This document shows, one piece after another, positions 1 to 64,000 of a stretch of DNA of 64,000 nt (the stretch's first letter is position 1; each line of letters starts with the position of its first letter). Both the position numbers and the translations under genes were made by a program. Location: positions 1 to 64,000 of the forward strand of contig NZ_CP047189.1 of assembly GCF_030440575.1 (NCBI RefSeq). The letters are read 5' to 3'. Source of the stretch: Corynebacterium ciconiae DSM 44920 (GTDB taxonomy: Bacteria; Actinomycetota; Actinomycetes; Mycobacteriales; Mycobacteriaceae). Below the pieces are notes generated by a model that made no database searches, was not told the DNA's origin, and was given only the letters and a program-made list of their open reading frames with translations.

Positions 1-1854
1 GTGACAGAGCATTCTGGATCTCTCGCTCAGACCTGGCAGAACGTGATTAACGATCTGCTGGCTCTGTCTGAGCAACCCTCCTCTGGGATCGGACCAATCA
101 GCGCCCGCCAGCGCGGGTTCCTCAGCCTCGTCACCCCAGTTGCCCTGGTGCCTGGCTATGCGGTTCTCGCCGCCCCTCACGCCATGGCCAAAAGCGTGAT
201 TGAGCAGGATCTGGGCACCGCGCTCACCTCTGTTCTCAGCGCCCACATGGGCCGCCCGACCGGTTTGGCTGTGAGCGTGAATCCCGAAGCCGTCATGCCT
301 GAGGCCGCTGCGGACGCCCATCTTGAGCAGCCACAGGACCACACCGAGCATCCCGCTACCAGTGCCCAGCATGAGTCCAGTGGGATGCCGACGAGCCCCA
401 GCTCAGAGCTCCTAGGCGGCGATAACGCGGCAGTGGTCCCGCCGCCAAGCACCCCGCAGCAGCTTCCCGGCACCACCTCCACTGAGAGCGAGAGCTCAGC
501 GCCGCAGCAGTGGAAGGAGCAGGGCTGGAAGGATAAAAACTCGCAGGATAAGAGCTGGCAGGAAAGCCACGCCACCTACTCGGAGCAGCCGCATTATTCC
601 GAGCAGCCCTACTCTGAGCGTCCACATCCTCAGCAGCAGCACCCTCAGCAGCAGCACCACGGACAGCGCCCTCAGCCTGGCCATTCCCCAGCGCAGCATC
701 GCGATTCTCTGCCGCAGCACGGCCACGATGCCTCGGTGGGCTTTGGTCACCCGGCAAGTAACCAACAGGCTGCCGCCCCGCAGCGCTACACCAGGGAACA
801 GCCAGCACCTAAGGCATCGTCGGAAGGTTCACTCAACCCGAAGTACACCTTCGATTCCTTTGTGATTGGCTCCTCCAATCGCTTCGCCCACGCCGCGGCC
901 GTGGCGGTAGCGGAAACCCCAGCCAAGGCCTTCAATCCGCTTTTCATTTGGGGTGGATCAGGACTAGGTAAAACCCACCTGCTGCACGCAGCTGGGCTCT
1001 ACTCCCAGGTTCTCCAACCCGGCCTGCGCGTGAAGTATGTCTCGAGTGAGGAATTCACCAATGATTACATCAACTCCGTGCGCGATGACCGCCAAGAGGC
1101 CTTTAAGCGGCGCTATCGCAACCTAGACATTCTTATGGTTGATGACATCCAGTTCCTCGAGGGCAAGGAAGGCACCCAGGAGGAGTTCTTCCACACTTTC
1201 AACGCCCTACACCAGGCGGACAAGCAGATCATTTTGTCCTCCGACCGGCCCCCAAAGGAGCTCACCACCCTCGAGGATCGGCTCCGCACCCGTTTTGCCG
1301 CGGGTCTGATCACCGATATTCAGCCCCCAGACCTGGAGACCCGCATCGCGATTTTGATGAAGAAGGCGCAGGATGATGGCACCCAGGTGCCGCGGGATGT
1401 GCTCGAACTTATTGCCAGCCGCTTCGAATCCTCCATCCGTGAGCTCGAGGGCGCGTTGATCAGGGTGGCAGCCTTTTCTTCACTGACCAACCAGCCGATC
1501 ACCATCGATCACGCCGAGGTGGCGCTGCGTGACATCATGCCGGAGAACAAGCATGTAGAGATCACCAGCCACACCATCATCACCGCCACGGCTAACTACT
1601 TCGACATCTCGGTGGACGCCATCACCGGAACGAGCAAAACCCACGCGGTGGTGCACGCCCGCCAGTTGGCCATGTATCTCTGCCGCGAGCTCACTGCCCT
1701 GTCTCTGCCCAAGATCGGCGAGAAATTCGGCGGAAAGAACCACACCACCGTGATGTATGCCGAGCGCAAGATCAAAGATGAGATGCAGGAAAACCGCGAT
1801 ACCTATGATCAGATTCAGGAACTGACCCAGCTGATCAAAAACGGCTCCGCCTAG
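1..1854 (+). CDS. dnaA: Chromosomal replication initiator protein DnaA
   Basis: AAA+ initiator that binds DnaA boxes and opens the origin. 617 residues from a GTG start at the first base of the window. An N-terminal helicase-loading domain (about 1-100) is followed by a long low-complexity linker (about 100-275) rich in Pro, Gln and His. The ATPase core has Walker [10 protein letters not shown] near residue 320 and Walker B DDIQF near 381. The C-terminal DnaA-box-binding helix-turn-helix includes [11 protein letters not shown] near 578. The linker is longer and more His/Gln-rich than in model bacteria, which is usual for domain II in actinobacteria. It lies upstream of a DnaA-box-bearing intergenic region and dnaN, the standard arrangement. 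Confidence 0.98.
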
Positions 1855-2661
1855 CGCGCACTCCTAGCAGCCGCGGATGCTTCGCCGGCGCAGCGCACTA
1901 GCGCCACTCGCGTGCCGCCGAGCCGTACCGACTCGCTCCCACCACACCTCTCACACGCCCGTGTCCACAGCGTTCATTGCTGTGCGCCACGGGCGTGTTC
2001 TCTATCTGCGGTGCTGGATAGAGCGTTGAGGTGGCGTCGAGAAGCGGGCGTAGGCCGAGCTATCCACAGAGTTATTCACAGTTGTGTAATTACAGTTTTG
2101 TAATTTATAGTCCCATCTCTAAAACCGCAGGTCGCAACCTGTGCATAAGTGGCACTTTTCTGTTGTTCGCGGCCGGCGGCACGGTGCATGGAGTGTGCAC
2201 AACGAGCAGGGGTCGAAAGTTGTGCACAACCCCCTCTAGTTATGCACCGTTTATGCACAGGCGCGGACACATGGGCCAACGCCGGAGTGAGCTGGGCGGA
2301 TAATGGAATTACACAGATTGCACAGCACTTACTGCTACTACCAAAGAAAGTTAGGGATTGATCTAAGAAGAAATAGGGGGTGTGGACGAGCGCCGCGATT
2401 CGTGTCATTCGCCTCCGCCACCGGGCCGCTGCATCCGGCCCGCCACGAGCGCTTCGCGAGTTGATGTTCCTGGGGAGGTGTCACACTCTGTGCGTACGGT
2501 GAGGCTGAGGATGAATCACATGATCTAAGGCGAGCCTGTCCCGGTTTATAGCGCGCAGTGATTCTTGTAGTCTGGGAGGGAAGAACAATTGTTACGCCGC
2601 CGATGAGCCTGTACCGCCTGTGCTCAGCGGCTGCTTGTGCTTGAAGGAGCCTCAGCTAAGC
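1855..2661. other. Probable oriC region with DnaA boxes (dnaA-dnaN intergenic)
   Basis: This 800-bp gap contains no convincing gene. DnaA-box-like 9-mers seen: CTATCCACA at 2060-2068, TTATTCACA at 2072-2080, TTATGCACA (minus strand) at 2140-2148, TTGTGCACA (minus) at 2194-2202 and 2221-2229, TTATGCACC at 2240-2248 and TTATGCACA at 2251-2259. An A+T-rich patch at about 2085-2112 (GTAATTACAG, TTTTGTAATTTATAG) could be the unwinding element. The dnaN promoter must lie in the right part. Placement between dnaA and dnaN and box density support an origin; actual firing is inferred. Confidence 0.75.
2028..2045 (+). repeat. Dispersed 18-mer repeat, copy A (one mismatch)
   Basis: Matches the recurring sequence GAGGTGGCGTCGATAAGC with one difference (GAGAAGC in place of GATAAGC). 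It lies in the dnaA-dnaN gap just left of the DnaA boxes. Other copies are near 8877, 13335, 17077, 36248, 51550 and 58733. Function unknown. Confidence 0.6.
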
Positions 2662-3867
2662 ATGGAATCGCAGCCTGTGTCTTTCCGAGTGTCGAAAGAT
2701 GACTTTTCCGCAGCCGTGGGCTGGGTCGCTCGTAGTTTGCCCACCAAGCCCACCCAGCCGGTACTGCGCGGCATGGTCATCACCGCCGATGATGATGGCC
2801 TCACCCTCGCCGGATTTGATTACGAAGTCTCTACCAAGGTCAGCATCTCTGCGGAGATCGACGAGCCCGGGCGCATCGCCGTTCCCGGCAAGCTGGTCGC
2901 CGATATTGTTAGTTCGCTGCCCAATAAGCCGATCGAGGTGCGCACCGATGAATCCAAGGCATATTTCCGCTGCGGTTCGTCCAGCTTCGAGCTTCCTTTG
3001 ATCCCCTTGGATGATTATCCGGCGCTGCCGACGCTGCCGGAGGTCACCGGTCGGCTTAACCCTAGCCTGTTCAACGAGGCTGTCTCCCAGGTAGCCATCG
3101 CCGCTGGTAAAGATGACACTCTGCCGATGCTCACCGGCGTGCACATGAAGGTCGAGGGCAATCAGGTGGTGATGGCCGCAACCGACCGTTTCCGTCTTGC
3201 GGTGCGCCGCTTCGAGTGGGAGCCGGTGGCAGAGGATGTGGAAGCCGCCCTGCTGATCCCGGCAAAGACTCTGCAGGAAAACGCCCGCTCTATTGACCCC
3301 TCACTGAACGAGAACGTAGAAATCGCCGCTGGCACCGGGGACAAGGTGGGCGCCGATGGTCTCTTTGGCGTGCACACCCGCAATCGCCAAACCACCACCC
3401 GCATGCTCGACGCAGAGTTCCCGAACTACGATCCGCTGCTGCCGAAGGTGCACACCTCTTTGGCCACCGTCGCTATCGGCCCGCTTTTGGACGCGATCAA
3501 GCGCGTCTCCCTCGTGGCCGAGCGCAACGCCCAGATCCGCATGCACTTCTCGGAAGGACAGGTGGTTCTGGCTGCAGGCGCCACCGACTCCGGCCACGCC
3601 GAGGAGTCCCTGCCCTGTGACTACCAGGTGGCCGAGGGCTCGGAGGGGCAGGATTCCCTGCTGATTGCCTTTAACCCCTCGTATCTCAAGGAGGGGCTCA
3701 ACGCGATGTCGGGCCAGCGCGTGGTCTTCGGATTCACCGCCCCGTCCCGCCCGGCGATTCTCATCCCCGAGCCGGAAGAGCCGGTCTCGGCCAATTCCGC
3801 CGGTGAGTTCCCCACCCCGGGGTCGGAATTCACCTATCTGCTTATGCCGGTCCGCCTGCCGGGCTAG
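2662..3867 (+). CDS. dnaN: DNA polymerase III beta subunit (sliding clamp)
   Basis: Ring-shaped processivity clamp for DNA polymerase III, also a docking platform for repair and replication factors. I chose the ATG at 2662 ([15 protein letters not shown]) because it gives the usual corynebacterial N-terminus and has GGAG at 2646-2649; an upstream in-frame start at 2620 would add 14 unlikely residues. That gives 401 residues and three clamp subdomains. The C-terminus ends in the conserved [10 protein letters not shown]. recF begins 10 bases after the stop, so the two are probably cotranscribed. Confidence 0.97.
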
Positions 3868-3877
3868 TTTCTTCGCG

Positions 3878-5113
3878 TTGTACATTCGGCATCTCAGCCT
3901 GCGCGATTTTCGCTCCTGGCCGAGCCTTGAGATCGATCTCACCCCCGGGATCACGGTGTTTACCGGCCGCAATGGCCACGGAAAAACAAACATCGTGGAG
4001 GCGGCCGGCTATGTGGCGCATCTTGGATCGCACCGGGTGTCCTCGGACGCGCCGTTGGTGCGGGAGGGCGCGGCCGCCGCGAGGGCATCGGCCACGGTGG
4101 TCAATGACGGCCGCGAGCTGGCGGGGCATGTGTTGATCAAGGCCCGCGGTGGCAATCAGGCGGGCATTAATCGCACCAAGCTGAAGAGCACCCGCGAGCT
4201 GCTGGGGCTGCTCAAGACCGTGATGTTTGGCCCGGAGGATCTCGCATTGGTGCGCGGGGAACCGGCTGAGCGCCGCCAGTATCTGGATGCGATTATCGCC
4301 TCCCGTAAACCGCGGATCGCGGGCGTGAAGGCGGATTATGACAAGATCGTGCGGCAGCGCAATGCGCTGTTGAAGTCCCATTACGCCACGCTGCGCCGTG
4401 GTTATTCTTCCGATGAGGGGGCGGCTATTCTCGCCACGCTCGATTCTTGGGACATGCAGTTGGCGAGCTGCGGCGCGATCGTGTTGGAGGAGCGGTTGCG
4501 CACGATTGAGCAGCTTCAACCCTTGGTTACCGGCGCTTATAGCGGCTTGGCCCCGGAGTCGCGTCCGGCGTCGATTGCCTATGATTCCTCGCTCAATGAC
4601 ACTCTCGCAGACGTAGACGGTCCGCCGGATCGCGGGGTGCTGGAGGCTGCCCTCATGGCGCGGCTGGCCGCGGTGCGTAGCAGCGAGATCGAGCGCGGTA
4701 TCACCCTCGCGGGTCCGCATCGCGATGACATCTCGCTCATGTTGGGCGGGCAACCTGCGAAGGGTTTTGCCTCGCACGGCGAGACGTGGTCGATGGCCTT
4801 GGCGCTGCGCTTGGCTGAGTTTCACCTGCACCGCGGCGATGGCACCGATCCGGTGCTGATCCTGGATGATGTGTTTGCCGAGCTCGATGCGCGCCGCCGC
4901 GCCCAGTTGGTGGGCCTGGCCCGCGATGCCGAGCAGGTGTTAATCACTGCGGCGGTGGGCGATGACCTGCCCGATAATCTCAATGAGCATATTGCTGCCC
5001 GCTACTTTGTGGAGGCCGTGAGCGATCCGGATGGTGCAGAGCACGCTCGCTTATCGACGCTCACCTCCATGCCGCTGGAGACCAGCGCCGCAAAGGAGGA
5101 GCCCACCACATGA
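3878..5113 (+). CDS. recF: DNA replication and repair protein RecF
   Basis: SMC-like ATPase that helps load RecA at gaps (RecFOR pathway). The start is taken as TTG at 3878 ([14 protein letters not shown]), the conserved RecF N-terminus; the open frame runs further upstream only because it overlaps dnaN. 411 residues. Walker [10 protein letters not shown] is near residue 30, the GPHRDD signature is in the C-terminal half, and Walker [12 protein letters not shown] is near residue 327. The stop overlaps the start of the DUF721 gene (ATGA), indicating translational coupling. Confidence 0.96.
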
Positions 5114-5769
5114 GCGAACAACCACCAGCAACGGGCGAGGGGCCGGAGTCACAGCCTGAGGCGGACCTGGTTACCCGTTCTTTCAAGGCAGTACGTGCTG
5201 AGGCGAAGAAGCGGCGCTACTTTGTTCCGGATCTCTCGCGGCAGCGCCGCGATACCACCCGACGGTTGGATTCTGACCGGCTGGATTCCTCGGCGATGTT
5301 GCAGCGCATGGGGCTGGATAAATCCTCCTCCACTCCACGGTCGTGGCGTTTGCGGCGCGGTTCCACCACAGTGCTGCGTGCCACCGGCCCGGATGGTCGG
5401 GCATTGCGCACGGCGCGGAGTTTTTCCACCGTAGGTGAGGTGTTGTCGGAGGAGATCAAGGCCCGCGGTTGGGGCAAGGATCTCGCACACGGCTGGGTGC
5501 AGACGAATTGGCCCGAACTGGTCGGTCCGGTCATCGCCGGATACACCATGGTGGAGCGGGTAAAAGGCACGGTGGTGTATGTGCGGTGCAGCTCCACGCC
5601 GCAGGCGGTGAATCTACGCTCAATGCAGCGCATTATCTTGGCCAAAATCGCAGAGAAGGTAGGCACGAACGTGGTGACCGCCTTGAAGATCTACGGCCCA
5701 GAGGCACCGAGTTGGCGGCATGGCCGCTTGCATGTGAAGGGCCGTGGGCCTCGGGATACCTACGGATAG
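5110..5769 (+). CDS. DciA-like DUF721 protein
   Basis: 219 residues. The C-terminal half (about 110-205, including [13 protein letters not shown] and [15 protein letters not shown]) matches the DUF721/DciA family, whose members help load or operate the replicative helicase DnaB in bacteria lacking DnaC. The N-terminal 100 residues are basic and low in order. Its ATG overlaps the recF stop by four bases, and gyrB follows 197 bases later, the common actinobacterial order dnaA-dnaN-recF-DUF721-gyrB. The helicase-operator role is inferred from the family, not visible in catalytic residues. Confidence 0.88.
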
Positions 5770-5914
5770 CGCCTCGGTGCACACGCCCCGCGGGCGTCTC
5801 GAGGAGGGGTAGAGCGCCCAGCCCGCTCTGTTTCTGCCTGAGAGCGAGTGAGGCGGCGGGCAAGTAGGGGGATAGCTCATCGGGGTGTGAAGGCGGTGAT
5901 TGGGCCTGTAGGGG

Positions 5915-5922
5915 TGTAATAT
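5915..5922 (+). promoter_or_regulatory. Probable extended -10 element for gyrB
   Basis: TGTAATAT, about 45 bases upstream of the gyrB GTG start, fits an extended -10 box. The -35 region is weak. AAGGAG follows at about 5947-5952 as a ribosome binding site. Confidence 0.4.
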
Positions 5923-5957
5923 GGAGTGGTCTAATTCATCTGTTTCAAGGAGTTTGA

Positions 5958-8036
<2,079 letters not shown>

Positions 8037-8053
8037 ATCCACCGGATATTACG

Positions 8054-8094
8054 CAACCACCCGCCCCTGCAGGATGCAGGCTGGCGGGTGGTTG
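8054..8094 (+). terminator. Stem-loop terminator after gyrB
   Basis: Perfect 12-bp arms CAACCACCCGCC (8054-8065) and GGCGGGTGGTTG (8083-8094) just after the gyrB stop. The following bases (TGTGTGTATT) are only moderately U-rich. It may also serve the convergent minus-strand gene at 8134. Confidence 0.75.
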
Positions 8095-8133
8095 TGTGTA
8101 TTCTGCGCGAAGCTGGGATCAGGTGTGCAGTGT

Positions 8134-8583
8134 TTAGCTGGCGTGCTTGTGGATGATCTCGCCGGCGTCGAAGAGCGACTCGGTGATGAGTTTCTCGCTC
8201 TTGCCGCGCACGGAGGAGTAGACCTTCTTCAACGGTGCAGCCGAGGCCTTATCGGCGTTACGGTCCGCAACCGTCATGATGGAGGCAACAACCTCGTCGG
8301 AGTTCTCTTCCAGGTAGGCGCCGAAGCTGTGGCCCGCTCCAGGTTCTTGGAACTTCTGCCAGTAGGGGTCCAGCTCGTCGGCCATCTCGGGGAGCAGGCG
8401 GCGGGAGGCCTTGTTCACGATGTCGGAATCCACCTTCTTAGCGGTGGACAGGGCACCCTTGATGAGTTTGCCGGAGATGCCGCTTTGCTCCTCCACCTTC
8501 TTTTCCACCAGGGCGCTGAAGTCGGATACGACCGCAGCGGCGGTGGCATCGTCCTTGGTGAGCAGTTCGCGTAAATGTTGCAT
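8134..8583 (-). CDS. Conserved actinobacterial protein, DUF6918-like
   Basis: 149 residues from the ATG at 8583 (MQHLRELLTKDDATAAAVV). It is mostly helical by composition, soluble, with no signal or membrane segment, and I see no catalytic motif. It resembles the small protein found between gyrB and gyrA in corynebacteria, which I recall as DUF6918; function unknown. Upstream in-frame ATGs at 8592 and 8622 exist. At 8583 the sequence TACGAT lies seven bases before the ATG, which would fit a -10 box and a leaderless transcript. Confidence 0.75.
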   Translation of the reverse strand: MQHLRELLTKDDATAAAVVSDFSALVEKKVEEQSGISGKLIKGALSTAKKVDSDIVNKASRRLLPEMADELDPYWQKFQEPGAGHSFGAYLEENSDEVVASIMTVADRNADKASAAPLKKVYSSVRGKSEKLITESLFDAGEIIHKHAS

Positions 8584-8622
8584 AACCCTCATCGTACGGG
8601 CTCTGAGCTGCAGATAAAGCAA

Positions 8623-8679
8623 AGTCCTTGTAGTTCCACATTTTTCGGCGCACCTGAGAAACGTGGAACTACAAGGACT
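8623..8679. repeat. Perfect 17-bp inverted repeat
   Basis: Arms AGTCCTTGTAGTTCCAC (8623-8639) and GTGGAACTACAAGGACT (8663-8679) are perfect complements separated by 23 bases. It begins 40 bases upstream of the minus-strand gene at 8583 and is not followed by a U-tract. It could be a regulatory stem-loop, a protein-binding dyad, or the remnant of a small mobile element. Confidence 0.85.
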
Positions 8680-8997
8680 GAGTTCGGCTGTTGTGACTCT
8701 TCCGCCACAGCGAAACAGACCACCTCAGCAGTCACATGCTTTCACTGCAATCACAACTGCAACAAAGCTTACATGAGCGTATGGCTGAGGCCAAGAGCGT
8801 CAAGGGGGCAGGTAGAACCGCGGCGCGTTGCTGAGAGCGCGTGAGAGGCGTTGGGGATAGGTGTGAGGCGGATCATAGTGGCGTCGATAAGCGCAAAAAT
8901 GCCCCTCAATGGCGCTCAGTGCCACTCTGCGGGGTTGAGGAGAGTAGACTGGCGGGGATTGGATTCCTAGAACCCTAAGCCATAAGAGGTGACGCGC
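8680..8997. other. gyrA upstream region
   Basis: No gene seen. It holds a copy of the dispersed repeat (8877-8892), a possible gyrA -10 TAGACT at 8945-8950 and the ribosome binding site AAGAGGTG at 8984-8991. Confidence 0.5.
8877..8892 (+). repeat. Dispersed repeat, copy B
   Basis: AGTGGCGTCGATAAGC, one mismatch to the 16-base core GGTGGCGTCGATAAGC, about 105 bases upstream of gyrA. Confidence 0.6.
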
Positions 8998-11610
8998 GTG
9001 AGCGACGACAATCAGGGCGGCGAGAGCTTATTCGACCGCATCGAACCCATCGATATCAATGAGGAGATGCAGTCGAGCTATATCGACTACGCCATGTCTG
9101 TCATTGTTGGTCGAGCGCTGCCGGAGGTGCGCGACGGTCTCAAGCCGGTGCACCGCCGTATTTTGTACTCGATGTTTGACTCGGGCTATCGCCCAGAGCG
9201 CGGCTATGTGAAGTCCGCGCGCCCGGTGGCCGACACCATGGGTCACTATCACCCCCACGGCGACTCCGCGATTTATGACACCCTGGTGCGTATGGCGCAG
9301 CCGTGGTCTATGCGCTATCCGCTGGTCGACGGCCAGGGTAACTTCGGTTCTCGCGGCAATGACGGCCCGGCCGCCATGCGTTATACCGAGTGTCGCCTGA
9401 CTCCGCTGGCGATGGAGATGGTGCGTGATATCCGCGAAAACACCGTGGATTTCTCCCCGAACTATGACGGCAAGACGCTCGAGCCGGACATTCTGCCCTC
9501 GCGTGTGCCGAACCTGTTGATGAACGGCTCCGGCGGTATCGCCGTGGGTATGGCCACCAATATCCCGCCGCACAATCTCAACGAGCTCGCCGAGGCCATC
9601 TACTGGATCCTGGAAAACCCCGAGGCAGACGAGAAGTCTGCCCTCGAGGCCTGCATGGCGCGCGTGAAGGGACCCGATTTCCCGACCGCCGGGTTGATTG
9701 TGGGCGACGAAGGCATCAAGGATGCCTACACCACCGGCCGCGGCTCGATCCGCATGCGCGGTGTCACCAGCATCGAGGAACTGGGCAATCGCCAGATCAT
9801 CGTGATCACCGAACTGCCCTATATGGTCAACCCGGACAACCTGGTCTCCTCCATTGCCGAGCAGGTCAAGCACGGCAAGCTCGCCGGCATTTCCAGCGTG
9901 GATGATGAGTCCTCGGATCGTGTGGGTCTGCGTATCGTGGTTACTCTCAAGCGCGATGCCGTGCCGCGAGTGGTGCTGAACAACCTCTTTAAGCACTCCC
10001 AGCTGCAAACCAGCTTCGGTGCGAACATGCTCTCCATCGTTGATGGCGTGCCGCGTACCCTGCGTCTGGACCAGATGCTCAAGCAGTATGTGAAGCACCA
10101 GATCGACGTGATCGTGCGCCGCACCCAGTACCGCCTCGACGAAGCCGAGAAGCGCGCCCACATTCTGCGTGGTCTGGTCAAGGCACTGGACATGCTCGAC
10201 GAGGTCATTGCGCTCATTCGTCGTTCGCCCACCGTGGACGATGCCCGTTCCGGCCTGATGGCCCTGCTTGAGGTGGACGAGATCCAGGCCGATGCCATTT
10301 TGGCCATGCAGCTGCGCCGCCTGGCCGCCCTAGAGCGCCAGAAGATCGTGGACGAATTGGCAGAACTGCAGGCCCTCATCGAGGATCTGCAGGACATTCT
10401 CGCCTCGCCTGAGCGTCAGCGCAGCATCGTGCGCGAAGAGCTCGAAGAGATCGTGCGCAAGTATGGCGATGAGCGTCGTACCCAGATCGTGGCTGCCTCC
10501 GGTGACGTCACCGAAGAAGACCTCATCGCCCGGGAGAACGTGGTGGTCACCATCACCTCGACCGGCTACGCCAAGCGCACCAAGGTGGATGCCTATAAGT
10601 CGCAGCGCCGCGGCGGCAAGGGTGTGCGGGGTGCCGAGCTGAAGCAAGAGGACATTGTGCGTCACTTCTTCGTCTGCTCGACCCACGACTGGATCCTCTT
10701 CTTCACCAACTTCGGCCGTGTCTATCGCCTCAAGGCCTATGAGCTTCCCGAGGCCTCCCGTACCGCGCGCGGCCAGCACGTGGCCAACCTGCTGGAATTC
10801 CAGCCAGAGGAGACGATCGCGCAGATCATCCAGATCCAGACCTACGACGACGCCGATTATCTGGTGCTCGCCACCCAGCAGGGTCGGGTGAAGAAATCCA
10901 AGCTGCACGATTATGAGTCCAACCGTTCCGGCGGCCTGATCGCCATCAACCTCAACGATGATGACAAGCTCATCGGGGCCACGCTCTCTAATGGCGATGA
11001 TGACATCTTGCTGGTCTCCGAGAAGGGCCAGTCCATCCGCTTCACCGCCGATGACGATGCCTTGCGCCCCATGGGTCGCGCCACCGCCGGTGTGAAGGGC
11101 ATGCGCTTCCGCGATGATGACCAGCTGCTGTCTATGACCCGCGTGGACGACGGGCAGTTCCTGCTGGTGGCCACCTCGGGCGGCTATGGCAAGCGCACCC
11201 CCATGGAGGAATACCCCACTCAAAACCGTGGTGGTATCGGTGTGGTCACGCTCAAGCACACCCCGAAGCGCGGCAAGCTGATCAGCGCCCTGGCGGTGGA
11301 CGAAGACGACCAGATCTTCGCCATCACCTCCGCCGGTGGTGTGATTCGCACCGAGGTGAACCAGATCCGACCGAGCTCTCGCTCTACTATGGGCGTACGC
11401 CTTGTGGATTTGGCTAAGGATGTGGAGGTGCTCGCCATCGACCGCAACGTGGAAGACGAGGGCGAGGAGAACGCCACCGCCGTGGCCACCGGCCAAGCTG
11501 AATCCCCCACCGCGGCACGGGCCCGCAAAACCGGCGAGAATGATGCCAGTGCGGATCCCATCCCTGGGGTGGAAGGCCTCAGTGGAAACGATGAGTCCGA
11601 GGAGAACTAA
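8998..11610 (+). CDS. gyrA: DNA gyrase subunit A
   Basis: DNA cleavage and rejoining subunit of gyrase. I chose GTG at 8998 ([12 protein letters not shown]) over GTG at 8989 because AAGAGGTG at 8984-8991 is correctly spaced for it; 870 residues. The catalytic tyrosine lies in [10 protein letters not shown] (about residue 128). The quinolone-determining region reads [14 protein letters not shown] with Ser90 and Asp94, the drug-sensitive form. The GyrA box QRRGGKG is near 537, followed by the beta-pinwheel and a charged C-terminal tail. Its stop shares one base with the next start. Confidence 0.97.
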
Positions 11611-11954
11611 TGAGTAGCCAGAGAGTCGCCGTGCGGCATATTTCTCCGCTGTCTGCTTTTAAGACAGCGCTGGCCCTATCGCTCACGGCACTGGCTGCCT
11701 GGATCATCTGCGTGATCGTGCTCTACATGGGACTCGACGCCGCAGGGGTGTGGGATAAGGCCAACGAAGTGATCGCCGGTGTGGGCGGCGAGCAGGTGTT
11801 GACCTTCGGCATCACCGTCTCGCTCGCGACATTGGTGGGGGCGATTATCGCCCTGATCGCTACCTTCCTCGCACCACTCGTCGCCATCATCTACAACGCG
11901 GTGGTGGACCTCTTCGGCGGCATCGTCATCACCGTCGACGACGCCGAGGACTAG
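11610..11954 (+). CDS. DUF3566 membrane protein
   Basis: 114 residues with two hydrophobic segments (about 21-42 and 65-95) and an acidic C-terminus. It matches the DUF3566 family found directly after gyrA in actinobacteria. The ATG overlaps the gyrA stop (TAATG), so it is translationally coupled. Function unknown; integral to the cytoplasmic membrane. Confidence 0.88.
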   Translation: MSSQRVAVRHISPLSAFKTALALSLTALAAWIICVIVLYMGLDAAGVWDKANEVIAGVGGEQVLTFGITVSLATLVGAIIALIATFLAPLVAIIYNAVVDLFGGIVITVDDAED

Positions 11955-12305
11955 ACGCCGAGGACTGGAGTCCCAAGGATCCACACCGAGTTCCGGATTG
12001 CTCTGGCACCCTGAGGATTGACCCCATGACCCCATTGCCCGAGGCTGGCTGTGGCTAGCGTCGGGCGATGGCCACGTCTAGAGGGGCTGGGGTTGCTAGT
12101 ACTCGGGTGGTGCTAGGTCGTGCTGAGTGGGTCTTGATGGCCCTAGGCGTGCTGTGCGCGCAGAGAATGCGGAGAGTGCAGGAGGCACTGGGCGCAGAGG
12201 GAGTGCAGCGTGTGGTTCTCGGCCCCTGAAAGCCACCATTTTTGAGTTCTCACCAGCGGATTTGGTGTTATATATCTTTCTGGGTAAAGTTCTTACTCGT
12301 TCCAA
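11955..12305. other. Intergenic region before the tRNAs
   Basis: About 350 bases without a supported gene. An A+T-rich TTATATAT at 12268-12275 is the likely -10 of the tRNA-Ile/tRNA-Ala transcript. Confidence 0.4.
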
Positions 12306-12379
12306 GGGCCTATAGCTCAGTCGGTTAGAGCGCATCGCTGATAACGATGAGGTCGCAAGTTCGATTCTTGCTAGGCCCA
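12306..12379 (+). tRNA. tRNA-Ile (GAT)
   Basis: Cloverleaf with acceptor arms GGGCCTA and TAGGCCC plus discriminator A, D-arm AGCTCAG..TTAGAGC, anticodon loop CTGATAA with GAT, and T-arm GTTCGATTC. No CCA encoded. Confidence 0.96.
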
Positions 12380-12408
12380 CTACGAAACCCTAAGGTTTCG
12401 TCACTTTT

Positions 12409-12481
12409 GGGGCATTAGCTCAATTGGTAGAGCACCTGCTTTGCAAGCAGGAGGTCAGGAGTTCGATTCTCCTATGCTCCA
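12409..12481 (+). tRNA. tRNA-Ala (TGC)
   Basis: Acceptor arms GGGGCAT and ATGCTCC (one G-U pair) plus discriminator A, anticodon loop TTTGCAA with TGC, T-loop TTCGATT. It lies 29 bases after tRNA-Ile, probably in the same transcript. Confidence 0.96.
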
Positions 12482-12489
12482 CAGTATTA

Positions 12490-12525
12490 ATCCCAATCCG
12501 GTTCACGGGTTGGGATTTTTCTTAT
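12490..12525 (+). terminator. Terminator after tRNA-Ala
   Basis: Stem ATCCCAATCC / GGGTTGGGAT with a six to seven base loop followed by TTTTTCTTATT. Confidence 0.85.
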
Positions 12526-12783
12526 TCCCAGTTTAAGCGAAGACAAGATCCAGGCGAGGACAATCTGTCGAACCCGCGGTGTTTGCCCACCGCTGGCTCA
12601 CCGGAGTCTGGTGTCGCCGCGAGTGTGCCCTCGCTGGGCCGCAGCTAGTGGCATAAGGGCCACTGCGCTGGGGTATTCTTAGGGCCATCGCGGTGAGGAG
12701 TGTGAGACTTGCGGCGATCGTTATTGTGACCCGCCGCGGCTCGGGGTAGCCGCTGAAGAACTCTCAAATGAAAGAGGATTGCC

Positions 12784-13116
12784 ATGTCCCTGCATGAAAT
12801 CTCCGAGCTGAATGAGGCCACCGCATACGATAGCGCCGGCGAGAAGCTGGGAGCGGTGGAGGAAGTCTTCGTCTGCGATGCCACCGGCCAGCCGAAGTTT
12901 GTGGAGGTCTCCCACGGCCTATTCGGCGTGAAGTCCGGAGTGGTGCCGCTGCTGGGCCACCGGCTCGAGGATGGCGATCTGCATGTGGCGTTTCCGAAGG
13001 AGCGCATCAATGGCGCCCCGGAATTCGATGGCGCCCACATCAGCCCCGAGCAGGAGGAGCGTCTGTACCGTCACTATGGTATCGAGGATGCCGAGACCAG
13101 CGAGACCTACTCCTAG
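12784..13116 (+). CDS. PRC-barrel domain protein
   Basis: 110 residues. The segment AYDSAGEKLGAVEEVFVCD followed by PKFVEVSHGLFG is typical of the PRC-barrel fold, a small beta-barrel used in diverse stress and RNA-related proteins. It is acidic at the C-terminus, cytosolic, with no signal peptide. An AAAGAGGA ribosome binding site precedes the ATG. The role cannot be deduced from sequence. It lies 30 bases upstream of the NAD(P)HX repair gene on the same strand. Confidence 0.8.
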   Translation: MSLHEISELNEATAYDSAGEKLGAVEEVFVCDATGQPKFVEVSHGLFGVKSGVVPLLGHRLEDGDLHVAFPKERINGAPEFDGAHISPEQEERLYRHYGIEDAETSETYS

Positions 13117-13146
13117 CGAGGTCGAGCGGGATTATCCTTGGGGGCT

Positions 13147-14778
13147 ATGAGCTTTCCCGCATGCGATGTTCTTGGCCAACCCACCCGCGTTTCGAGCCGC
13201 CCGGCCTCAGTGGCTGAGATTCGCGCCGCCGAACAGCCCCTCCTTGATGCCCAAAGCAGCCGAGATGAGCTAATGCGTAGCGCTGCATCGGCGGTAGCAG
13301 GTGTTGCGCAGTCGATGCTCGGCGGCCCTGAGGCGCTTATCGACGCCACCTCCCACCCCCACATCCTTGTGCTCGCGGGCGGTGGCGGCAATGGTGGTGA
13401 TGGCCTTTACGCGGCCGCAATGCTGTTAGAGCAGGGCTGGACGCGGGTGAGTGTATATCGCCTGAGTTCCTCGGTGCACGAACCGGCGTGGCAGCGTTGT
13501 GTGGCCGCTGGGGGTGTGGTGGTGGACAACCTAGACGAGCTCGAGGCCGTGGATCTCGTGATCGATGCCATCACGGGCATCGGCGCACGCCCTGGACTTC
13601 GCCCCGATGCTGCCGAGGCAATGCGTCGCGTGCGTGGGGCGCAGGTGCTGGCGGTAGATATTCCCTCTGGTGTGGCCGCTGATAGTGGCCAGGAGGGCGA
13701 GGAGCATGTGCGTGCTGATGTGACGGTGAGCTTTGGGGCTCCGCGTATGGCGCATGCGCTTTCTGCGGCATGTGGGAGGGTACTCATTGCCGATATCGGG
13801 CTGGATTCTCCCGCCCAGCCTTCTCTGTCTGAGCTGATGACACACCACCAGCAGGGCCGTCGAGGTCGGCGAGTAGTGCGGGCGGTGCACGATCCTGAAG
13901 GTCTGTATCTCGAGGGATTCAAGGTGGTGGGCGAGCATTCAGGCATTGCGGATATTACCCCTGGGGCCGGAGATGATAAGTACTCCGGCGGGGTGGTGGG
14001 CATTGTTGCGGGATCCGAGCGCTATCTCGGCGCGGGCTTGTTGAGCACTACTGCGGCGGTGCGAGCTAGCAGCTCCATGGTGCGCTATGTGGGCGATGCC
14101 CGCCAGGCTGTGGTCGAGCGCCTGCCTGAGGTGGTGTGCCATCCTTCGTTGAGTGAGTGTGGGCGGGTGCAATGTGTGGTGGTGGGGCCTGGCCGCGGTA
14201 CCGATGAAGCCGCCCTCCAAGAATTACTGACCGTACTATCAATGGATGTGCCGGTGGTGGTGGACGCTGATGCGATCACCCTGCTAGCCGGCTCGCAGCG
14301 AGCGCGGGAGATGCTGCAGCAACGCAGTGCGTACACGCTGCTTACCCCGCATGCAGGAGAGTTTCGTCGGCTGGCTGCGGCGCTCGAATCCGAGATCACC
14401 GACCTGGATGAGGATCGGGTGCACGCCTGCGAGGATATGGCAGCAGCCTTGGGGGTTGCGGTGCTGTGTAAGGGGCGAAGCACAATTATCGCCGATGCCA
14501 GCGCTACCACCATTGTGGATGCCGGATGCTCGTGGGCGGCCACGGCCGGCTCGGGAGATGTCTTGGCGGGAATAATCGGTGCTCACTTGGCGTGGGCGCA
14601 TGCCACTCAAAGGGTGGCTGCCAGCGATGCGGTGGTTGCTGCCGTGCTGGTGCACGCGGTGGCGGCGGAGTTGGCGGCACAGACGCCCTATGGCACAGCG
14701 CCGACGAGCGCCACCATGATCGCCGAGGCTATCCCGGCGGCCACGGCGGCGCTCATTGCCCATGGGAGCAGCATCTAG
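13147..14778 (+). CDS. nnr: Bifunctional NAD(P)HX epimerase/dehydratase
   Basis: Repairs hydrated NAD(P)H. The N-terminal YjeF domain (about 15-225) epimerises R- and S-NAD(P)HX; the C-terminal ribokinase-like domain (about 255-540) dehydrates S-NAD(P)HX using ADP. Seen: LLDAQSSRDELM at the N-terminus, GGGGNGGDGLY in place of the usual GxGNNGGDG, LLTPHAGEFRRL, and the dehydratase signature ATAGSGDVLAGIIGAHL. Start taken at ATG 13147; a TTG three codons upstream is possible. TATCCT lies 11 bases before this ATG, so transcription may start very close to it. Confidence 0.92.
   Translation: MSFPACDVLGQPTRVSSRPASVAEIRAAEQPLLDAQSSRDELMRSAASAVAGVAQSMLGGPEALIDATSHPHILVLAGGGGNGGDGLYAAAMLLEQGWTRVSVYRLSSSVHEPAWQRCVAAGGVVVDNLDELEAVDLVIDAITGIGARPGLRPDAAEAMRRVRGAQVLAVDIPSGVAADSGQEGEEHVRADVTVSFGAPRMAHALSAACGRVLIADIGLDSPAQPSLSELMTHHQQGRRGRRVVRAVHDPEGLYLEGFKVVGEHSGIADITPGAGDDKYSGGVVGIVAGSERYLGAGLLSTTAAVRASSSMVRYVGDARQAVVERLPEVVCHPSLSECGRVQCVVVGPGRGTDEAALQELLTVLSMDVPVVVDADAITLLAGSQRAREMLQQRSAYTLLTPHAGEFRRLAAALESEITDLDEDRVHACEDMAAALGVAVLCKGRSTIIADASATTIVDAGCSWAATAGSGDVLAGIIGAHLAWAHATQRVAASDAVVAAVLVHAVAAELAAQTPYGTAPTSATMIAEAIPAATAALIAHGSSI
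13335..13352 (-). repeat. Dispersed repeat, copy G (exact, inside nnr)
   Basis: Exact GAGGTGGCGTCGATAAGC on the minus strand, within the codons for Ala-Leu-Ile-Asp-Ala-Thr-Ser of nnr. Being coding, it may be partly coincidence of common codons. Confidence 0.45.
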
Positions 14779-14781
14779 CGG

Positions 14782-15261
14782 CTAGAGGCCTTCGAGCACA
14801 CCCCGCTCATAGTGCAAGGGGGTGGTATCGAGATCGCTATCGCAGTCCTCGACACGAATGGTGAGAATGCGGTGATCGCCGCCGTCCAGCCACGCCTCCA
14901 CGGTGCCGGAGAGATAGGAGGCCGCGCCTTCTACGAAGGGAATGCCATCGATGCGGCGGTGCTCAACCTCCTCGAATCGATCGGCGCCGTAGCGGGCGAA
15001 ATGCAAGGCCACGTGGCTGTGTTCCGTGGCTAGAACGGAGATCCCTACCCGTGATCCGGGTGCTACGTGCTGGAGGGTCCGGGAGTTGTTGTCCACACAC
15101 ACCAGCACCATGGGCGGATCGAGTGACAGCGAGCAGAAGGCGGAGATGGTCATGGCATAGTCCGCGCCCTCATCGTGGGTGCTCAATACTGTCACCCCGG
15201 ACGGGAAACTTCCCACGGCATCCTTCAAGGCGGCGATGGAGACACTGGTGGTCACACTCAT
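14782..15261 (-). CDS. Flavin reductase family protein (monooxygenase partner)
   Basis: 159 residues of the HpaC/RutF-type flavin reductase fold. It uses NAD(P)H to make reduced FMN or FAD for a partner oxygenase. Seen: the N-terminal FPSGVTVLST, TISAFCSLSLDPPMVLVCV, and SRVGISVLA, all characteristic of the split-barrel family. The start codon overlaps the stop of the upstream monooxygenase gene (ATGA), and the pair almost certainly forms a two-component system. It is convergent with nnr, three bases apart. Confidence 0.87.
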   Translation of the reverse strand: MSVTTSVSIAALKDAVGSFPSGVTVLSTHDEGADYAMTISAFCSLSLDPPMVLVCVDNNSRTLQHVAPGSRVGISVLATEHSHVALHFARYGADRFEEVEHRRIDGIPFVEGAASYLSGTVEAWLDGGDHRILTIRVEDCDSDLDTTPLHYERGVLEGL

Positions 15262-16346
15262 GCTGCTCCTTCTTCCTTTTCGGCCTGGGCCAACTCCCAG
15301 CGCAGCTGCGCCTCGGAGGGGCTTTGGACGGGGATGAATGCAGCCTCCCGGAATCGCCTGGAGGCGGGTGAGCTCTTGGCATAGCCCGCGCCCCCGGCGA
15401 CGCGCACTTCGATGCCGGCGGCGGTGGTGGCCACCTCTGCGGCGTCGAGGCGCAGCTGCAGCAGCTCAGTAGGTGCGATTGCTTTCCGGCCCACTCGCGC
15501 CGCAAGCTCCTCCTGGATGCGGATGAGCTCGTCGATCCGGCGGGCGGTTGCTTCCTGCTCGTATTCGAAGGTGGCGTGCACCCCGTGGAGGCGGGAGGTG
15601 GCCGCGGTGATGGAGGCTTGCGCCAGCCCTAAGCACTCGGAGATCTGCAGCAGCGCAAAGGTGGGGCGAATCCGGCGGGCAAAGCCCAGCAGATCGGTGG
15701 AGATCACAGCTTCGGAAGGGATGAACACATCGTTGAGGCTCAGGCCTGCCGAGGCGGTGGAATTGAGCCCGAGGAGTTCGAAGGGCTGGGCCAGTTCCAC
15801 GCCGGGATCGGAGGCGCGGAGAGCGAAGATGAGGGCGGCGTCGTCAAGCGCAGCGCCGGTGACGATGATGGAGTCCTCGGCCAAGTTGGAGGCCCAAGCG
15901 ATGCGGCCGGAGACGCTGTAGCCGCCGTCGACGGCCGTGGCGGACAGGTCAAGGTGACCACAGCCGGCGGCGGTTTTCATCACACTCGCCATGCCCGTTA
16001 CCCCCGGGTTGGTGCCGCTGCGCAGTGCCTCGGCGAGCTCGCTCAAGTACGGCGTGGCCGTATCAGCCACAGAGATGTACTCGGCTGCCATGCGATGGGC
16101 CCAGCTGGCGAATGCCACGGACAGATCGCGTTCAGCAAGCGCGCGGATCACGCGGACCTGTTCCACATAGTTTCCGTCGGCATTGGTGGCCAGCCCGAGG
16201 CTTAGGGCGCCCTCTTCGGCGAGCAGGGGCAGAGCGTAGCGGGCCTGAGTGGCGCCGGTGTCTACGTCCTTGGCATTGGCGGCGATCGTCTCCAGCAGTT
16301 GCTCAGAGACTGCGGTGGTGGGGGTGGGGGCCAGTGCGATGCTCAT
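15258..16346 (-). CDS. Acyl-CoA-dehydrogenase-fold flavin monooxygenase (DszC/SfnB-like)
   Basis: 362 residues with the fold of acyl-CoA dehydrogenases. The order fits DszC/SfnB-type flavin-dependent monooxygenases that desulfurise organosulfur compounds: N-terminal helices, a central beta domain (VSGRIAWASNLAEDSIIVTG, GLNSTASAGLSLNDVFIP), and a C-terminal four-helix part with VAGGAGYAKSSPASRRFREA. The reductase gene overlapping its 3' end and the upstream McbR operators support a role in sulfur-source use. The actual substrate cannot be read from sequence; an ordinary acyl-CoA dehydrogenase is the main alternative. Confidence 0.75.
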   Translation of the reverse strand: MSIALAPTPTTAVSEQLLETIAANAKDVDTGATQARYALPLLAEEGALSLGLATNADGNYVEQVRVIRALAERDLSVAFASWAHRMAAEYISVADTATPYLSELAEALRSGTNPGVTGMASVMKTAAGCGHLDLSATAVDGGYSVSGRIAWASNLAEDSIIVTGAALDDAALIFALRASDPGVELAQPFELLGLNSTASAGLSLNDVFIPSEAVISTDLLGFARRIRPTFALLQISECLGLAQASITAATSRLHGVHATFEYEQEATARRIDELIRIQEELAARVGRKAIAPTELLQLRLDAAEVATTAAGIEVRVAGGAGYAKSSPASRRFREAAFIPVQSPSEAQLRWELAQAEKEEGAA

Positions 16347-16350
16347 GGTG

Positions 16351-16899
16351 TTAGACCAACTCCGAGGTCAGCTTGGCGGGACGGGTGTAGGTATTGACGA
16401 CCGGCGACCAGGTAATGGCGTCCTTCTGGATCTGGTCGAGGGTCTCGCGATCGGCGTCGCCTTCGAGGTCCACCTTCACGCGCACATCGGATACGCCGGG
16501 GCGCTTGTCCTCGGAGAGATCGCCAACGCCCCAGGTGGGGGAGATGTCGATATCGCTGTCGATATCGATGGCGATCTTGGTCAGGGTCACGCCACGGTGG
16601 GTGGCAATGGCCTGAATACCCACAGAAATGCAGGCCGCAAGAGCCGCCTGAGCCACCTCGGTGGGGTTGGGGGCGGAGTTATCGCCGAGCAGCTGCGGCG
16701 GCTCCGAGACCAGTACCGGCTCGAGATCGCGCACCTGGGTGTAATTACGGAATTGCCCGTCTGCCTCGGTGTGGGTGCGGATCACCTTGCGGCCGCCCTC
16801 GGGATTATCAATATTCTTCTGTGCCAGCGACTCCAGCTTCTCCTTATCGATGGGCTGAATCGGCTCGCCAGCGGTGTGGTTCGGGGTGAGATCGGACAT
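16351..16899 (-). CDS. OsmC family protein
   Basis: 182 residues with the OsmC/Ohr fold; the segment PNPTEVAQAALAACISVGI includes the conserved reactive cysteine helix. OsmC proteins reduce organic peroxides or handle sulfur compounds through paired cysteines; here only one clear family cysteine is seen, so classical peroxidase activity is uncertain. It is the first gene of a leftward operon with the monooxygenase and flavin reductase (gap of four bases). Exact McbR-type operators lie about 90 bases upstream of its ATG. Confidence 0.85.
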   Translation of the reverse strand: MSDLTPNHTAGEPIQPIDKEKLESLAQKNIDNPEGGRKVIRTHTEADGQFRNYTQVRDLEPVLVSEPPQLLGDNSAPNPTEVAQAALAACISVGIQAIATHRGVTLTKIAIDIDSDIDISPTWGVGDLSEDKRPGVSDVRVKVDLEGDADRETLDQIQKDAITWSPVVNTYTRPAKLTSELV

Positions 16900-16989
16900 G
16901 ATGAGTATCTCTTTCTTCTTTTTCTAGGGGACAACGGCGGGCACAGATCGTGCCCCTCGCTGCAGTGCGTTGTCCACCGTAGCAAAACA

Positions 16990-17005
16990 TAGACCATTTA
17001 GTCTA
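16990..17005. promoter_or_regulatory. McbR-type operator (exact)
   Basis: TAGACCATTTAGTCTA fits TAGAC-N6-GTCTA, the known binding motif of the corynebacterial methionine/cysteine repressor McbR, 91 bases upstream of the OsmC gene. Confidence 0.8.
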
Positions 17006-17011
17006 CGGATA

Positions 17012-17027
17012 AGGACTACTTAGTCTA
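17012..17027. promoter_or_regulatory. Degenerate second McbR-like half-site
   Basis: AGGACTACTTAGTCTA keeps the right half GTCTA and three of five bases of the left half, centred 22 bases from the exact site. Confidence 0.45.
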
Positions 17028-17076
17028 TAAATCTGCATACATGCAGGTAAATGACTCTTGTGTTGCGTCCTTTTAG

Positions 17077-17094
17077 GCTTATCGACGCCACCTC
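17077..17094 (-). repeat. Dispersed repeat, copy C (exact)
   Basis: Exact GAGGTGGCGTCGATAAGC on the minus strand in the intergenic region between the McbR sites and the next terminator. Confidence 0.65.
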
Positions 17095-17150
17095 ACACCG
17101 CAGTCACTGTCGTTTTTCGCGCGACTTAGGAGGGGTGGCCGGACGCTGAC

Positions 17151-17166
17151 TAGACCGCTAGGTCTA
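17151..17166. promoter_or_regulatory. McbR-type operator (exact), distal
   Basis: TAGACCGCTAGGTCTA fits TAGAC-N6-GTCTA exactly. It is about 250 bases upstream of the OsmC gene, so it may help loop or serve an unrecognised transcript. Confidence 0.7.
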
Positions 17167-17200
17167 TCGCGCGGGCCGGAGATGAGCGGGGGAGGGCATG

Positions 17201-17231
17201 AAAAAACCGCCTCCCTGGAGGGGGAGGCGGT
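17201..17231 (-). terminator. Terminator of the gene at 17271-18077
   Basis: On the minus strand, ACCGCCTCCCCC pairs with GGGAGGCGGT and is followed by six T. It lies 40 bases beyond the stop. Confidence 0.88.
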
Positions 17232-17270
17232 GAGTGCTCAAGCGGCGGATTAACCGCGGCTCGCTGCGCG

Positions 17271-18077
17271 CTACTTCTTGTCGGTGTCGCCGTACTTGGC
17301 TTCTACCTCGGCGGCGAGAATATCGTGCGCCTGGGTGGAGCTGGAGCGCTCATCGGCCCAGCTGTCCATCTCGGCGTCATTGTCGAACTCGCCAACACCG
17401 GGGGTATCCACGGTGGGATCGAGGGAATCGGCGACCTTTTCATCGAAGGGCTTCTCCGTGCCGCCGAGGTCCGCATCCTGGGGAGTCTCGGTGGAGTACA
17501 CCAGCTTCGGTTCATCGCTGCTGTCGGTGGTGGCGAAATCCTCGACGCGCGGCGGGACGGTGCTGACCTTCTCATCCTCGCGGAAAAGGAAGTAGTACAC
17601 GGCTGCGGCCACGGCGCTGAGCAGGGCAAGGACGGTGGCAATAATGCCGAACTTCTTAGAGCCGGAGGACTTCTTGTCCTTCTTGAACTTCTTTTTGGCG
17701 TCCTTAGCGGCCTTCTTGGCGTCCTTTTCGCGCTGCTTCGCCATCTTGCGCAGCTGCTTGCCGGACTTCTTGGCATTCTTCTCCGCTTCCTTGCGGAGAT
17801 CACCGGTCTGAGCCTTGGCCTTCTCCAAACGCTTGGCGGCCTGCTTGCTAATAGCGGAGCCACGCTTGTTTAGATCCTTCACGCGGCCATCCACATCGGC
17901 ATTATCCACGGCGTCAGCGGCGGAGTCATAGAGCTCTTGGCCCTTGTCTAACGCCGCCTGCGCTGCGTCTTGGAGGGCGTCATAAGCCTCGTCGGCCTTT
18001 TTCGCGCGATACTCATTCAACGCAATAAGGCCCTTTTTAGCGGTTTGCACTCCGCGCACGAGCAACATGGGATTCAT
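17271..18077 (-). CDS. Single-pass membrane protein with Lys/Ala-rich coiled coil
   Basis: 268 residues from the ATG at 18077 (MNPMLLVRGVQTAKKG), which has GGAAGGTG upstream; frames further upstream run into the ppiA promoter. Residues about 20-150 are Lys/Ala/Asp-rich and helical, probably coiled coil. One membrane segment follows (FGIIATVLALLSAVAAAVYY), then an acidic tail of about 100 residues outside or inside the membrane. I do not recognise a named family; it looks like a corynebacterial envelope-associated protein. It is divergent from ppiA. Confidence 0.7.
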   Translation of the reverse strand: MNPMLLVRGVQTAKKGLIALNEYRAKKADEAYDALQDAAQAALDKGQELYDSAADAVDNADVDGRVKDLNKRGSAISKQAAKRLEKAKAQTGDLRKEAEKNAKKSGKQLRKMAKQREKDAKKAAKDAKKKFKKDKKSSGSKKFGIIATVLALLSAVAAAVYYFLFREDEKVSTVPPRVEDFATTDSSDEPKLVYSTETPQDADLGGTEKPFDEKVADSLDPTVDTPGVGEFDNDAEMDSWADERSSSTQAHDILAAEVEAKYGDTDKK

Positions 18078-18178
18078 CGTGGTGGTACACCTTCCTGTCT
18101 TAACTTTCTTTAATAGATAGTCCCATCCTAGGTGCAGTGACGGTGCACATGCCACGTTTTTTCTCTACGATGAGGGCT

Positions 18179-18703
18179 ATGACTCAGAAGACCGCAACTG
18201 CCACGATGCACACTAATTACGGTGATATCGTTTTGGAACTCTTTGGCAACCACGCACCGGTCACCGTCGACAACTTCGTCGGCTTGGCCCAGGGCACCAA
18301 GGACTACCGCGCTAACAATGCCAATGGCACCTCCGAGGGCCCCTTCTACGATGGCGCCATCTTCCACCGTGTGATCGATGGCTTCATGATCCAGGGCGGT
18401 GACCCCACCGGTACCGGCCGTGGCGGCCCCGGCTACACCTTCGAAGACGAGTTCCACCCCGAGCTGCAGTTCGATCGCCCCTATCTGCTGGCTATGGCCA
18501 ATGCAGGCCCCGGCACCAACGGCTCTCAGTTCTTCATCACTGTGGCGCCTACCCCGCACCTGAACAACCACCACACCATCTTCGGTGAGGTCACCGATGA
18601 GGACTCCAAGGCCGTGGTGGACAAGATCGCTAAGGTGCCTGCCTCCCGCTTCGATAACCGCCCGCACGATCCGGTGGTTATCGAATCGATCGAGATCCAG
18701 TAG
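18179..18703 (+). CDS. ppiA: Peptidyl-prolyl cis-trans isomerase A (cyclophilin)
   Basis: Cytosolic cyclophilin that speeds proline isomerisation during folding. 174 residues from ATG 18179 ([16 protein letters not shown]), preceded by GAGGG; in-frame ATGs at 18170 and 18137 are less likely. Cyclophilin motifs [19 protein letters not shown] and GSQFFIT are intact, with the catalytic Arg in FHRV. In this position, upstream of a rhomboid gene and the crgA/pkn cluster, it matches the order in corynebacteria and mycobacteria. Confidence 0.95.
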
Positions 18704-18795
18704 CAGAGAACTCACTCGTACACAGCCCGAGGCGGCGGAGTGGCGCAGGTCAGCCATCCGCGGCTCGGGCGTGGAGATGTTCACTCTTTACTTAT

Positions 18796-18840
18796 GACCC
18801 ATCGCATCACGCGTGCGCGCACGGATGCGATGGGTCTTTT
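18796..18840 (+). terminator. Terminator after ppiA
   Basis: Twelve-base arms GACCCATCGCAT (18796-18807) and ATGCGATGGGTC (18825-18836) followed by TTTT; the loop is itself GC-rich and self-complementary (CGCGTGCGCG). Confidence 0.88.
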
Positions 18841-18861
18841 GCGTGTGAAAGAAATAATCCT

Positions 18862-19545
18862 ATGAATTCCTCTACTCTCGCCCGCTGGTACCGCGAGGCG
18901 CCGGTCACTGTCATCCTCGTCGCGGTGAACTGTGCGTTCTACCTCATAACAGCCATCGAATCCCGCTCCCTGCAACACAATCTCGAAGGCTCCTCTTTAG
19001 GCGAAGCGCTCGTGTTCTTCCCGCCGCACGCGGCCTATATGGGGTTCACGGGCGTGTTCCCCGCAGTGGGGCACGCCTTTTTGCATGTGGGATTCGCCCA
19101 TCTGCTCATGAACATGTTTCTGCTCTTTCTCATCGGACGCGAGATTGAGAGCTATGTGGGCAGCCGCCTGATGCTAGCCGCCTATATGTGCTCGGTGGTG
19201 GGCACCGCCGCGTGCCTAACCTGGGCGGCCCCGCTGGATTCCACTGCAGGCGCTTCAGGGGCGGTGTACGCGCTGATGGTGATCTTCATCGTGCTCTGCC
19301 ACCGGACAGGCCGTGATGTGCGCGGTCCGGCCGTGCTGCTGGCGGTGAATGTGGTCTACACATTCATTGCAGTCAATGTATCGCTGTGGGGACACATCGG
19401 CGGCATCATCATGGGCTGTCTGCTCGCCTGGCCCTTGGTGTATGGCAGCGCGCGGCAACGTACCCCCATTGTGGGTCTTGTGTTGGGGGCCAGCCTGTGT
19501 GCTCTGCTTGTAGGCTTCGCCAAGATATCCACAAGCATCTTATGA
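18862..19545 (+). CDS. Rhomboid family intramembrane serine protease
   Basis: 227 residues with about six membrane segments. The catalytic serine sits in GASGAVYAL (residues about 130-138) and the catalytic histidine in WGHIGGIIMG (about 176). Rhomboids cleave transmembrane helices of substrate proteins; the substrate here is unknown. The gene is near the crgA/pkn cluster but on the opposite strand, between the ppiA terminator and its own terminator at 19573. Confidence 0.9.
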   Translation: MNSSTLARWYREAPVTVILVAVNCAFYLITAIESRSLQHNLEGSSLGEALVFFPPHAAYMGFTGVFPAVGHAFLHVGFAHLLMNMFLLFLIGREIESYVGSRLMLAAYMCSVVGTAACLTWAAPLDSTAGASGAVYALMVIFIVLCHRTGRDVRGPAVLLAVNVVYTFIAVNVSLWGHIGGIIMGCLLAWPLVYGSARQRTPIVGLVLGASLCALLVGFAKISTSIL

Positions 19546-19572
19546 CAGGCTGAAGGATGACAGCGAGGACGC

Positions 19573-19621
19573 TATCCCCACCGACAGGCGGTTTATACCC
19601 AGTCGGTGGGGATAAGTGTTT
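19573..19621 (+). terminator. Terminator after the rhomboid gene
   Basis: Thirteen-base arms TATCCCCACCGAC and GTCGGTGGGGATA with a 16-base loop, then AAGTGTTTT. Confidence 0.75.
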
Positions 19622-19642
19622 TGGGCACTAAAGCATGTGGAC

Positions 19643-19966
19643 TGTGCACACCAGCTGTGGACGTTGTGCATAATCTTCAGCGTGTAATTCACCTGTTTTC
19701 GAACGCATACGTGTTCGAAGTGATCACGTCTGACCTGTGTTTCGGCAGGTCGTTAGAAAATCATGTCCCTGTGTGCACAGCGTGTTCACGTAGTGCACAA
19801 AGTTATGCACAGGCTGTGGACAGCCAGTGAATTACAAGAATGTAACCAGATTCCACAGAGTTGTCCACAGTCTGTGCATAACTCCGCTGGTTTTTACACA
19901 CACCTTTTATGCACAGCCGAACCTGTGCATAACCCTGTGCAATTGTGCATAACTGGGTGTCCACAC
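19643..19966. other. Second DnaA-box-like cluster
   Basis: Within this gene-free 324-base stretch I find six exact TTATGCACA 9-mers: minus strand at 19665-19673, 19873-19881, 19924-19932 and 19944-19952; plus strand at 19803-19811 and 19907-19915. TTGTCCACA is at 19861-19869, and near matches lie at 19643, 19772, 19816 and 19958. The box type is the same as between dnaA and dnaN and at least as dense. Also inside are dyads TTCGAAC/GTTCGAA (19698-19719) and GACCTG/CAGGTC (19732-19751). It may titrate DnaA, be a second origin part, or control flanking genes. The whole gap 19546-20188 has no supported gene. Confidence 0.7.
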
Positions 19967-20133
19967 GGGGGCAGTCCACAACGCGTGGTGCGTTCTTTCT
20001 TGGCCCGAGTACGTCAACGCCTCCCCCTGCTAGGTAGATGGGACGCGCCCTCGGCGCAGCGACTGGCTGCAGCGGCTGGCTGCAGCGGCTTGCTAAGGAA
20101 GTCCTGCTGCGCCCCTGAGTAGTTCGTGGGCAT

Positions 20134-20163
20134 GAAAAAACCCGACTCCGGTGGGAGTCGGGT
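20134..20163 (-). terminator. Terminator of crgA
   Basis: Minus-strand stem ACCCGACTCC / GGAGTCGGGT with a four-base loop followed by T5-6. Confidence 0.88.
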
Positions 20164-20188
20164 AGGTAGGTGAGCGGGCTGGGGGTAG

Positions 20189-20455
20189 CTAACGCCAGCC
20201 CATCGTCATCAGCAGGCCAATGATGAGCAGGCCGAAGCCAATGGCGAAGTTGATAGGGCCGAGATCGCGCATGAGGGCGATCTGAGGACCAGCCAGATAG
20301 TTCACCACCAGCCATGCCAGGCCGAGCAGGATCAGGCCAAACATCAAGATCTTGTACCACAGCGGGGTGCCGGAGGAGTTGATCTTGACGGGGGTGCGGC
20401 TAGCCGTCGACGTCGACACCGTGGTCGAGCTCTGCGTAACCTTTGCCTTCGGCAT
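20189..20455 (-). CDS. crgA: Cell division protein CrgA
   Basis: 88 residues with two membrane segments ([19 protein letters not shown] and [17 protein letters not shown]), preceded by a short Ser/Thr-rich cytoplasmic tail. The Asn-Tyr-Leu-Ala-Gly loop between the helices is typical. CrgA bridges FtsZ, FtsQ and penicillin-binding proteins at the actinobacterial septum. It sits next to pknB as in mycobacteria and corynebacteria, though it has its own terminator and upstream region. Confidence 0.95.
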
Positions 20456-20647
20456 ATCTAGCCTTTCTTCTCATTCACAGTTCTCGGGCTTGGGCCCGTG
20501 CACATCTCCTGCTCACCCTACCAGCGTGGATGGAGTTTCTGAACACCGCACTGGCTGAGATGCGCCGCCCGCCTCGCCTAGGACGAGCCGTGGGTCAGCG
20601 TGTGGCCTGAACCCCCGCCGTAGCCAATCACCGGCGGGGCGGATAGA

Positions 20648-20681
20648 GAAAACCCGCCCCAGCTGGCGGCTAGGGCGGGTT
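20648..20681 (-). terminator. Terminator of the pknB operon
   Basis: Minus-strand stem AACCCGCCC / GGGCGGGTT followed by TTCTC, 14 bases after the pknB stop. Confidence 0.8.
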
Positions 20682-20694
20682 GGAGTGCTGGCGG

Positions 20695-22746
20695 TTAGGG
20701 CGCGAACTCCAGCAGGGAGAAGCGATAGATCCTTAGGACCACATCATCCTGGTCCCCAATGCTTTCCCCGGCGGCGGGCACCTGGGAGGCCACGGTGTTC
20801 TGCTTGGTCAGATCATCGGTGGGTTCCTGCTCCTGGCGCACCTGGGCTTGGGTGCCCTTCCAGCCGGCGGCGCGCAGGGCGGCCACAGCCTGGTTGACGT
20901 TCTTGCCGCGCAGATCCGGCACAGTCACCTGCTTTTTACCATTGGACACCCGCACGACTACCGTGGAGCCCTTGGGCGCCTCGGTGCCCTCACCGGCGAT
21001 GGAAAGCACGGTTCCTTCGGGCTCTTCCGAGTCCACGAATTCCGGTTGCGGAATGAAACCAGCGGACTCAAGATTGCCCACAGCCTGGTCATACTTCATG
21101 CCCGTGAGCGAGGGGATGCGCACATTCTCCACACCGGTGGAGATGGTGATGCTCACCTCCGAGCCCTTGGACACAGCAGTGCCGGCGGGCGGCGACTGCT
21201 CAATGATCTCCCCGGCAGGGGCGGTGTCAGAGGCCTGCTCCCGCGGGGTGGAGTTGAGCTTCAGACCGGCTTTCTCCAGCTCCTTGTTAGCGGCCTCGGT
21301 GGTCTTGCCGGTGATTTGCGGTACCTCCACGATCTCCTTGCCGGAGGAGACCACCAGAGTCACAGTCGAGCCCTTGGGCAGGGTGGAGTCCGCGGAAGGA
21401 TTGGTGCGCAGCGCCAAGCCACGGGCAACGTCCGGGCTGGGTTCCTCAGAACGAATCACCTCAAAACCGGCAGAGCGCAGCCGCTGGGTGGCGGCCTGCT
21501 CTTCGAGCCCGGCGATATTAGGAATGGACACTGAGCTCTCGGCAACGCGATCTTCGCGATTGCCAAAATAATCCACGGCAAAGGCCACACCGATACCCAC
21601 CACCACGACGGCGAGAATAGAGGTCAGCCACACGCCCCAGCGGGAGGACTTCTTCGCGCGGCGCCCCTCCTGCTGACTTGGCGCGGCCGCCTGCTGGTGG
21701 GACGCGTACTGAGAGGTTGCTGGGTACTCGCCATCCGGCTGGTACTGCTGGGCACCCGCGGCGCCGGCTACGGCGGCGGAAATATCGCCAGCGGTGCCAA
21801 TAACCGCGGTGTGGGCAGGGCCTTCGCCCTGCGGCTGGGAGTTTTCCAGCTTGGCTCCCACGGGACCCGAAAGGTGCATCTTGGCGGCGTGAGTGACAGC
21901 GTTACGCGCCACCAGCTCCAAGTCGGAGGAGAACTCCGCGGCCGACTGATAGCGATCACCCGGGTGCTTCGCCATGGCGGTAAGGATCACCGCATCAATA
22001 TTGGTGGCGGTTGTAGGGGTGAGATCACCTGCGAACTCCGAGGGCGGAGTGGGTGTTTCATGCACATGTTGGTAGGCCACATCGAAGGGCGATTCGCCTT
22101 CAAAGGGCGGCCGGCCCGTGATGGCCTCGTAGAGAACACACCCTAAGGCGTAGACATCCGAACGCGCATCGGCATTGCGGCCGCGCGCCTGCTCAGGGGA
22201 GAGATACTGGGCGGTGCCTATGACGGCAGACGTTTGGGTCATCGCCGAGGTGGCGTCGTCAAGCGCCCGCGCAATACCGAAATCCATCACCTTCACCTGG
22301 CCAGTATTGGTGACCATGATGTTGGCGGGTTTGATATCGCGGTGAATGATGCCGGCGTCGTGGGAGGCCTGCAGCGCAGAGCACACCGGGATCATCACCC
22401 GGGCTGCCTCGGCTGGCGAGTAGGGCCCGCGGTCGCGGACGATACCGCGCAGCGTCGAGCCGTGCACCAATTCCATCACGATATACGGCACCGACACGCC
22501 ATCAATCACCTGCTCGCCGGTGTCATACACCGCCACGATATTGGGGTGATTGAGCCGGGAGGAGTTTTGGGCCTCGCGGCGGAAACGCTCGCGGAAGTTC
22601 TCGTCCCGCGCCAGTTCCATGCGCAGCACCTTCAGCGCCACTTGGCGTCCCAAGAGCGTGTCGGTGGCGGAATACACGTCAGACATGCCGCCGTGCCCAA
22701 TATTTTCTTTGGGTTCATAGCGGCCACCGAAACTGGTGTGCATCAT
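20695..22746 (-). CDS. pknB: Serine/threonine protein kinase PknB with PASTA domains
   Basis: 683 residues. The cytoplasmic kinase domain (about 9-270) has GHGGMSDVY, the catalytic HRDIKPANI, DFG in MDFGIARA, and an activation loop with MTQTSAVIGTAQYLSPEQ. A membrane segment follows near 370-392. Outside are four PASTA repeats of about 65 residues each (starting at IPNIAG, VPQITG, IPSLTG and VPDLRG) that sense muropeptides or lipid II. It controls wall synthesis and division with PknA. Its start overlaps the pknA stop (ATGA). Confidence 0.97.
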   Translation of the reverse strand: MMHTSFGGRYEPKENIGHGGMSDVYSATDTLLGRQVALKVLRMELARDENFRERFRREAQNSSRLNHPNIVAVYDTGEQVIDGVSVPYIVMELVHGSTLRGIVRDRGPYSPAEAARVMIPVCSALQASHDAGIIHRDIKPANIMVTNTGQVKVMDFGIARALDDATSAMTQTSAVIGTAQYLSPEQARGRNADARSDVYALGCVLYEAITGRPPFEGESPFDVAYQHVHETPTPPSEFAGDLTPTTATNIDAVILTAMAKHPGDRYQSAAEFSSDLELVARNAVTHAAKMHLSGPVGAKLENSQPQGEGPAHTAVIGTAGDISAAVAGAAGAQQYQPDGEYPATSQYASHQQAAAPSQQEGRRAKKSSRWGVWLTSILAVVVVGIGVAFAVDYFGNREDRVAESSVSIPNIAGLEEQAATQRLRSAGFEVIRSEEPSPDVARGLALRTNPSADSTLPKGSTVTLVVSSGKEIVEVPQITGKTTEAANKELEKAGLKLNSTPREQASDTAPAGEIIEQSPPAGTAVSKGSEVSITISTGVENVRIPSLTGMKYDQAVGNLESAGFIPQPEFVDSEEPEGTVLSIAGEGTEAPKGSTVVVRVSNGKKQVTVPDLRGKNVNQAVAALRAAGWKGTQAQVRQEQEPTDDLTKQNTVASQVPAAGESIGDQDDVVLRIYRFSLLEFAP
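22246..22266 (+). repeat. Imperfect match to the dispersed repeat inside pknB
   Basis: GAGGTGGCGTCGTCAAGC, two mismatches to the 18-mer, in codons for Leu-Asp-Asp-Ala-Thr of the kinase domain. Probably codon-driven. Confidence 0.25.
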
Positions 22747-24146
22747 TATTGTTCGCCTCCTTCGTCGTTCTCGGGGGTGCCGGCCGGCGGTGCGGGCTGC
22801 TCGGGGGCAGGCTCCTCCTGCGTCTCGCGGGGAGCGGGCTCGGTCGGCTCGGTGGTTTCTTCCTCAAAGCTTAGCGTTGGGCGCTCAGGGCGCTCGGAGC
22901 GCTCGGGGCGCTCTGGGGTGATCGTTTCAATCACCGTCTCCGTCACAGGAGGCAGTTCGCTTGTCGACGTCTCCTCGCTGCTCATGCTCGTCTCCGTCGG
23001 TTCGGGCGACCCCGTTGGCTGGGAAGTGAGATAGTACAGCAGGGCGGCCATTCCTCCGAGCAGCAGCACAAGCACAAACAGCCATGGCAAGAAGCTTTTC
23101 TTCTTGGCCGGCCGGCGGGCCTGCGGTTGCTGCGAGGTACGTGGCGCAGCCGGCAGCACCTGCGGGCGCGGCGGGGTCACCGCCGGGTTGACCGTGGTGG
23201 GCACGGTCGCGTTACCCAGTGCCGTCGTGGAGGAGCCCGGGTGATGCTGCGGGGCGCGACCAGCCACCGCCGCGGAGCGCGGCTGGGGCGGACGATTATG
23301 GAAGCGCACCGCGGAAATGGCGTGGGAAAGCTCATCGCCATCGGCGTAGCGGCGCTGCGGATCCTTGCGCAGGCAGATCCCGATCAGCTCGCGGATCTCG
23401 GGGGCGATGTCGCGCGGGAGTACCGGCGGGGCCTCATTGATGTGGGCGATGGCCACCGAAACCGTCGAATCGCCATTGAAGGGCCGGCGCCCAGCGAGCA
23501 CCTCGTATCCGACCACGCCGAGGGAGTACACATCCGAGCAGGCGGTGACCTTGTGGCCTTGGGCCTGCTCCGGGGAGACATACTGGGCGGTGCCCACCAC
23601 CATGCCGGTGCGGGTCAGCGGCACAGCCTCGGCGGCCTTGGCGATGCCGAAGTCGGTGATCTTCACCTGCCCGGACTCGGTGATGAGGATGTTGCCCGGC
23701 TTGATATCACGGTGCACCAGACCCATGCGGTGGATTACGGCCAGACCGTGGGCGGCCTGCTCCAGTACATCGAGGGCCTGTTCCTGATCGAGGGTGCCGC
23801 GGCGGCGAATCATATCGGCCAGCGACTCGCCGCGGACATATTCCATGACGATGAAGCAGAACACATTGCCCGCGGGGTCATCGGCCTCGCGGTAGTCGTA
23901 GGTGGCGACCACGTTGTCGGAGGCGATGTTCTCCGCTGCCTCTGCCTCGTTGCGGAAACGGGTGAGGAATTCCTCATTGTCCGAAAACTCGGGGCGCAGC
24001 ACCTTGACGGCTACGTCGCGGCCGGTGTGGCTTTCGGTTGCTAGCCACACCGTGGACATGCCGCCGTGGCCGATGATGAACTGCAGCTGGTAATCATCGC
24101 CGATCAGCGCCTGCACACGGTCTAATCCGGTGGAGTCGTTACTCAT
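22746..24146 (-). CDS. pknA: Serine/threonine protein kinase PknA
   Basis: 466 residues. The kinase domain (about 15-280) has GHGGMSTVWLA, HRDIKPGNI, ITDFGIAKA and GTAQYVSPEQA. A linker with RPAKKKS precedes one membrane segment (about 352-374), and an extracellular Glu/Pro/Thr-rich tail ends the protein; there are no PASTA domains. PknA phosphorylates division and wall proteins in actinobacteria and is essential in several. It is the fourth gene of the leftward cluster, 27 bases after pbpA. Confidence 0.96.
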   Translation of the reverse strand: MSNDSTGLDRVQALIGDDYQLQFIIGHGGMSTVWLATESHTGRDVAVKVLRPEFSDNEEFLTRFRNEAEAAENIASDNVVATYDYREADDPAGNVFCFIVMEYVRGESLADMIRRRGTLDQEQALDVLEQAAHGLAVIHRMGLVHRDIKPGNILITESGQVKITDFGIAKAAEAVPLTRTGMVVGTAQYVSPEQAQGHKVTACSDVYSLGVVGYEVLAGRRPFNGDSTVSVAIAHINEAPPVLPRDIAPEIRELIGICLRKDPQRRYADGDELSHAISAVRFHNRPPQPRSAAVAGRAPQHHPGSSTTALGNATVPTTVNPAVTPPRPQVLPAAPRTSQQPQARRPAKKKSFLPWLFVLVLLLGGMAALLYYLTSQPTGSPEPTETSMSSEETSTSELPPVTETVIETITPERPERSERPERPTLSFEEETTEPTEPAPRETQEEPAPEQPAPPAGTPENDEGGEQ

Positions 24147-24173
24147 AGTTACTTTCTCACTTCCGATCCGCGG

Positions 24174-25625
24174 CTAGGACTGTGTCCTGAGAACGGCATC
24201 GATCACGGCACGCCCGATGGGGGCAGATACCGATCCGCCGGTGGCGCCGGCGCCTTGGTTACCGCCGTTTTTCACCACCACGGCCACCGCTACGTCGGCG
24301 TCCTTGTCGGGGGCGAAAGCCACATACCAGGTGTGCGGGAAACTGGAGCGGGAATCCTCGCCGTGCTCGGCGGTACCCGTCTTGGAGGCGATCGTGCCGC
24401 GGCCACCCTTGGTGTTCTTCTCCGACTGGCGCATCAGTTCCTGCAACTTGGCAGCCACATCCTCGTCTAGGCCATCCTTGGCCTGCTTCGGCTTGTGCTT
24501 CGACAGTGTGGACAGATCCGAGCGCAGCACCTCATCCACCACATAGGGCTCCATGCGCTTACCGTTATTGGCCACGGTGGCGGCCATCACGGCGGCATCG
24601 AGCACTGTCATGGACACATCGGCCTGGCCGATGGAGGATACGCCGCGTCGAGCGGGATCGCTGAGATCACCGATGGAGCTGGGGGTCTCCGGCAACCCGA
24701 GATCGTAGGTCTCGCCGATACCGAAGGACTTGGCCGCATCGTTGAGGGCCTTATCGCCCACGTCCACACCCATCTGCACAAAGGCAGTGTTGCAGGACAG
24801 GGAGAAGGCCGTGGTCAACGACACCTGGCCGCCGCCGGCGCAGGGGCGCCCGCCATAGTTTTCCAAGGTGGAGGTGGAATTGGGCAGGGTGATCTGCGCC
24901 TCGCCGGTAAGCTGAGAGCCCGGCTCATAACCATTGCGCAGGCCCGCGGTGGAGGTGATGATCTTGAAGATCGACCCGGGCGGGAGAGTCTCTTGGGTGG
25001 CGTGGTTGAGCAGCGGGGCCGCCGGATCCGAGGTGAGCTGCTCCCAGGATTGTTCGGCGGAGTCGTTGGTGACTATCGAGTTGGGGTCGAAGCTGGGGGT
25101 CTGGGCCATGGCCAGCACCTCACCGGTGGAGGGCTTGAGGGCCACTACCGCGCCTTCGTAGCCATTGTTCAACAGCTGCTGATAGGCCACCTCTTGGGCC
25201 TCGGGGAGCAGGGTGAGCTTCAGCGAGGCGCCATCATGCTCCTTGCCGGTGAGGGTGTCCCACGTATTGGACACCAGCATGGAGGGGTCGGTGCCGTTGA
25301 GGACATCGTTGTAGCCCTGCTCCAGCCCAGCTGCACCGTACATATCCGAGAGATAGCCGCTCACTGGGGCGTAGGCCAACGGGTTGGTGGAAGGGTAGGA
25401 GCGATAGTAGAAGTCATCCTCGCCCTTGCTGGATTTGGCCAGCACCACACCGCCGGCGGAAATTTGGCCGCGCGGGGTGCTCTTCATTTCATAAAACTGG
25501 CGTTTGTTCAGCGGGTTTTGGGCGTATTCTTCCTCACGGAATCCCTGTACCACGGTGAGGTTGATGAGCAGCACCAACACCATCAGCAGCGCGATCATGG
25601 TGGTCGAGCGAATAGCTTTATTCAT
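24174..25625 (-). CDS. pbpA: Penicillin-binding protein PbpA (class B transpeptidase)
   Basis: 483 residues with an N-terminal membrane anchor (TTMIALLMVLVLLINLTVV). The transpeptidase motifs are all present: SIFK as SxxK near 220, SCN as SxN near 280, and KTGT near 420. It crosslinks peptidoglycan during division and elongation, partnering the SEDS protein encoded just upstream (RodA). The Tyr-rich activation region of the larger FtsI is absent, fitting the short PbpA type of the pkn cluster. Confidence 0.95.
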   Translation of the reverse strand: MNKAIRSTTMIALLMVLVLLINLTVVQGFREEEYAQNPLNKRQFYEMKSTPRGQISAGGVVLAKSSKGEDDFYYRSYPSTNPLAYAPVSGYLSDMYGAAGLEQGYNDVLNGTDPSMLVSNTWDTLTGKEHDGASLKLTLLPEAQEVAYQQLLNNGYEGAVVALKPSTGEVLAMAQTPSFDPNSIVTNDSAEQSWEQLTSDPAAPLLNHATQETLPPGSIFKIITSTAGLRNGYEPGSQLTGEAQITLPNSTSTLENYGGRPCAGGGQVSLTTAFSLSCNTAFVQMGVDVGDKALNDAAKSFGIGETYDLGLPETPSSIGDLSDPARRGVSSIGQADVSMTVLDAAVMAATVANNGKRMEPYVVDEVLRSDLSTLSKHKPKQAKDGLDEDVAAKLQELMRQSEKNTKGGRGTIASKTGTAEHGEDSRSSFPHTWYVAFAPDKDADVAVAVVVKNGGNQGAGATGGSVSAPIGRAVIDAVLRTQS

Positions 25626-25635
25626 GGTGTCTCAC

Positions 25636-27087
25636 CTACCTCCAATTCTTGTTGGTCGAATGCGTGGATGGGGACCGCCCGGGCGAGTGCTCGGTGCCGG
25701 CGATGGAAAAGTGCGAGGTCTGCTCCATGGCGGAGGGCTCCGCGGGGGCAGCGCTGCGCGCCTGCGGAGCGGGGTTCGTGCTCTGCTCCTCGGGCACCCG
25801 GGCCTGGTGAGAGATGCGGAGCAGGATGCCCAGCAGAATATAATTCGCCATGAGTGAAGACCCACCCTGGGACATAAACGGGGTGGTCAGACCCGTCATG
25901 GGCAGCATGGCGGAGATGCCGCCGACCACCACGAACAGCTGGATCAGGATGGTCATCGACAGCCCCGAGGCCACCAGTTTGCCGTAGGAGGACTTGGCCA
26001 GCATGGCGGTGTGCATGCCGCGCACCACGAAGAGGGTGAACAACACAAGCACTGCGGCGAGGCCGATGAAACCGAGTTCCTCGCCGATTCCGGCCAGAAT
26101 AAAGTCCGACTCCGCCACCGGCACGGCTTGGGGATAGCCTTCGCCTAGCCCGGTGCCGGTAATGCCGCCCCAGGACATGCCGAAGAGCGCCTGGGAGAGC
26201 TGGAAGCCGGTGGTGTCATAGTTCGCCAGCGGATCCATGAAGTTGGCGACACGAGACTGGATCTTGTCGGAGATCTGGTAAATGCCCACTCCGCCGACTG
26301 CCACGAGGATCACACCGATCAGCAGCCACGAGATGCGGCCGCTGGCGAGATACATCATGAGCAACACGGTGGAGAAGAGCAGCAGCGCCGGGCCGAAATC
26401 GTTTTCGCCTGCCATGATCACCAGCGCGAGCGCCCAGACGAAGAAGATGGGCCCGAGATCACGCAGACGGGGCAGCTCGAGTCCGAGCACCCGGTAGCCG
26501 GCCACGTTGAACAGGGCGCGCTTATCCGCCAAGAGTTTGGCGAAGAACAGCAACAGCAAAATTTTGGAGAACTCGCCGGGCTGGAGAGTAAAAGGCCCAA
26601 GCGAGATCCAGATGCGGGCATCGGACTGGATGCCGGAGCCCTGCGGCCACACCATGGGTAGTGCCAGCAGGATGATGCCCACCACGCCCAAGAGATAGGA
26701 GTAGCGGGTAAGCACCATGTAGTCCTCCATGAGCACCAGCACGATGATCATGAGTACGACGGCGACCAGTGACCACATCACCTGGCGGGTGGCCATGTTG
26801 GTGTCCTTGGCCGCGTCGAGGCGAGAAATCATCACAAGACCCAGGCCGTTGAGGGCTGCCGCGACGGGCAGCAGAATCTGATCGGCGTGCGGGGCCTTCC
26901 ACACGAGAGCTAGGTGGGCGATCATGAACACGCCAATGAATCCACCGCCCACCCAAAGCAGCTGGCTGCCGAGCTCATTGCCCAGCGAGATCTCGAGGCT
27001 GACCACAGCGGCCATCACAATGGCGGCGGCCACGATGAGCAGCCACATTTCGGTTCTTCGGATGGTGATTCTTTGCCACACAGACAT
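25636..27087 (-). CDS. rodA: SEDS family peptidoglycan polymerase RodA
   Basis: 483 residues with about twelve membrane segments. SEDS motifs include WLSLGPF-type sequence read here as WISLGPFTLQPGEFSKI, the AENDFGPALL segment (here GENDFGPALL), and the C-terminal GLTTPFMSQGGSSLMANY. SEDS proteins polymerise lipid II glycan strands with a class B penicillin-binding protein. It precedes pbpA by ten bases in the same direction. The last 60 residues are a polar cytoplasmic tail. Confidence 0.95.
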   Translation of the reverse strand: MSVWQRITIRRTEMWLLIVAAAIVMAAVVSLEISLGNELGSQLLWVGGGFIGVFMIAHLALVWKAPHADQILLPVAAALNGLGLVMISRLDAAKDTNMATRQVMWSLVAVVLMIIVLVLMEDYMVLTRYSYLLGVVGIILLALPMVWPQGSGIQSDARIWISLGPFTLQPGEFSKILLLLFFAKLLADKRALFNVAGYRVLGLELPRLRDLGPIFFVWALALVIMAGENDFGPALLLFSTVLLMMYLASGRISWLLIGVILVAVGGVGIYQISDKIQSRVANFMDPLANYDTTGFQLSQALFGMSWGGITGTGLGEGYPQAVPVAESDFILAGIGEELGFIGLAAVLVLFTLFVVRGMHTAMLAKSSYGKLVASGLSMTILIQLFVVVGGISAMLPMTGLTTPFMSQGGSSLMANYILLGILLRISHQARVPEEQSTNPAPQARSAAPAEPSAMEQTSHFSIAGTEHSPGRSPSTHSTNKNWR

Positions 27088-27090
27088 CAG

Positions 27091-28458
27091 TTACTTCACC
27101 TCCCGGCAATTAGTTCCGGGCTTAGTGAGATCGCCGGCCTCGCCCTTCAGGCACACCGGCAGGGCATCATTGGCGAGACGCTGCAGCTGCTGCACCACCT
27201 CGTCATAGCTTCCCGACGGCAATCCCTCGACCGAGTTACGCGCGGCCTCGGGAAGAGCGTCCAAGGTGAACAACGAGCAGGTACGCGAAGGCTTCTCGGG
27301 ATCAGTGAGCAGCAGATTGCCGGACTTGTCCAAGCAGGCCGCCTGGTGCGGCTCGTGGAAGGACTTTCCGAAGACATCAAGATTGACACCGTGCTGGATC
27401 TCGAGCCGATCGTTCTCGCCCGTGGTGAGGTAGTACTGCGAGTCCACGCTGCGCATGAACGCCCAGCCGCCCAAGATCACCGCGAGGATGAGAATAAGGG
27501 CGATGCTGATGGGGATCCAGCGAAACTTAGAAGAGGAGGACTCCTCGTTGTCCTCGTCGTGCTCGGCGGCGGTGTCCGAGGCTGGGGGGATATATTCCGG
27601 CTCGCTCTTGGCGGGCGGGGCTTCGTCCTTGTCCAGCAGCGAGGCTCGGGCCGCGGAGGTATCGACCCGCGGTTCCTCGGCGTTGGTGCTATTAAGGGCG
27701 CCAGCCACCATAGGGGTGACAGCCAGTTGCGAGGTGTCGGCCTCTTCGGCGTCCACCACATCGGCCACCACCACGGTGACGTTGTCGGGGCCGCCGCCCC
27801 GCAGCGCAAGATCGATGAGCTTGCGGGCGGCCTCGGCGGGGGAGCCGTGGCGCAGGGTGTCCTCGATGGTGTCGAAGGACACCGGATCGGACAGGCCGTC
27901 AGAGCACAGCAGGAGGCGGTCCTGGGGCTGGGCGTCGACAAGCTGCAAAGAAGGCTCCACCGGATGTCCAGTGTAGGCCTTGAGGATCAGGGAACGCTGC
28001 GGGTGAGTAGAGACGTCTTCCGGGGCGAGTTTACCCTCTTCTACCAGCGTTTGCACGAAGGTGTCGTCCACCGTGATCTGTTCCAACTGGCCGTCGCGGA
28101 GACGGTAACCGCGGGAATCGCCCACGTGCAGCATGGCGAAGGTGGCGCCATCGAACATCAGCGCAGTCAGCGTGGTGCCCATGCCCTCGGTCTGGGGGTT
28201 GGCGCGCACCTCGGCCGCGATGGAGCGGTTACCATCATCGGCCACCCCGCCCAGCAGCGCAAGCATGTCATTATCGCCCGGATCGGCGTCGAGCTTCTCC
28301 AGGTGAGTGATCATCAACTGCGAGGCGATCTCGCCGGCGGCATGGCCACCCATGCCATCAGCCAGGGCCAGCAGGTGAGGGCCGGCGTAGGCAGAGTCCT
28401 CATTGTTCTTACGCACGTGGCCGCGATCAGAGGCGGCCGCGAAATGTAGTCTCAGCAT
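27091..28458 (-). CDS. pstP: PP2C-type Ser/Thr phosphatase PstP
   Basis: 455 residues. The N-terminal PP2C domain (about 1-235) has metal-binding motifs KNNEDSAY, LADGMGGHAAGE, HVGDSRGY and GPDNVTVVV. A Ser/Glu-rich linker, one membrane segment (WIPISIALILILAVILGG) and an extracellular domain of about 120 residues containing Cys follow. PstP dephosphorylates PknA, PknB and their substrates. It overlaps fhaB by one base and lies four bases before rodA. Confidence 0.95.
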   Translation of the reverse strand: MLRLHFAAASDRGHVRKNNEDSAYAGPHLLALADGMGGHAAGEIASQLMITHLEKLDADPGDNDMLALLGGVADDGNRSIAAEVRANPQTEGMGTTLTALMFDGATFAMLHVGDSRGYRLRDGQLEQITVDDTFVQTLVEEGKLAPEDVSTHPQRSLILKAYTGHPVEPSLQLVDAQPQDRLLLCSDGLSDPVSFDTIEDTLRHGSPAEAARKLIDLALRGGGPDNVTVVVADVVDAEEADTSQLAVTPMVAGALNSTNAEEPRVDTSAARASLLDKDEAPPAKSEPEYIPPASDTAAEHDEDNEESSSSKFRWIPISIALILILAVILGGWAFMRSVDSQYYLTTGENDRLEIQHGVNLDVFGKSFHEPHQAACLDKSGNLLLTDPEKPSRTCSLFTLDALPEAARNSVEGLPSGSYDEVVQQLQRLANDALPVCLKGEAGDLTKPGTNCREVK

Positions 28459-28943
28459 CAGGGCATCAGCCTCACGGTCGTGCGCCCGATCATCACTTCA
28501 CTGTCGGTGGTGATCTTCTCGGGCTGGTCGATACGGTAGCCGCCCACGTGGGTGCCGTTACGGGAATCGAGATCCTCCACAAACCAATCATCGCCGCGGC
28601 GGAACAGCCGAGCGTGGCGGGAGGAGGCGAAGTCATCCTGGATCACAAAGGTGCAATCCTGGGAGCGGCCGACGGTAATCTCCTGCACCCCCATGAGGTC
28701 CATGCGGGAGCCGCGCATCGCGCCATCGACCACCACCAGCTGTGCCGGTGGCTGGGGACGCTTCCGCGGCGCGCCAGCGGGGGCAGCGGGGGAGGAAGAA
28801 CGCTTGGACCAGAACCGGCCCGAGGACTGAGTGCCCGAGAGACGGTTGGTATCGCGGCGCATGGCGCGCAGCGCGAAGAAGATACACAGCCAGAGCAGCA
28901 CAAGCAGGCCGATACGGAACACAAGTAAGATAACGGAGCTCAT
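28458..28943 (-). CDS. fhaB: FHA domain protein FhaB
   Basis: 161 residues. One N-terminal membrane segment (VILLVFRIGLLVLLWLCIFF) and a C-terminal FHA domain (about 75-160) with ITVGRSQDCTFVI, SSRHARL and DLDSRNGTHVGG, which binds phosphothreonine. In mycobacteria FhaB (FipA) is a target of PknA/PknB and helps division. It is the start of the tightly spaced part of the cluster; a 348-base gap separates it from fhaA. Confidence 0.95.
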   Translation of the reverse strand: MSSVILLVFRIGLLVLLWLCIFFALRAMRRDTNRLSGTQSSGRFWSKRSSSPAAPAGAPRKRPQPPAQLVVVDGAMRGSRMDLMGVQEITVGRSQDCTFVIQDDFASSRHARLFRRGDDWFVEDLDSRNGTHVGGYRIDQPEKITTDSEVMIGRTTVRLMP

Positions 28944-29291
28944 TGTTGTTCTTCAGGCCTCCTTTAAAGGCATTGTCAGTGTGCTGCGGAAACGGGTACT
29001 CATACCCGCCCGGCGTGCACGGGCGCCGGGTGTGCTTGTCCGGCTGATCGGGCCACGGGGCACAATCGGCAGCGGCCGGTGCTGCGAGGAGTGCGGCCGG
29101 ACGGCACCACCTCATGATCACATTCTTCTATAAGAAGAAGCGATTGAGCTGATGGCTTCATCACACCTATTCACCCCCTACAAGCACCAACCATGCCGCC
29201 GGTGGGGGTTATTCCCGCTCATGGGCGGAAGCCACCCCCGCCCGAGCATGGGGCCCAAGCAGGTTTCCCACCCATTTTAGTATGCGTGGGC
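28944..29291. other. Intergenic region between fhaA and fhaB
   Basis: No gene seen. It must carry the promoter of the fhaB-pstP-rodA-pbpA-pknA-pknB transcript. Confidence 0.4.
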
Positions 29292-30401
29292 CTAATTATT
29301 AGTGATCCGCACTTCTATGTAGGAGTGGCCCACGGTGATCACATCACCGTCCGCGAGCAGCCAATTGTCCACTGGCACGTCATTCACGGTGGTGCCGTTA
29401 GTCGACTGCAAGTCTGTAATCACAGCATCTTGGCCATCCCAGGTGACTTCCGCGTGTTGGCGGGAGACGCCCGTATCGGGGAGGCGGAAGTCCGCGTCAT
29501 TCGAGCGGCCAATGATATTGGAGCCATTCTGCACGAGGAAGGTGCGGGAGGATCCGTCCTGCAGCAGTAAGGAGACGGTGGGCTCCGCCGGGGCTGCCGG
29601 AGAAGCGGAATCGGCAGGGAGATTGGACGATGGTGTCTCGGTGTGGCTCGCGAATATTGTGGTTTCTGAGGCGTGTTCGCCCGAATCCTCTGCCGGCAGC
29701 GCGGCGGCCTTGGGCAGATCCGAGCGATGAGCAGCGCTCGTCGGGGTGGCCGCGCCGTAGGCGGCACCTGCTGAGGCTGCTGCACCGTGGGAGTTGTGGT
29801 GGTCGCTGTTCATATGTCCATTCGTCTCTGCTGGCTGGTGGTCCGCGGGCTCATGCTGGCGCGGAGTGGAACTGCTGGTGTGATCCTGCGGGCTATGCGC
29901 AGCCGGTTCGTCCGGGTCGTGAATCTCGTAGGACGATGGGGCGTGGGTAGCGATCGACTCGTCAAACTCCACGTCGGCTGCATCGTCTGGCATGCCGTAG
30001 AAACCGCTCTCATCCTCCGGGCGCTGAGCGCGCACACACGTGGACTTCAGCTGGCCGGTGCGCAGACCCTTAGCCTGCACAAGCTTGACGACGACTGGCC
30101 CCGCCGGCGACCAATTCTGATTGCGGAAATAGCGAGTCAGCCGGTCCGCGAAATCCCACGGCAGCTCGGGCGAGGTTTCCTGCAAGTTGGAGAAATCCTT
30201 CTTGCCCACCATCACCTCGAACTGGTTAGGGACTTCCACATAGCCCTCATAGGTTGTGACAGCCTCGTCCTCGGCGCACTGCTTGAGTGCCTCCTCGACT
30301 TCGGCAGCCACAATCTTGCCCCCGAAGACGAAGGCAAAGCTGTTATCGAGGCCGCGCTGCAGAGCGCTGTCCATCTTTGCGAATCTAGACCACACAGACA
30401 T
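29292..30401 (-). CDS. fhaA: FHA domain protein FhaA (DUF3662 plus FHA)
   Basis: 369 residues from ATG 30401 (MSVWSRFAKMDSALQRG), the conserved FhaA N-terminus; the frame is open 34 codons further but without family support. The N-terminal DUF3662 domain (about 1-125) has FVFGGKIVAAEVEEALK. A long Ser/His/Ala-rich linker follows. The C-terminal FHA domain (about 285-369) has NIIGRSNDADFRLP, VSRQHAEVTW and STNGTTVNDV. FhaA tunes peptidoglycan synthesis through phosphorylated partners such as MviN. Confidence 0.94.
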   Translation of the reverse strand: MSVWSRFAKMDSALQRGLDNSFAFVFGGKIVAAEVEEALKQCAEDEAVTTYEGYVEVPNQFEVMVGKKDFSNLQETSPELPWDFADRLTRYFRNQNWSPAGPVVVKLVQAKGLRTGQLKSTCVRAQRPEDESGFYGMPDDAADVEFDESIATHAPSSYEIHDPDEPAAHSPQDHTSSSTPRQHEPADHQPAETNGHMNSDHHNSHGAAASAGAAYGAATPTSAAHRSDLPKAAALPAEDSGEHASETTIFASHTETPSSNLPADSASPAAPAEPTVSLLLQDGSSRTFLVQNGSNIIGRSNDADFRLPDTGVSRQHAEVTWDGQDAVITDLQSTNGTTVNDVPVDNWLLADGDVITVGHSYIEVRITNN

Positions 30402-30817
30402 AGCGGATGCAGTGTCACCTTCCTTCTTATCTTCGGCGAGAATTCTCAGCAGTTCATCAGTATCGGCCGGCACTATCCGGCCCGGCCCATAGGGCCGATC
30501 CAAGGCTCAGAATGCTCACGTCACAGCCGCAGTGGCCACAACGTCAAACGCCCCTGCCCGCAAGTGCGATCATCGCGCGAGCAAGGACAGTTCTCATGCG
30601 CTCCCAGATATAAGAGGCATTCTTACACCTGAGCCGAAGTGTGGCCCCAGTATAGAGGCCATGGCCGCGACAATGAACTCCCACCAGCGAAAAACCGGCC
30701 GCGAGACCCTGAGCGACACCAAGGAATGAGTCTTCCACCTGCGGATTTGGGGATAGTGTAACAATCAGTGTAACTTAGGTTAAGTCTTCCACAGCACTGC
30801 TGGAAAGACGCCAGCTC

Positions 30818-30901
30818 GGGCGAGTGGCGGAATGGCAGACGCGCTGGCTTCAGGTGCCAGTGTCCTTTACGGACGTGGGGGTTCAAGTCCCCCTTCGCCC
30901 A
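30818..30901 (+). tRNA. tRNA-Leu (CAG)
   Basis: 84 bases with acceptor GGGCGAG pairing TTCGCCC (one G-T), discriminator A, anticodon loop TTCAGGT with CAG, a type II variable arm (TGTCCTTTACGGACG), and T-loop TTCAAGT. It borders the accessory zone to its right. Confidence 0.96.
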
Positions 30902-30912
30902 CAGATGTAGAG

Positions 30913-30953
30913 GTAGCGCGACATTGTTTCGGACAGTGTCGCGCTACTTTTCT
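30913..30953 (+). terminator. Terminator after tRNA-Leu
   Basis: Arms GTAGCGCGACA (30913-30923) and TGTCGCGCTAC (30937-30947) followed by TTTTCT. Confidence 0.9.
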
Positions 30954-31256
30954 ATGCGGTAGGGGTGCCGCTGGTAGCGGGGGATCGCTTTGGTTTGGGA
31001 AAGGTGCGCGTTATCACTTGTACTGCCTGGCGATCGCGAGTGGGGCACCAGACAGTTCTGTGGGGAGGTAGAGCTACTAGTCGATGACTGAGCAACGACG
31101 TCTGTGTGCTGCTCCCTTTCGCCGCGCTGTATGGCGCTCAAGCTCAACACTCGCGCTTTAGCGTGTGACTTAATACTTGTACAAAACCTAGGAAGAAGGA
31201 CTCTGGATTGAGTATTGTCAGGAGTTAAGTAGTTGTACGAACGAAAGGTGCGCCTT

Positions 31257-32342
31257 GTGAGTGTCGATCAGGCCGTTCAGAGTCTTGCCGCAAAGGTTCG
31301 CGAGCTTAAGCCGATCATCGAAACCGAGGAAGCGACGAAAACCGCTTTCATCATCCCCTTCATTAGTACAGTGCTGGGGTACGACGTGACTGATCCTCGC
31401 GAGGTGATCCCCGAGTATACAGCTGACGTGGGAGTAAAAAGGGGTGAGAAGGTCGATTTCGCAATCAAGTCGGGTGATGATTTTCGCTTCCTTATAGAGT
31501 GTAAAAAAATCGGGGAGCCACTTCGTCTCGATCACGCAAACCAGCTAGTTCGCTATTTTAATGTGACGGACACCGAGTTTGCCATTCTTACTAACGGTGA
31601 GGTGTACGAGTTTTATGCCCAGTTGGATGCGGTTAATCGTATGGATGAGAAGCCGTTTATGACTATCGATCTTTCTAATATCGATGCTCGCGTCTTTCCT
31701 CACCTAGAGATGTGTACCAAGACCAGATTTGATTCTGAGACGATCGCAGCAAGCGCAGAGCAGCTCAAGTATATTTCGGAGATTCGAAAAGTACTGTCTG
31801 CGCAATTCAAAGAACCTGACGCTGACTGGGTTAGGCTCATCTCCTCACGGGTTACATCGCGCCGGATGACCGCTCAAAATCTCGAGATTTTCACGAAGCT
31901 AGTGTCGACTGCCCAGTCACAGTTCCTCAAAGATGAAGCCAACAGGCGTCTCCGTTCAGCTCAAGATTTCGACGACGCACATGGGGAAGTCAGTGCTCCG
32001 GAAACTGCTACCGTCGTAGAAGAAGTTAGCGAAACCGCTACTTCGGATATTGTAACGACTGAAGAAGAGTTGCAGGCATTTGGAATTATTCGCGCGATCT
32101 GTTGTAGCGAAGTTCCAGTTTCTGATATTACCCTCCGAGATGCTAAGTCCTATTGTGCGATTCTGTACAAAGACAATAATAGGAAGCCAATTGCTCGGCT
32201 ATTCTTTGACCGAAAAGTGCCTCGTATCGTGTTTTTTGATTCTGCACGCGAGCCGCACGTTTTCGATCTTTCCGGAGTGGATGAAATTTATAACTACTCG
32301 CAGATACTGCGCGAGCGCTGTATGGCGCTTCGTGACGAGTAG
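31257..32342 (+). CDS. Stand-alone HsdR-N/COG4748-like restriction-type nuclease
   Basis: 361 residues from GTG 31257 (MSVDQAVQSLAAKVRELK), which has GAAAGGTG six bases upstream. The N-terminal domain (about 10-170) is the HsdR-N type PD-(D/E)XK nuclease: an acidic residue in KVDFAI and the ExK pair in FLIECKKIG. The C-terminal part is not recognised; it ends in a beta-rich domain (YCAILYKDNNRKPIARLFF). No helicase, methylase or specificity subunit is adjacent. COG4748 proteins are predicted type IV-like nucleases of unknown target. Codon use is more A+T-rich than neighbours, consistent with transfer. Confidence 0.78.
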   Translation: MSVDQAVQSLAAKVRELKPIIETEEATKTAFIIPFISTVLGYDVTDPREVIPEYTADVGVKRGEKVDFAIKSGDDFRFLIECKKIGEPLRLDHANQLVRYFNVTDTEFAILTNGEVYEFYAQLDAVNRMDEKPFMTIDLSNIDARVFPHLEMCTKTRFDSETIAASAEQLKYISEIRKVLSAQFKEPDADWVRLISSRVTSRRMTAQNLEIFTKLVSTAQSQFLKDEANRRLRSAQDFDDAHGEVSAPETATVVEEVSETATSDIVTTEEELQAFGIIRAICCSEVPVSDITLRDAKSYCAILYKDNNRKPIARLFFDRKVPRIVFFDSAREPHVFDLSGVDEIYNYSQILRERCMALRDE

Positions 32343-32889
32343 ACGTACCCGCGTGGAATGCAAGCGCCCAGAAAGCTCTCTTTGTGGTCTCGTAGGCTCT
32401 TCGCTTCGTTGATCCCGCTCTGGAAAGTAGGACTCTAGCCAGGGTGGGTACTGGGTGGTACATCTAGATAATTCTCATCCTCCTGTTCGACCAGGGCTGG
32501 ACGAAGAACCTGGTGCGAGGTCCAATGATTCACACGCTGATCCATCGAGCAGCCCTGCGGTACCCATCTAGATTGCTTGAGTTCTCATTCCTCCGTACTA
32601 GGAGTCACTAGAGCTCAGACGCGGAGGAAGGTGCTCATTTACGAGCTCAACGGTGGGGTGTTGGCCCGAAGCATGCGGACAGTGTTCGCCCATCGTCAGT
32701 TGAATCTGCCTGTTCTCTCGCTTTGACGTGATTCGATCTCCAGTGGCGTACACACAACCATATGGCTAGTAGCCATGTGCAGACCACTGTGACGAGGGTG
32801 CCTACGAAAGGTCAGTCAGCGTGAGGATATGACGAAGATAGGGACGGAAACAGATTGGCGATAAAGTGTAGGACACACGCGAGGAACCA
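32343..32889. other. Non-coding stretch with an imperfect direct repeat
   Basis: No gene is supported. Two imperfect copies of a roughly 40-base segment occur at about 32454-32496 and 32557-32600; they share GGTAC, ATCTAGAT, TTCTCAT and CCTCC in order. The remainder looks like decayed sequence. Confidence 0.35.
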
Positions 32890-33456
32890 TCAAGGAAAGC
32901 AGAACCTGTTAACGAGCCCATATGCTGCCATTCCGGCGTACAGCGGATGATTAACCACACCGATGCCACGTATGAAAGTTGCCAAGACGGCGCCGGTGGT
33001 GTCGGACTCTAGGTTCTCGAGCGTCATCCGAGCAATAAATGCTGCGTCTTCGAACACAGTGAACCCCATTCCAACGGCAATACCAACAAACACGTAGTCG
33101 ACTGCCCGAGTGGTCTGGGTGCAGTAGGTGCAGATGAGCACAACGCCAAGAATCTTCAGGGCCTCTTCATCCACGGGAGCAAAGCCCGCGGCGCTCACCC
33201 ATTGCAGGTGCACTTTCGCGAGGATGTCGAAAAGCTGATTATTAAATAAAACGGCAGGCCCGGTGCACGCCGCACCCCACAGTAGACCGAACTGTGTTCC
33301 AGGGTGTTTACGCAGCCCGAGCACAGAGAGGAGGATCCACACCATGCCGTGGACAAGTGCAGCAATGAGACTCGCTGGTACGTAGGCTAAGCCGAGTTGG
33401 AAGTGAACGGTGCAAGCAAGGCTCACTGCGGTTAATAGAGGAAATAACAACTTCAT
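32890..33456 (-). CDS. PrsW-like intramembrane protease homologue
   Basis: 188 residues with about five membrane segments. The PrsW/CPBP-like motifs are APVDEEALK (EExxK type, about 98-106), FTVFEDAAF (about 137-145) and VVNHPLYAGM (about 174). PrsW proteases cut membrane-bound regulators such as anti-sigma factors. The protein is short and stops just after the third motif, so its last helices may be lost. Its ATG overlaps the stop of the frameshifted gene upstream (ATGA). Activity is therefore uncertain. Confidence 0.65.
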   Translation of the reverse strand: MKLLFPLLTAVSLACTVHFQLGLAYVPASLIAALVHGMVWILLSVLGLRKHPGTQFGLLWGAACTGPAVLFNNQLFDILAKVHLQWVSAAGFAPVDEEALKILGVVLICTYCTQTTRAVDYVFVGIAVGMGFTVFEDAAFIARMTLENLESDTTGAVLATFIRGIGVVNHPLYAGMAAYGLVNRFCFP

Positions 33457-33900
33457 CGCTGAACCTCCACGAGCTCCGCGTATGACCGCGATCTAGGGCC
33501 TTCAAAATAGAAAGAAACGATACGCTGACCTTCGAAGGCAGCGACAGTGATGGCGCCTGAGTCCTCGACACAAAAAAAATCGCACCGCTTCGATGAATAA
33601 CCGGAGAGTTGCTCAGTTCCGTCGGGGAACTGAATGCCCGGTGCTGGCGTACAACTGCCACATCTGCGGCGCTCGAGCTAGGTGTAGACTGCGCTCGAAT
33701 CGTTGAGCTATCACATGTCCAGCTTGGTGCGTCTGCGAGATAGTCAGGACTCCGCCCGCACTCCAATCCGGAGATGGCGAGGCGTTCGAACTCAACTGCG
33801 CTTATAGGGTTGTGAGGCAAGGGGATCGCTAGGTTGGCTAGAGTAATAGCTCCAAACCATGCGGTCGCGAGGGCTACAGTGATGAGCGTTTCTGCTGCAT
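33453..33900 (-). pseudogene. Frameshifted gene for a small secreted protein
   Basis: Assembled from pieces in different frames. An ATG at 33900 (MQQKR) leads, after one frame change, into a hydrophobic signal-like segment (LITVALATAWFGAITLANLA). The frame continues through PHNPISAVEFERLAISGLEC to HRSGAIFF at an eight-base A tract (33572-33579 on the plus strand). The next frame then gives CVEDSGAITVAAFEGQRIVS and ends PRSRSYAELVEVQR at 33453, overlapping the PrsW-like ATG. The coherent halves on both sides argue for a real gene of about 150 residues that is now broken or phase-variable. Confidence 0.65.
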
Positions 33901-33987
33901 GATTAGTATGCTATGGCGCTACCACTGCGAAAAGATCAGCCCTAGGGATTATCTTTCCCTATTTTTGCAAAACTACTGTAAACAGAC

Positions 33988-34092
33988 ATGAACTATAAAA
34001 AATGGTTGAAGCAACGTAAACAGGCCAAGCGGGCCAATGCATCAAATGGTAATACTTGGCTGCGACGTGCCCTCCTAGTAATTTTTGTGTAG
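33988..34092 (+). CDS. Possible 34-residue basic/hydrophobic peptide
   Basis: MNYKKWLKQRKQAKRANASN at the start and LRRALLVIFV at the end: a strongly basic front and short hydrophobic tail. No clear ribosome binding site. It could be a real small peptide or the broken 5' end of a lost gene. Confidence 0.25.
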   Translation: MNYKKWLKQRKQAKRANASNGNTWLRRALLVIFV

Positions 34093-34139
34093 TGGTGGAC
34101 CTTCTGAAGATAACTTAGTTTATCTCTCGGAGTGCCATT

Positions 34140-35223
34140 ATGTCTGGAAACGATATTGATGATTACACCATTTTTCGCGTGAGCTTGGTGATAATTGTCA
34201 GTGCAATAACTTCAATACTGCTGCCGTGTGCGCTAAGTCATGTGCCGCGTGGATATAGCGTTTATGAGTACTATCCTGGTACTGTCTCGGCATTAGTCTG
34301 CTCCATCGTGATCTGTTTGACGGCAGGAACACACCAGATTTCTTTGTCTATATTCGTAGTATTAATTTCTCTAGTGTCTAGAGGTGGCTGGCGTTGGTCA
34401 CTCACCGGCATTGGGGCTATGGTGATAAGTTTGGGGTACAAGTTCTATTCCCTGGACACGTTTGCGATCCTGTACCTTCCTTACTATGGGAATATTTTGT
34501 TGTGGGGATCTTTCATGCTATCCGGTGTAGTTATTGGTGTAGTTCGTAACAAGAGGAGAGAAAACAAGCGATCCTCGTGGCGCGTGCCGAGCTGAACAAC
34601 GACACGATGCGCGCAGAAGTAGAGAAAGCTCGCCAGGATGAGCGTGACCGGATTGCACGAGACATGCACGATTCGTTGTCTCATAGCGGTTTATGCAGGT
34701 GGGCTATCGTATCGTAAAGATCTGAGCCAAGAACAAATAGCCGAGTCTTCTAACACCATTCAACGGGAAGCTGAAGCCTCCGTGCAAGACCTACGGCAGG
34801 TGCTACGGTCGCTGCGCTTTGATGACCGCATCGATCCCCGGGCGAGTACCGAAGATACACGTATCACGCGCCCGCGCGGCTGGCAGGAAGGTCGAGGTTG
34901 GTTATAACGGAGACTCGTCCGGTGCCTATTTTGATGAACTATCCACGATGGGAATGCATGTTGTGAGCCGCGTGGTGCAGGAGGGCCTGACCAACGCTCG
35001 CAAGCATGCCCCTGGTGAAAAGGTAGACATCGAGGTAGCCCTTGAGCGCGACATGGTACGGGTGACAATGCGCAATAAGAAGCTCGCTGTAGCCACAGAA
35101 AGCAGCGGTGGTCACGGCCTCGTGGGCTTGCGTGAACGCTGCCGGCTAACGGGCGGTTATCTCGAGATTCGTGACGATGAAGATTTTTCTTGGCACCTTT
35201 ACTTGCCCTTGGAGAAACAATGA
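34140..35223 (+). pseudogene. NarL-family sensor histidine kinase, broken by at least three frameshifts
   Basis: An intact ATG at 34140 begins a sensor with four or five membrane segments. Three frame changes follow. Near 34568 the frame moves into ILVARAELNNDTMRAEVEK and the H-box RDRIARDMHDSLSH. Near 34682 several residues of the usual SLSHRLSLIAVYAG segment are missing before VYAGGLSYRKDL. Near 34850 it enters RARAAGRKVEVGYNGD. The ATPase part is readable (NARKHAPG, GHGLVGLRERC) to the end at 35223. As it stands no full kinase can be made. The cognate response regulator follows, overlapping the stop. Confidence 0.8.
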
Positions 35224-35846
35224 TCTCTGTTGTGTTAGTAGACGATGAGCAAGCTCTGCGCCGTGGGATTCGGTTGATCCTGGAAGGTGCGGACGACATT
35301 GAGGTAGCCGGGGATATCGGCAATGGCAAAGACGGGGTTGGTATGGCGACTCGCTTGCGACCAGATGTGGTTCTCATGGACATACGGATGCCTGTCATGG
35401 ATGGGATTCAAGCGACTCAGTTGTTGCAGAGCGCTCTACCATCGACACCAATCGTTATGCTTACTGCCTTTGACACTGACACGTTTATTCTCGATGCCCT
35501 CCACGCTGGGGCGATGGACTTCTTATTGAAAACTACGACCTCCGAAGCCCTAGTCGCATCTGTACGAGCCGTAGCTGCAGGCCAGAAACTTCTGAGTCCA
35601 CAGGCGCTAGCTCATCTGTTGGCAATGAATACAAGGAAAAGCCAGGAAGTGTGTGGCATTGATGGCCTGAGCAGCCGGGAAAATGGCATAGCTCAGCTCG
35701 TCGCTCAAGGGCTCAACAACCAAGAGATAGCAGAACAACTCTACGTCTCAGTGGCCACGGTCAAGACGCACATCGGGCATATCCTCGACAAGATTGGTGG
35801 CACTAACCGTGTTCACATCGCCATCGCGATGCTAGAACGCACCTAG
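35220..35846 (+). CDS. NarL/LuxR-family response regulator
   Basis: 208 residues from ATG 35220 (MISVVLVDDEQALRRG) with GGAG upstream. The receiver domain has acidic pocket DDE, phosphoacceptor Asp in VVLMDIRMPVMDG (about 54), Thr in MLTAFD and Lys in LLKTT. The C-terminal LuxR helix-turn-helix (about 145-205) has LSSRENGIAQLVAQGLNNQE and VSVATVKTHIGHIL. It looks functional although its kinase is broken; it may be constitutively off, cross-talk with another kinase, or be on the way to loss. Targets unknown. Confidence 0.9.
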   Translation: MISVVLVDDEQALRRGIRLILEGADDIEVAGDIGNGKDGVGMATRLRPDVVLMDIRMPVMDGIQATQLLQSALPSTPIVMLTAFDTDTFILDALHAGAMDFLLKTTTSEALVASVRAVAAGQKLLSPQALAHLLAMNTRKSQEVCGIDGLSSRENGIAQLVAQGLNNQEIAEQLYVSVATVKTHIGHILDKIGGTNRVHIAIAMLERT

Positions 35847-35930
35847 GTCCGTGTGATGTGACTTCCGCCTGCGCATGGGCTGCCCGCTTCAACGGCCATC
35901 GCCTCGAATGACCCCGAGCACTGTGGGGTG

Positions 35931-36086
35931 CTAAGACTGCTGCTTCTTCAGCGGAAAGCTGATGACGACAGTTGCGAGAATACTGCCGGAGTAGAGAATC
36001 CACATCCATGACGGTACTTCGCCGACGATGAAGAACAGTGCCAATCCGGCATAAAAAATGATGCTATCGCGAACGTAGGTGGACAT
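35931..36086 (-). CDS. Small two-helix membrane protein (51 residues)
   Basis: ATG at 36086 with a strong AAGGAGCC ribosome binding site. The protein starts MSTYVRDSIIFYAGLALFFI and ends VVISFPLKKQQS; two hydrophobic segments are separated by GEVPSWMW, with a basic C-terminus. No family recognised. It is convergent with the response regulator and divergent from kdp. Confidence 0.6.
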   Translation of the reverse strand: MSTYVRDSIIFYAGLALFFIVGEVPSWMWILYSGSILATVVISFPLKKQQS

Positions 36087-36247
36087 GCTGGCTCCTTGTG
36101 TGCTTGTGGGATAGGGCCACGCCTCGCGCCACTGGCCACCATTGTTTTGGTTGTGTTCGCTGAGGCATCACCACTCATCGTCAACGACTTCTGCCCTGGT
36201 TGTGGAAGTAGTGGTCGGTGTTGAGCTGTGGCGCTGTCGGGGATGAG

Positions 36248-36263
36248 GAGGGCGTCGATAAGC
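36248..36263 (+). repeat. Dispersed repeat, copy D (two mismatches)
   Basis: GAGGGCGTCGATAAGC, in the intergenic region upstream of the kdp operon. Confidence 0.4.
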
Positions 36264-36310
36264 ACATGCTCCAACGTTTCCTGACACCTGTTCGGTGCTG
36301 CTAAGGGGGC

Positions 36311-36327
36311 GTTAAAAGAATGTTAAA
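36311..36327 (+). promoter_or_regulatory. Candidate KdpE operator upstream of kdp
   Basis: GTTAAA occurs at 36311-36316 and 36322-36327, a direct repeat with an 11-base period, the spacing favoured by OmpR-family regulators such as KdpE. It is 40-56 bases before the first kdp-region start. Binding is inferred. Confidence 0.4.
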
Positions 36328-36331
36328 GACT

Positions 36332-36356
36332 GCCCGCATGTCCGCTGCGGGCTTTT
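36332..36356 (+). terminator. Hairpin with T-tract just before the kdp genes
   Basis: GCCCGCA (36332-36338) and TGCGGGC (36346-36352) with a seven-base loop, then TTTT, ending 10 bases before the first small ORF. It either ends upstream transcription or attenuates kdp. Confidence 0.55.
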
Positions 36357-36366
36357 GAATGGGCTC

Positions 36367-36450
36367 ATGGCCGATCTACTGATTGCGCTCACCACCGTGG
36401 TGAGCTTCGGACTTCTGTACCTCGTGTTGAAGGGAGCGGACAAGCTATGA
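36367..36450 (+). CDS. 27-residue membrane peptide preceding kdpF
   Basis: Begins MADLLIALTTVVSFGLLYLV and ends in a basic KGADKL. One hydrophobic helix. Its stop overlaps the kdpF ATG (ATGA), the same coupling used throughout this operon, which supports translation. Similar tiny ORFs precede kdpF in some actinobacteria as far as I recall; role unknown, perhaps an accessory Kdp peptide. Confidence 0.55.
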   Translation: MADLLIALTTVVSFGLLYLVLKGADKL

Positions 36451-36539
36451 GCTGGGAGCTTCTGAGCGGCGGCATCCTAGGTGTCTGCTGCTTTGTGTAT
36501 GTGTTGGTGGCCCTGCTGCAACCGGAAAGGTTCTCATGA
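36447..36539 (+). CDS. kdpF: KdpF, small subunit of the Kdp potassium pump
   Basis: 30 residues, starting MSWELLSGGILGVCCFVYVL and ending [10 protein letters not shown], the typical KdpF ending. KdpF is a single-helix lipid-like stabiliser of the KdpABC complex in the membrane. Its start overlaps the preceding peptide gene and its stop overlaps kdpA, both by the ATGA pattern. Confidence 0.85.
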   Translation: MSWELLSGGILGVCCFVYVLVALLQPERFS

Positions 36540-38227
36540 GCACATTAGGAGCAACATTCTTTGGCCTAGTCCCTGTAGTTACCGTTCTGCTCTGCTTGGC
36601 AGTACTAGTAGTGCCCTTCGGTAACTACATGGCGTGGGTGTTTCAAAGCCCGAAACACTGGAAGGTGGAAAAGGCTTTCTACCGGGTGATGGGTGTAGAT
36701 GAATCTACGAGCCAACGGTGGAATAAGTACGCCTTGTCGGTGTTTACGTTCTCGCTGCTGTCCGTGCTGGCAGTGTATCTGCTGCAGCGCACCCAGCAGT
36801 GGCTGCCGTTGTCCTTCGGTATGGGTCCGGTGAAGGCGGACCAGGCGTGGAACACCGCTGTGTCCTTCACCACGAACACGAACTGGCAGTCGTATTCCGG
36901 TGAGCAGGCGATGACTCCGCTGACCCAGATGATGGGGCTAGGAGTGCAAAACTATCTCTCTGCCGCCGTGGGTATGTGCGTGGCGATTGCGCTGGTGCGC
37001 GGCTTGGCCGCGAAGGACGCGGATGGTCGCATCGGTAATTTTTGGGTGGACATGGTGCGCTGCGTGCTGCGCATCCTGTTACCTGCGGGGGCCGTGGCGG
37101 CGCTGTTATTGATGACTCAAGGCGTGATTCAGAACTTCAACGCCCCCGCCGTGGTGGATACCATCGCCGGTGGTCAGCAAACCATTCAGGGCGGTGCGGT
37201 GGCTACCCAAGAGGCGATCAAGGAGCTCGGCACCAATGGTGGTGGCTTCTTTAATGCCAACTCCTCGCACCCCTTCGAAAACCCCAACCAGATCACCAAC
37301 ATGCTGGAGATCTTCCTTATCCTTTTGATCCCGGTGTCGTTGACACGGACCTTCGGCACGATGGTGGGCGATACCCGCCAGGGGTGGGCAATCCTGGCTG
37401 CCATGGGTACGCTCTATGCCATCTCTCTTGCCGTGGTGACGACCTCTGAGCTGGGGATGCTCGGCCATAAGGACGGCTGGGCCTCGGCGCTGGCAGGGGG
37501 TGCGATGGAGGGCCGTGAATCCCGCTTCGGTGTGATTCCCTCGGCGTTCTTTGCGGTGTCTACCACCATGACTTCAACAGGCGCGGTGGATTCCTTCCAC
37601 TCCACCTACACGCCGTTGGGCGGCGGCATGATCATGCTGAACATGCTGCTCGGTGAAATCTCGCCCGGTGGTGTGGGCGCCGGTTTGTACGGCATGTTGA
37701 TCGTGGCCGTGCTGGCGGTGTTTATCGCCGGCCTCATGGTGGGGCGCACCCCGGAGTATCTGGGTAAACGCATCGGTGTCTCCGAGATGAAGGCCGTGTC
37801 GCTCTACATTCTCACCATGCCGATTCTGGTGCTCACCGGAGTGGGCGTCTCCGTGATGCTGCCGAAAACAATGGACTCGCTCTCCGAGGGCAACGTGCTG
37901 GCACATGGCTTCTCCGATGTGGTCTATGCCTTCACCTCGGGTGCCAATAACAACGGTTCGGCTTTTGCCGGATTCGGTGCCGATACCCCGTGGTTCAACA
38001 TCACTATTGCTCTTGCGATGCTATTTGGTCGATTCATTCCGATCATCATGATTCTGGTGCTAGCTGGGCTCTTGGCCAGCCAGAAGCCAGTGCCGGTGAC
38101 CGCGGGCACCTTGCCCACTCACCGTCCGCAATTCGTTGGGCTGATTGTGGGCGTCGCCATCATCGTGAGCGCCCTGACCTTCCTGCCCACCCTTGTTCTT
38201 GGCCCATTGACGGAGGCTCTAGCATGA
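36536..38227 (+). CDS. kdpA: Potassium-transporting ATPase, KdpA subunit
   Basis: 563 residues, multi-spanning channel-like subunit that selects and binds potassium. The four selectivity-filter-like loops are readable: [45 protein letters not shown] and [14 protein letters not shown]. The N-terminus is hydrophobic without a signal cleavage site. It overlaps kdpF upstream and kdpB downstream by four bases each. Confidence 0.97.
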
Positions 38228-40413
38228 CAACCCCCACTGTGACTCAGTCGCGCCAGGACCACGAGTCCGCGCAGAAACAGCCCGCGAAGCCGCAGTCCAC
38301 CTATGGCTTCTCACAGGTCATGGCTGCGCTGCCGCTGGCGCTGAAGAAGCTCGATCCGCGCCAAATGGTGAAAACCCCCGTGATGTTCTTGGTGGAACTC
38401 GGATCGGTGTTCACCTTGGTGCTCGCCATCGCGAACCCCTCGGTGTTTACCTGGTCGGTCACCATATGGCTCTTTTTCACCGTGCTCTTTGCCAACCTCT
38501 CCGAGGCGATCGCCGAGGGGCGTGGCAAGGCCCAAGCTGAGGCACTGCGCGCCACCAAGGTCTCCTCCATCGCGCAAAGGGTGAGCAACGTCGACGAGGC
38601 ACTCGCAGGAGCCACTCCCATCACTGAAGAAGTGCCTGGGGATTCGCTACACCCTGGTGATGTGGTGTGCGTGTACGTGGAGCAGGTGATTCCTGGTGAT
38701 GGTGACGTGATCTATGGAGCCGCCCTAGTGGATGAGTCGGCGGTGACCGGCGAATCCGCGCCGGTGATCCGTGAATCCGGTGGTGACCGGTGTGCAGTGA
38801 CCGGCGGTACCAGGGTGCTCTCCGATGAGATCTTGGTGTCCATCACCTCCGAACCGGGTGAGACCTTCATTGACCGCATGATCGCGCTTGTGGAAGGCGC
38901 GGAGCGTAAGAAAACCCCCAATGAGCTGGCGCTGGGCATCGTGCTGAACGTGCTCACGCTCATCTTCCTAGCGGTGGTGTTGGCGCTTGCACCGATGGCC
39001 TCCTTCACTGGTGCTGAGCAAGACCCAGTGGTGCTGGTGGCGCTGCTGGTGTGCTTGATCCCTACCACTATCGGTGCGCTTCTCTCTGCCATCGGTATTG
39101 CAGGTATGGACCGATTGGTGCAGCGCAATGTGTTGGCCATGTCGGGTCGTGCTGTGGAGGCCGCGGGCGATGTGTCCACCCTGCTGCTGGATAAGACCGG
39201 CACGATCACGAAGGGTGATCGCCAGGCTGCCCGCTTCTTGCCGGTGCCCGGGGTGGAAAAGAAGGATCTGGCCACGGCCTGTCAGCTGTCCTCCCTCGCC
39301 GACGAGACCCCTGAGGGGCGTTCCATTGTGAAGCTCTCAGAAGAGCAGGTGGGCCAGATTGATGATGCCGTGTTCCGCCACGGCGAGTTCATCCCCTTCA
39401 CCGCCCAGACCCGCATGTCGGGGATGAAGAACTCGGACGGTTCTCGGGTGCTTAAGGGAGCCGCCTCGGAGATGGTCAACCTCGTGCAGCGTTGTGCCGG
39501 GGAGGTGCCAGAGCAGACCGAGGAGTTGGTTAATGAGGTATCGAATGCAGGTGGTACCGCACTGGTCGTCATTGAAACTGGTCCCATCGAGACCGGCACC
39601 CCGAAAACCGGCACCACCGAAAACGCTGGAGTAGTGGATCTGCTGGGTGAGTGGGAAGGTATGCCCTCCTCGGCGAAGGTGCTGGGTGTGATTGATCTGA
39701 AGGACATCGTGAAAGACGGCATGGTGGAGCGCTTCCGCACCCTGCGCTCCATGGGCATCCGCACGGTGATGATCACCGGCGATAATGAGCTCACCGCCAG
39801 GGCCATCGCCAAGGAGGCTGGGGTGGATGACTATCTCGCCGAGGCCACCCCAGATGAGAAGCTGGCGCTGATTCGCCGCGAACAAGAAGGCGGCCGCATG
39901 GTGGCTATGACGGGTGATGGCACTAACGACGCCCCCGCCCTGGCTCAGGCCGATGTGGGCGTGGCGATGAATACCGGCACCATGGCCGCCAAGGAGGCCG
40001 GCAACATGGTGGATCTGGATTCCAACCCCACCAAGCTCATTGAGATCGTGGAGATCGGCAAGCAGCTGCTGATCACCCGCGGCGCGCTCACAACCTTCTC
40101 CATTGCCAACGACGTGGCCAAGTACTTTGCCATCATTCCCGCCATGTTCGTGCTGGCCATCCCCGGTATGGATGCGCTGAACATCATGCATCTGCACAGC
40201 CCGACTACCGCCATTTTGTCAGCGGTGATCTTCAACGCGCTCATCATTATTGCTCTCATCCCCTTGGCGTTGAAGGGCGTGCGTTACACCCCCTCGAGCG
40301 CCTCGGCGTTGCTGAGCAGGAACCTGCTGATCTTCGGGCTTGGCGGTGTGATCGCACCGTTTATCGGCATCAAGATCATCGATATCATCCTCACCCTGCT
40401 GGGCATGAGCTAA
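38224..40413 (+). CDS. kdpB: Potassium-transporting ATPase, KdpB subunit (P-type)
   Basis: Catalytic P-type ATPase of the Kdp pump, 729 residues from the ATG at 38224 that overlaps the kdpA stop. Motifs: TGES in the actuator domain, the phosphorylated Asp in [11 protein letters not shown], and [18 protein letters not shown] in the hinge. The nucleotide-binding region contains an extra Thr/Gly/Pro-rich stretch (about 450-482, [17 protein letters not shown]) not seen in enterobacterial KdpB. About seven membrane segments. Thirteen bases separate it from kdpC. Confidence 0.97.
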
Positions 40414-40426
40414 AGGAGTAACCGCC

Positions 40427-40993
40427 ATGACATCGTTTATTCGTTCCCTCTCATCCTCCCTGCGTTTCCTCGTGCTCATGACCCTGGTGCTGGGATTGCT
40501 CTTGCCTTCAACGATGGTGCTGGTGGGCAAGGTGATGCCACAGCGTGCCGACGGTTCGCTGATCAGCAACGCCGAGGGCGAGATCGTAGGCTCTGCGCTG
40601 ATTGGCCAGGAGTTTCCCGGTGATGAGTGGTTCCAGTCTCGGCCCTCGGCCTCGGACTATGACTTCCTCGATTCCGGCTCCACCAATCTGTCACCCACCT
40701 CGCCGGAATTGAAAGAGCAGATCACACAGCGCCAGCAGGAGATCGCCGAGCGCGAGGGCGTAGATATTAGCGCCATTCCTGCGAATGCGGTCACCGCCTC
40801 CGCCTCAGGCCTCGATCCCGATATTTCCCGCGCCTACGCCGATCTGCAGATCGACCGCGTGGCCGCCGCCCGAGGCATGGACCCAGAGCAGGTGCGCCAG
40901 CTGGTAGAGCACAACTCCCGCACCGAGCTGGGCGCCGGGGATGTGGTGAATGTGGTGCTGCTGAACCGCGATCTCGTGGACGCGGCAGCCTAG
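40427..40993 (+). CDS. kdpC: Potassium-transporting ATPase, KdpC subunit
   Basis: 188 residues with one N-terminal membrane segment (LVLMTLVLGLLLPSTMVLVG) and an extracytoplasmic domain. KdpC hallmarks: GQEFPGDEWFQSRPSA, ASASGLDPDISRAYADLQ and a C-terminal LGAGDVVNVVLLNRDL. It assists potassium loading in KdpFABC. AAGGAG precedes the ATG. Confidence 0.95.
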   Translation: MTSFIRSLSSSLRFLVLMTLVLGLLLPSTMVLVGKVMPQRADGSLISNAEGEIVGSALIGQEFPGDEWFQSRPSASDYDFLDSGSTNLSPTSPELKEQITQRQQEIAEREGVDISAIPANAVTASASGLDPDISRAYADLQIDRVAAARGMDPEQVRQLVEHNSRTELGAGDVVNVVLLNRDLVDAAA

Positions 40994-41186
40994 ATCCTGC
41001 CGGCACGGCAGCCCCGCACGCCCGCACCTGCGCTAAGTCGCTGGGCCTGCCGGCCCTGCAGGGCCTTTCGTCCTAGTCGTCCCTGCCGGCTCTGCCGAGG
41101 CCGAAGAAAGCCGCCCCACACAGTGGGCCCCACAGCGGGCCACACGGGAATAGGGTGAGGGGCAGTAACCCCCAACGCAGCTCTTA

Positions 41187-41212
41187 AGGGCGCACCCAGC
41201 TGGGTGTGCCCT
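41187..41212. promoter_or_regulatory. 26-bp palindrome upstream of kdpD
   Basis: A 13-base arm AGGGCGCACCCAG meets its complement with one G-T mismatch, with no loop, 24 bases before the kdpD start. An operator-like dyad or a stem-loop in the kdpC-kdpD spacer (242 bases). Confidence 0.45.
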
Positions 41213-41235
41213 AAGGCGTGGAAAGGACATCCACC

Positions 41236-44016
41236 ATGGAGGACTCCCAGGCAGCGACTAACGAGGCTAGGAACAGCCAAGCCTCGCACTCCCAGGCATC
41301 TACCGAGAGCGCAGAGCCAACCGCTGCGGCCCCGCGCACTAAGCGTGGCAGCCTGAAGGTGTATTTGGGGTGCGCGCCGGGTGTGGGAAAAACCTATGCG
41401 ATGCTGCGCGAGGCTCACGATCTGCAGGAGCGTGGCCACATGGTGCTGGTGGGCTATGTGGAGCATCATGGTCGTGCCCGCACCGAGGCTCAGCTCGAGG
41501 GCCTTGAGGTGCTGCCGCGTAAAACCGTGCACTATCGCGGCTCTGCCTATGAGGACATGGATGTCGAGGCGATTATTCGGGCTCATCCCGAGGTGGTGTT
41601 GGTGGATGAGCTGGCGCACACGGTGGTGCTCGGGCAGCAGGAGCAGCAACCGGTGGATGCCCCGAAGCGCTGGCACGATGTGTATGAGCTTCTGGATGCG
41701 GGCATTGATGTGATCTCCACGGTGAATATTCAGCATCTGGAGTCGCTGAATGATGTGGTGTCGGCGGTTACGGGCACCCGCCAGCGCGAGACTGTGCCGG
41801 ATCAGGTGTTGCGCGATGCCGACCAGGTAGAGCTGGTGGATCTTTCACCCGATGCGCTGCGCGTGCGGCTTGCCCGTGGCGAGATCTACGATGGGCGTCG
41901 TACCGAGGCGGCGCTGAGTAATTATTTCCGGCCCGGTAACCTCACCGCGCTGCGCGAGTTGTCGCTGCTCTGGCTGGCGGACAAGGTGGATGAGGGGTTG
42001 CAGCGCTATCGCTCGGAGCGCGATATTGATCAGTCTTGGCCCGCCAGAGAGCGCGTGGTGGTGGCGGCCTCGGATTCCCCGGAGGCGGAGCGGCTCATTC
42101 GCCGTGGCGCGCGGATCGCCGGCCGGAAGGCTGGGCGTGAGCTGATCGTGGTGCACATCGCCGAGGATGATGGCCTGCGTTCGTCTTCGGCCATGCGGCT
42201 GAAGAGTTTGCAGCGGGTGACGGAGGACCTCGATGGCGAGTGGCGGGTGCTGCTCGGCTCTGAGGTGGCGGAAACCTTATTGGCCTTCGCCCGGTCCGTT
42301 AATGCCACCCAGTTGGTGGTGGGGATGGGCCGCACGAGTCCTTTCTCCACCGCGGGTAGGCGTTCGCGCACCATTATTGAGGGCTCGGGCGGCATTGATG
42401 TGCACATCGTCTCCACCCAGCACAACACCACGCGGGCGCGGATGCGACGCTCGCTGCCGCGGCTAGCCACCTCCTTGTCTGGCCGACGCCAGGTGTTGGG
42501 CTGGGTGACGGCGCTGGCGCTACCGCCCTTAGCCACTGTGGTGATGACGAGCATGGGCCTGGGCACCGAGTACTTTGGCACGATCGTGCTGGCTTATCTG
42601 CTCTTTGTGGTGGTCTCCACTCTGCTGGGCGGTTTTGTGCCCGGCATGGTGTGCCTGATTATTGGTTCGCTGCTGGGAAACTGGTACTTCACGGAACCGG
42701 TGCACACGCTAAACATGGTGCGACCGGAAAATATCGCTGGCGTGGTGATTTATGTGCTTATCGCCGCAGCGGTGGCGTGGGTGGTGGAGCTGGCCGAGCG
42801 TCGCACCCGGCAGGCGCGGCGGAATGCCCACTTCGCGGCGATCCTCTCTGATCTTGCCTCGGGCGTGCTGCGCGATGGCGATAACCTGCATAAACTTCTG
42901 CAGCACCTGGGAGAAAACCTCGGGGTGGACCGCATCGATCTGCAGCGCGAGCAGCCCAGCGGGCACAAGTGGTTGAGCATTGAGCGCTGGGACGCACACG
43001 ACTCACACGCCACCACCCAGACACCACCGGCGGGGGAGAAGTCCGTGGTGCAGGCCGGCCAGTCGCTGCGTTTGGTGTGTTATGGCCGCAGCCTAAGCAG
43101 TAGCGAGGAGGCGATCGTAGAGGCCCACGGTGCGCGCATCACAGCCATTGTGAATAAGCAGGAGATTGATGCTTTTCGACGCGCCACCGCTGCCCTCGAG
43201 GCCGGAAACCGGGTGGGTACCGCGGTGCTCACGGCGGTCTCGCACAATCTGCGTACCCCCTTGGCCGGGATCAAGGCGGCAGTCTCTTCGCTGAAGCTCA
43301 CCGATATTGAGATCGACGATGCCACGCGGGATGACTTGATCGATGTGATCGATTCTTCGGCAGATCGGTTGAACACGGTGGTGGGTGATCTTTTGGACAT
43401 GTCGCGTTTGAACTCCCATCGGTTGGAGCCCAGCGTGCGGCCGGTGTTCATCCCCGATGCCCTCTACTCGGCTAGGGCAGAGATCCCCGAGACGGCTCTG
43501 CCGGCCATCGAGGATGGCTCGGATATCCCGGCGGCGCGCCGCAGCGCCGAGGAGGCCATTGCTGTGGATGTGCCCGAGAACCTCCCGCCGGTGTTGGCCG
43601 ATGAGGGGCTCTTGCAGCGCATTCTGGTGAATCTGATGAGCAATGGGCTGCGCCACGCTCCGGGCTCGGCGATCACGGTGGCGGCCTGTGTGGTGCAAGA
43701 CTGCGTGGAGCTGCGGGTGGTGGATCACGGCCCAGGGATCCCGGAGGAGAAGAAGCGCGATCTCTTCCAGGCCTTCAGCTTGGTGGGCCGCTCGGGCGAT
43801 GATGGCACCGGGCCCGGCTTGGGGCTGGGGCTGTCGGTGGCTTTTGGTTTCGCCGAAGCCATGGGCGGCTCCTTAGCAGTGGAGGACACCCCAGGTGATG
43901 GCGCTACCTTTGTGTTGACTCTCCCGAGCACCACCTTGAGCGCGTGGCGCGGTGGGAGTATGAAAACAACGCAGCAGCCGCTGCAGGTGAGCGAAAGCGG
44001 GGATAGTCGTGACTGA
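41236..44016 (+). CDS. kdpD: Sensor histidine kinase KdpD
   Basis: 926 residues from ATG 41236 with GGAAAGGAC upstream. Order: an acidic low-complexity tail; KdpD N-terminal ATP-binding domain (GCAPGVGKTYAML near 47, VVLVDELAHT near 123); universal-stress-protein-like domain (about 270-395); four membrane helices of DUF4118 (about 415-520); GAF-like region; histidine kinase core with H-box VSHNLRTPLAG (about 672) and ATPase motifs LMSNGLRHAPGS and DHGPGIPEEKK. It senses low potassium or turgor and controls kdpFABC through KdpE. Overlaps kdpE by eight bases. Confidence 0.96.
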   Translation: MEDSQAATNEARNSQASHSQASTESAEPTAAAPRTKRGSLKVYLGCAPGVGKTYAMLREAHDLQERGHMVLVGYVEHHGRARTEAQLEGLEVLPRKTVHYRGSAYEDMDVEAIIRAHPEVVLVDELAHTVVLGQQEQQPVDAPKRWHDVYELLDAGIDVISTVNIQHLESLNDVVSAVTGTRQRETVPDQVLRDADQVELVDLSPDALRVRLARGEIYDGRRTEAALSNYFRPGNLTALRELSLLWLADKVDEGLQRYRSERDIDQSWPARERVVVAASDSPEAERLIRRGARIAGRKAGRELIVVHIAEDDGLRSSSAMRLKSLQRVTEDLDGEWRVLLGSEVAETLLAFARSVNATQLVVGMGRTSPFSTAGRRSRTIIEGSGGIDVHIVSTQHNTTRARMRRSLPRLATSLSGRRQVLGWVTALALPPLATVVMTSMGLGTEYFGTIVLAYLLFVVVSTLLGGFVPGMVCLIIGSLLGNWYFTEPVHTLNMVRPENIAGVVIYVLIAAAVAWVVELAERRTRQARRNAHFAAILSDLASGVLRDGDNLHKLLQHLGENLGVDRIDLQREQPSGHKWLSIERWDAHDSHATTQTPPAGEKSVVQAGQSLRLVCYGRSLSSSEEAIVEAHGARITAIVNKQEIDAFRRATAALEAGNRVGTAVLTAVSHNLRTPLAGIKAAVSSLKLTDIEIDDATRDDLIDVIDSSADRLNTVVGDLLDMSRLNSHRLEPSVRPVFIPDALYSARAEIPETALPAIEDGSDIPAARRSAEEAIAVDVPENLPPVLADEGLLQRILVNLMSNGLRHAPGSAITVAACVVQDCVELRVVDHGPGIPEEKKRDLFQAFSLVGRSGDDGTGPGLGLGLSVAFGFAEAMGGSLAVEDTPGDGATFVLTLPSTTLSAWRGGSMKTTQQPLQVSESGDSRD

Positions 44017-44707
44017 GCAGCAGCACATCGTGGTGGTGGAGGACGATCAGGCCTTGGGTCGGACCATCGCGATTAATCTCAAAGCCCGCGGCTACCGGGT
44101 GAGCTTGTGCACCTCGGCGCAACGCGCACTTCAGGTGGTGCAGACCGTGCAGCCTTCATGCATTCTCCTCGATCTGGGGCTGCCAGATGTGTCGGGTTTC
44201 GAAGTGTTGCGCACGATCCGCCAGTGGTCGGCGGTGCCCATCATCATCGTCTCGGCGCGGCACATGCAGGAGGGCAAGATCGAGGCCCTCGATGCCGGTG
44301 CTGATGATTACATCACCAAGCCCTTCGCCATTGGTGAGCTGCTGGCGCGCATTCGGGCCACGCTGCGCCGTGCCGCGCCCGTTGAGGCGGTGGGCCAGCC
44401 GGTGATCCACTCTGCCGATGGCCGGCTGGAGATGAACCTGGCGGATCGATCTTTACTGGTGGAGGGCCAGCCCACTCGGCTCACACCCACCCAGTGGGCG
44501 ATCGTGGATGTGTTGTTGGCACACCGTGGCCGCCTGGTGAGCAAACTCGATTTGCTGCACGCGGTGTGGGGCGAGAACTACAACAAGGAGATGAACTATC
44601 TGCGGGTATATATCTCGCAGCTGCGGCAAAAGATTGAGCCGAATTCCGCCGAGCCGCGCTATATTCTCACCGAGCCCGGTGCTGGGTATCGCCTCATGCT
44701 GGACTAG
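44009..44707 (+). CDS. kdpE: Response regulator KdpE
   Basis: 232 residues from GTG 44009. Receiver: VVEDDQALG acidic pair, phosphoacceptor in CILLDLGLPDVSG (about 53), Lys in YITKPFAIGEL. The C-terminal OmpR/PhoB winged helix has LTPTQWAIVDVLLAHRGRLV and YLRVYISQLRQKIEP. It activates kdp when phosphorylated by KdpD. The start lies inside the end of kdpD, so they are cotranslated. Confidence 0.96.
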   Translation: MTEQQHIVVVEDDQALGRTIAINLKARGYRVSLCTSAQRALQVVQTVQPSCILLDLGLPDVSGFEVLRTIRQWSAVPIIIVSARHMQEGKIEALDAGADDYITKPFAIGELLARIRATLRRAAPVEAVGQPVIHSADGRLEMNLADRSLLVEGQPTRLTPTQWAIVDVLLAHRGRLVSKLDLLHAVWGENYNKEMNYLRVYISQLRQKIEPNSAEPRYILTEPGAGYRLMLD

Positions 44708-44726
44708 GTGCCGCTACCGTGGGGTT

Positions 44727-45230
44727 ATGACACGAGACGAGATCCTGATCGAGTTCATCAGCCGCGCGCACGACAGCCTCGACTCCCTCGGAGAGGTGGA
44801 TGCCGCCACGGCCTCCCGCGCGCCGGGCGGACACCCCAATTCGCTGGCGTGGCTGTTATGGCACACCGGCAGAATGCTGGACATTCAATTGTCCGAGCTC
44901 AGTGGTCAGCCCCAGCTGTGGCACAGCCTTGAGCTGCCGCAGCAGCTCGGCCTGGGTGAGCTCGGCGAGGGAATGGGCTATGGCCATAGCGACCAGGAAG
45001 CCCGCGCCATCCAGCTGCGTAGTGCAGAGGATGTGCGCGGGCTAATCAGTTATGTGCACACCGTGCTCGATGATGTGCAGTGCTATGCGCTCTCGGGGGT
45101 GGACTTCGACGAGGTGATCGATACTAGCTTCACTCCGCCGGTCACCCGTGGGGTGCGGATCGTATCGCTTATCGACGATGCCATCCAGCACCTCGCCCAG
45201 GCCCACTACGCAGCGCGCATTGTTCGCTAG
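44727..45230 (+). CDS. DinB-like (DUF664) metalloenzyme-fold protein
   Basis: 167 residues from ATG 44727 (MTRDEILIEFISRAHDSL). Four-helix DinB/mycothiol-S-transferase fold: conserved histidines in WLLWHTGRMLDIQ (about 44) and DDAIQHLAQAHYAARIV (about 152-160) fit the family metal triad. Members use divalent metal, often with mycothiol in actinobacteria, to transfer or isomerise small molecules; the substrate cannot be told. It lies 19 bases after kdpE and may be read through from it. Confidence 0.8.
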   Translation: MTRDEILIEFISRAHDSLDSLGEVDAATASRAPGGHPNSLAWLLWHTGRMLDIQLSELSGQPQLWHSLELPQQLGLGELGEGMGYGHSDQEARAIQLRSAEDVRGLISYVHTVLDDVQCYALSGVDFDEVIDTSFTPPVTRGVRIVSLIDDAIQHLAQAHYAARIVR

Positions 45231-45263
45231 CGGGCCTCAACCTATGAGGCGAGGTGGGGCGGC

Positions 45264-46877
45264 CTAGCGGAAGTAGGCCGAGACCGCCGGTGCCACATGG
45301 GCGGCGTTATTGATGAGCACGCCGTGGCTGTAACCGGTGAGCGTAATCAGCTCACCACCCATGGCCTTCTTCATGCTGGGCGCACCGTGCGGGCCCACAG
45401 CGGAGTCCTTGGAGTAGCCCAGGTTCAGCGGCTTGTTCTTCAGCTTCTCGCCGCTGAGCGGGCGCGCCGGGGCGACAGGCTCAGGCCAGCCGAGGCAGTG
45501 CTGACCACTGCCGAGCTGGTCGCCGTTGAGATCGATGAAATCACCGCCGGTGAGAGCAGTTTCCCAGTAGGGAACGATGAGGCTCGGGTCTGGGGCGGTG
45601 GCGTTTTCATTGCAGATTACGGCGCGATCCACGTTTGCCATGGTTATCGCCTGCATCTGTATGGCCTCTTGCTCCTCGGCGGTGGGCTGTGCGGTGGCAT
45701 CGCCGAGATCGAGTGACAGCGGGCCCGCGGGAGTGGAGGCGGCGGAGTCAGACAGCGCCTTAGCGAGCATCGGCCACGCCTGCTCGGAGTACATGGCCAT
45801 GTTGATGGGGCCGACCGACTGGTTGAGATTCATGGCGGCGTTGAGATCGCCATTGGTCTTAATGACATCGCTGAAGGTGGCGCCGCGCCACTGCGCCCAG
45901 TCATAGAGATTGAGCAGCAACAAGGCGGTGTCTTCAATCTGCTCGTTGCCGGAGGAAGCGGTGGTGAGGGTATCGAGGGCTACGGAACCGGTGGCGCCGA
46001 GATCGCCGGCCTCGGCCTCGCGCGGCTTGAGGGCTGGGGTTACGCCCAGGTTGTCGCGTATCACGCGGTTGAAGCTTTGGTACACCTCGCGCGGTGTGCC
46101 GCCTAGGTGGTAGGTCTCGTTGTTGTCGGCCACCCAGCTGAAGAACGCAGAGATGGCCTCTTGGCGCACCGCTTTGCGGTTGGCGCCGAGGGCAAACCAG
46201 CGATCCTGCGGGGCCACGCTGGAATCCAGCAGGAATTTGTTGACCCGCTCGGGATACATGGTGGCGTAGGTGCTCATCAGCGGTCCGCCATAGGAGACAC
46301 CGTAGAGGTTGAGCTGATCCTCGCCGAGGGCGATACGGGCGCGCTCAAGGTCGCGGGCGGTGTTATCCGTGGTGATGGTGCGGGCGTAGCCTGGCTGGGC
46401 TTTCTCGCAGTTAGCGAATGCGGCGCCGGGTAGTGCGATGGGCGGGGTATCTTCGCTGGCGCAGGTGAGAGGCGTGCCATAGGTGAGTCCGCGCGGCTCC
46501 ACGGCGATGAGATCGTAGGCGGAGCGTACATCATCGGGCAGCTGCACCTTCTGGCTCATGCCGTCCTTGGGGGTGGTGTCGGCGAACATGCCGAGGGCAT
46601 CGCCGCCGGGGCCACCCGGGTTACCGGCGATCACGCCCTTGCGCTCACCGGTGGCCGGCAGCTTGCTCATGGTGAGCTCGATGCTGCCGGCCGAGGGGTC
46701 GGAGTAGTCCTTAGGTACGGAGAAGGTGGCGCACACCGCCCGGTCTGCGACACCGCTGCCCGCGGGGCAGGGTCCCCACTCGAGCGGCTCCTGCGCGTGT
46801 GCCGTCGGGACGATCATCCCGCCGAACGCGAGGGGAGTGGTGACGCATGCAGTCAGTGCGGTTGAAAGCTTCTTCAT
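45264..46877 (-). CDS. Secreted tripeptidyl aminopeptidase-like alpha/beta hydrolase
   Basis: 537 residues with a signal peptide (MKKLSTALTACVTTPLAFGG, cleavage likely after AHA near residue 28). The catalytic serine is in LYGVSYGGPLM (about 194) and the histidine in LTGYSHGVLIN near the C-terminus, inside a TAP-like C-terminal domain. GNPGGPGG near 88 is the oxyanion loop of the family. Such enzymes release tripeptides or dipeptides from peptides outside the cell. It is divergent from amn; a 140-base gap holds both promoters. Confidence 0.88.
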   Translation of the reverse strand: MKKLSTALTACVTTPLAFGGMIVPTAHAQEPLEWGPCPAGSGVADRAVCATFSVPKDYSDPSAGSIELTMSKLPATGERKGVIAGNPGGPGGDALGMFADTTPKDGMSQKVQLPDDVRSAYDLIAVEPRGLTYGTPLTCASEDTPPIALPGAAFANCEKAQPGYARTITTDNTARDLERARIALGEDQLNLYGVSYGGPLMSTYATMYPERVNKFLLDSSVAPQDRWFALGANRKAVRQEAISAFFSWVADNNETYHLGGTPREVYQSFNRVIRDNLGVTPALKPREAEAGDLGATGSVALDTLTTASSGNEQIEDTALLLLNLYDWAQWRGATFSDVIKTNGDLNAAMNLNQSVGPINMAMYSEQAWPMLAKALSDSAASTPAGPLSLDLGDATAQPTAEEQEAIQMQAITMANVDRAVICNENATAPDPSLIVPYWETALTGGDFIDLNGDQLGSGQHCLGWPEPVAPARPLSGEKLKNKPLNLGYSKDSAVGPHGAPSMKKAMGGELITLTGYSHGVLINNAAHVAPAVSAYFR

Positions 46878-47017
46878 GAAAACCGTCAGTCCCTTTCTTA
46901 CTGGTTATCACACGATTCACGGGGAATCGCAGCTATTATCCGCAAGTCCTGCAGAAATGTATGTATACGCATAGTGTGGGCCCTAGCTTATAAGAGACTG
47001 AAGAAGGAGCGCGCACT

Positions 47018-48502
47018 ATGGCCAACACTGATGGCGAGACCATCACCCCCTCCGAGTCAGAGGCGGAGGGAATTGGCGGCTATCGGGTATGTGCTTCCGC
47101 CGAGGAGGCGGTTGAGCGGCTCTGCGAGCTTTACGACGCCTCCACGCGGCTCGCCGAGCGTGTAATTGAGACAGCCATGTGGGCGGAATATGCCGATGTG
47201 CGCTATCCGCGGCTGGTGATCGATGTACACAGCTGGCGTCCTATCGATCGCGCTCAGCCCTTTGGCTATGTGGACGCCGCCGGCCGATATTGTGCCACCG
47301 TGTCTCGGCCGCGGGTGATGGGCCGCTACTTTGCCGAGATGATTGATCGTCTGGTCAGTAATTATCCCTGCACCATTCACGTCGGCTATTCCCGGGAGCA
47401 GATCCCGCCCGAATACATCGATGGCTTGGACCGCTCGGAGAAGTTGCAGCAGGCATTGCAGCTCGGAGTGCGGTTGCCGCGCCCCAGCCTCGACTTTGTG
47501 GACGATGGCATTATCGACGCCAAGTGGGACGTATTCCACCAGCAGGGCAATGATGAACGCCCGCTATTTCATTTCTCCCCGCAGCGCTTCGACATCGCCA
47601 TCAAGCGCATCGAGCACTACACCGGCATCCCCATCGAGGGCGTGCAGAACTTCATCCTCTTCACCAACTACGCCATGCACACCCGCGAGTTCGTGGCCTA
47701 TGCCGTACACGAGTTAGCGAGGGAGGGCTCCCGCTATACCGAGCTGTGGTTGCCTGATGGCACGCGGGTGTCGCGGGAGGAGGCGGCGCACATAAGCCTG
47801 GAGCAGCTCAATTTGGAGAGCCACTATCAGATGCCGCGCTATGACCTCATTGCACCCAATGACGATGGATTGACCATGGTCAATATTGGGGTGGGGCCGT
47901 CCAATGCGAAAACCGCCACCGATTGTCTGGCGGTGCTGCGCCCGGAGATGTGGGTGATGATCGGCCACTGCGCGGGCCTGGACGGCCGCATGCGCATCGG
48001 CGATCTTATTTTGGGCAATGCCTATGAGCGGCGCGATCACATTCTGGATGATCGCATCCCGCTATCAACCCCCATCCCGGCTGTGCCGGAGGTGCAGCGG
48101 GCGCTAGAGCATGCGGTGCGCGATATTTATGGTAAAGACAAGAACATGATGCGCACCGGCACGGTGCTCTCCACCGATGATCGCAACTGGGAATGGCACA
48201 CCCCCACCACCCTGTGGGAAATGTTCCGCGGCTCCACGGCGGTGGCGGTGGACATGGAATCCTCGGCGCTGGCCACCAATGGCTATCGCTACCGCATCCC
48301 CTATGGCACGCTGCTGTCGGTGTCGGATCTGCCGCTGCACGCGGTGCCGAAGCTGCCCAGCGGGGCGCAGGCCTTCTATTCCTCCTCGAAGGAGGCGCAC
48401 GTGATGTGTGCGGTGCGGGCCGTGGAATCCCTCGCCCAGGACAAAAGTCGGCTGCGCACAAGGAAGCTGCGGCGCACCATCGGCGAGGTGCCCTTCCGCT
48501 AG
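47018..48502 (+). CDS. amn: AMP nucleosidase
   Basis: 494 residues from ATG with AAGGAG upstream. Cleaves AMP to adenine and ribose 5-phosphate, adjusting adenylate levels and feeding purine salvage. The N-terminal Amn domain (about 1-190) is followed by a nucleoside-phosphorylase-fold catalytic domain with IGVGPSNAKTATDCLAVL, MIGHCAGLDGRM and VDMESSALATNGYR (the substrate-contacting MES motif) near 415. Its last four bases overlap the stop of the convergent fusion gene. Confidence 0.93.
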   Translation: MANTDGETITPSESEAEGIGGYRVCASAEEAVERLCELYDASTRLAERVIETAMWAEYADVRYPRLVIDVHSWRPIDRAQPFGYVDAAGRYCATVSRPRVMGRYFAEMIDRLVSNYPCTIHVGYSREQIPPEYIDGLDRSEKLQQALQLGVRLPRPSLDFVDDGIIDAKWDVFHQQGNDERPLFHFSPQRFDIAIKRIEHYTGIPIEGVQNFILFTNYAMHTREFVAYAVHELAREGSRYTELWLPDGTRVSREEAAHISLEQLNLESHYQMPRYDLIAPNDDGLTMVNIGVGPSNAKTATDCLAVLRPEMWVMIGHCAGLDGRMRIGDLILGNAYERRDHILDDRIPLSTPIPAVPEVQRALEHAVRDIYGKDKNMMRTGTVLSTDDRNWEWHTPTTLWEMFRGSTAVAVDMESSALATNGYRYRIPYGTLLSVSDLPLHAVPKLPSGAQAFYSSSKEAHVMCAVRAVESLAQDKSRLRTRKLRRTIGEVPFR

Positions 48503-50862
48503 GCGTTGATCCGCGCCAGCAGGGCCACAAGCGCTTGGGCGGTGGCAGCCGGTTGCTCGTTCATCACCATGTGACCACAGCTAGGCAGCACCGTCACCTG
48601 CGCGTCGGGGTGCAGGGCGCGGAGCTGATCCAGCTGCTCAATGCCGAGCACCGCGTCCTCGGTACCCCACACCACACCCACGGGGATCCCATGGGTACGG
48701 CAGATGCGGGCACAGTGCCTAGCCGGTGCCATGCGCTGGGCGGCAGGTGTGCCCACGAGCGCGCGGGCGATGGCGGCAAAGGTGGTTGCCCGATCCTCAT
48801 GCTGCGCCCAGCGCAGTGAGACTTCCCGCTGCCGAGCACTAATGGACGATGGCTCATGCACTGCTGCATTGTCTGCCGCGGCCACCACCCGCGGATGCGA
48901 TAGCGCCATCGACCCTCGCCCCAGCACCGGCACGGCGGCGGCTGTGACTACTGGGGTGATCGAGCGAGAAAAGCCTGAGGGTGCCAGCAGTACTAATCCC
49001 GCACAGCGCGAAGGCTGGGCAGAGGCCATGCGTTGGACCAGTGCCCCACCCAGGGAATGCCCCACCAAGACCACCGGCCGGTCGGCACCAACAATCGCAT
49101 CTACCGCCTCCCATAGCGCCTGCACCATCTGCGGCAGACTATGTTCGCCCCGCAGCGCTGGGGTGGCACCGAAGCCTGGAATGTCGAGGCTCAGAATTTC
49201 TAGGGCTGAGCCCTCAGAAGAGGAAGCGCTCAGCTGCTCGCTGAGGGAATCGAAATCCTCCAGGCCGCGGCCAATGCCGTGGATACACACCACTGCAAGG
49301 GAGTCTGCGGCCGGTATGTGGCGATAGCGCACCGAGCCGTGGGAGGTGCTCAGCATTGTGGGTTCGGGCAGCGGTGCTGCCGCGGCGGTTGTGCTGGCGG
49401 GTGCGTCCGCGCGGATGGCAACAGCAGGGGCAAAGGCCATGTCTGTGCTGGGGTCGGTGCGCCGAAAGTCCAGTACCTCGCGCAGATAATCGTTGCGGAG
49501 AGTCCACGGGTCGGTGTCGGTGACACTGGGGAATTGGGCGATACCACGTTCGACATAGCCGCTGTGGAGATCAATGATGCGTCTGCGTGGTCCCGCCGGC
49601 GGAGTAGTGGGGCAAAAGGCGCCGTGGCCGTGGCGCCGCAGAAAGGTGATCATGCGCGCGAGATAGCGGCCCACCAGCTCGGCGCGGAGGGTGAAGGAAT
49701 CATTTACATAGCCGAGGGTGAAGGAGAAATTCGGTACCCCATCCAGGCACATGCCGCGCCAAGCGGTGGTCTCCTCAAGGGCTATGCGTGCACCATCGAC
49801 CGATAGAGTGATGCCGCCGAGGGGCAGTAGTTGAAGTCCGGTGGCTTTGATCAGCACATCCGCCTCCACCGCAGTGCCGCCTGTGGTGTGAACGTGCTGG
49901 GTGCTGATGTGGTCGATGCTGTCGGTGAGCACGGTGATCTCGCCGCTGGCGATGGCGTGGAAGAGGTCCCCATCGGGTACTCGGCACACCCGCTGGCTCC
50001 AGAGAGGATAGCGGGCCTGATAGTGCGTGGCCTCCAGCTCATCGCCAATGATGGCCCGGCGGTGACGCGAGAGAGTGCGGTTAACGGTGTTCTCCGCGAA
50101 GTGGGAGGCCTTCAATGTGAGCGCCTGGGTGCCGATGGCTCGCCATCGATCCAGAGTGTCCACCACTCGCTGTGGCAATACTGACCGTGCGGGCCCTAAA
50201 GGATTGGTGTTGGGCATTACCGCGGTGTGATTGACGGTGCGTTGGATGAGCGTCACCTGCCGGGCGGTGGCGGCAAGTGCTGGGGCGAGGGTGACGGCCG
50301 TGGCGCCGGAGCCAACGATAGCCACCGCTGCGTCGCTGAGGTTCAGACCTTCTGGCCAGAACTGTGGATCTACGATTCTGCCGGCGAAATTCTCCTCTCC
50401 AGGCAGCACCGGCTGGTGGGAGTGGGCGTGGTCATAATAACCGGCGGCAGCGTGGAGGAAATGAGCACTGAGCTCGTGGCAGGTGCCGGTGTGTGCGTCC
50501 ACATACTGCAGCTTCCAGCGCTGGGTGGAGCTGTCATAGTTGGCGGAGCGTACGTGGGCGCCGAAGTGCATGTGGGAGGTGAGATCGAAGCGCTCGGCGG
50601 TGTGACGCAGATAGGCGAGAATCTCCTCGCCAGTACCCAAGGGCCTGCTGCCGGTCCAAGAGGAAAAGGAGAAGCAGTAGCTATCGATATCGGAATCGCT
50701 GCGCAGTCCTGGATAGGAGAAGGTGTGCCACGTGCCGCCGAGATCATCCGCCGCATCGAGGATGATCCAGCTGAGTCCGGGGATCTGGGAGAGATAGTGG
50801 GCGGTGGCGATTCCGGAGATGCCGGCGCCGATGATGGCTACGTCTACATGGTGGGCGGACAC
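48499..50862 (-). CDS. Fusion of Baeyer-Villiger-type flavin monooxygenase and alpha/beta hydrolase
   Basis: 787 residues in two parts. Residues 1 to about 490: flavin monooxygenase with FAD site IIGAGISGIATAHYL, NADPH site IVGSGATAVTLAPAL near 184, and GGTWHTFSYPGLRSDSDID. Residues about 510-787: alpha/beta hydrolase with VCIHGIGRGLEDFD, nucleophile GHSLGGALV near 597, acid in WGTEDAVLG and His in CGHMVMNE. The sequence at the Baeyer-Villiger fingerprint reads FAGRIVDPQFWP, with Asp where the family has His. A plausible design is ketone to ester, then ester hydrolysis in one chain. Substrate unknown. Confidence 0.85.
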   Translation of the reverse strand: MSAHHVDVAIIGAGISGIATAHYLSQIPGLSWIILDAADDLGGTWHTFSYPGLRSDSDIDSYCFSFSSWTGSRPLGTGEEILAYLRHTAERFDLTSHMHFGAHVRSANYDSSTQRWKLQYVDAHTGTCHELSAHFLHAAAGYYDHAHSHQPVLPGEENFAGRIVDPQFWPEGLNLSDAAVAIVGSGATAVTLAPALAATARQVTLIQRTVNHTAVMPNTNPLGPARSVLPQRVVDTLDRWRAIGTQALTLKASHFAENTVNRTLSRHRRAIIGDELEATHYQARYPLWSQRVCRVPDGDLFHAIASGEITVLTDSIDHISTQHVHTTGGTAVEADVLIKATGLQLLPLGGITLSVDGARIALEETTAWRGMCLDGVPNFSFTLGYVNDSFTLRAELVGRYLARMITFLRRHGHGAFCPTTPPAGPRRRIIDLHSGYVERGIAQFPSVTDTDPWTLRNDYLREVLDFRRTDPSTDMAFAPAVAIRADAPASTTAAAAPLPEPTMLSTSHGSVRYRHIPAADSLAVVCIHGIGRGLEDFDSLSEQLSASSSEGSALEILSLDIPGFGATPALRGEHSLPQMVQALWEAVDAIVGADRPVVLVGHSLGGALVQRMASAQPSRCAGLVLLAPSGFSRSITPVVTAAAVPVLGRGSMALSHPRVVAAADNAAVHEPSSISARQREVSLRWAQHEDRATTFAAIARALVGTPAAQRMAPARHCARICRTHGIPVGVVWGTEDAVLGIEQLDQLRALHPDAQVTVLPSCGHMVMNEQPAATAQALVALLARINA

Positions 50863-51173
50863 GTCTAACCTGCTTTGTGCTCAGGGCCGATGAGGCGCTT
50901 GGAGGAGAAGATCGCGAGAGGATCACTCGCTATCTTAAACAGTGATCAATTCTGGGAGGGTGCGGAGGTTGCGAGGAATAGCTCACGTTGTAGGGGCTGT
51001 CTACCCTAGGGTGATGCCGCCCGTGGATCCTTCCGTGGAGTGCGGCGAGGGCCCGTGGGCAAGGGGCTGGGCGTTGGCGCTAGTGATCGGTGTTTTATGT
51101 GTCAAGTGTTTATGTGAATAAGAATTGAATTCGCAGTTTGTTAGGGCGAAGAAAAGTGGCTACTCCTCCAACA

Positions 51174-51193
51174 ATACCCCCGTATGGGGGTGT
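51174..51193. promoter_or_regulatory. G/C-tract dyad resembling CsoR-family operators
   Basis: AATACCCCCGTATGGGGGTG: paired ACCCCC and GGGGGT around GTAT. CsoR/FrmR-type regulators bind G-tract dyads of this general form. Which transcript it would control is not clear. Confidence 0.35.
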
Positions 51194-51313
51194 TATGTAA
51201 CGGTCACAGGCTCGCCACATTGACGGGGAAGTAATGAACTGGCAAAGTCTTTTTTAGCCGTTGAGGTAGACGGTTACCCGCCCGGCAGGCATGATCTTTT
51301 CGGAGGTCAGCGC

Positions 51314-51331
51314 GTGTTGTGGTGGAAATAG
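51314..51331 (+). CDS. Possible leader peptide MLWWK
   Basis: GTG TTG TGG TGG AAA TAG, seven bases after GGAGG (51302-51306), and 38 bases before a strong terminator. Two tandem Trp codons before a terminator resemble a Trp attenuator, but no trp gene follows; may be chance. Confidence 0.2.
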   Translation: MLWWK

Positions 51332-51368
51332 TGTAGTCCGTTGGGGTGGGTGCCCCGCGGATGAAATT

Positions 51369-51421
51369 AAAAGGATTCGGTGCTCGTTTTGAGGGAATGC
51401 GGGTACCGAATCCTTTTCTTT
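51369..51421 (+). terminator. Strong orphan terminator upstream of luxS
   Basis: Arms AAAAGGATTCGGT and ACCGAATCCTTTT with a 23-base loop, followed by CTTTTGC. A-rich 5' side and T-rich 3' side make it potentially bidirectional. No protein gene ends into it from either side within 500 bases. Confidence 0.8.
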
Positions 51422-51549
51422 TGCTTAATGAAGCTTAGGAATAGCATTTGTATAAGAGAAATATGCTCAGCCTCTTCCTAGTCGGCTGCGGCGAAATGGC
51501 AATAGCTGCCGCGAGATGACATTGCCCGAGGGGATGGGGTTGTTGGGGC

Positions 51550-51567
51550 GAGGTGGCGTCGATAAGC
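51550..51567 (+). repeat. Dispersed repeat, copy E (exact)
   Basis: Exact GAGGTGGCGTCGATAAGC, 17 bases before the luxS McbR operator. Confidence 0.65.
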
Positions 51568-51583
51568 GCGTGCAGTCTCCCAC

Positions 51584-51599
51584 TAGACAGGGTGGTCTA
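51584..51599. promoter_or_regulatory. McbR-type operator (exact) at luxS
   Basis: TAGACAGGGTGGTCTA fits TAGAC-N6-GTCTA exactly, ending 16 bases before the luxS ATG, where it would overlap the core promoter (possible -10 TAGGCT at 51603). Confidence 0.8.
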
Positions 51600-51615
51600 C
51601 GGTAGGCTGGTGGCC

Positions 51616-52077
51616 ATGACTGACCGTATGAATGTGGAATCGTTCAACCTAGATCACACCAAGGTGGCCGCGCCCTATGTGCGCATCGCGGATCACAAGG
51701 AGCTTCCCGGCGGGGACGTGCTGATCAAATACGATGTGCGCTTTAGCCAGCCCAATAAGGGGCACCTCGAGATGCCCGCCATTCACTCGATTGAGCACCT
51801 CACCGCCGAGCACATGCGCAATCACACCGACAAGCTCATCGATTTCTCCCCCATGGGCTGCCAAACCGGGTTCTACGCCCTCATGCTTGGGGTGGAACCA
51901 GAAGAGTTTTATGGACTGCTCGAGCAGACCCTGCGCGATATTCTCGACGCCACCGAGGTGCCCGCCGCCAATGAAGTGCAGTGCGGATGGGGCGCCAACC
52001 ACTCGCTGAATGATGCTCAGCAGGCCGTGCGCAGCTTCCTCGAGCACCGCTCCGAGTGGGAGACTGTAGACGCCTAG
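51616..52077 (+). CDS. luxS: S-ribosylhomocysteine lyase LuxS
   Basis: Splits S-ribosylhomocysteine into homocysteine and the autoinducer-2 precursor, completing recycling of S-adenosylhomocysteine. 153 residues from ATG 51616. Metal ligands HSIEH (HxxEH) near 56 and Cys in VQCGWGANH; catalytic Cys in MGCQTGFY. Upstream frame extension is unsupported. The McbR operator at its promoter ties it to methionine metabolism, since the McbR effector is S-adenosylhomocysteine. The next gene starts 37 bases later. Confidence 0.96.
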
Positions 52078-52114
52078 CAGCCGGCACGCCCGCGGATCTG
52101 GCTAGCATGAACAC

Positions 52115-52630
52115 ATGGCTACCATCATCCCCATCGGCGATAAGACCCCGCAGATTCACCCCACCGCTTGGGTGGCGCCCAATGCCACCCTCATCGGTGA
52201 TGTGGTGATCGGCGAAGAGGCCAGCGTGTTCTATGGCTGCGTGCTGCGGGCGGATATTAATTCGCTCCGAGTGGGCGCTCGCAGCAATATCCAAGACAAC
52301 TCGGTGCTGCACGTGGATCGCGATGCACCCTGCACCCTCGGCGAGGACGTGACGGTGGGGCACATGAGTCTCGTGCACGGCACCACCGTGGCCGATGCTT
52401 GCCTGATCGGCATGCACTCCACTCTGTTATCGGGATCCAGCGTGGGCACCGGCAGCCTTGTGGCGGCCGGTGCCGTGGTACTGGAGGGGCAAGAGATTCC
52501 CGCCGGCTCACTTGCCGCGGGAGTTCCGGCGAAAGTTCGGCGCCAGCTTGACGAAGGCGACCGCGAGCACTTCATCGCCCATGCCGGCCGCTACGTAGAA
52601 ACGGCCCAACTTCAAGAAGCGCCCCTCTAA
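52115..52630 (+). CDS. Gamma carbonic anhydrase family protein
   Basis: 171 residues of left-handed beta-helix hexapeptide repeats (WVAPNATLIGDVVIGEEASV and on). The zinc histidines of the Cam fold are present: His in NSVLHVD (about 68), and VGHMSLVHG with two His five apart (about 86 and 91). Members hydrate CO2 or act as acyl transferases (PaaY/YrdA type); lacking the Cam acidic loop, activity is not certain. Cytosolic, probably trimeric. May be cotranscribed with luxS. Confidence 0.88.
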   Translation: MATIIPIGDKTPQIHPTAWVAPNATLIGDVVIGEEASVFYGCVLRADINSLRVGARSNIQDNSVLHVDRDAPCTLGEDVTVGHMSLVHGTTVADACLIGMHSTLLSGSSVGTGSLVAAGAVVLEGQEIPAGSLAAGVPAKVRRQLDEGDREHFIAHAGRYVETAQLQEAPL

Positions 52631-52664
52631 AGCTTTCTCGCCCCTGTGACCTCACACAGGTCGA

Positions 52665-52710
52665 AGCCCCCTGTCCGCGATGCGCTCGTGCGCTCAGCGG
52701 ACAAGGGGCT
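52665..52710. terminator. Large stem-loop between convergent genes
   Basis: AGCCCCCTGTCCGC (52665-52678) pairs with GCGGACAAGGGGCT (52697-52710) with one mismatch; the loop repeats GCGCTCGTGCGCTC. No T-tract, so bidirectional termination is inferred from position. Confidence 0.55.
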
Positions 52711-52802
52711 GATGTATGGATGGGTGGGGTGCTAGAGCAGAAGAGCCGTGAGGAGCCTGGCGCCTGGGTGCTGGGACGCCATGCATCCTCGGGCTCTGTG
52801 CT

Positions 52803-54131
52803 CTAGGTGGTTTGGCGGCGGCGTCGCGTGCGGCGGCGGCGCGTGGTGGTGATCCGGCGCTTCGGGAAGAGCCGCTCGGAGATCAGCGTGGGGTCGGTGA
52901 ACAACGGCCGCACGGCAATCGCCCGAGCCGCAGAGGTGTAGGTGCCCTGCAGGTTATCGCAGTAGACCACCTCGTGGCTGTGTCCGGCCTCGCGGAGAGC
53001 GGAGCGAACGATCTCGACTGCGCGCGGGTCGTGGGCGAAGGCGCAACCAGTGACAATCACGGTGGTTACATCCAGCCCAGCGGCCATAGTGCAGGCGATC
53101 GAGCCCAGCAGGCGGGCGCGTTCATCCAGCAAGCCGCGGGCAGCCTCGGCCCGCTCATCATCAGACTCGGCGAGCTCCACCATTCCGCACAGCGAGGCGG
53201 TCTTGATGCCACGGCGGCCTGCGGCAGCCAAGAAGCCACGGGTGGAGAGCACTTCGTGTGCATCGCAGCTGTGGATCTCATGGCCAGCGGAGGACTCGCA
53301 GGTGTCGAAACCGAGCAGTTCCGAATCCGGAAGCGGCAGGCGGGTGGCACCGGAGACGCCATGGGTGCTGGTCCAGGCCGCGCCGACGGTATCGCCCGCG
53401 GCGAGAACAGCCACCTGGTGCGGGGACTTGGTCTGTGCCAGACACGCGCCACGCTCCAGATACTGGGCCAGCACGGTGCCGGTGGCCAGATCCTCCACAT
53501 CCACAGGGACCCCGAAGGCCTCGGTGAAGGGGTGCAGGATGTCCACATCGCGCCAATACCATTCGGCGTTGGTCACAGTCCCACGATCCACTCGGGCTGG
53601 GACCATGATGCCGATAGCGGCGAGCGGCAATGCGTGCTCGGCCACCAGGGTGCGAAGTTCGGCGATCATGGTGTCCACGAAGTGGGCGGGATTAGTGGTG
53701 GCAGGGTCCAGAGTGATGGTTTGATCCACCACCAGATCCGCGCGGGTGCCGTACAGCGCCACGTGGAATCCATGCGGATCGATGGCGATGGCGGCATGCA
53801 GCCACGGCGACGGAGACAGCTCGATCGGGATACGCGGACGGCCCGGGCCGCGAGGAACGATGAGGTCCGGGCGTTCACGCACCAGCCGCGATTCGATCAG
53901 CGTGGTCACCGCGCGGGTGATGGTCGGCTGACTGAGCTCGGCGGCTTCGATGAGGTCCTGACGGATCATCTGGGTGCCCTGTTGAAGGACGGATAGACAG
54001 CGGCTTAGAGGGGTATCCGCCGTATACACAAAGGTTTGACCTGCCAAGGGGGAAAGGACGCTGATGTCTTCCTTGACTGGTGTATGTGTTGCGGGGGATT
54101 TCATGCGAGTCATTCTATGCATAGGCTTCAT
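52803..54131 (-). CDS. ROK family transcriptional regulator (degenerate sugar site)
   Basis: 442 residues. N-terminal winged helix (about 45-95) with LSQPTITRAVTTLIESRLV, then a ROK domain with PRGPGRPRIPIELSP and AAIGIMVPARVD. The ROK zinc motif (CxCGxxGC) and the clear ATP/sugar motifs are not recognisable (AAGDTVGAAWTSTHG stands in their place), so kinase activity is unlikely. The last 20 residues are an Arg-rich tail (RRRRTRRRR). In-frame ATGs at 54122, 54113 and 54104 could be the true start. Regulated genes unknown. Confidence 0.8.
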   Translation of the reverse strand: MKPMHRMTRMKSPATHTPVKEDISVLSPLAGQTFVYTADTPLSRCLSVLQQGTQMIRQDLIEAAELSQPTITRAVTTLIESRLVRERPDLIVPRGPGRPRIPIELSPSPWLHAAIAIDPHGFHVALYGTRADLVVDQTITLDPATTNPAHFVDTMIAELRTLVAEHALPLAAIGIMVPARVDRGTVTNAEWYWRDVDILHPFTEAFGVPVDVEDLATGTVLAQYLERGACLAQTKSPHQVAVLAAGDTVGAAWTSTHGVSGATRLPLPDSELLGFDTCESSAGHEIHSCDAHEVLSTRGFLAAAGRRGIKTASLCGMVELAESDDERAEAARGLLDERARLLGSIACTMAAGLDVTTVIVTGCAFAHDPRAVEIVRSALREAGHSHEVVYCDNLQGTYTSAARAIAVRPLFTDPTLISERLFPKRRITTTRRRRTRRRRQTT

Positions 54132-54932
54132 AGACCACGAAAACGGCGATTGGTGTTTACAGTGTTCTCAGGTTCCTCTCATTTCGGTGTGCTGCGCTGG
54201 GACTTTAGGTTTCCACGGCAATATTTATAGTGACCTGCTACTGTGCGTGTGCACAGGTGTAATATTCCGTCATTTCGCTGGTGACTGAACTAACGCCCAA
54301 GCTACACATATGGGGGTAATGTCGGATGTCTCAGGGACCTATCAGGGCCATGAAGCCTTCCACATGAGATGACCGCTTAATAATTAGGAATTAACACTAG
54401 AGAGCTCGCTGTAACGACAGTGGAGTTCCGGCCCAGAGAACCTACTGCACATACATGTCGCATCCACAAATTCATCTCGATGGTGAGGGGGATGGGGGTA
54501 CAGATGAAGGAAAGCTGAGATGCCCACTGAGGCACGAGCCGCATCGCTGCCACGGTGGGTCCGCCACGGGGCTGAGATATCGCTAAGTATGAGAACACGA
54601 CGAGGGGCTCGTGGAAGGGCGGCACACGGGCCCACTCCAGCCGCTGTGTGATCGAGGGTGTGTGAAGCCTAACCACATGAAAACGATGGAACAGCGAAAG
54701 GGTGATTGGTGGATTCAGGATCCGCTGCCTCGAAGTAGAAACTAGCCCCCTGAGCGCACGAGCGCTGCTGGATAGGATTCACGCCCGCACAAAGAAAGCA
54801 GGCCTAGGACTAGGCGCCCCTTATCGCCCAGCGGCGTCCGCTGCGTGCGGGGAAGGGCGCGCTTGCGGTGACAATGCGTGGATCACCCGCGTGGTCTCCT
54901 GGCCGGGCCCGCGCAGCTCTCGTCGGTGCTGC
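54132..54932. other. Gene-poor 800-bp intergenic region
   Basis: Contains the ROK regulator promoter at the left. Short open frames on both strands lack ribosome binding sites and recognisable sequence. No tRNA, repeat array or insertion sequence end is seen. Confidence 0.4.
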
Positions 54933-55709
54933 TTAGTCTTGCCGTAGCCCTTCGCGAACGTGTGCCACGAGGGCGGGCAGTGCCTCCTGGGCGGTGGCGC
55001 GTATGAACACGTCCACCTGCGGGGTGAGCTCGGTGGTTTGGGGAGAGATTTCTACAAGCTTCGCGCCCATGTGTGCAGCGATGAGCGGCAGGGAGGCGGC
55101 GGGCTGGACAATGCCGGAGGTGCCCACGATCACCACGAGGTCGGCGGTGGCCATGCGTTCTTCTGCGGCTTGCCACTGCTTCTGGGGCAGCGGTTCGCCG
55201 AACCACACCACCCCGGGCCGAATGAGGTTGCCGCATAGCGAGCAGCTAGGCGGGCTCAGCCGCGGGCTGGGCGCACCGGGCAAGGTGGGAGTGCGGGCGG
55301 GTTTGCCGCACATGCAGCAGCGAAAGGCGAAGAGCGAGCCGTGCAGGTGGGTGGGGTTGCGGGAGTTGCCCCGCTCGTGCAGGTTGTCGATGTTTTGGGT
55401 GGTCACGTGCACATCTTGGAGTCGCTCCCATTCGCCGATCGCAAGATGCCCAGCGTGCGGGTAGGCGTTGCTCGCCAGCCGTGCCCGCCACAAATACCAG
55501 GCCCACATGGGCTCGGGGTCGCGTGCCCACGCATCGATAGAGGCCATGGCCTGCGGGTCCACATGGTCCCACAGGCCGGACTCGGCAGAGCGATACACCT
55601 CCAGCCCGGAGTCGGCGCTCATGCCCGCGCCGGTGAATACCTCGATGCGTTCGGAGTGAAGGGCGAGGTCTCCGGCGGTGGCGATGCTGCTGTGGTCTAT
55701 AGCTTCCAT
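54933..55709 (-). CDS. Sirtuin (NAD-dependent protein deacylase)
   Basis: 258 residues. NAD site GAGMSADSGLEVYR (about 27-40), TQNIDNLHERG (about 104), catalytic His in HLHGSLFAF (about 123), and zinc cysteines CCMCGK and CSLCGN. The YLWR sequence (Y-x-x-R, about 72-75) matches the acid-acyl-binding pair of desuccinylating class III sirtuins such as CobB. Removes acyl groups from lysines using NAD. Last gene of the leftward cstA operon, one base after arsA. Confidence 0.92.
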   Translation of the reverse strand: MEAIDHSSIATAGDLALHSERIEVFTGAGMSADSGLEVYRSAESGLWDHVDPQAMASIDAWARDPEPMWAWYLWRARLASNAYPHAGHLAIGEWERLQDVHVTTQNIDNLHERGNSRNPTHLHGSLFAFRCCMCGKPARTPTLPGAPSPRLSPPSCSLCGNLIRPGVVWFGEPLPQKQWQAAEERMATADLVVIVGTSGIVQPAASLPLIAAHMGAKLVEISPQTTELTPQVDVFIRATAQEALPALVAHVREGLRQD

Positions 55710-55710
55710 G

Positions 55711-56619
55711 CTAGATAAGTCGGGCGATCTCTCCCGGCTCGGCGCTCAGCAGCAGTGGCAGGCGCTGCTGCTTCACATCCACCTTTTGATCAAGCTCAGC
55801 AATATAGCTGGCCTCCTGCTCGGCGCGGGCGGCGAGGAACGCGCCCTGGTCGGTGGGGGAGCAGCGGTTGATGTACACCCCACCCACATTCACGCCCAAG
55901 TGCTGCAGGGTGTGGTAGAGCTCGATGGATTCACTCACCGGCATTTTCTCGGGGAGAGTCACCAAGCCGAAGGAGGTGGTGGCTGGGTCTTGGATGACCT
56001 CGCGGAAGCGGTTGAATAGGTGCTTGCGGCGGGTGAGGATGCCGCGGATCTCGGCGTCGCGGCTGCGTTCTTTCTCCCCAGAGAAGCCGCGCACGATCTC
56101 GCCGAATTTTTCGGATTGTCCGCGCCGCTTGAGTAGCCCATCGGTCCACGCCCCGAGGAGCTCGGGCAGGGCGAGCAGCCGCGAGGTGTGCCCAGTGGGC
56201 GCGGTGTCAATGACGATGTGGCTGAAGGTTTCGCGGTGGTTGAGCACCACATCGGCGATCCGCTCGAGCAGGGCGGCCTCGTGGGTGCCGGGGGAGGTGC
56301 GCGCCAGGGTGAGATGTTTGCGCACCTCACCGTGGAGCCGCTCCGGCATCATGGTGCGCATGGTGTCTTCCACCTTGGCGATGTGGCTGTTGGCGGCCTC
56401 GGTGGGGTCCAGTTCCATCGCGGAGAGCGTGGATGTCAGCGCGGTCGGGGAATCGCTCAGGGTGGCGTCGAAAATGTGCCCAATATTGTGGGCTGGGTCG
56501 GTGGAAACAAGCAGGGTGGGCTGGGTGTCGCTGAGTCGCAGCGCGGTGGCAGCGGCGAGGGTGGTTTTACCCACCCCGCCTTTGCCGCCGAAGAAGATCA
56601 CGGGGGTGTCTAGCAGCAT
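55711..56619 (-). CDS. ArsA/Get3-like P-loop ATPase
   Basis: 302 residues. Deviant Walker A FFGGKGGVGKTTLA at the N-terminus, VSTDPAHNIGHIF (switch I), and VIDTAPTGHTSRLLALP (switch II) place it in the ArsA/GET3 family. These ATPases act in arsenite export or in handling tail-anchored or metal cargo; no arsB or arsR is near, so arsenic resistance is unlikely. It has only one ATPase domain and would dimerise. Its start overlaps the cory-CC-star gene by ten bases, suggesting a functional pair. Confidence 0.87.
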   Translation of the reverse strand: MLLDTPVIFFGGKGGVGKTTLAAATALRLSDTQPTLLVSTDPAHNIGHIFDATLSDSPTALTSTLSAMELDPTEAANSHIAKVEDTMRTMMPERLHGEVRKHLTLARTSPGTHEAALLERIADVVLNHRETFSHIVIDTAPTGHTSRLLALPELLGAWTDGLLKRRGQSEKFGEIVRGFSGEKERSRDAEIRGILTRRKHLFNRFREVIQDPATTSFGLVTLPEKMPVSESIELYHTLQHLGVNVGGVYINRCSPTDQGAFLAARAEQEASYIAELDQKVDVKQQRLPLLLSAEPGEIARLI

Positions 56620-56885
56620 TGGATGTGCTCCACGGGTGAGTGCTCCAGGCCCATGCGGGTGTGCCAGGCGTGGAAGTCCTCGTAGATGATGGGAAGAAGT
56701 TCGATGGTGTAGAAGCTGGCGGGGTTGTCGATGCCGAGGGCCTCGGACAGCACGAGCATCATGAAGAGGTCGTCTTCTTCCCGCTGGGCTTGGGCGAAAG
56801 TGGCGCGGTAGGGGGAGACATAAAACTCCTCCATGCCGCGGCCCACCTTCTTGATCGCGTCGAGAAACTGTGCGGGCCAGGCCAT
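56610..56885 (-). CDS. Cory-CC-star protein (ends in Cys-Cys)
   Basis: 91 residues from ATG 56885 (MAWPAQFLDAIKKVGRGMEE), preceded by GAGG. It ends HIQCC directly before the stop, the feature that names the cory-CC-star family. Soluble, acidic, with RATFAQAQREEDDLFMMLVL in the middle. It lies 16 bases after cstA and overlaps the ATPase gene by ten. The enterobacterial CstA partners YbdD/YjiX, as I recall, also end in Cys-Cys, so this may be the corynebacterial counterpart. Function not established. Confidence 0.8.
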   Translation of the reverse strand: MAWPAQFLDAIKKVGRGMEEFYVSPYRATFAQAQREEDDLFMMLVLSEALGIDNPASFYTIELLPIIYEDFHAWHTRMGLEHSPVEHIQCC

Positions 56886-56901
56886 GGTGGATATCGCCTC
56901 G

Positions 56902-58614
56902 CTAGTTCCGGGCCGAGGAGGTGGCCAGCTCGGGGTAGTCCTCGGGGAAGGCCGCATCCGGTTCGCTGTGCTCGCGGGCGCGGCGCACCGCGGAGAGTGC
57001 CTCTACCGATACCCACAGGGCGCAGGCCAAGATGATGATGTCCAGGCTGGCGAGCAGCCAGTCGCCGGCGGCGAGGAACTTCTTCAGCTGCACCACCAGC
57101 GCCCACACGGACATCACGAGCACGAAGAGCAGCGGGATCACCACCGGCCAGATCGGTCGCGAGAGGCGGGCGAGCATCACGGCGAGGATGGACATCGACA
57201 GTGCCGCCATGAGCTGGTTGGTGGTGCCGAACAACGGCCAGATGAGCACGCCGCCGGAGCCATCGCCGCCAGTGGAGAAGGTGAGTGCCAGACCCACGGT
57301 GACAGCAATGATGGTGGCCCAGATTGCGGAGACTTTCGCACCAATGATGCCGCCGATTTCCTGTACCACGAAGCGCTGCAGGCGGATACCGGAGTCCATG
57401 GTGGTGGCGGCGAAGAGCACCGCCATGGTGGCGAGCACGGTGGCAGAGAGCGAGGTGGGCAAGCCGAGGCCTTCGTTAATGATGGAGCTGCCGCCCTGAA
57501 CGAAAGCGCCCACTCCGCCGGCGTTGAACTCGGAGTAGATCTCCTCCCAGTCTGCGAGGCTGGCGAACCCAGCGGTCGTGGCCACGATCGCACCGAGGGC
57601 GAGCAGGCCTTCACCAACTGCGCCGAAGTAGCCGACGAAACGCTCATCGGTTTCCTTGTCGATCTGCTTGGAGCTGGTACCGGAGGCCACGGTGCCGTGG
57701 AAGCCGGAGATAGCGCCGCAGGCGATGGTGACAAACAGCAGCGGCACCATGGATGGGGTGCCCTCGGGCAGGTTGGTGTTCACCATCGGGGCGACCACGG
57801 TGGGGGTGGTGATCAGCGCGGATAGGTAGAGGATGCCGAGGCCGATGAATAGCTGCAGGCCGTTGATGTAGTCGCGTGGCTGCAGCAGCACCCACACCGG
57901 TAGCAGGGAAGCGATACCGCCGTAGATGAACAGCAGCAGAATCCACACTGCCTCGGGCGCGAGACCGAAGGTGGATTCGGGCAGGGTGATGGGGAAGCGA
58001 TCGCCCAGGATGATCAGCCCGTAAAGGGCCGCGATGCCTACGAGCGACACCAGCGGCAGGTTCCACTTCAGCCGGTAGATGGCCTGGCCGATGAGCAGCG
58101 CCACGGCAAGTGCGCCCCAGGTGGGGATCACTGCGCTCGGGGTGGAGACGAGCAGGCCGGCGATCACCACGCCGAAGGCGGCAACCACCATGAGCAGCAG
58201 CAGGAAGATGACCACGAGGAAGAGGTTGCGGCCACGAGTACCGATGTATTTACCGGACAGGGTGCCAATGGATTGGCCCTTGTGTCGGGCGGAGGCCCAC
58301 AGCACGCCGAAGTCGTGCATTCCGGCGATGAACACGGTGCCAAAGGTGACCCAGAGGAAGGCGGGCAGCCAGCCCCAGATCACGGCCACGGCAGGTCCCA
58401 CGATGGGTGCCGCGCCCGCCACGGAGGTGAAGTGGTGGCCCCAGAGCACGTATTTGTTGGTGGGCACGAAATCCACGCCGTCTTCGAGGGCGTGGGCGGG
58501 GGTGGCGTAGTCCTTGTTCAGTTTGTACACCTGTGATGACAGGTAGCGGGAGTACAGGAGGTAGCCGGCGCCCATCATCGCTAAACCGATGAGGATGAGC
58601 CACAAAGAGTTCAT
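56902..58614 (-). CDS. cstA: Carbon starvation protein CstA (pyruvate/peptide transporter family)
   Basis: 570 residues with more than a dozen membrane segments. CstA hallmarks: FVPTNKYVLWGHHFTSVAGA near 49-68, GMHDFGVLWASARHKGQSIG near 100, and SGFHGTVASGTSSKQI near 303. CstA proteins import pyruvate or peptides under carbon limitation. A 178-base gap upstream holds the promoter; TGTGATCGCTGATATGA and GTGTGTCATATCACGTCACA are near it but do not exactly fit the GlxR site. First gene of a four-gene leftward operon. Confidence 0.95.
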   Translation of the reverse strand: MNSLWLILIGLAMMGAGYLLYSRYLSSQVYKLNKDYATPAHALEDGVDFVPTNKYVLWGHHFTSVAGAAPIVGPAVAVIWGWLPAFLWVTFGTVFIAGMHDFGVLWASARHKGQSIGTLSGKYIGTRGRNLFLVVIFLLLLMVVAAFGVVIAGLLVSTPSAVIPTWGALAVALLIGQAIYRLKWNLPLVSLVGIAALYGLIILGDRFPITLPESTFGLAPEAVWILLLFIYGGIASLLPVWVLLQPRDYINGLQLFIGLGILYLSALITTPTVVAPMVNTNLPEGTPSMVPLLFVTIACGAISGFHGTVASGTSSKQIDKETDERFVGYFGAVGEGLLALGAIVATTAGFASLADWEEIYSEFNAGGVGAFVQGGSSIINEGLGLPTSLSATVLATMAVLFAATTMDSGIRLQRFVVQEIGGIIGAKVSAIWATIIAVTVGLALTFSTGGDGSGGVLIWPLFGTTNQLMAALSMSILAVMLARLSRPIWPVVIPLLFVLVMSVWALVVQLKKFLAAGDWLLASLDIIILACALWVSVEALSAVRRAREHSEPDAAFPEDYPELATSSARN

Positions 58615-58732
58615 TTCTTCACCCCTAGAGTGTGATCGCTGATATGAGTGTGCATCTTAGTGTGTCATATCACGTCACAGCTGGGGGCGGCGGGTGGTGC
58701 GAATTCGGGCGTCGTGGGCGGAGGCGATGCAT

Positions 58733-58748
58733 GCTTATTTACGCCACC
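58733..58748 (-). repeat. Dispersed repeat, copy F (two mismatches)
   Basis: GGTGGCGTAAATAAGC on the minus strand, in the gap between the AbrB-type permease and cstA. Confidence 0.4.
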
Positions 58749-58792
58749 CTCCTCCGCTCCTACCCGCGACCTCTCAGTGGCAGCGGCCGGGT

Positions 58793-59899
58793 TTAGAGCA
58801 CTCGCTGCAGCCAGCGCAGCACGCTGGGCAGCCAGCCGGCTAAAAAGAGCACGGTGATGAGACGGACGATCTGCATGGCGGCGACGATCTCCACGGCGCC
58901 GGTTTCCGAGCCCAAGGCCAGTGCGGTTTCGAGACCGCCGGGGTTGGTGGCGAGGAAAGCGTCGATATAGCTCATGCCCATCCACTGCGAGATCACCCAC
59001 GCCAAGCCGGCGCAGCCGCCGATAAGCACCGCTATCAGTCCAAGTGTCAGGGGCAGCTGATGGGAAAAAGAGCGCAGCGCCGCCACCGAGAGCCCGCCGC
59101 CGGCCATCCAGCCAATGGAGACATAGGCGAAGTCGCGCGCCACATTCGGCAGGGCGAGGGAGTGCTCGGGGCCGAGTATGAGGGCGACGATTGCGGTGAG
59201 CAGCATCGGCCCGAGCATGGTGGCTGCGGGCATGTGCAGCAACTTTCCGAGCCGCCCGCCGAAGAGCACGATCACCACAACGGCCACGGCAGACAGCCAG
59301 GTAAAGGGCTGGGTGTGTTCCTCACTCGGCCTAGCCCCACCGCTGAGATGGGCCCAGGCCACCACCAGCGGCATGATGATAGACACACTCAGCAGCCGTA
59401 GATACTGGGTGAGGGTGACATAGCGGAAATCCGCCCCCAGATCCTTGGCCAGCAGCGGCATCACTGAGGCGCCGCCAGCGAAGAGGGACAGCACCCCTGT
59501 TTCTGGGGAGACCACCACGGTGGGGTCGTGCGGATCCACGCCGGCGCGCCGGGCTCGGCGCAGCGAGCCACGCCACAGCAGCCATCCACCGGCGAAGGCA
59601 AGCGCCACCGTGAACCCAGCGGACAGCAGCCCTGGGGCGATATAGCGCACCAGCTCACCGGCGGGGGTGCGCACCAAGGGCAGGGCGGCGATGATCGCGA
59701 TGAAGGACTTGGCCAGGTTCGTCAGCCGCGGATCCACGATCAGTTCTTCGCCGTGCAGGATGGCCGAGCCGGCCGCGGCGATGATCGCGGCCAGGATCCA
59801 GGCGGCCGGCACATGAAGCGCACTCAGAATTAACCCGAGCGCGATAGAGAGCGGGACCACGATGGCCCACCGTTTCCACTGGGCACGCACAGAGCTCAC
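58793..59899 (-). CDS. AbrB-family membrane protein (AmoA-like permease)
   Basis: 368 residues with about ten membrane segments in two related halves, fitting the AbrB duplication family (old names: ammonia monooxygenase or AbrB regulator; unrelated to the DNA-binding AbrB). Typical pieces: GLILSALHVPAAWILAA, ETGVLSLFAGGASVMPLLA and AFLATNPGGLETALALG. Substrate unknown. Divergent from the CsoR-type gene with a 35-base gap, so their promoters overlap. Confidence 0.82.
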   Translation of the reverse strand: MSSVRAQWKRWAIVVPLSIALGLILSALHVPAAWILAAIIAAAGSAILHGEELIVDPRLTNLAKSFIAIIAALPLVRTPAGELVRYIAPGLLSAGFTVALAFAGGWLLWRGSLRRARRAGVDPHDPTVVVSPETGVLSLFAGGASVMPLLAKDLGADFRYVTLTQYLRLLSVSIIMPLVVAWAHLSGGARPSEEHTQPFTWLSAVAVVVIVLFGGRLGKLLHMPAATMLGPMLLTAIVALILGPEHSLALPNVARDFAYVSIGWMAGGGLSVAALRSFSHQLPLTLGLIAVLIGGCAGLAWVISQWMGMSYIDAFLATNPGGLETALALGSETGAVEIVAAMQIVRLITVLFLAGWLPSVLRWLQRVL

Positions 59900-59921
59900 C
59901 TCTCTTTGTTCGTCTCGGTTT

Positions 59922-59927
59922 TAGAAT
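59922..59927 (+). promoter_or_regulatory. -10 box of the CsoR-type gene (leaderless)
   Basis: TAGAAT lies seven bases before the ATG at 59935 and no ribosome binding site is present, so the transcript probably starts at or next to the ATG. Confidence 0.5.
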
Positions 59928-59934
59928 CAATCCT

Positions 59935-60216
59935 ATGAGTCACGGATATGACAGCGACAAGCAGCGCTATCTCGCGCGCCTCAAGCGCATCGAAGGGCAA
60001 GTCCGTGGCATTCACCGCATGGTGGATGAGGATGAATACTGCATCGATGTGCTCACCCAGATTCAGGCAGCTCGCGCCGCGCTCGATAATGTGGCGCTTA
60101 AGCTTCTCGACGATCACCTCTCGCACTGTGTGGTCACGGCAGCAGCCCACGGCGGCCAGGAAGCCGAGGATAAAATCGCGGAGGTTTCGCGCGCCATTGC
60201 CCGATTAGTGAAGTAG
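59935..60216 (+). CDS. CsoR-type metal-sensing repressor
   Basis: 93 residues, all-helical CsoR/FrmR fold (RLKRIEGQVRGIHRMVDED). The copper(I) ligand set of CsoR is exact by position: Cys36, His61 and Cys65 (YCIDV and DDHLSHC). That favours copper(I) sensing over persulfide (CstR) or formaldehyde (FrmR) sensing, although no copper exporter is adjacent. It is followed nine bases later by a TSUP exporter gene, more often linked with CstR-type regulators, so the ligand remains open. Start fixed by the -10 box just upstream. Confidence 0.9.
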   Translation: MSHGYDSDKQRYLARLKRIEGQVRGIHRMVDEDEYCIDVLTQIQAARAALDNVALKLLDDHLSHCVVTAAAHGGQEAEDKIAEVSRAIARLVK

Positions 60217-60225
60217 GAGCCGCCC

Positions 60226-61008
60226 ATGTTTTCACTCGGACTAGGAGGATGGCTCGTCCTGCTGGGTGGTGCTTTCGCCGCCGGCTGGATCGACGCAGTA
60301 ATTGGTGGTGGCGGGCTAGTACTCATCCCCGTGATCATGGCGGTGTTGCCCCACGCCTCCCCCGTGGTGGCGCTGGCGACTAATAAGTTCGCGGCCTGTC
60401 TCGGCACCGGTTCAGCTGCCGTGTCTTTGTCGCGGAAGGTACAGGTGGAGCGGCGCCGGCTGGTGACCTATATTCCGATCGCGGCCGCCAGTTCGGGAGC
60501 GGGGGCGCTGATTGCTAGCTCGTTGTCTAAAGAGGTGCTGCGCCCGATCGTCATTGTGATGCTGGTGGTAGTGGGCGTGTTCGTGGTGTGCCGGCCGGAC
60601 TTCGGCGAGCAGGCGCGGGAGCGCAGCAGTAGGCGTCGAGAAGCGGTGGTGCTCATCGCGGTCGGCGCGATCGCGCTCTACGACGGCGTGTTCGGGCCCG
60701 GCACCGGAACGTTTCTGATCATGGTGTTTACCGCCGTGCTGGGACGGAATTTCCTGCAGTCGGCGGTGCTGGCCAAGGTGGTGAACTGTGCCACCAACTT
60801 CGGCGCGCTGGTGGTATTCATTCTCGGCGGGCATGTGTGGTGGACCATGGGCATCGCGCTGGCGGTGATGAACGTGGCCGGGGCGCAGCTGGGGGCGCGC
60901 ACCGTGATCGCAGGGGGCACAAAACTCATCCGGATTGCCTTGTTGACGCTGGTGGTAGTGATGTCCTGCTATCTCAGCTACACCCAGATCTTTGGGGAGC
61001 CGTTTTAA
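60226..61008 (+). CDS. TSUP family exporter (TauE/SafE-like)
   Basis: 260 residues with about eight membrane segments. Family motifs: GWIDAVIGGGGLVLIPVIM at the N-terminus and LYDGVFGPGTGTFLIM in the second half. TSUP proteins move sulfite, sulfonates or related anions out of (or into) the cell. AGGAG precedes the ATG; it is nine bases after the CsoR-type gene and surely cotranscribed. Its stop overlaps that of the convergent methyltransferase gene. Confidence 0.9.
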   Translation: MFSLGLGGWLVLLGGAFAAGWIDAVIGGGGLVLIPVIMAVLPHASPVVALATNKFAACLGTGSAAVSLSRKVQVERRRLVTYIPIAAASSGAGALIASSLSKEVLRPIVIVMLVVVGVFVVCRPDFGEQARERSSRRREAVVLIAVGAIALYDGVFGPGTGTFLIMVFTAVLGRNFLQSAVLAKVVNCATNFGALVVFILGGHVWWTMGIALAVMNVAGAQLGARTVIAGGTKLIRIALLTLVVVMSCYLSYTQIFGEPF

Positions 61009-61844
61009 CTGGCGGCAGGCGGGTGTGGCTTGCGGGCAATGAGCTCGCCGTGCGGCACCATGAAATAGGCGCCGGGTTGGCTGCCCCAGCTCCGGAACGC
61101 AGCGGCAATATCGTGTAATTCCTCCTCGCTCGCCCAGCCTTGGCGGAGAATCTGGGTGGCGAGTTGGGTGTTGCTGATGCGCTGCGCCCATGACTGGCAC
61201 CACCAGGTGAGATCGTCGGGCGTGCTGAATGGCCAGATCGCTGCGCCTACGCGAGCGGGATGAATTCCTGCCTGCTCCGCCCAATACTTGAGCCGCACAC
61301 CCGCGTCGGGATGACCGCCATTGTGGCGGGCAGCTAAAAGGTACAGCTCGCGCCAGCGCTCGAGGCGTGGATCGTGGGGATACCAGCTAAAGGCGGTGTA
61401 ATCAGCATCGCGCGCGGCAACAATGCCCTGGGGGCGGGTGACTCGCCACATGTGCCGTAGTACGAGCACGGGGTCGGCCACGTGTTGCAGCACCTGGTGG
61501 GCATGAACAACATCGAAAGAGTGATCCGGAAAGGAAAGCTGGTGGGCGTCTTCTACCACCACCTCGACTGTGTTGATTCCACGCTGTTCGAGGGTGCGGC
61601 GTGTTAACTCAGCAGCAGTGTGGTCTCGTTCAACCGCCACTACCCGCCCGGGGGCCACCGCCTGGGCAAGATCAGCGGTGATGGTGCCGGCGCCGGATCC
61701 AATGTCCAACACATCCATGCCTGGGCGCAGCATGCCAAGCAGCGTTCCCGCGGAGTTCTGGGCCGTACGTTTGCTGTGTCCATCGATCACGGAGGCGTCA
61801 TATCCGTGCGTGTAGGTGTGGTCACTCGGACAAGGGCTCGTCAT
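61005..61844 (-). CDS. SAM-dependent methyltransferase (class I)
   Basis: 279 residues from ATG 61844 (MTSPCPSDHTYTHGYDASVI) with GGGGGA upstream; the open frame continues upstream through an A+T-rich repeat without support. SAM-binding motif VLDIGSGAGTITADLA near 51, acidic residue in VAVERD, and VVHAHQVLQHVADP (motif post-II) near 123. UbiE/COQ5-like Rossmann methyltransferase; substrate unknown. Confidence 0.85.
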   Translation of the reverse strand: MTSPCPSDHTYTHGYDASVIDGHSKRTAQNSAGTLLGMLRPGMDVLDIGSGAGTITADLAQAVAPGRVVAVERDHTAAELTRRTLEQRGINTVEVVVEDAHQLSFPDHSFDVVHAHQVLQHVADPVLVLRHMWRVTRPQGIVAARDADYTAFSWYPHDPRLERWRELYLLAARHNGGHPDAGVRLKYWAEQAGIHPARVGAAIWPFSTPDDLTWWCQSWAQRISNTQLATQILRQGWASEEELHDIAAAFRSWGSQPGAYFMVPHGELIARKPHPPAAS

Positions 61845-61910
61845 GTCCCCCGATCCTATCGGCTTTGGGTGTCGCACATCTCGGGTGCGAGACGCTGGTG
61901 AGTGGGGCGA

Positions 61911-61939
61911 AATAGTAAAAATAGTAAAAGATAGTAAAG
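61911..61939. repeat. TAGTAAAA repeat array, left copy
   Basis: Three TAGTAA units spaced 9 and 10 bases (about 61913, 61922, 61932). The last 22 bases match the right copy at 62166-62203 exactly. About 70 bases upstream of the methyltransferase start. Confidence 0.75.
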
Positions 61940-62165
61940 CGCATCTGAAGCCCTGCCTAGCATTCGAAAGCCTTGGCTTCAGACTCACTTTTTACTAGCG
62001 ATGTCTTCTGTTGAGACTGTGTCACGAGCAGCGTTGCAATGACGAAAACGGATCCGAAGTAGTCGGTCCAGAGTGTCTGAGTGTGACGAGGCGGTTGCGC
62101 GTTGGAGCGGCGAGGGGTTGGCGGTCCTCGAGGAGGCGCCGAGGTTATGCTTAGCCGTAGGCGCG
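61940..62165. other. Spacer between the two TAGTAAAA arrays
   Basis: Gene-free by inspection; no start with a ribosome binding site and no RNA gene seen. Confidence 0.4.
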
Positions 62166-62203
62166 AGATAGTAAAAATAATAAAAATAGTAAAAGATAGT
62201 AAA
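62166..62203. repeat. TAGTAAAA repeat array, right copy
   Basis: Four units (TAGTAA, TAATAA, TAGTAA, TAGTAA) with 9-, 9- and 10-base spacing, ending three bases before GGAGG of the ATPase gene. An operator-like or iteron-like array. Confidence 0.75.
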
Positions 62204-62213
62204 GGGAGGCGTC

Positions 62214-63377
62214 ATGAACCGCTCAGCTAACCCGTTCCGAGCCACGCTCGGATCGACACCGCCATACCTGGCGGGGCGGGCTTCGGAGCTGGCAGAATTT
62301 CGTTACGCACTCGAAGAAGGTCCTGGGGCGCATGAACGGGTCACTGTAGTGACTGGGTTACGAGGTGTGGGCAAGACGGTTCTGCTTAACGCCTACGAGG
62401 ATGAAGCGAGGGAGCAGTCGTGGCACGTTATCTCTGAGACCGCGACGCGCGGGTTCACGCAGAGGCTCACTGATACCTTGTTTCGTTTAACAGAGGATCG
62501 GCACGACCAAGGTAGGAGAAAACTTACAGGCCTGAATATAGCCGCCTTGGGAGGCGTGCAGCTGTCGACTCCGACTGACTACTGTCCACAGCCGACTCTT
62601 CGAGAGGTGCTGACTCAGTATCTCGATATTCAGGAAAATATTGATAGAGCCTTGGACCAAAAGCCGGTCGGACTACTGATCACAGTGGACGAGCTGCACT
62701 ACAATCGCACAGAAGAAATCACAGACTTCGGCGCCGTAATACAACATCTCGTGCGCGAAGACCGGCAGATTGCTGTTGCTATGGCGGGGATACCGCAATC
62801 CGTAAATCCTCTCTTAGCAGACGCTGGTGGAGACAACCCTGTGACATTTCTGCGCCGTGCAAACCGCGTAGATCTTGGTCTTATTGCCGATGATGATGTT
62901 CGCCGAGCGCTCAAAGAGCCAGTTGAAAATAGTGGTTGTCGTTTCACGCCGGAAGCATTGGAAAGTGCGGTGCAGGCGTGCGCAGGGTATCCCTTCATGA
63001 TTCAGCTGGTTGGACAAGAGAGTTTCCGACACCGCGAGGGGGAAATGATCAGCGTGGCCTCTGTGGAATTGGGGGCAGCAAAGGCGAAGCGCAAGCTGGG
63101 TCAGCTGGTACACGAGGCATCGCTGCGCGACCTCTCAAACGTCGATCGCACATTCCTTGCAGCGATGGCCGCAGATGACGGCCCATCAAAAACAAGGGAC
63201 ATAGCCACTCGTATGGGCGTAGATGCGCAGTATGTGGGCACCTATCGTCGTCGGCTCATTGAGGCTGAGATGATCACGGCCGTGGGGCACGGGTTGGTGG
63301 ATTTCGAACTGCCCTTCATGCGTTCCTACCTGCGTGATCACATGAGTGGTGGACGCTCTAGGAGACTAACGGCGTAG
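62214..63377 (+). CDS. AAA ATPase with C-terminal winged helix (Orc1/Cdc6-like)
   Basis: 387 residues; GGGAGG before the ATG. P-loop GLRGVGKTVLL near 47, Walker B LLITVDELHY near 161, and a C-terminal winged-helix-like part with TRDIATRMGVDAQYVGTYRR near 325. This ATPase-plus-HTH build occurs in orphan genes often carried on mobile DNA; function unknown. Lower G+C than neighbours and two repeat arrays upstream suggest acquisition and possible self-regulation. Its 3' end overlaps hrpB by 12 bases on the other strand. Confidence 0.7.
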   Translation: MNRSANPFRATLGSTPPYLAGRASELAEFRYALEEGPGAHERVTVVTGLRGVGKTVLLNAYEDEAREQSWHVISETATRGFTQRLTDTLFRLTEDRHDQGRRKLTGLNIAALGGVQLSTPTDYCPQPTLREVLTQYLDIQENIDRALDQKPVGLLITVDELHYNRTEEITDFGAVIQHLVREDRQIAVAMAGIPQSVNPLLADAGGDNPVTFLRRANRVDLGLIADDDVRRALKEPVENSGCRFTPEALESAVQACAGYPFMIQLVGQESFRHREGEMISVASVELGAAKAKRKLGQLVHEASLRDLSNVDRTFLAAMAADDGPSKTRDIATRMGVDAQYVGTYRRRLIEAEMITAVGHGLVDFELPFMRSYLRDHMSGGRSRRLTA

Positions 63378-64000
63378 CTGGGCTGTGGTTTTTCGGGTGG
63401 CTGGTGCGGTGCGGGGATCCTCCGGCCAAGGATGCTTGGGGTAGCGCCCTCGCATGTCGGCGCGCACGTCTGCATAGGCGCCGTCCCAAAAGCGGGTGAG
63501 GTTATCGGTGATCGCCACGGGCCGGCCGGCAGGAGAGAGCAGCTCGAAACGGATGCGCGTGCCGAGTATCTCGGGGCTGTCTTCGAGGCCGAAGCACTCC
63601 TGGAGTTTTACTTGCACGCTGGGTTGTTCCTCGCTGTAGTCCACGGGGATTGATCGCCCCGAGGGCACGGCGATACTGGCGGGCACATCCTTATCAAAGT
63701 CCTGGGCCGCCGGCCAGGGCAGCAGGGCGGACAGCGCCTGGTGCATGTCGATCTCTGCCAATGGCATGCCCTCGGCGAGTCGCGGGTAGTGCATGCTCAA
63801 CCAGACAGGGGCGGCGGCAATCAGTCCGGCGTCGCTGACATCTGGCCACGTCGTGTCGTGGGCGTGGTAGAAGGCCATGCGCTGGCGAAGCTGCAAAGCG
63901 GCGGCACTCCAGTGGAAATCGCGCAGCCCATCCCCCTCGAGAGCACGGGCGAGCGCTTCTTCTACCTCGTCTACGGGCACAGTGGTCGGGGTAGACGCCA
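63366..64000 (-). CDS. hrpB: ATP-dependent helicase HrpB, C-terminal part (cut by window edge)
   Basis: The last 211 codons are visible and the frame is open through base 64000. The sequence matches the HrpB-specific C-terminal domain: LSMHYPRLAEGMPLAEIDMH, LPWPAAQDFDKDVPASIAVP, GRSIPVDYSEEQPSVQVKLQ, and the ending YPKHPWPEDP. The helicase core lies beyond the window. Related to DEAH RNA helicases; role in bacteria poorly defined. Confidence 0.88.
   Translation of the reverse strand, partial: ASTPTTVPVDEVEEALARALEGDGLRDFHWSAAALQLRQRMAFYHAHDTTWPDVSDAGLIAAAPVWLSMHYPRLAEGMPLAEIDMHQALSALLPWPAAQDFDKDVPASIAVPSGRSIPVDYSEEQPSVQVKLQECFGLEDSPEILGTRIRFELLSPAGRPVAITDNLTRFWDGAYADVRADMRGRYPKHPWPEDPRTAPATRKTTAQLRR

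Follow-up and report, generated by a model that had tools for sequence, protein, structure and literature searches.

A conserved crgA-linked cluster of DnaA boxes near the Corynebacterium ciconiae origin is a candidate DnaA-control element of Actinomycetes

A dense cluster of DnaA boxes lies between two convergent genes, 17.8 kb from the end of dnaA, in Corynebacterium ciconiae DSM 44920, and a box arrangement found in it recurs next to crgA across families of Actinomycetes. We consider it reasonably probable that this cluster represents, in Corynebacterium, a conserved, non-coding, origin-proximal, crgA-linked predicted DnaA-binding element of a datA- or DARS-like kind, and the element probably helps to control when copying of the chromosome starts. 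The observations behind this reading are the sequence of the cluster, its box geometry, its conservation, its position and its co-variation with DnaA. They are drawn from positions 1 to 64,000 of contig NZ_CP047189.1 (the window, i.e. the whole 64-kb stretch of DNA analysed) and from comparison with other genomes.

A motif scan of both strands finds six exact copies of TTATGCACA and one of TTGTCCACA between 19665 and 19952, just as the preliminary description had it. The exact copies lie at 19665–19673 (−), 19803 (+), 19873 (−), 19907–19915 (+), 19924–19932 (−) and 19944–19952 (−), and TTGTCCACA lies at 19861 (+); those at 19803, 19861 and 19873 are parts of the triads described below. The window holds 8 exact TTATGCACA against 0.32 expected, a number reached in 0 of 100 shuffles. 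There are 26 in the complete genome (2,584,365 bp, one contig), six of them within the 288 bp of the cluster, and the next-largest group has 3 in about 300 bp. With the looser motif TTRTNCACA, which has 134 matches genome-wide (68 + 66, the full list), the cluster has 7 boxes in 288 bp and the dnaA–dnaN region 6 in 188 bp; a further 5 are found in 294 bp ahead of dnaA, and 7 in 361 bp ahead of dnaB, about 57 kb to the left of dnaA. The claim that the cluster is as dense as the dnaA–dnaN region therefore stands in the sense that it is among the equal densest with this motif; a stronger wording, densest in the genome, had to be corrected, since the dnaB upstream stretch has as many boxes. That stretch is the sole non-origin region of the chromosome to do so, and among the four groups only the crgA-side cluster is located away from the origin and does not directly precede a gene start.

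The other groups deserve mention in their own right. The seven TTRTNCACA boxes at G000:C1:2526927-2527287 lie directly upstream of dnaB, so that DnaA control of the replicative helicase gene is possible; the five before dnaA (G000:C1:2583803-2584096) include an opposed TTATCCACA pair 11 bp apart, and autoregulation is likely. Exact TTATGCACA also forms two isolated pairs of opposed copies, some 27 bp apart, at G000:C1:183463-183498 and 2461622-2461656.

The cluster is situated 3' of both of its neighbours: a rhomboid-family gene (PF01694; 18862–19545, +) and crgA (PF06781; 20189–20455, −). A terminator scan calls a terminator-like hairpin after crgA (20163–20140, −); after the rhomboid gene, a 16-nt inverted repeat at 19573–19614 may be a terminator, although the scan did not call one there. 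A DnaA-controlled promoter for crgA or the rhomboid gene, one of the roles proposed earlier, is thus rejected on gene direction, because the cluster sits between two convergent genes that both end at it. The two open reading frames that overlap the cluster (119 and 185 aa) match no Pfam family at E 0.001, and 0 of 6 Rfam matches in 18700–20700 reach the gathering score, all to implausible families; a hidden gene or RNA is rejected on these grounds, and the description of the stretch as gene-free is upheld. Two promoter-like matches inside the cluster, against 0.5 expected, count against a purely non-transcriptional reading.

The core of the cluster consists of triads, which we define as one box facing two tandem boxes with spacings of 10–12 and 12–13 bp. 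The window contains only two triads with at most 5 of 27 mismatches, at 19791 and 19849, both in the cluster. One, at 19849–19881 (+; spacings 12 and 12; 4 of 27 mismatches), is made up of a degenerate GATTCCACA at 19849–19857 (+), TTGTCCACA at 19861–19869 (+) and TTATGCACA at 19873–19881 (−). The other, on the mirrored side (19791–19823, +), joins TAGTGCACA at 19791 (+), TTATGCACA at 19803 (+) and CTGTCCACA at 19815 (−). Both triads are arms of a 22-bp inverted repeat (19801–19822 and 19862–19883, 95%), so that the centre of the cluster is symmetric and opposed pairs of DnaA boxes, on the arms of the repeat, flank on either side a dyad, TTACAAGAATGTAA, at 19832–19845, which had escaped earlier notice. 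As TTACANNNNTGTAA it occurs exactly at only two places in the genome, here and at oriC (2090–2103). The dyads reported to adjoin the boxes are present; an inverted-repeat search recovers, for example, TTCGAAC-N8-GTTCGAA at 19698–19719, which we take to resemble a LexA box but to be wider. TTCGAA-like words also occur near the core in several relatives.

Positions 19834–19850 also read as RTNAC-N6-RTNAC, a direct repeat with the consensus spacing given for MtrA in the available parts of PMC3353115 and PMC11215152; genome-wide, single-mismatch variants of the dyad occur at 17 places versus 10 for the reversed pattern, so they are not enriched. MtrA of M. tuberculosis binds oriC and DnaA (PMC5487470); as a binder of the TTACAAGAATGTAA dyad we put MtrA forward only as a suggestion.

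The association with crgA holds through much of the genus. The gene was found in 150 of 151 Corynebacterium genomes; leaving out G074, where the gene lies at the end of a contig, and G092, which lacks it, gives 149, among which the 3' flank covers only 1.5 kb in 16, 2–6.4 kb in 10 and less than 1.4 kb in 2. At least three boxes in 600 bp 3' of crgA were found in 97 of the 149, and at least four in 85, so that conservation in other corynebacteria, a check proposed earlier, came out in favour for many relatives; against it, 39 of the 149 have no box in the 3' stretch covered (34 of 121 among genomes with the full flank). Named relatives with no boxes by crgA include C. jeikeium, C. falsenii, C. 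suicordis and C. kalidii. In 80 loci from Corynebacterium and other Actinomycetes the boxes gather 3' of crgA; on the 5' side, covered for up to 6 kb, no locus has more than 1 box. As many as 43 of the 97 clusters start more than 1 kb from crgA, from which it follows that the element outlives gene insertion. The recurrent spacings (numbers of genomes in brackets) are +/− at 10 (46), −/− at 13 (28) and 12 (22), and −/+ at 117 (14) and 116 (12). The largest cluster found, 17 boxes in 600 bp, lies in G119 (L268:1833-2319, oriented 3' of crgA), a genome that is 53% complete.

A core pattern, TTATCCACANTGTGGATAA with at most two mismatches, occurs in 95 of the 151 genomes and is single-copy in 92 of these. 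Among the matches listed, 66 of 75 core places share a contig with crgA and are at most 20 kb from it (manual count). Twenty Corynebacterium genomes have a record that begins at dnaA, and in 17 of them the core is 14–43 kb into the record. Some genomes with an empty first 6.5 kb have the core nearer to oriC (G045, G139, G043, G006, G018 and G105), and in G009, an exception, it is about 1 kb from the end of DnaA. When 12 empty-flank genomes were searched further towards oriC, a cluster appeared in three (G090, G139 and G045), with 0–3 boxes in the other nine. The core pattern with CCACA boxes has 0 places in the C. ciconiae genome itself because the boxes there carry G at position 5.

Beyond the genus, we compared an order-level set of 29 loci, namely those with the most similar CrgA (the best 29 of 118 other genomes with a match), and a class-level set of 30 genomes hand-picked from 24 families. 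Within 260 bp on the 3' side of crgA, a triad with at most 6 mismatches is present in 24 of 29 loci of the order-level set and in 25 of 30 of the class-level set, the latter spanning 20 of the 24 families, and is lacking at this threshold in the remaining five of each set; it occurs in both mirror forms relative to crgA. The controls gave 0 of 59 for the 5' flank, 1 of 59 for the region 700–960 bp on the 3' side and 0 of 295 for shuffles. A scan of 484 spacing pairs was run on 27 order loci (two near-duplicates left out), the class loci and 147 Corynebacterium loci. The pair 10/13 was the best in both the order and class sets, with mean mismatches of 6.59 and 7.67 against all-geometry means of 10.94 and 11.12; in Corynebacterium 12/12 (7.90) was slightly ahead of 10/13 (8.10). 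The triad geometry was chosen after inspecting these same sequences, so the spacing scan is descriptive and the flank controls are the real test.

A profile was built from 7 elements of non-Corynebacterium Mycobacteriales (threshold E up to 1). In the order set it matched 24 of 29 loci, a count that includes the 7 training rows. It matched 23 of 30 class loci, every time 11–143 bp beyond the stop codon of crgA, and in Corynebacterium 97 of 149, with 83 of these 97 matches lying 3' of crgA on the crgA strand; reversed sequences gave 0 of 208. A class-wide core pattern matches 15 of 296 genomes, and crgA adjoins it in all 15. Pseudonocardiaceae and Rhodococcus loci have a dyad and two boxes 12–13 bp apart within about 110 bp after crgA, and two Streptomyces-like loci (f33) have 3 and 5 boxes within 260 bp after it. 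Distance from the origin was considered as a cause of triad loss and shows no clean relation: in triad-less class genomes the distance between crgA and dnaA is 569 kb in G484, about 129 kb in G295 and about 41 kb in G294 (G475 and G272 are without a distance), and G306 has kept the triad even with some 132 kb between the two genes and crgA on the opposite side.

Boxes and DnaA have changed together in the lineage of the window. Its boxes carry G at position 5 where those of relatives carry C (all crgA flanks: 475 C, 63 G, 40 T and 13 A), and among 87 genomes with at least four boxes only C. ciconiae (G000) and its sister G124 have more G than C there. The DnaA proteins of these two read GGKN-HTTV, with Asn before HTTV (DnaA of the window, 1–1854), and the other 66 read (51 Corynebacterium, 15 others) have Asp; DnaA was unreadable in G082 and G084 and had no match in G119. 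The accessible text of PMC5043019 assigns base contacts to residues 432–435 of E. coli DnaA and describes a position-5 preference that varies between bacterial groups, with position 5 reported as unimportant for the E. coli and M. tuberculosis proteins. There are counter-cases that have Asp all the same: G098 (3 G and 1 C at the dnaA locus), G226 (f14; 4 G, 1 C and 1 A at oriC) and G035 (2 G and 1 C after crgA). The co-variation amounts to a single evolutionary event, shared by two sister genomes. Still, the parallel change at oriC and in the crgA cluster would be difficult to account for if DnaA did not bind both, and a box letter and a recognition residue changing together suggest that DnaA binding is real. 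Viewed separately, Asn for Asp in the recognition helix with C-to-G at position 5 of many boxes, in all four clusters, is a possible natural change of initiator specificity.

Known DnaA-control sites offer parallels in topology and position. At the locations that we take to be those of E. coli DARS1 and DARS2, the cores of both sites read +, − at 14 and − at 12. This spacing, 14/12, fits crgA loci worse than 10/13 does, with mean mismatches of 9.30 (order) and 9.60 (class). The DARS core is described as three DnaA boxes at fixed spacing, with box I opposed to II and III (PMC5742627 and PMC8682772, in the parts available), an arrangement that lets ADP-DnaA meet head to head and release ADP (PMC8682772, likewise). 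The crgA element shares the opposed box I, as in the window triad at 19849–19881 and the order- and class-level loci with a triad, and its II–III spacing of 12–13 is close to the 12 of E. coli; it differs in the I–II spacing (10–12 rather than 14), and the E. coli sites are not close to oriC. The datA site of E. coli is, in the account of PMC5742627 available to us, a non-coding DnaA-box cluster copied soon after oriC, whose essential boxes all point in one direction and which needs an IHF site. The crgA element is likewise non-coding and near oriC but has opposed boxes, so it resembles DARS in topology and datA in position. The conserved triad and the nearness to oriC fit the datA-like site that was among the original proposals. 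Clusters near oriC that restrain initiation are already known from E. coli, B. subtilis and S. coelicolor (PMC4585315, PMC5742627, as far as their accessible text goes), those of the latter two repressing untimely initiation (Smulczyk-Krawczyszyn 2006; Okumura 2012, as cited there). The crgA element is an origin-proximal DnaA-box cluster like these. The S. coelicolor clusters presumably bear the cosmid-based names H69, H24 and D78, and one may be the crgA site.

The element also resembles oriC, which raises the alternative of an accessory or ancestral origin module, derived from oriC and able to unwind DNA. The oriC module of the window (2060–2106, +; triad scan, 6 of 27 mismatches) consists of CTATCCACA, TTATTCACA and TGTGTAATT, followed by TTACAGTTTTGTAA, and the element has in common with Corynebacterium oriC boxes in tandem, a TGTG half that faces them and the TTACANNNNTGTAA dyad. 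Of 24 oriC regions from Corynebacterium, 17 have as their best triad a tandem pair of boxes with TGTGTAATT, which runs into the dyad, and in 20 dnaA–dnaN gaps from the genus the dyad is exact in 11, has one mismatch in 7 and is absent in 1 (the remaining gap could not be placed). In the portion of PMC8287927 available, the BUS unwinding module is defined by tandem boxes next to a repeat motif. In 9 of 19 genomes the alignment of the crgA core to oriC outscores every one of 100 shuffles, and in 4 of these it takes in both box and dyad. The likeness is confined to part of the genomes, however: 10 of the 19 have no significant alignment (G043 and G077 had no true core in the stretch compared), and the tandem-box/dyad module is not evident in 15 non-Corynebacterium oriC regions. 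Corynebacterium oriC, unlike the element, has a degenerate third site (TGTGTAATT) leading into AT-rich DNA, and the cluster has no comparable AT-rich stretch. Over 164 kb (100 kb to the left and 64 kb to the right) the cumulative GC skew has its minimum at 2–4 kb and is still rising at 20 kb, so dnaA–dnaN is the origin. An origin-like module had been put forward for the cluster, and the conserved triad, the dyad common with oriC and the position near oriC speak for some such kinship; as a second main origin it is disfavoured by the skew, which turns at dnaA–dnaN and not at the cluster. We regard an unwinding-competent origin module as quite improbable.

Passive titration alone, in which a dense high-affinity patch near oriC soaks up DnaA and geometry has no special part, would account for seven boxes in 288 bp and for up to 17 in 600 bp in one relative, and E. 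coli DnaA boxes are also seen to gather near oriC (PMC12371093, from the part available). It requires neither fixed spacings across families nor a conserved dyad, and many non-Corynebacterium loci have just 1–3 exact boxes, which makes it unlikely as the whole explanation. DnaA and MtrA are both transcription factors, and an operator that ancestrally lay before the gene downstream of crgA, repressing or activating it via DnaA and perhaps MtrA, could explain the promoter-like matches in the cluster and the several Pseudonocardiaceae loci with a likely start codon within about 10 bases after the last box (by-eye reading). Both neighbours in the window end at the cluster, however, and the clusters more than 1 kb from crgA in Corynebacterium do not sit well with an operator either; we give this explanation little credence, about as little as the origin module.

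We therefore return to the datA- or DARS-like element as our preferred reading. Its core is three DnaA boxes, one facing two in tandem, with an AT-rich dyad alongside that is like the one adjoining the first boxes of oriC. From the sequence we infer that DnaA assembles on it, and an effect on timing could come about by titration, ATP hydrolysis or ADP release. As it is duplicated within a very short time of initiation, the element would then remove or recycle DnaA and so help to limit initiation to once per cycle. Where oriC has the degenerate third site and AT-rich DNA, the element has a genuine opposed box, so a DnaA filament begun on the tandem boxes would meet one of opposite polarity; such an encounter may give a decoy or a nucleotide-exchange complex and not an open origin. 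More tentatively, and with rather more doubt than confidence, we propose that the actinomycete class carries a dedicated, oriC-derived DnaA satellite by crgA, in which the opposed third box would turn an unwinding module into a DnaA-recycling site (DARS-like or a decoy origin), and that in one Corynebacterium lineage its boxes and the oriC boxes switched from C to G at position 5 together with the Asp-to-Asn change in the DnaA recognition helix.

A literature search, mostly outside subscription journals, returned among the matches listed no published account of a crgA-linked DnaA-box triad across Actinomycetes. The element bears on the question of how replication is timed in actinomycetes such as Corynebacterium, Mycobacterium and Streptomyces, for which, to our knowledge, no counterparts of the DnaA-control sites of E. 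coli are known. A small element at a predictable address and with fixed box geometry makes that question testable by one deletion. If the element is DARS-like, the same logic arose outside the gamma-proteobacteria; if it is a decoy origin, it would represent a new use of an origin module.
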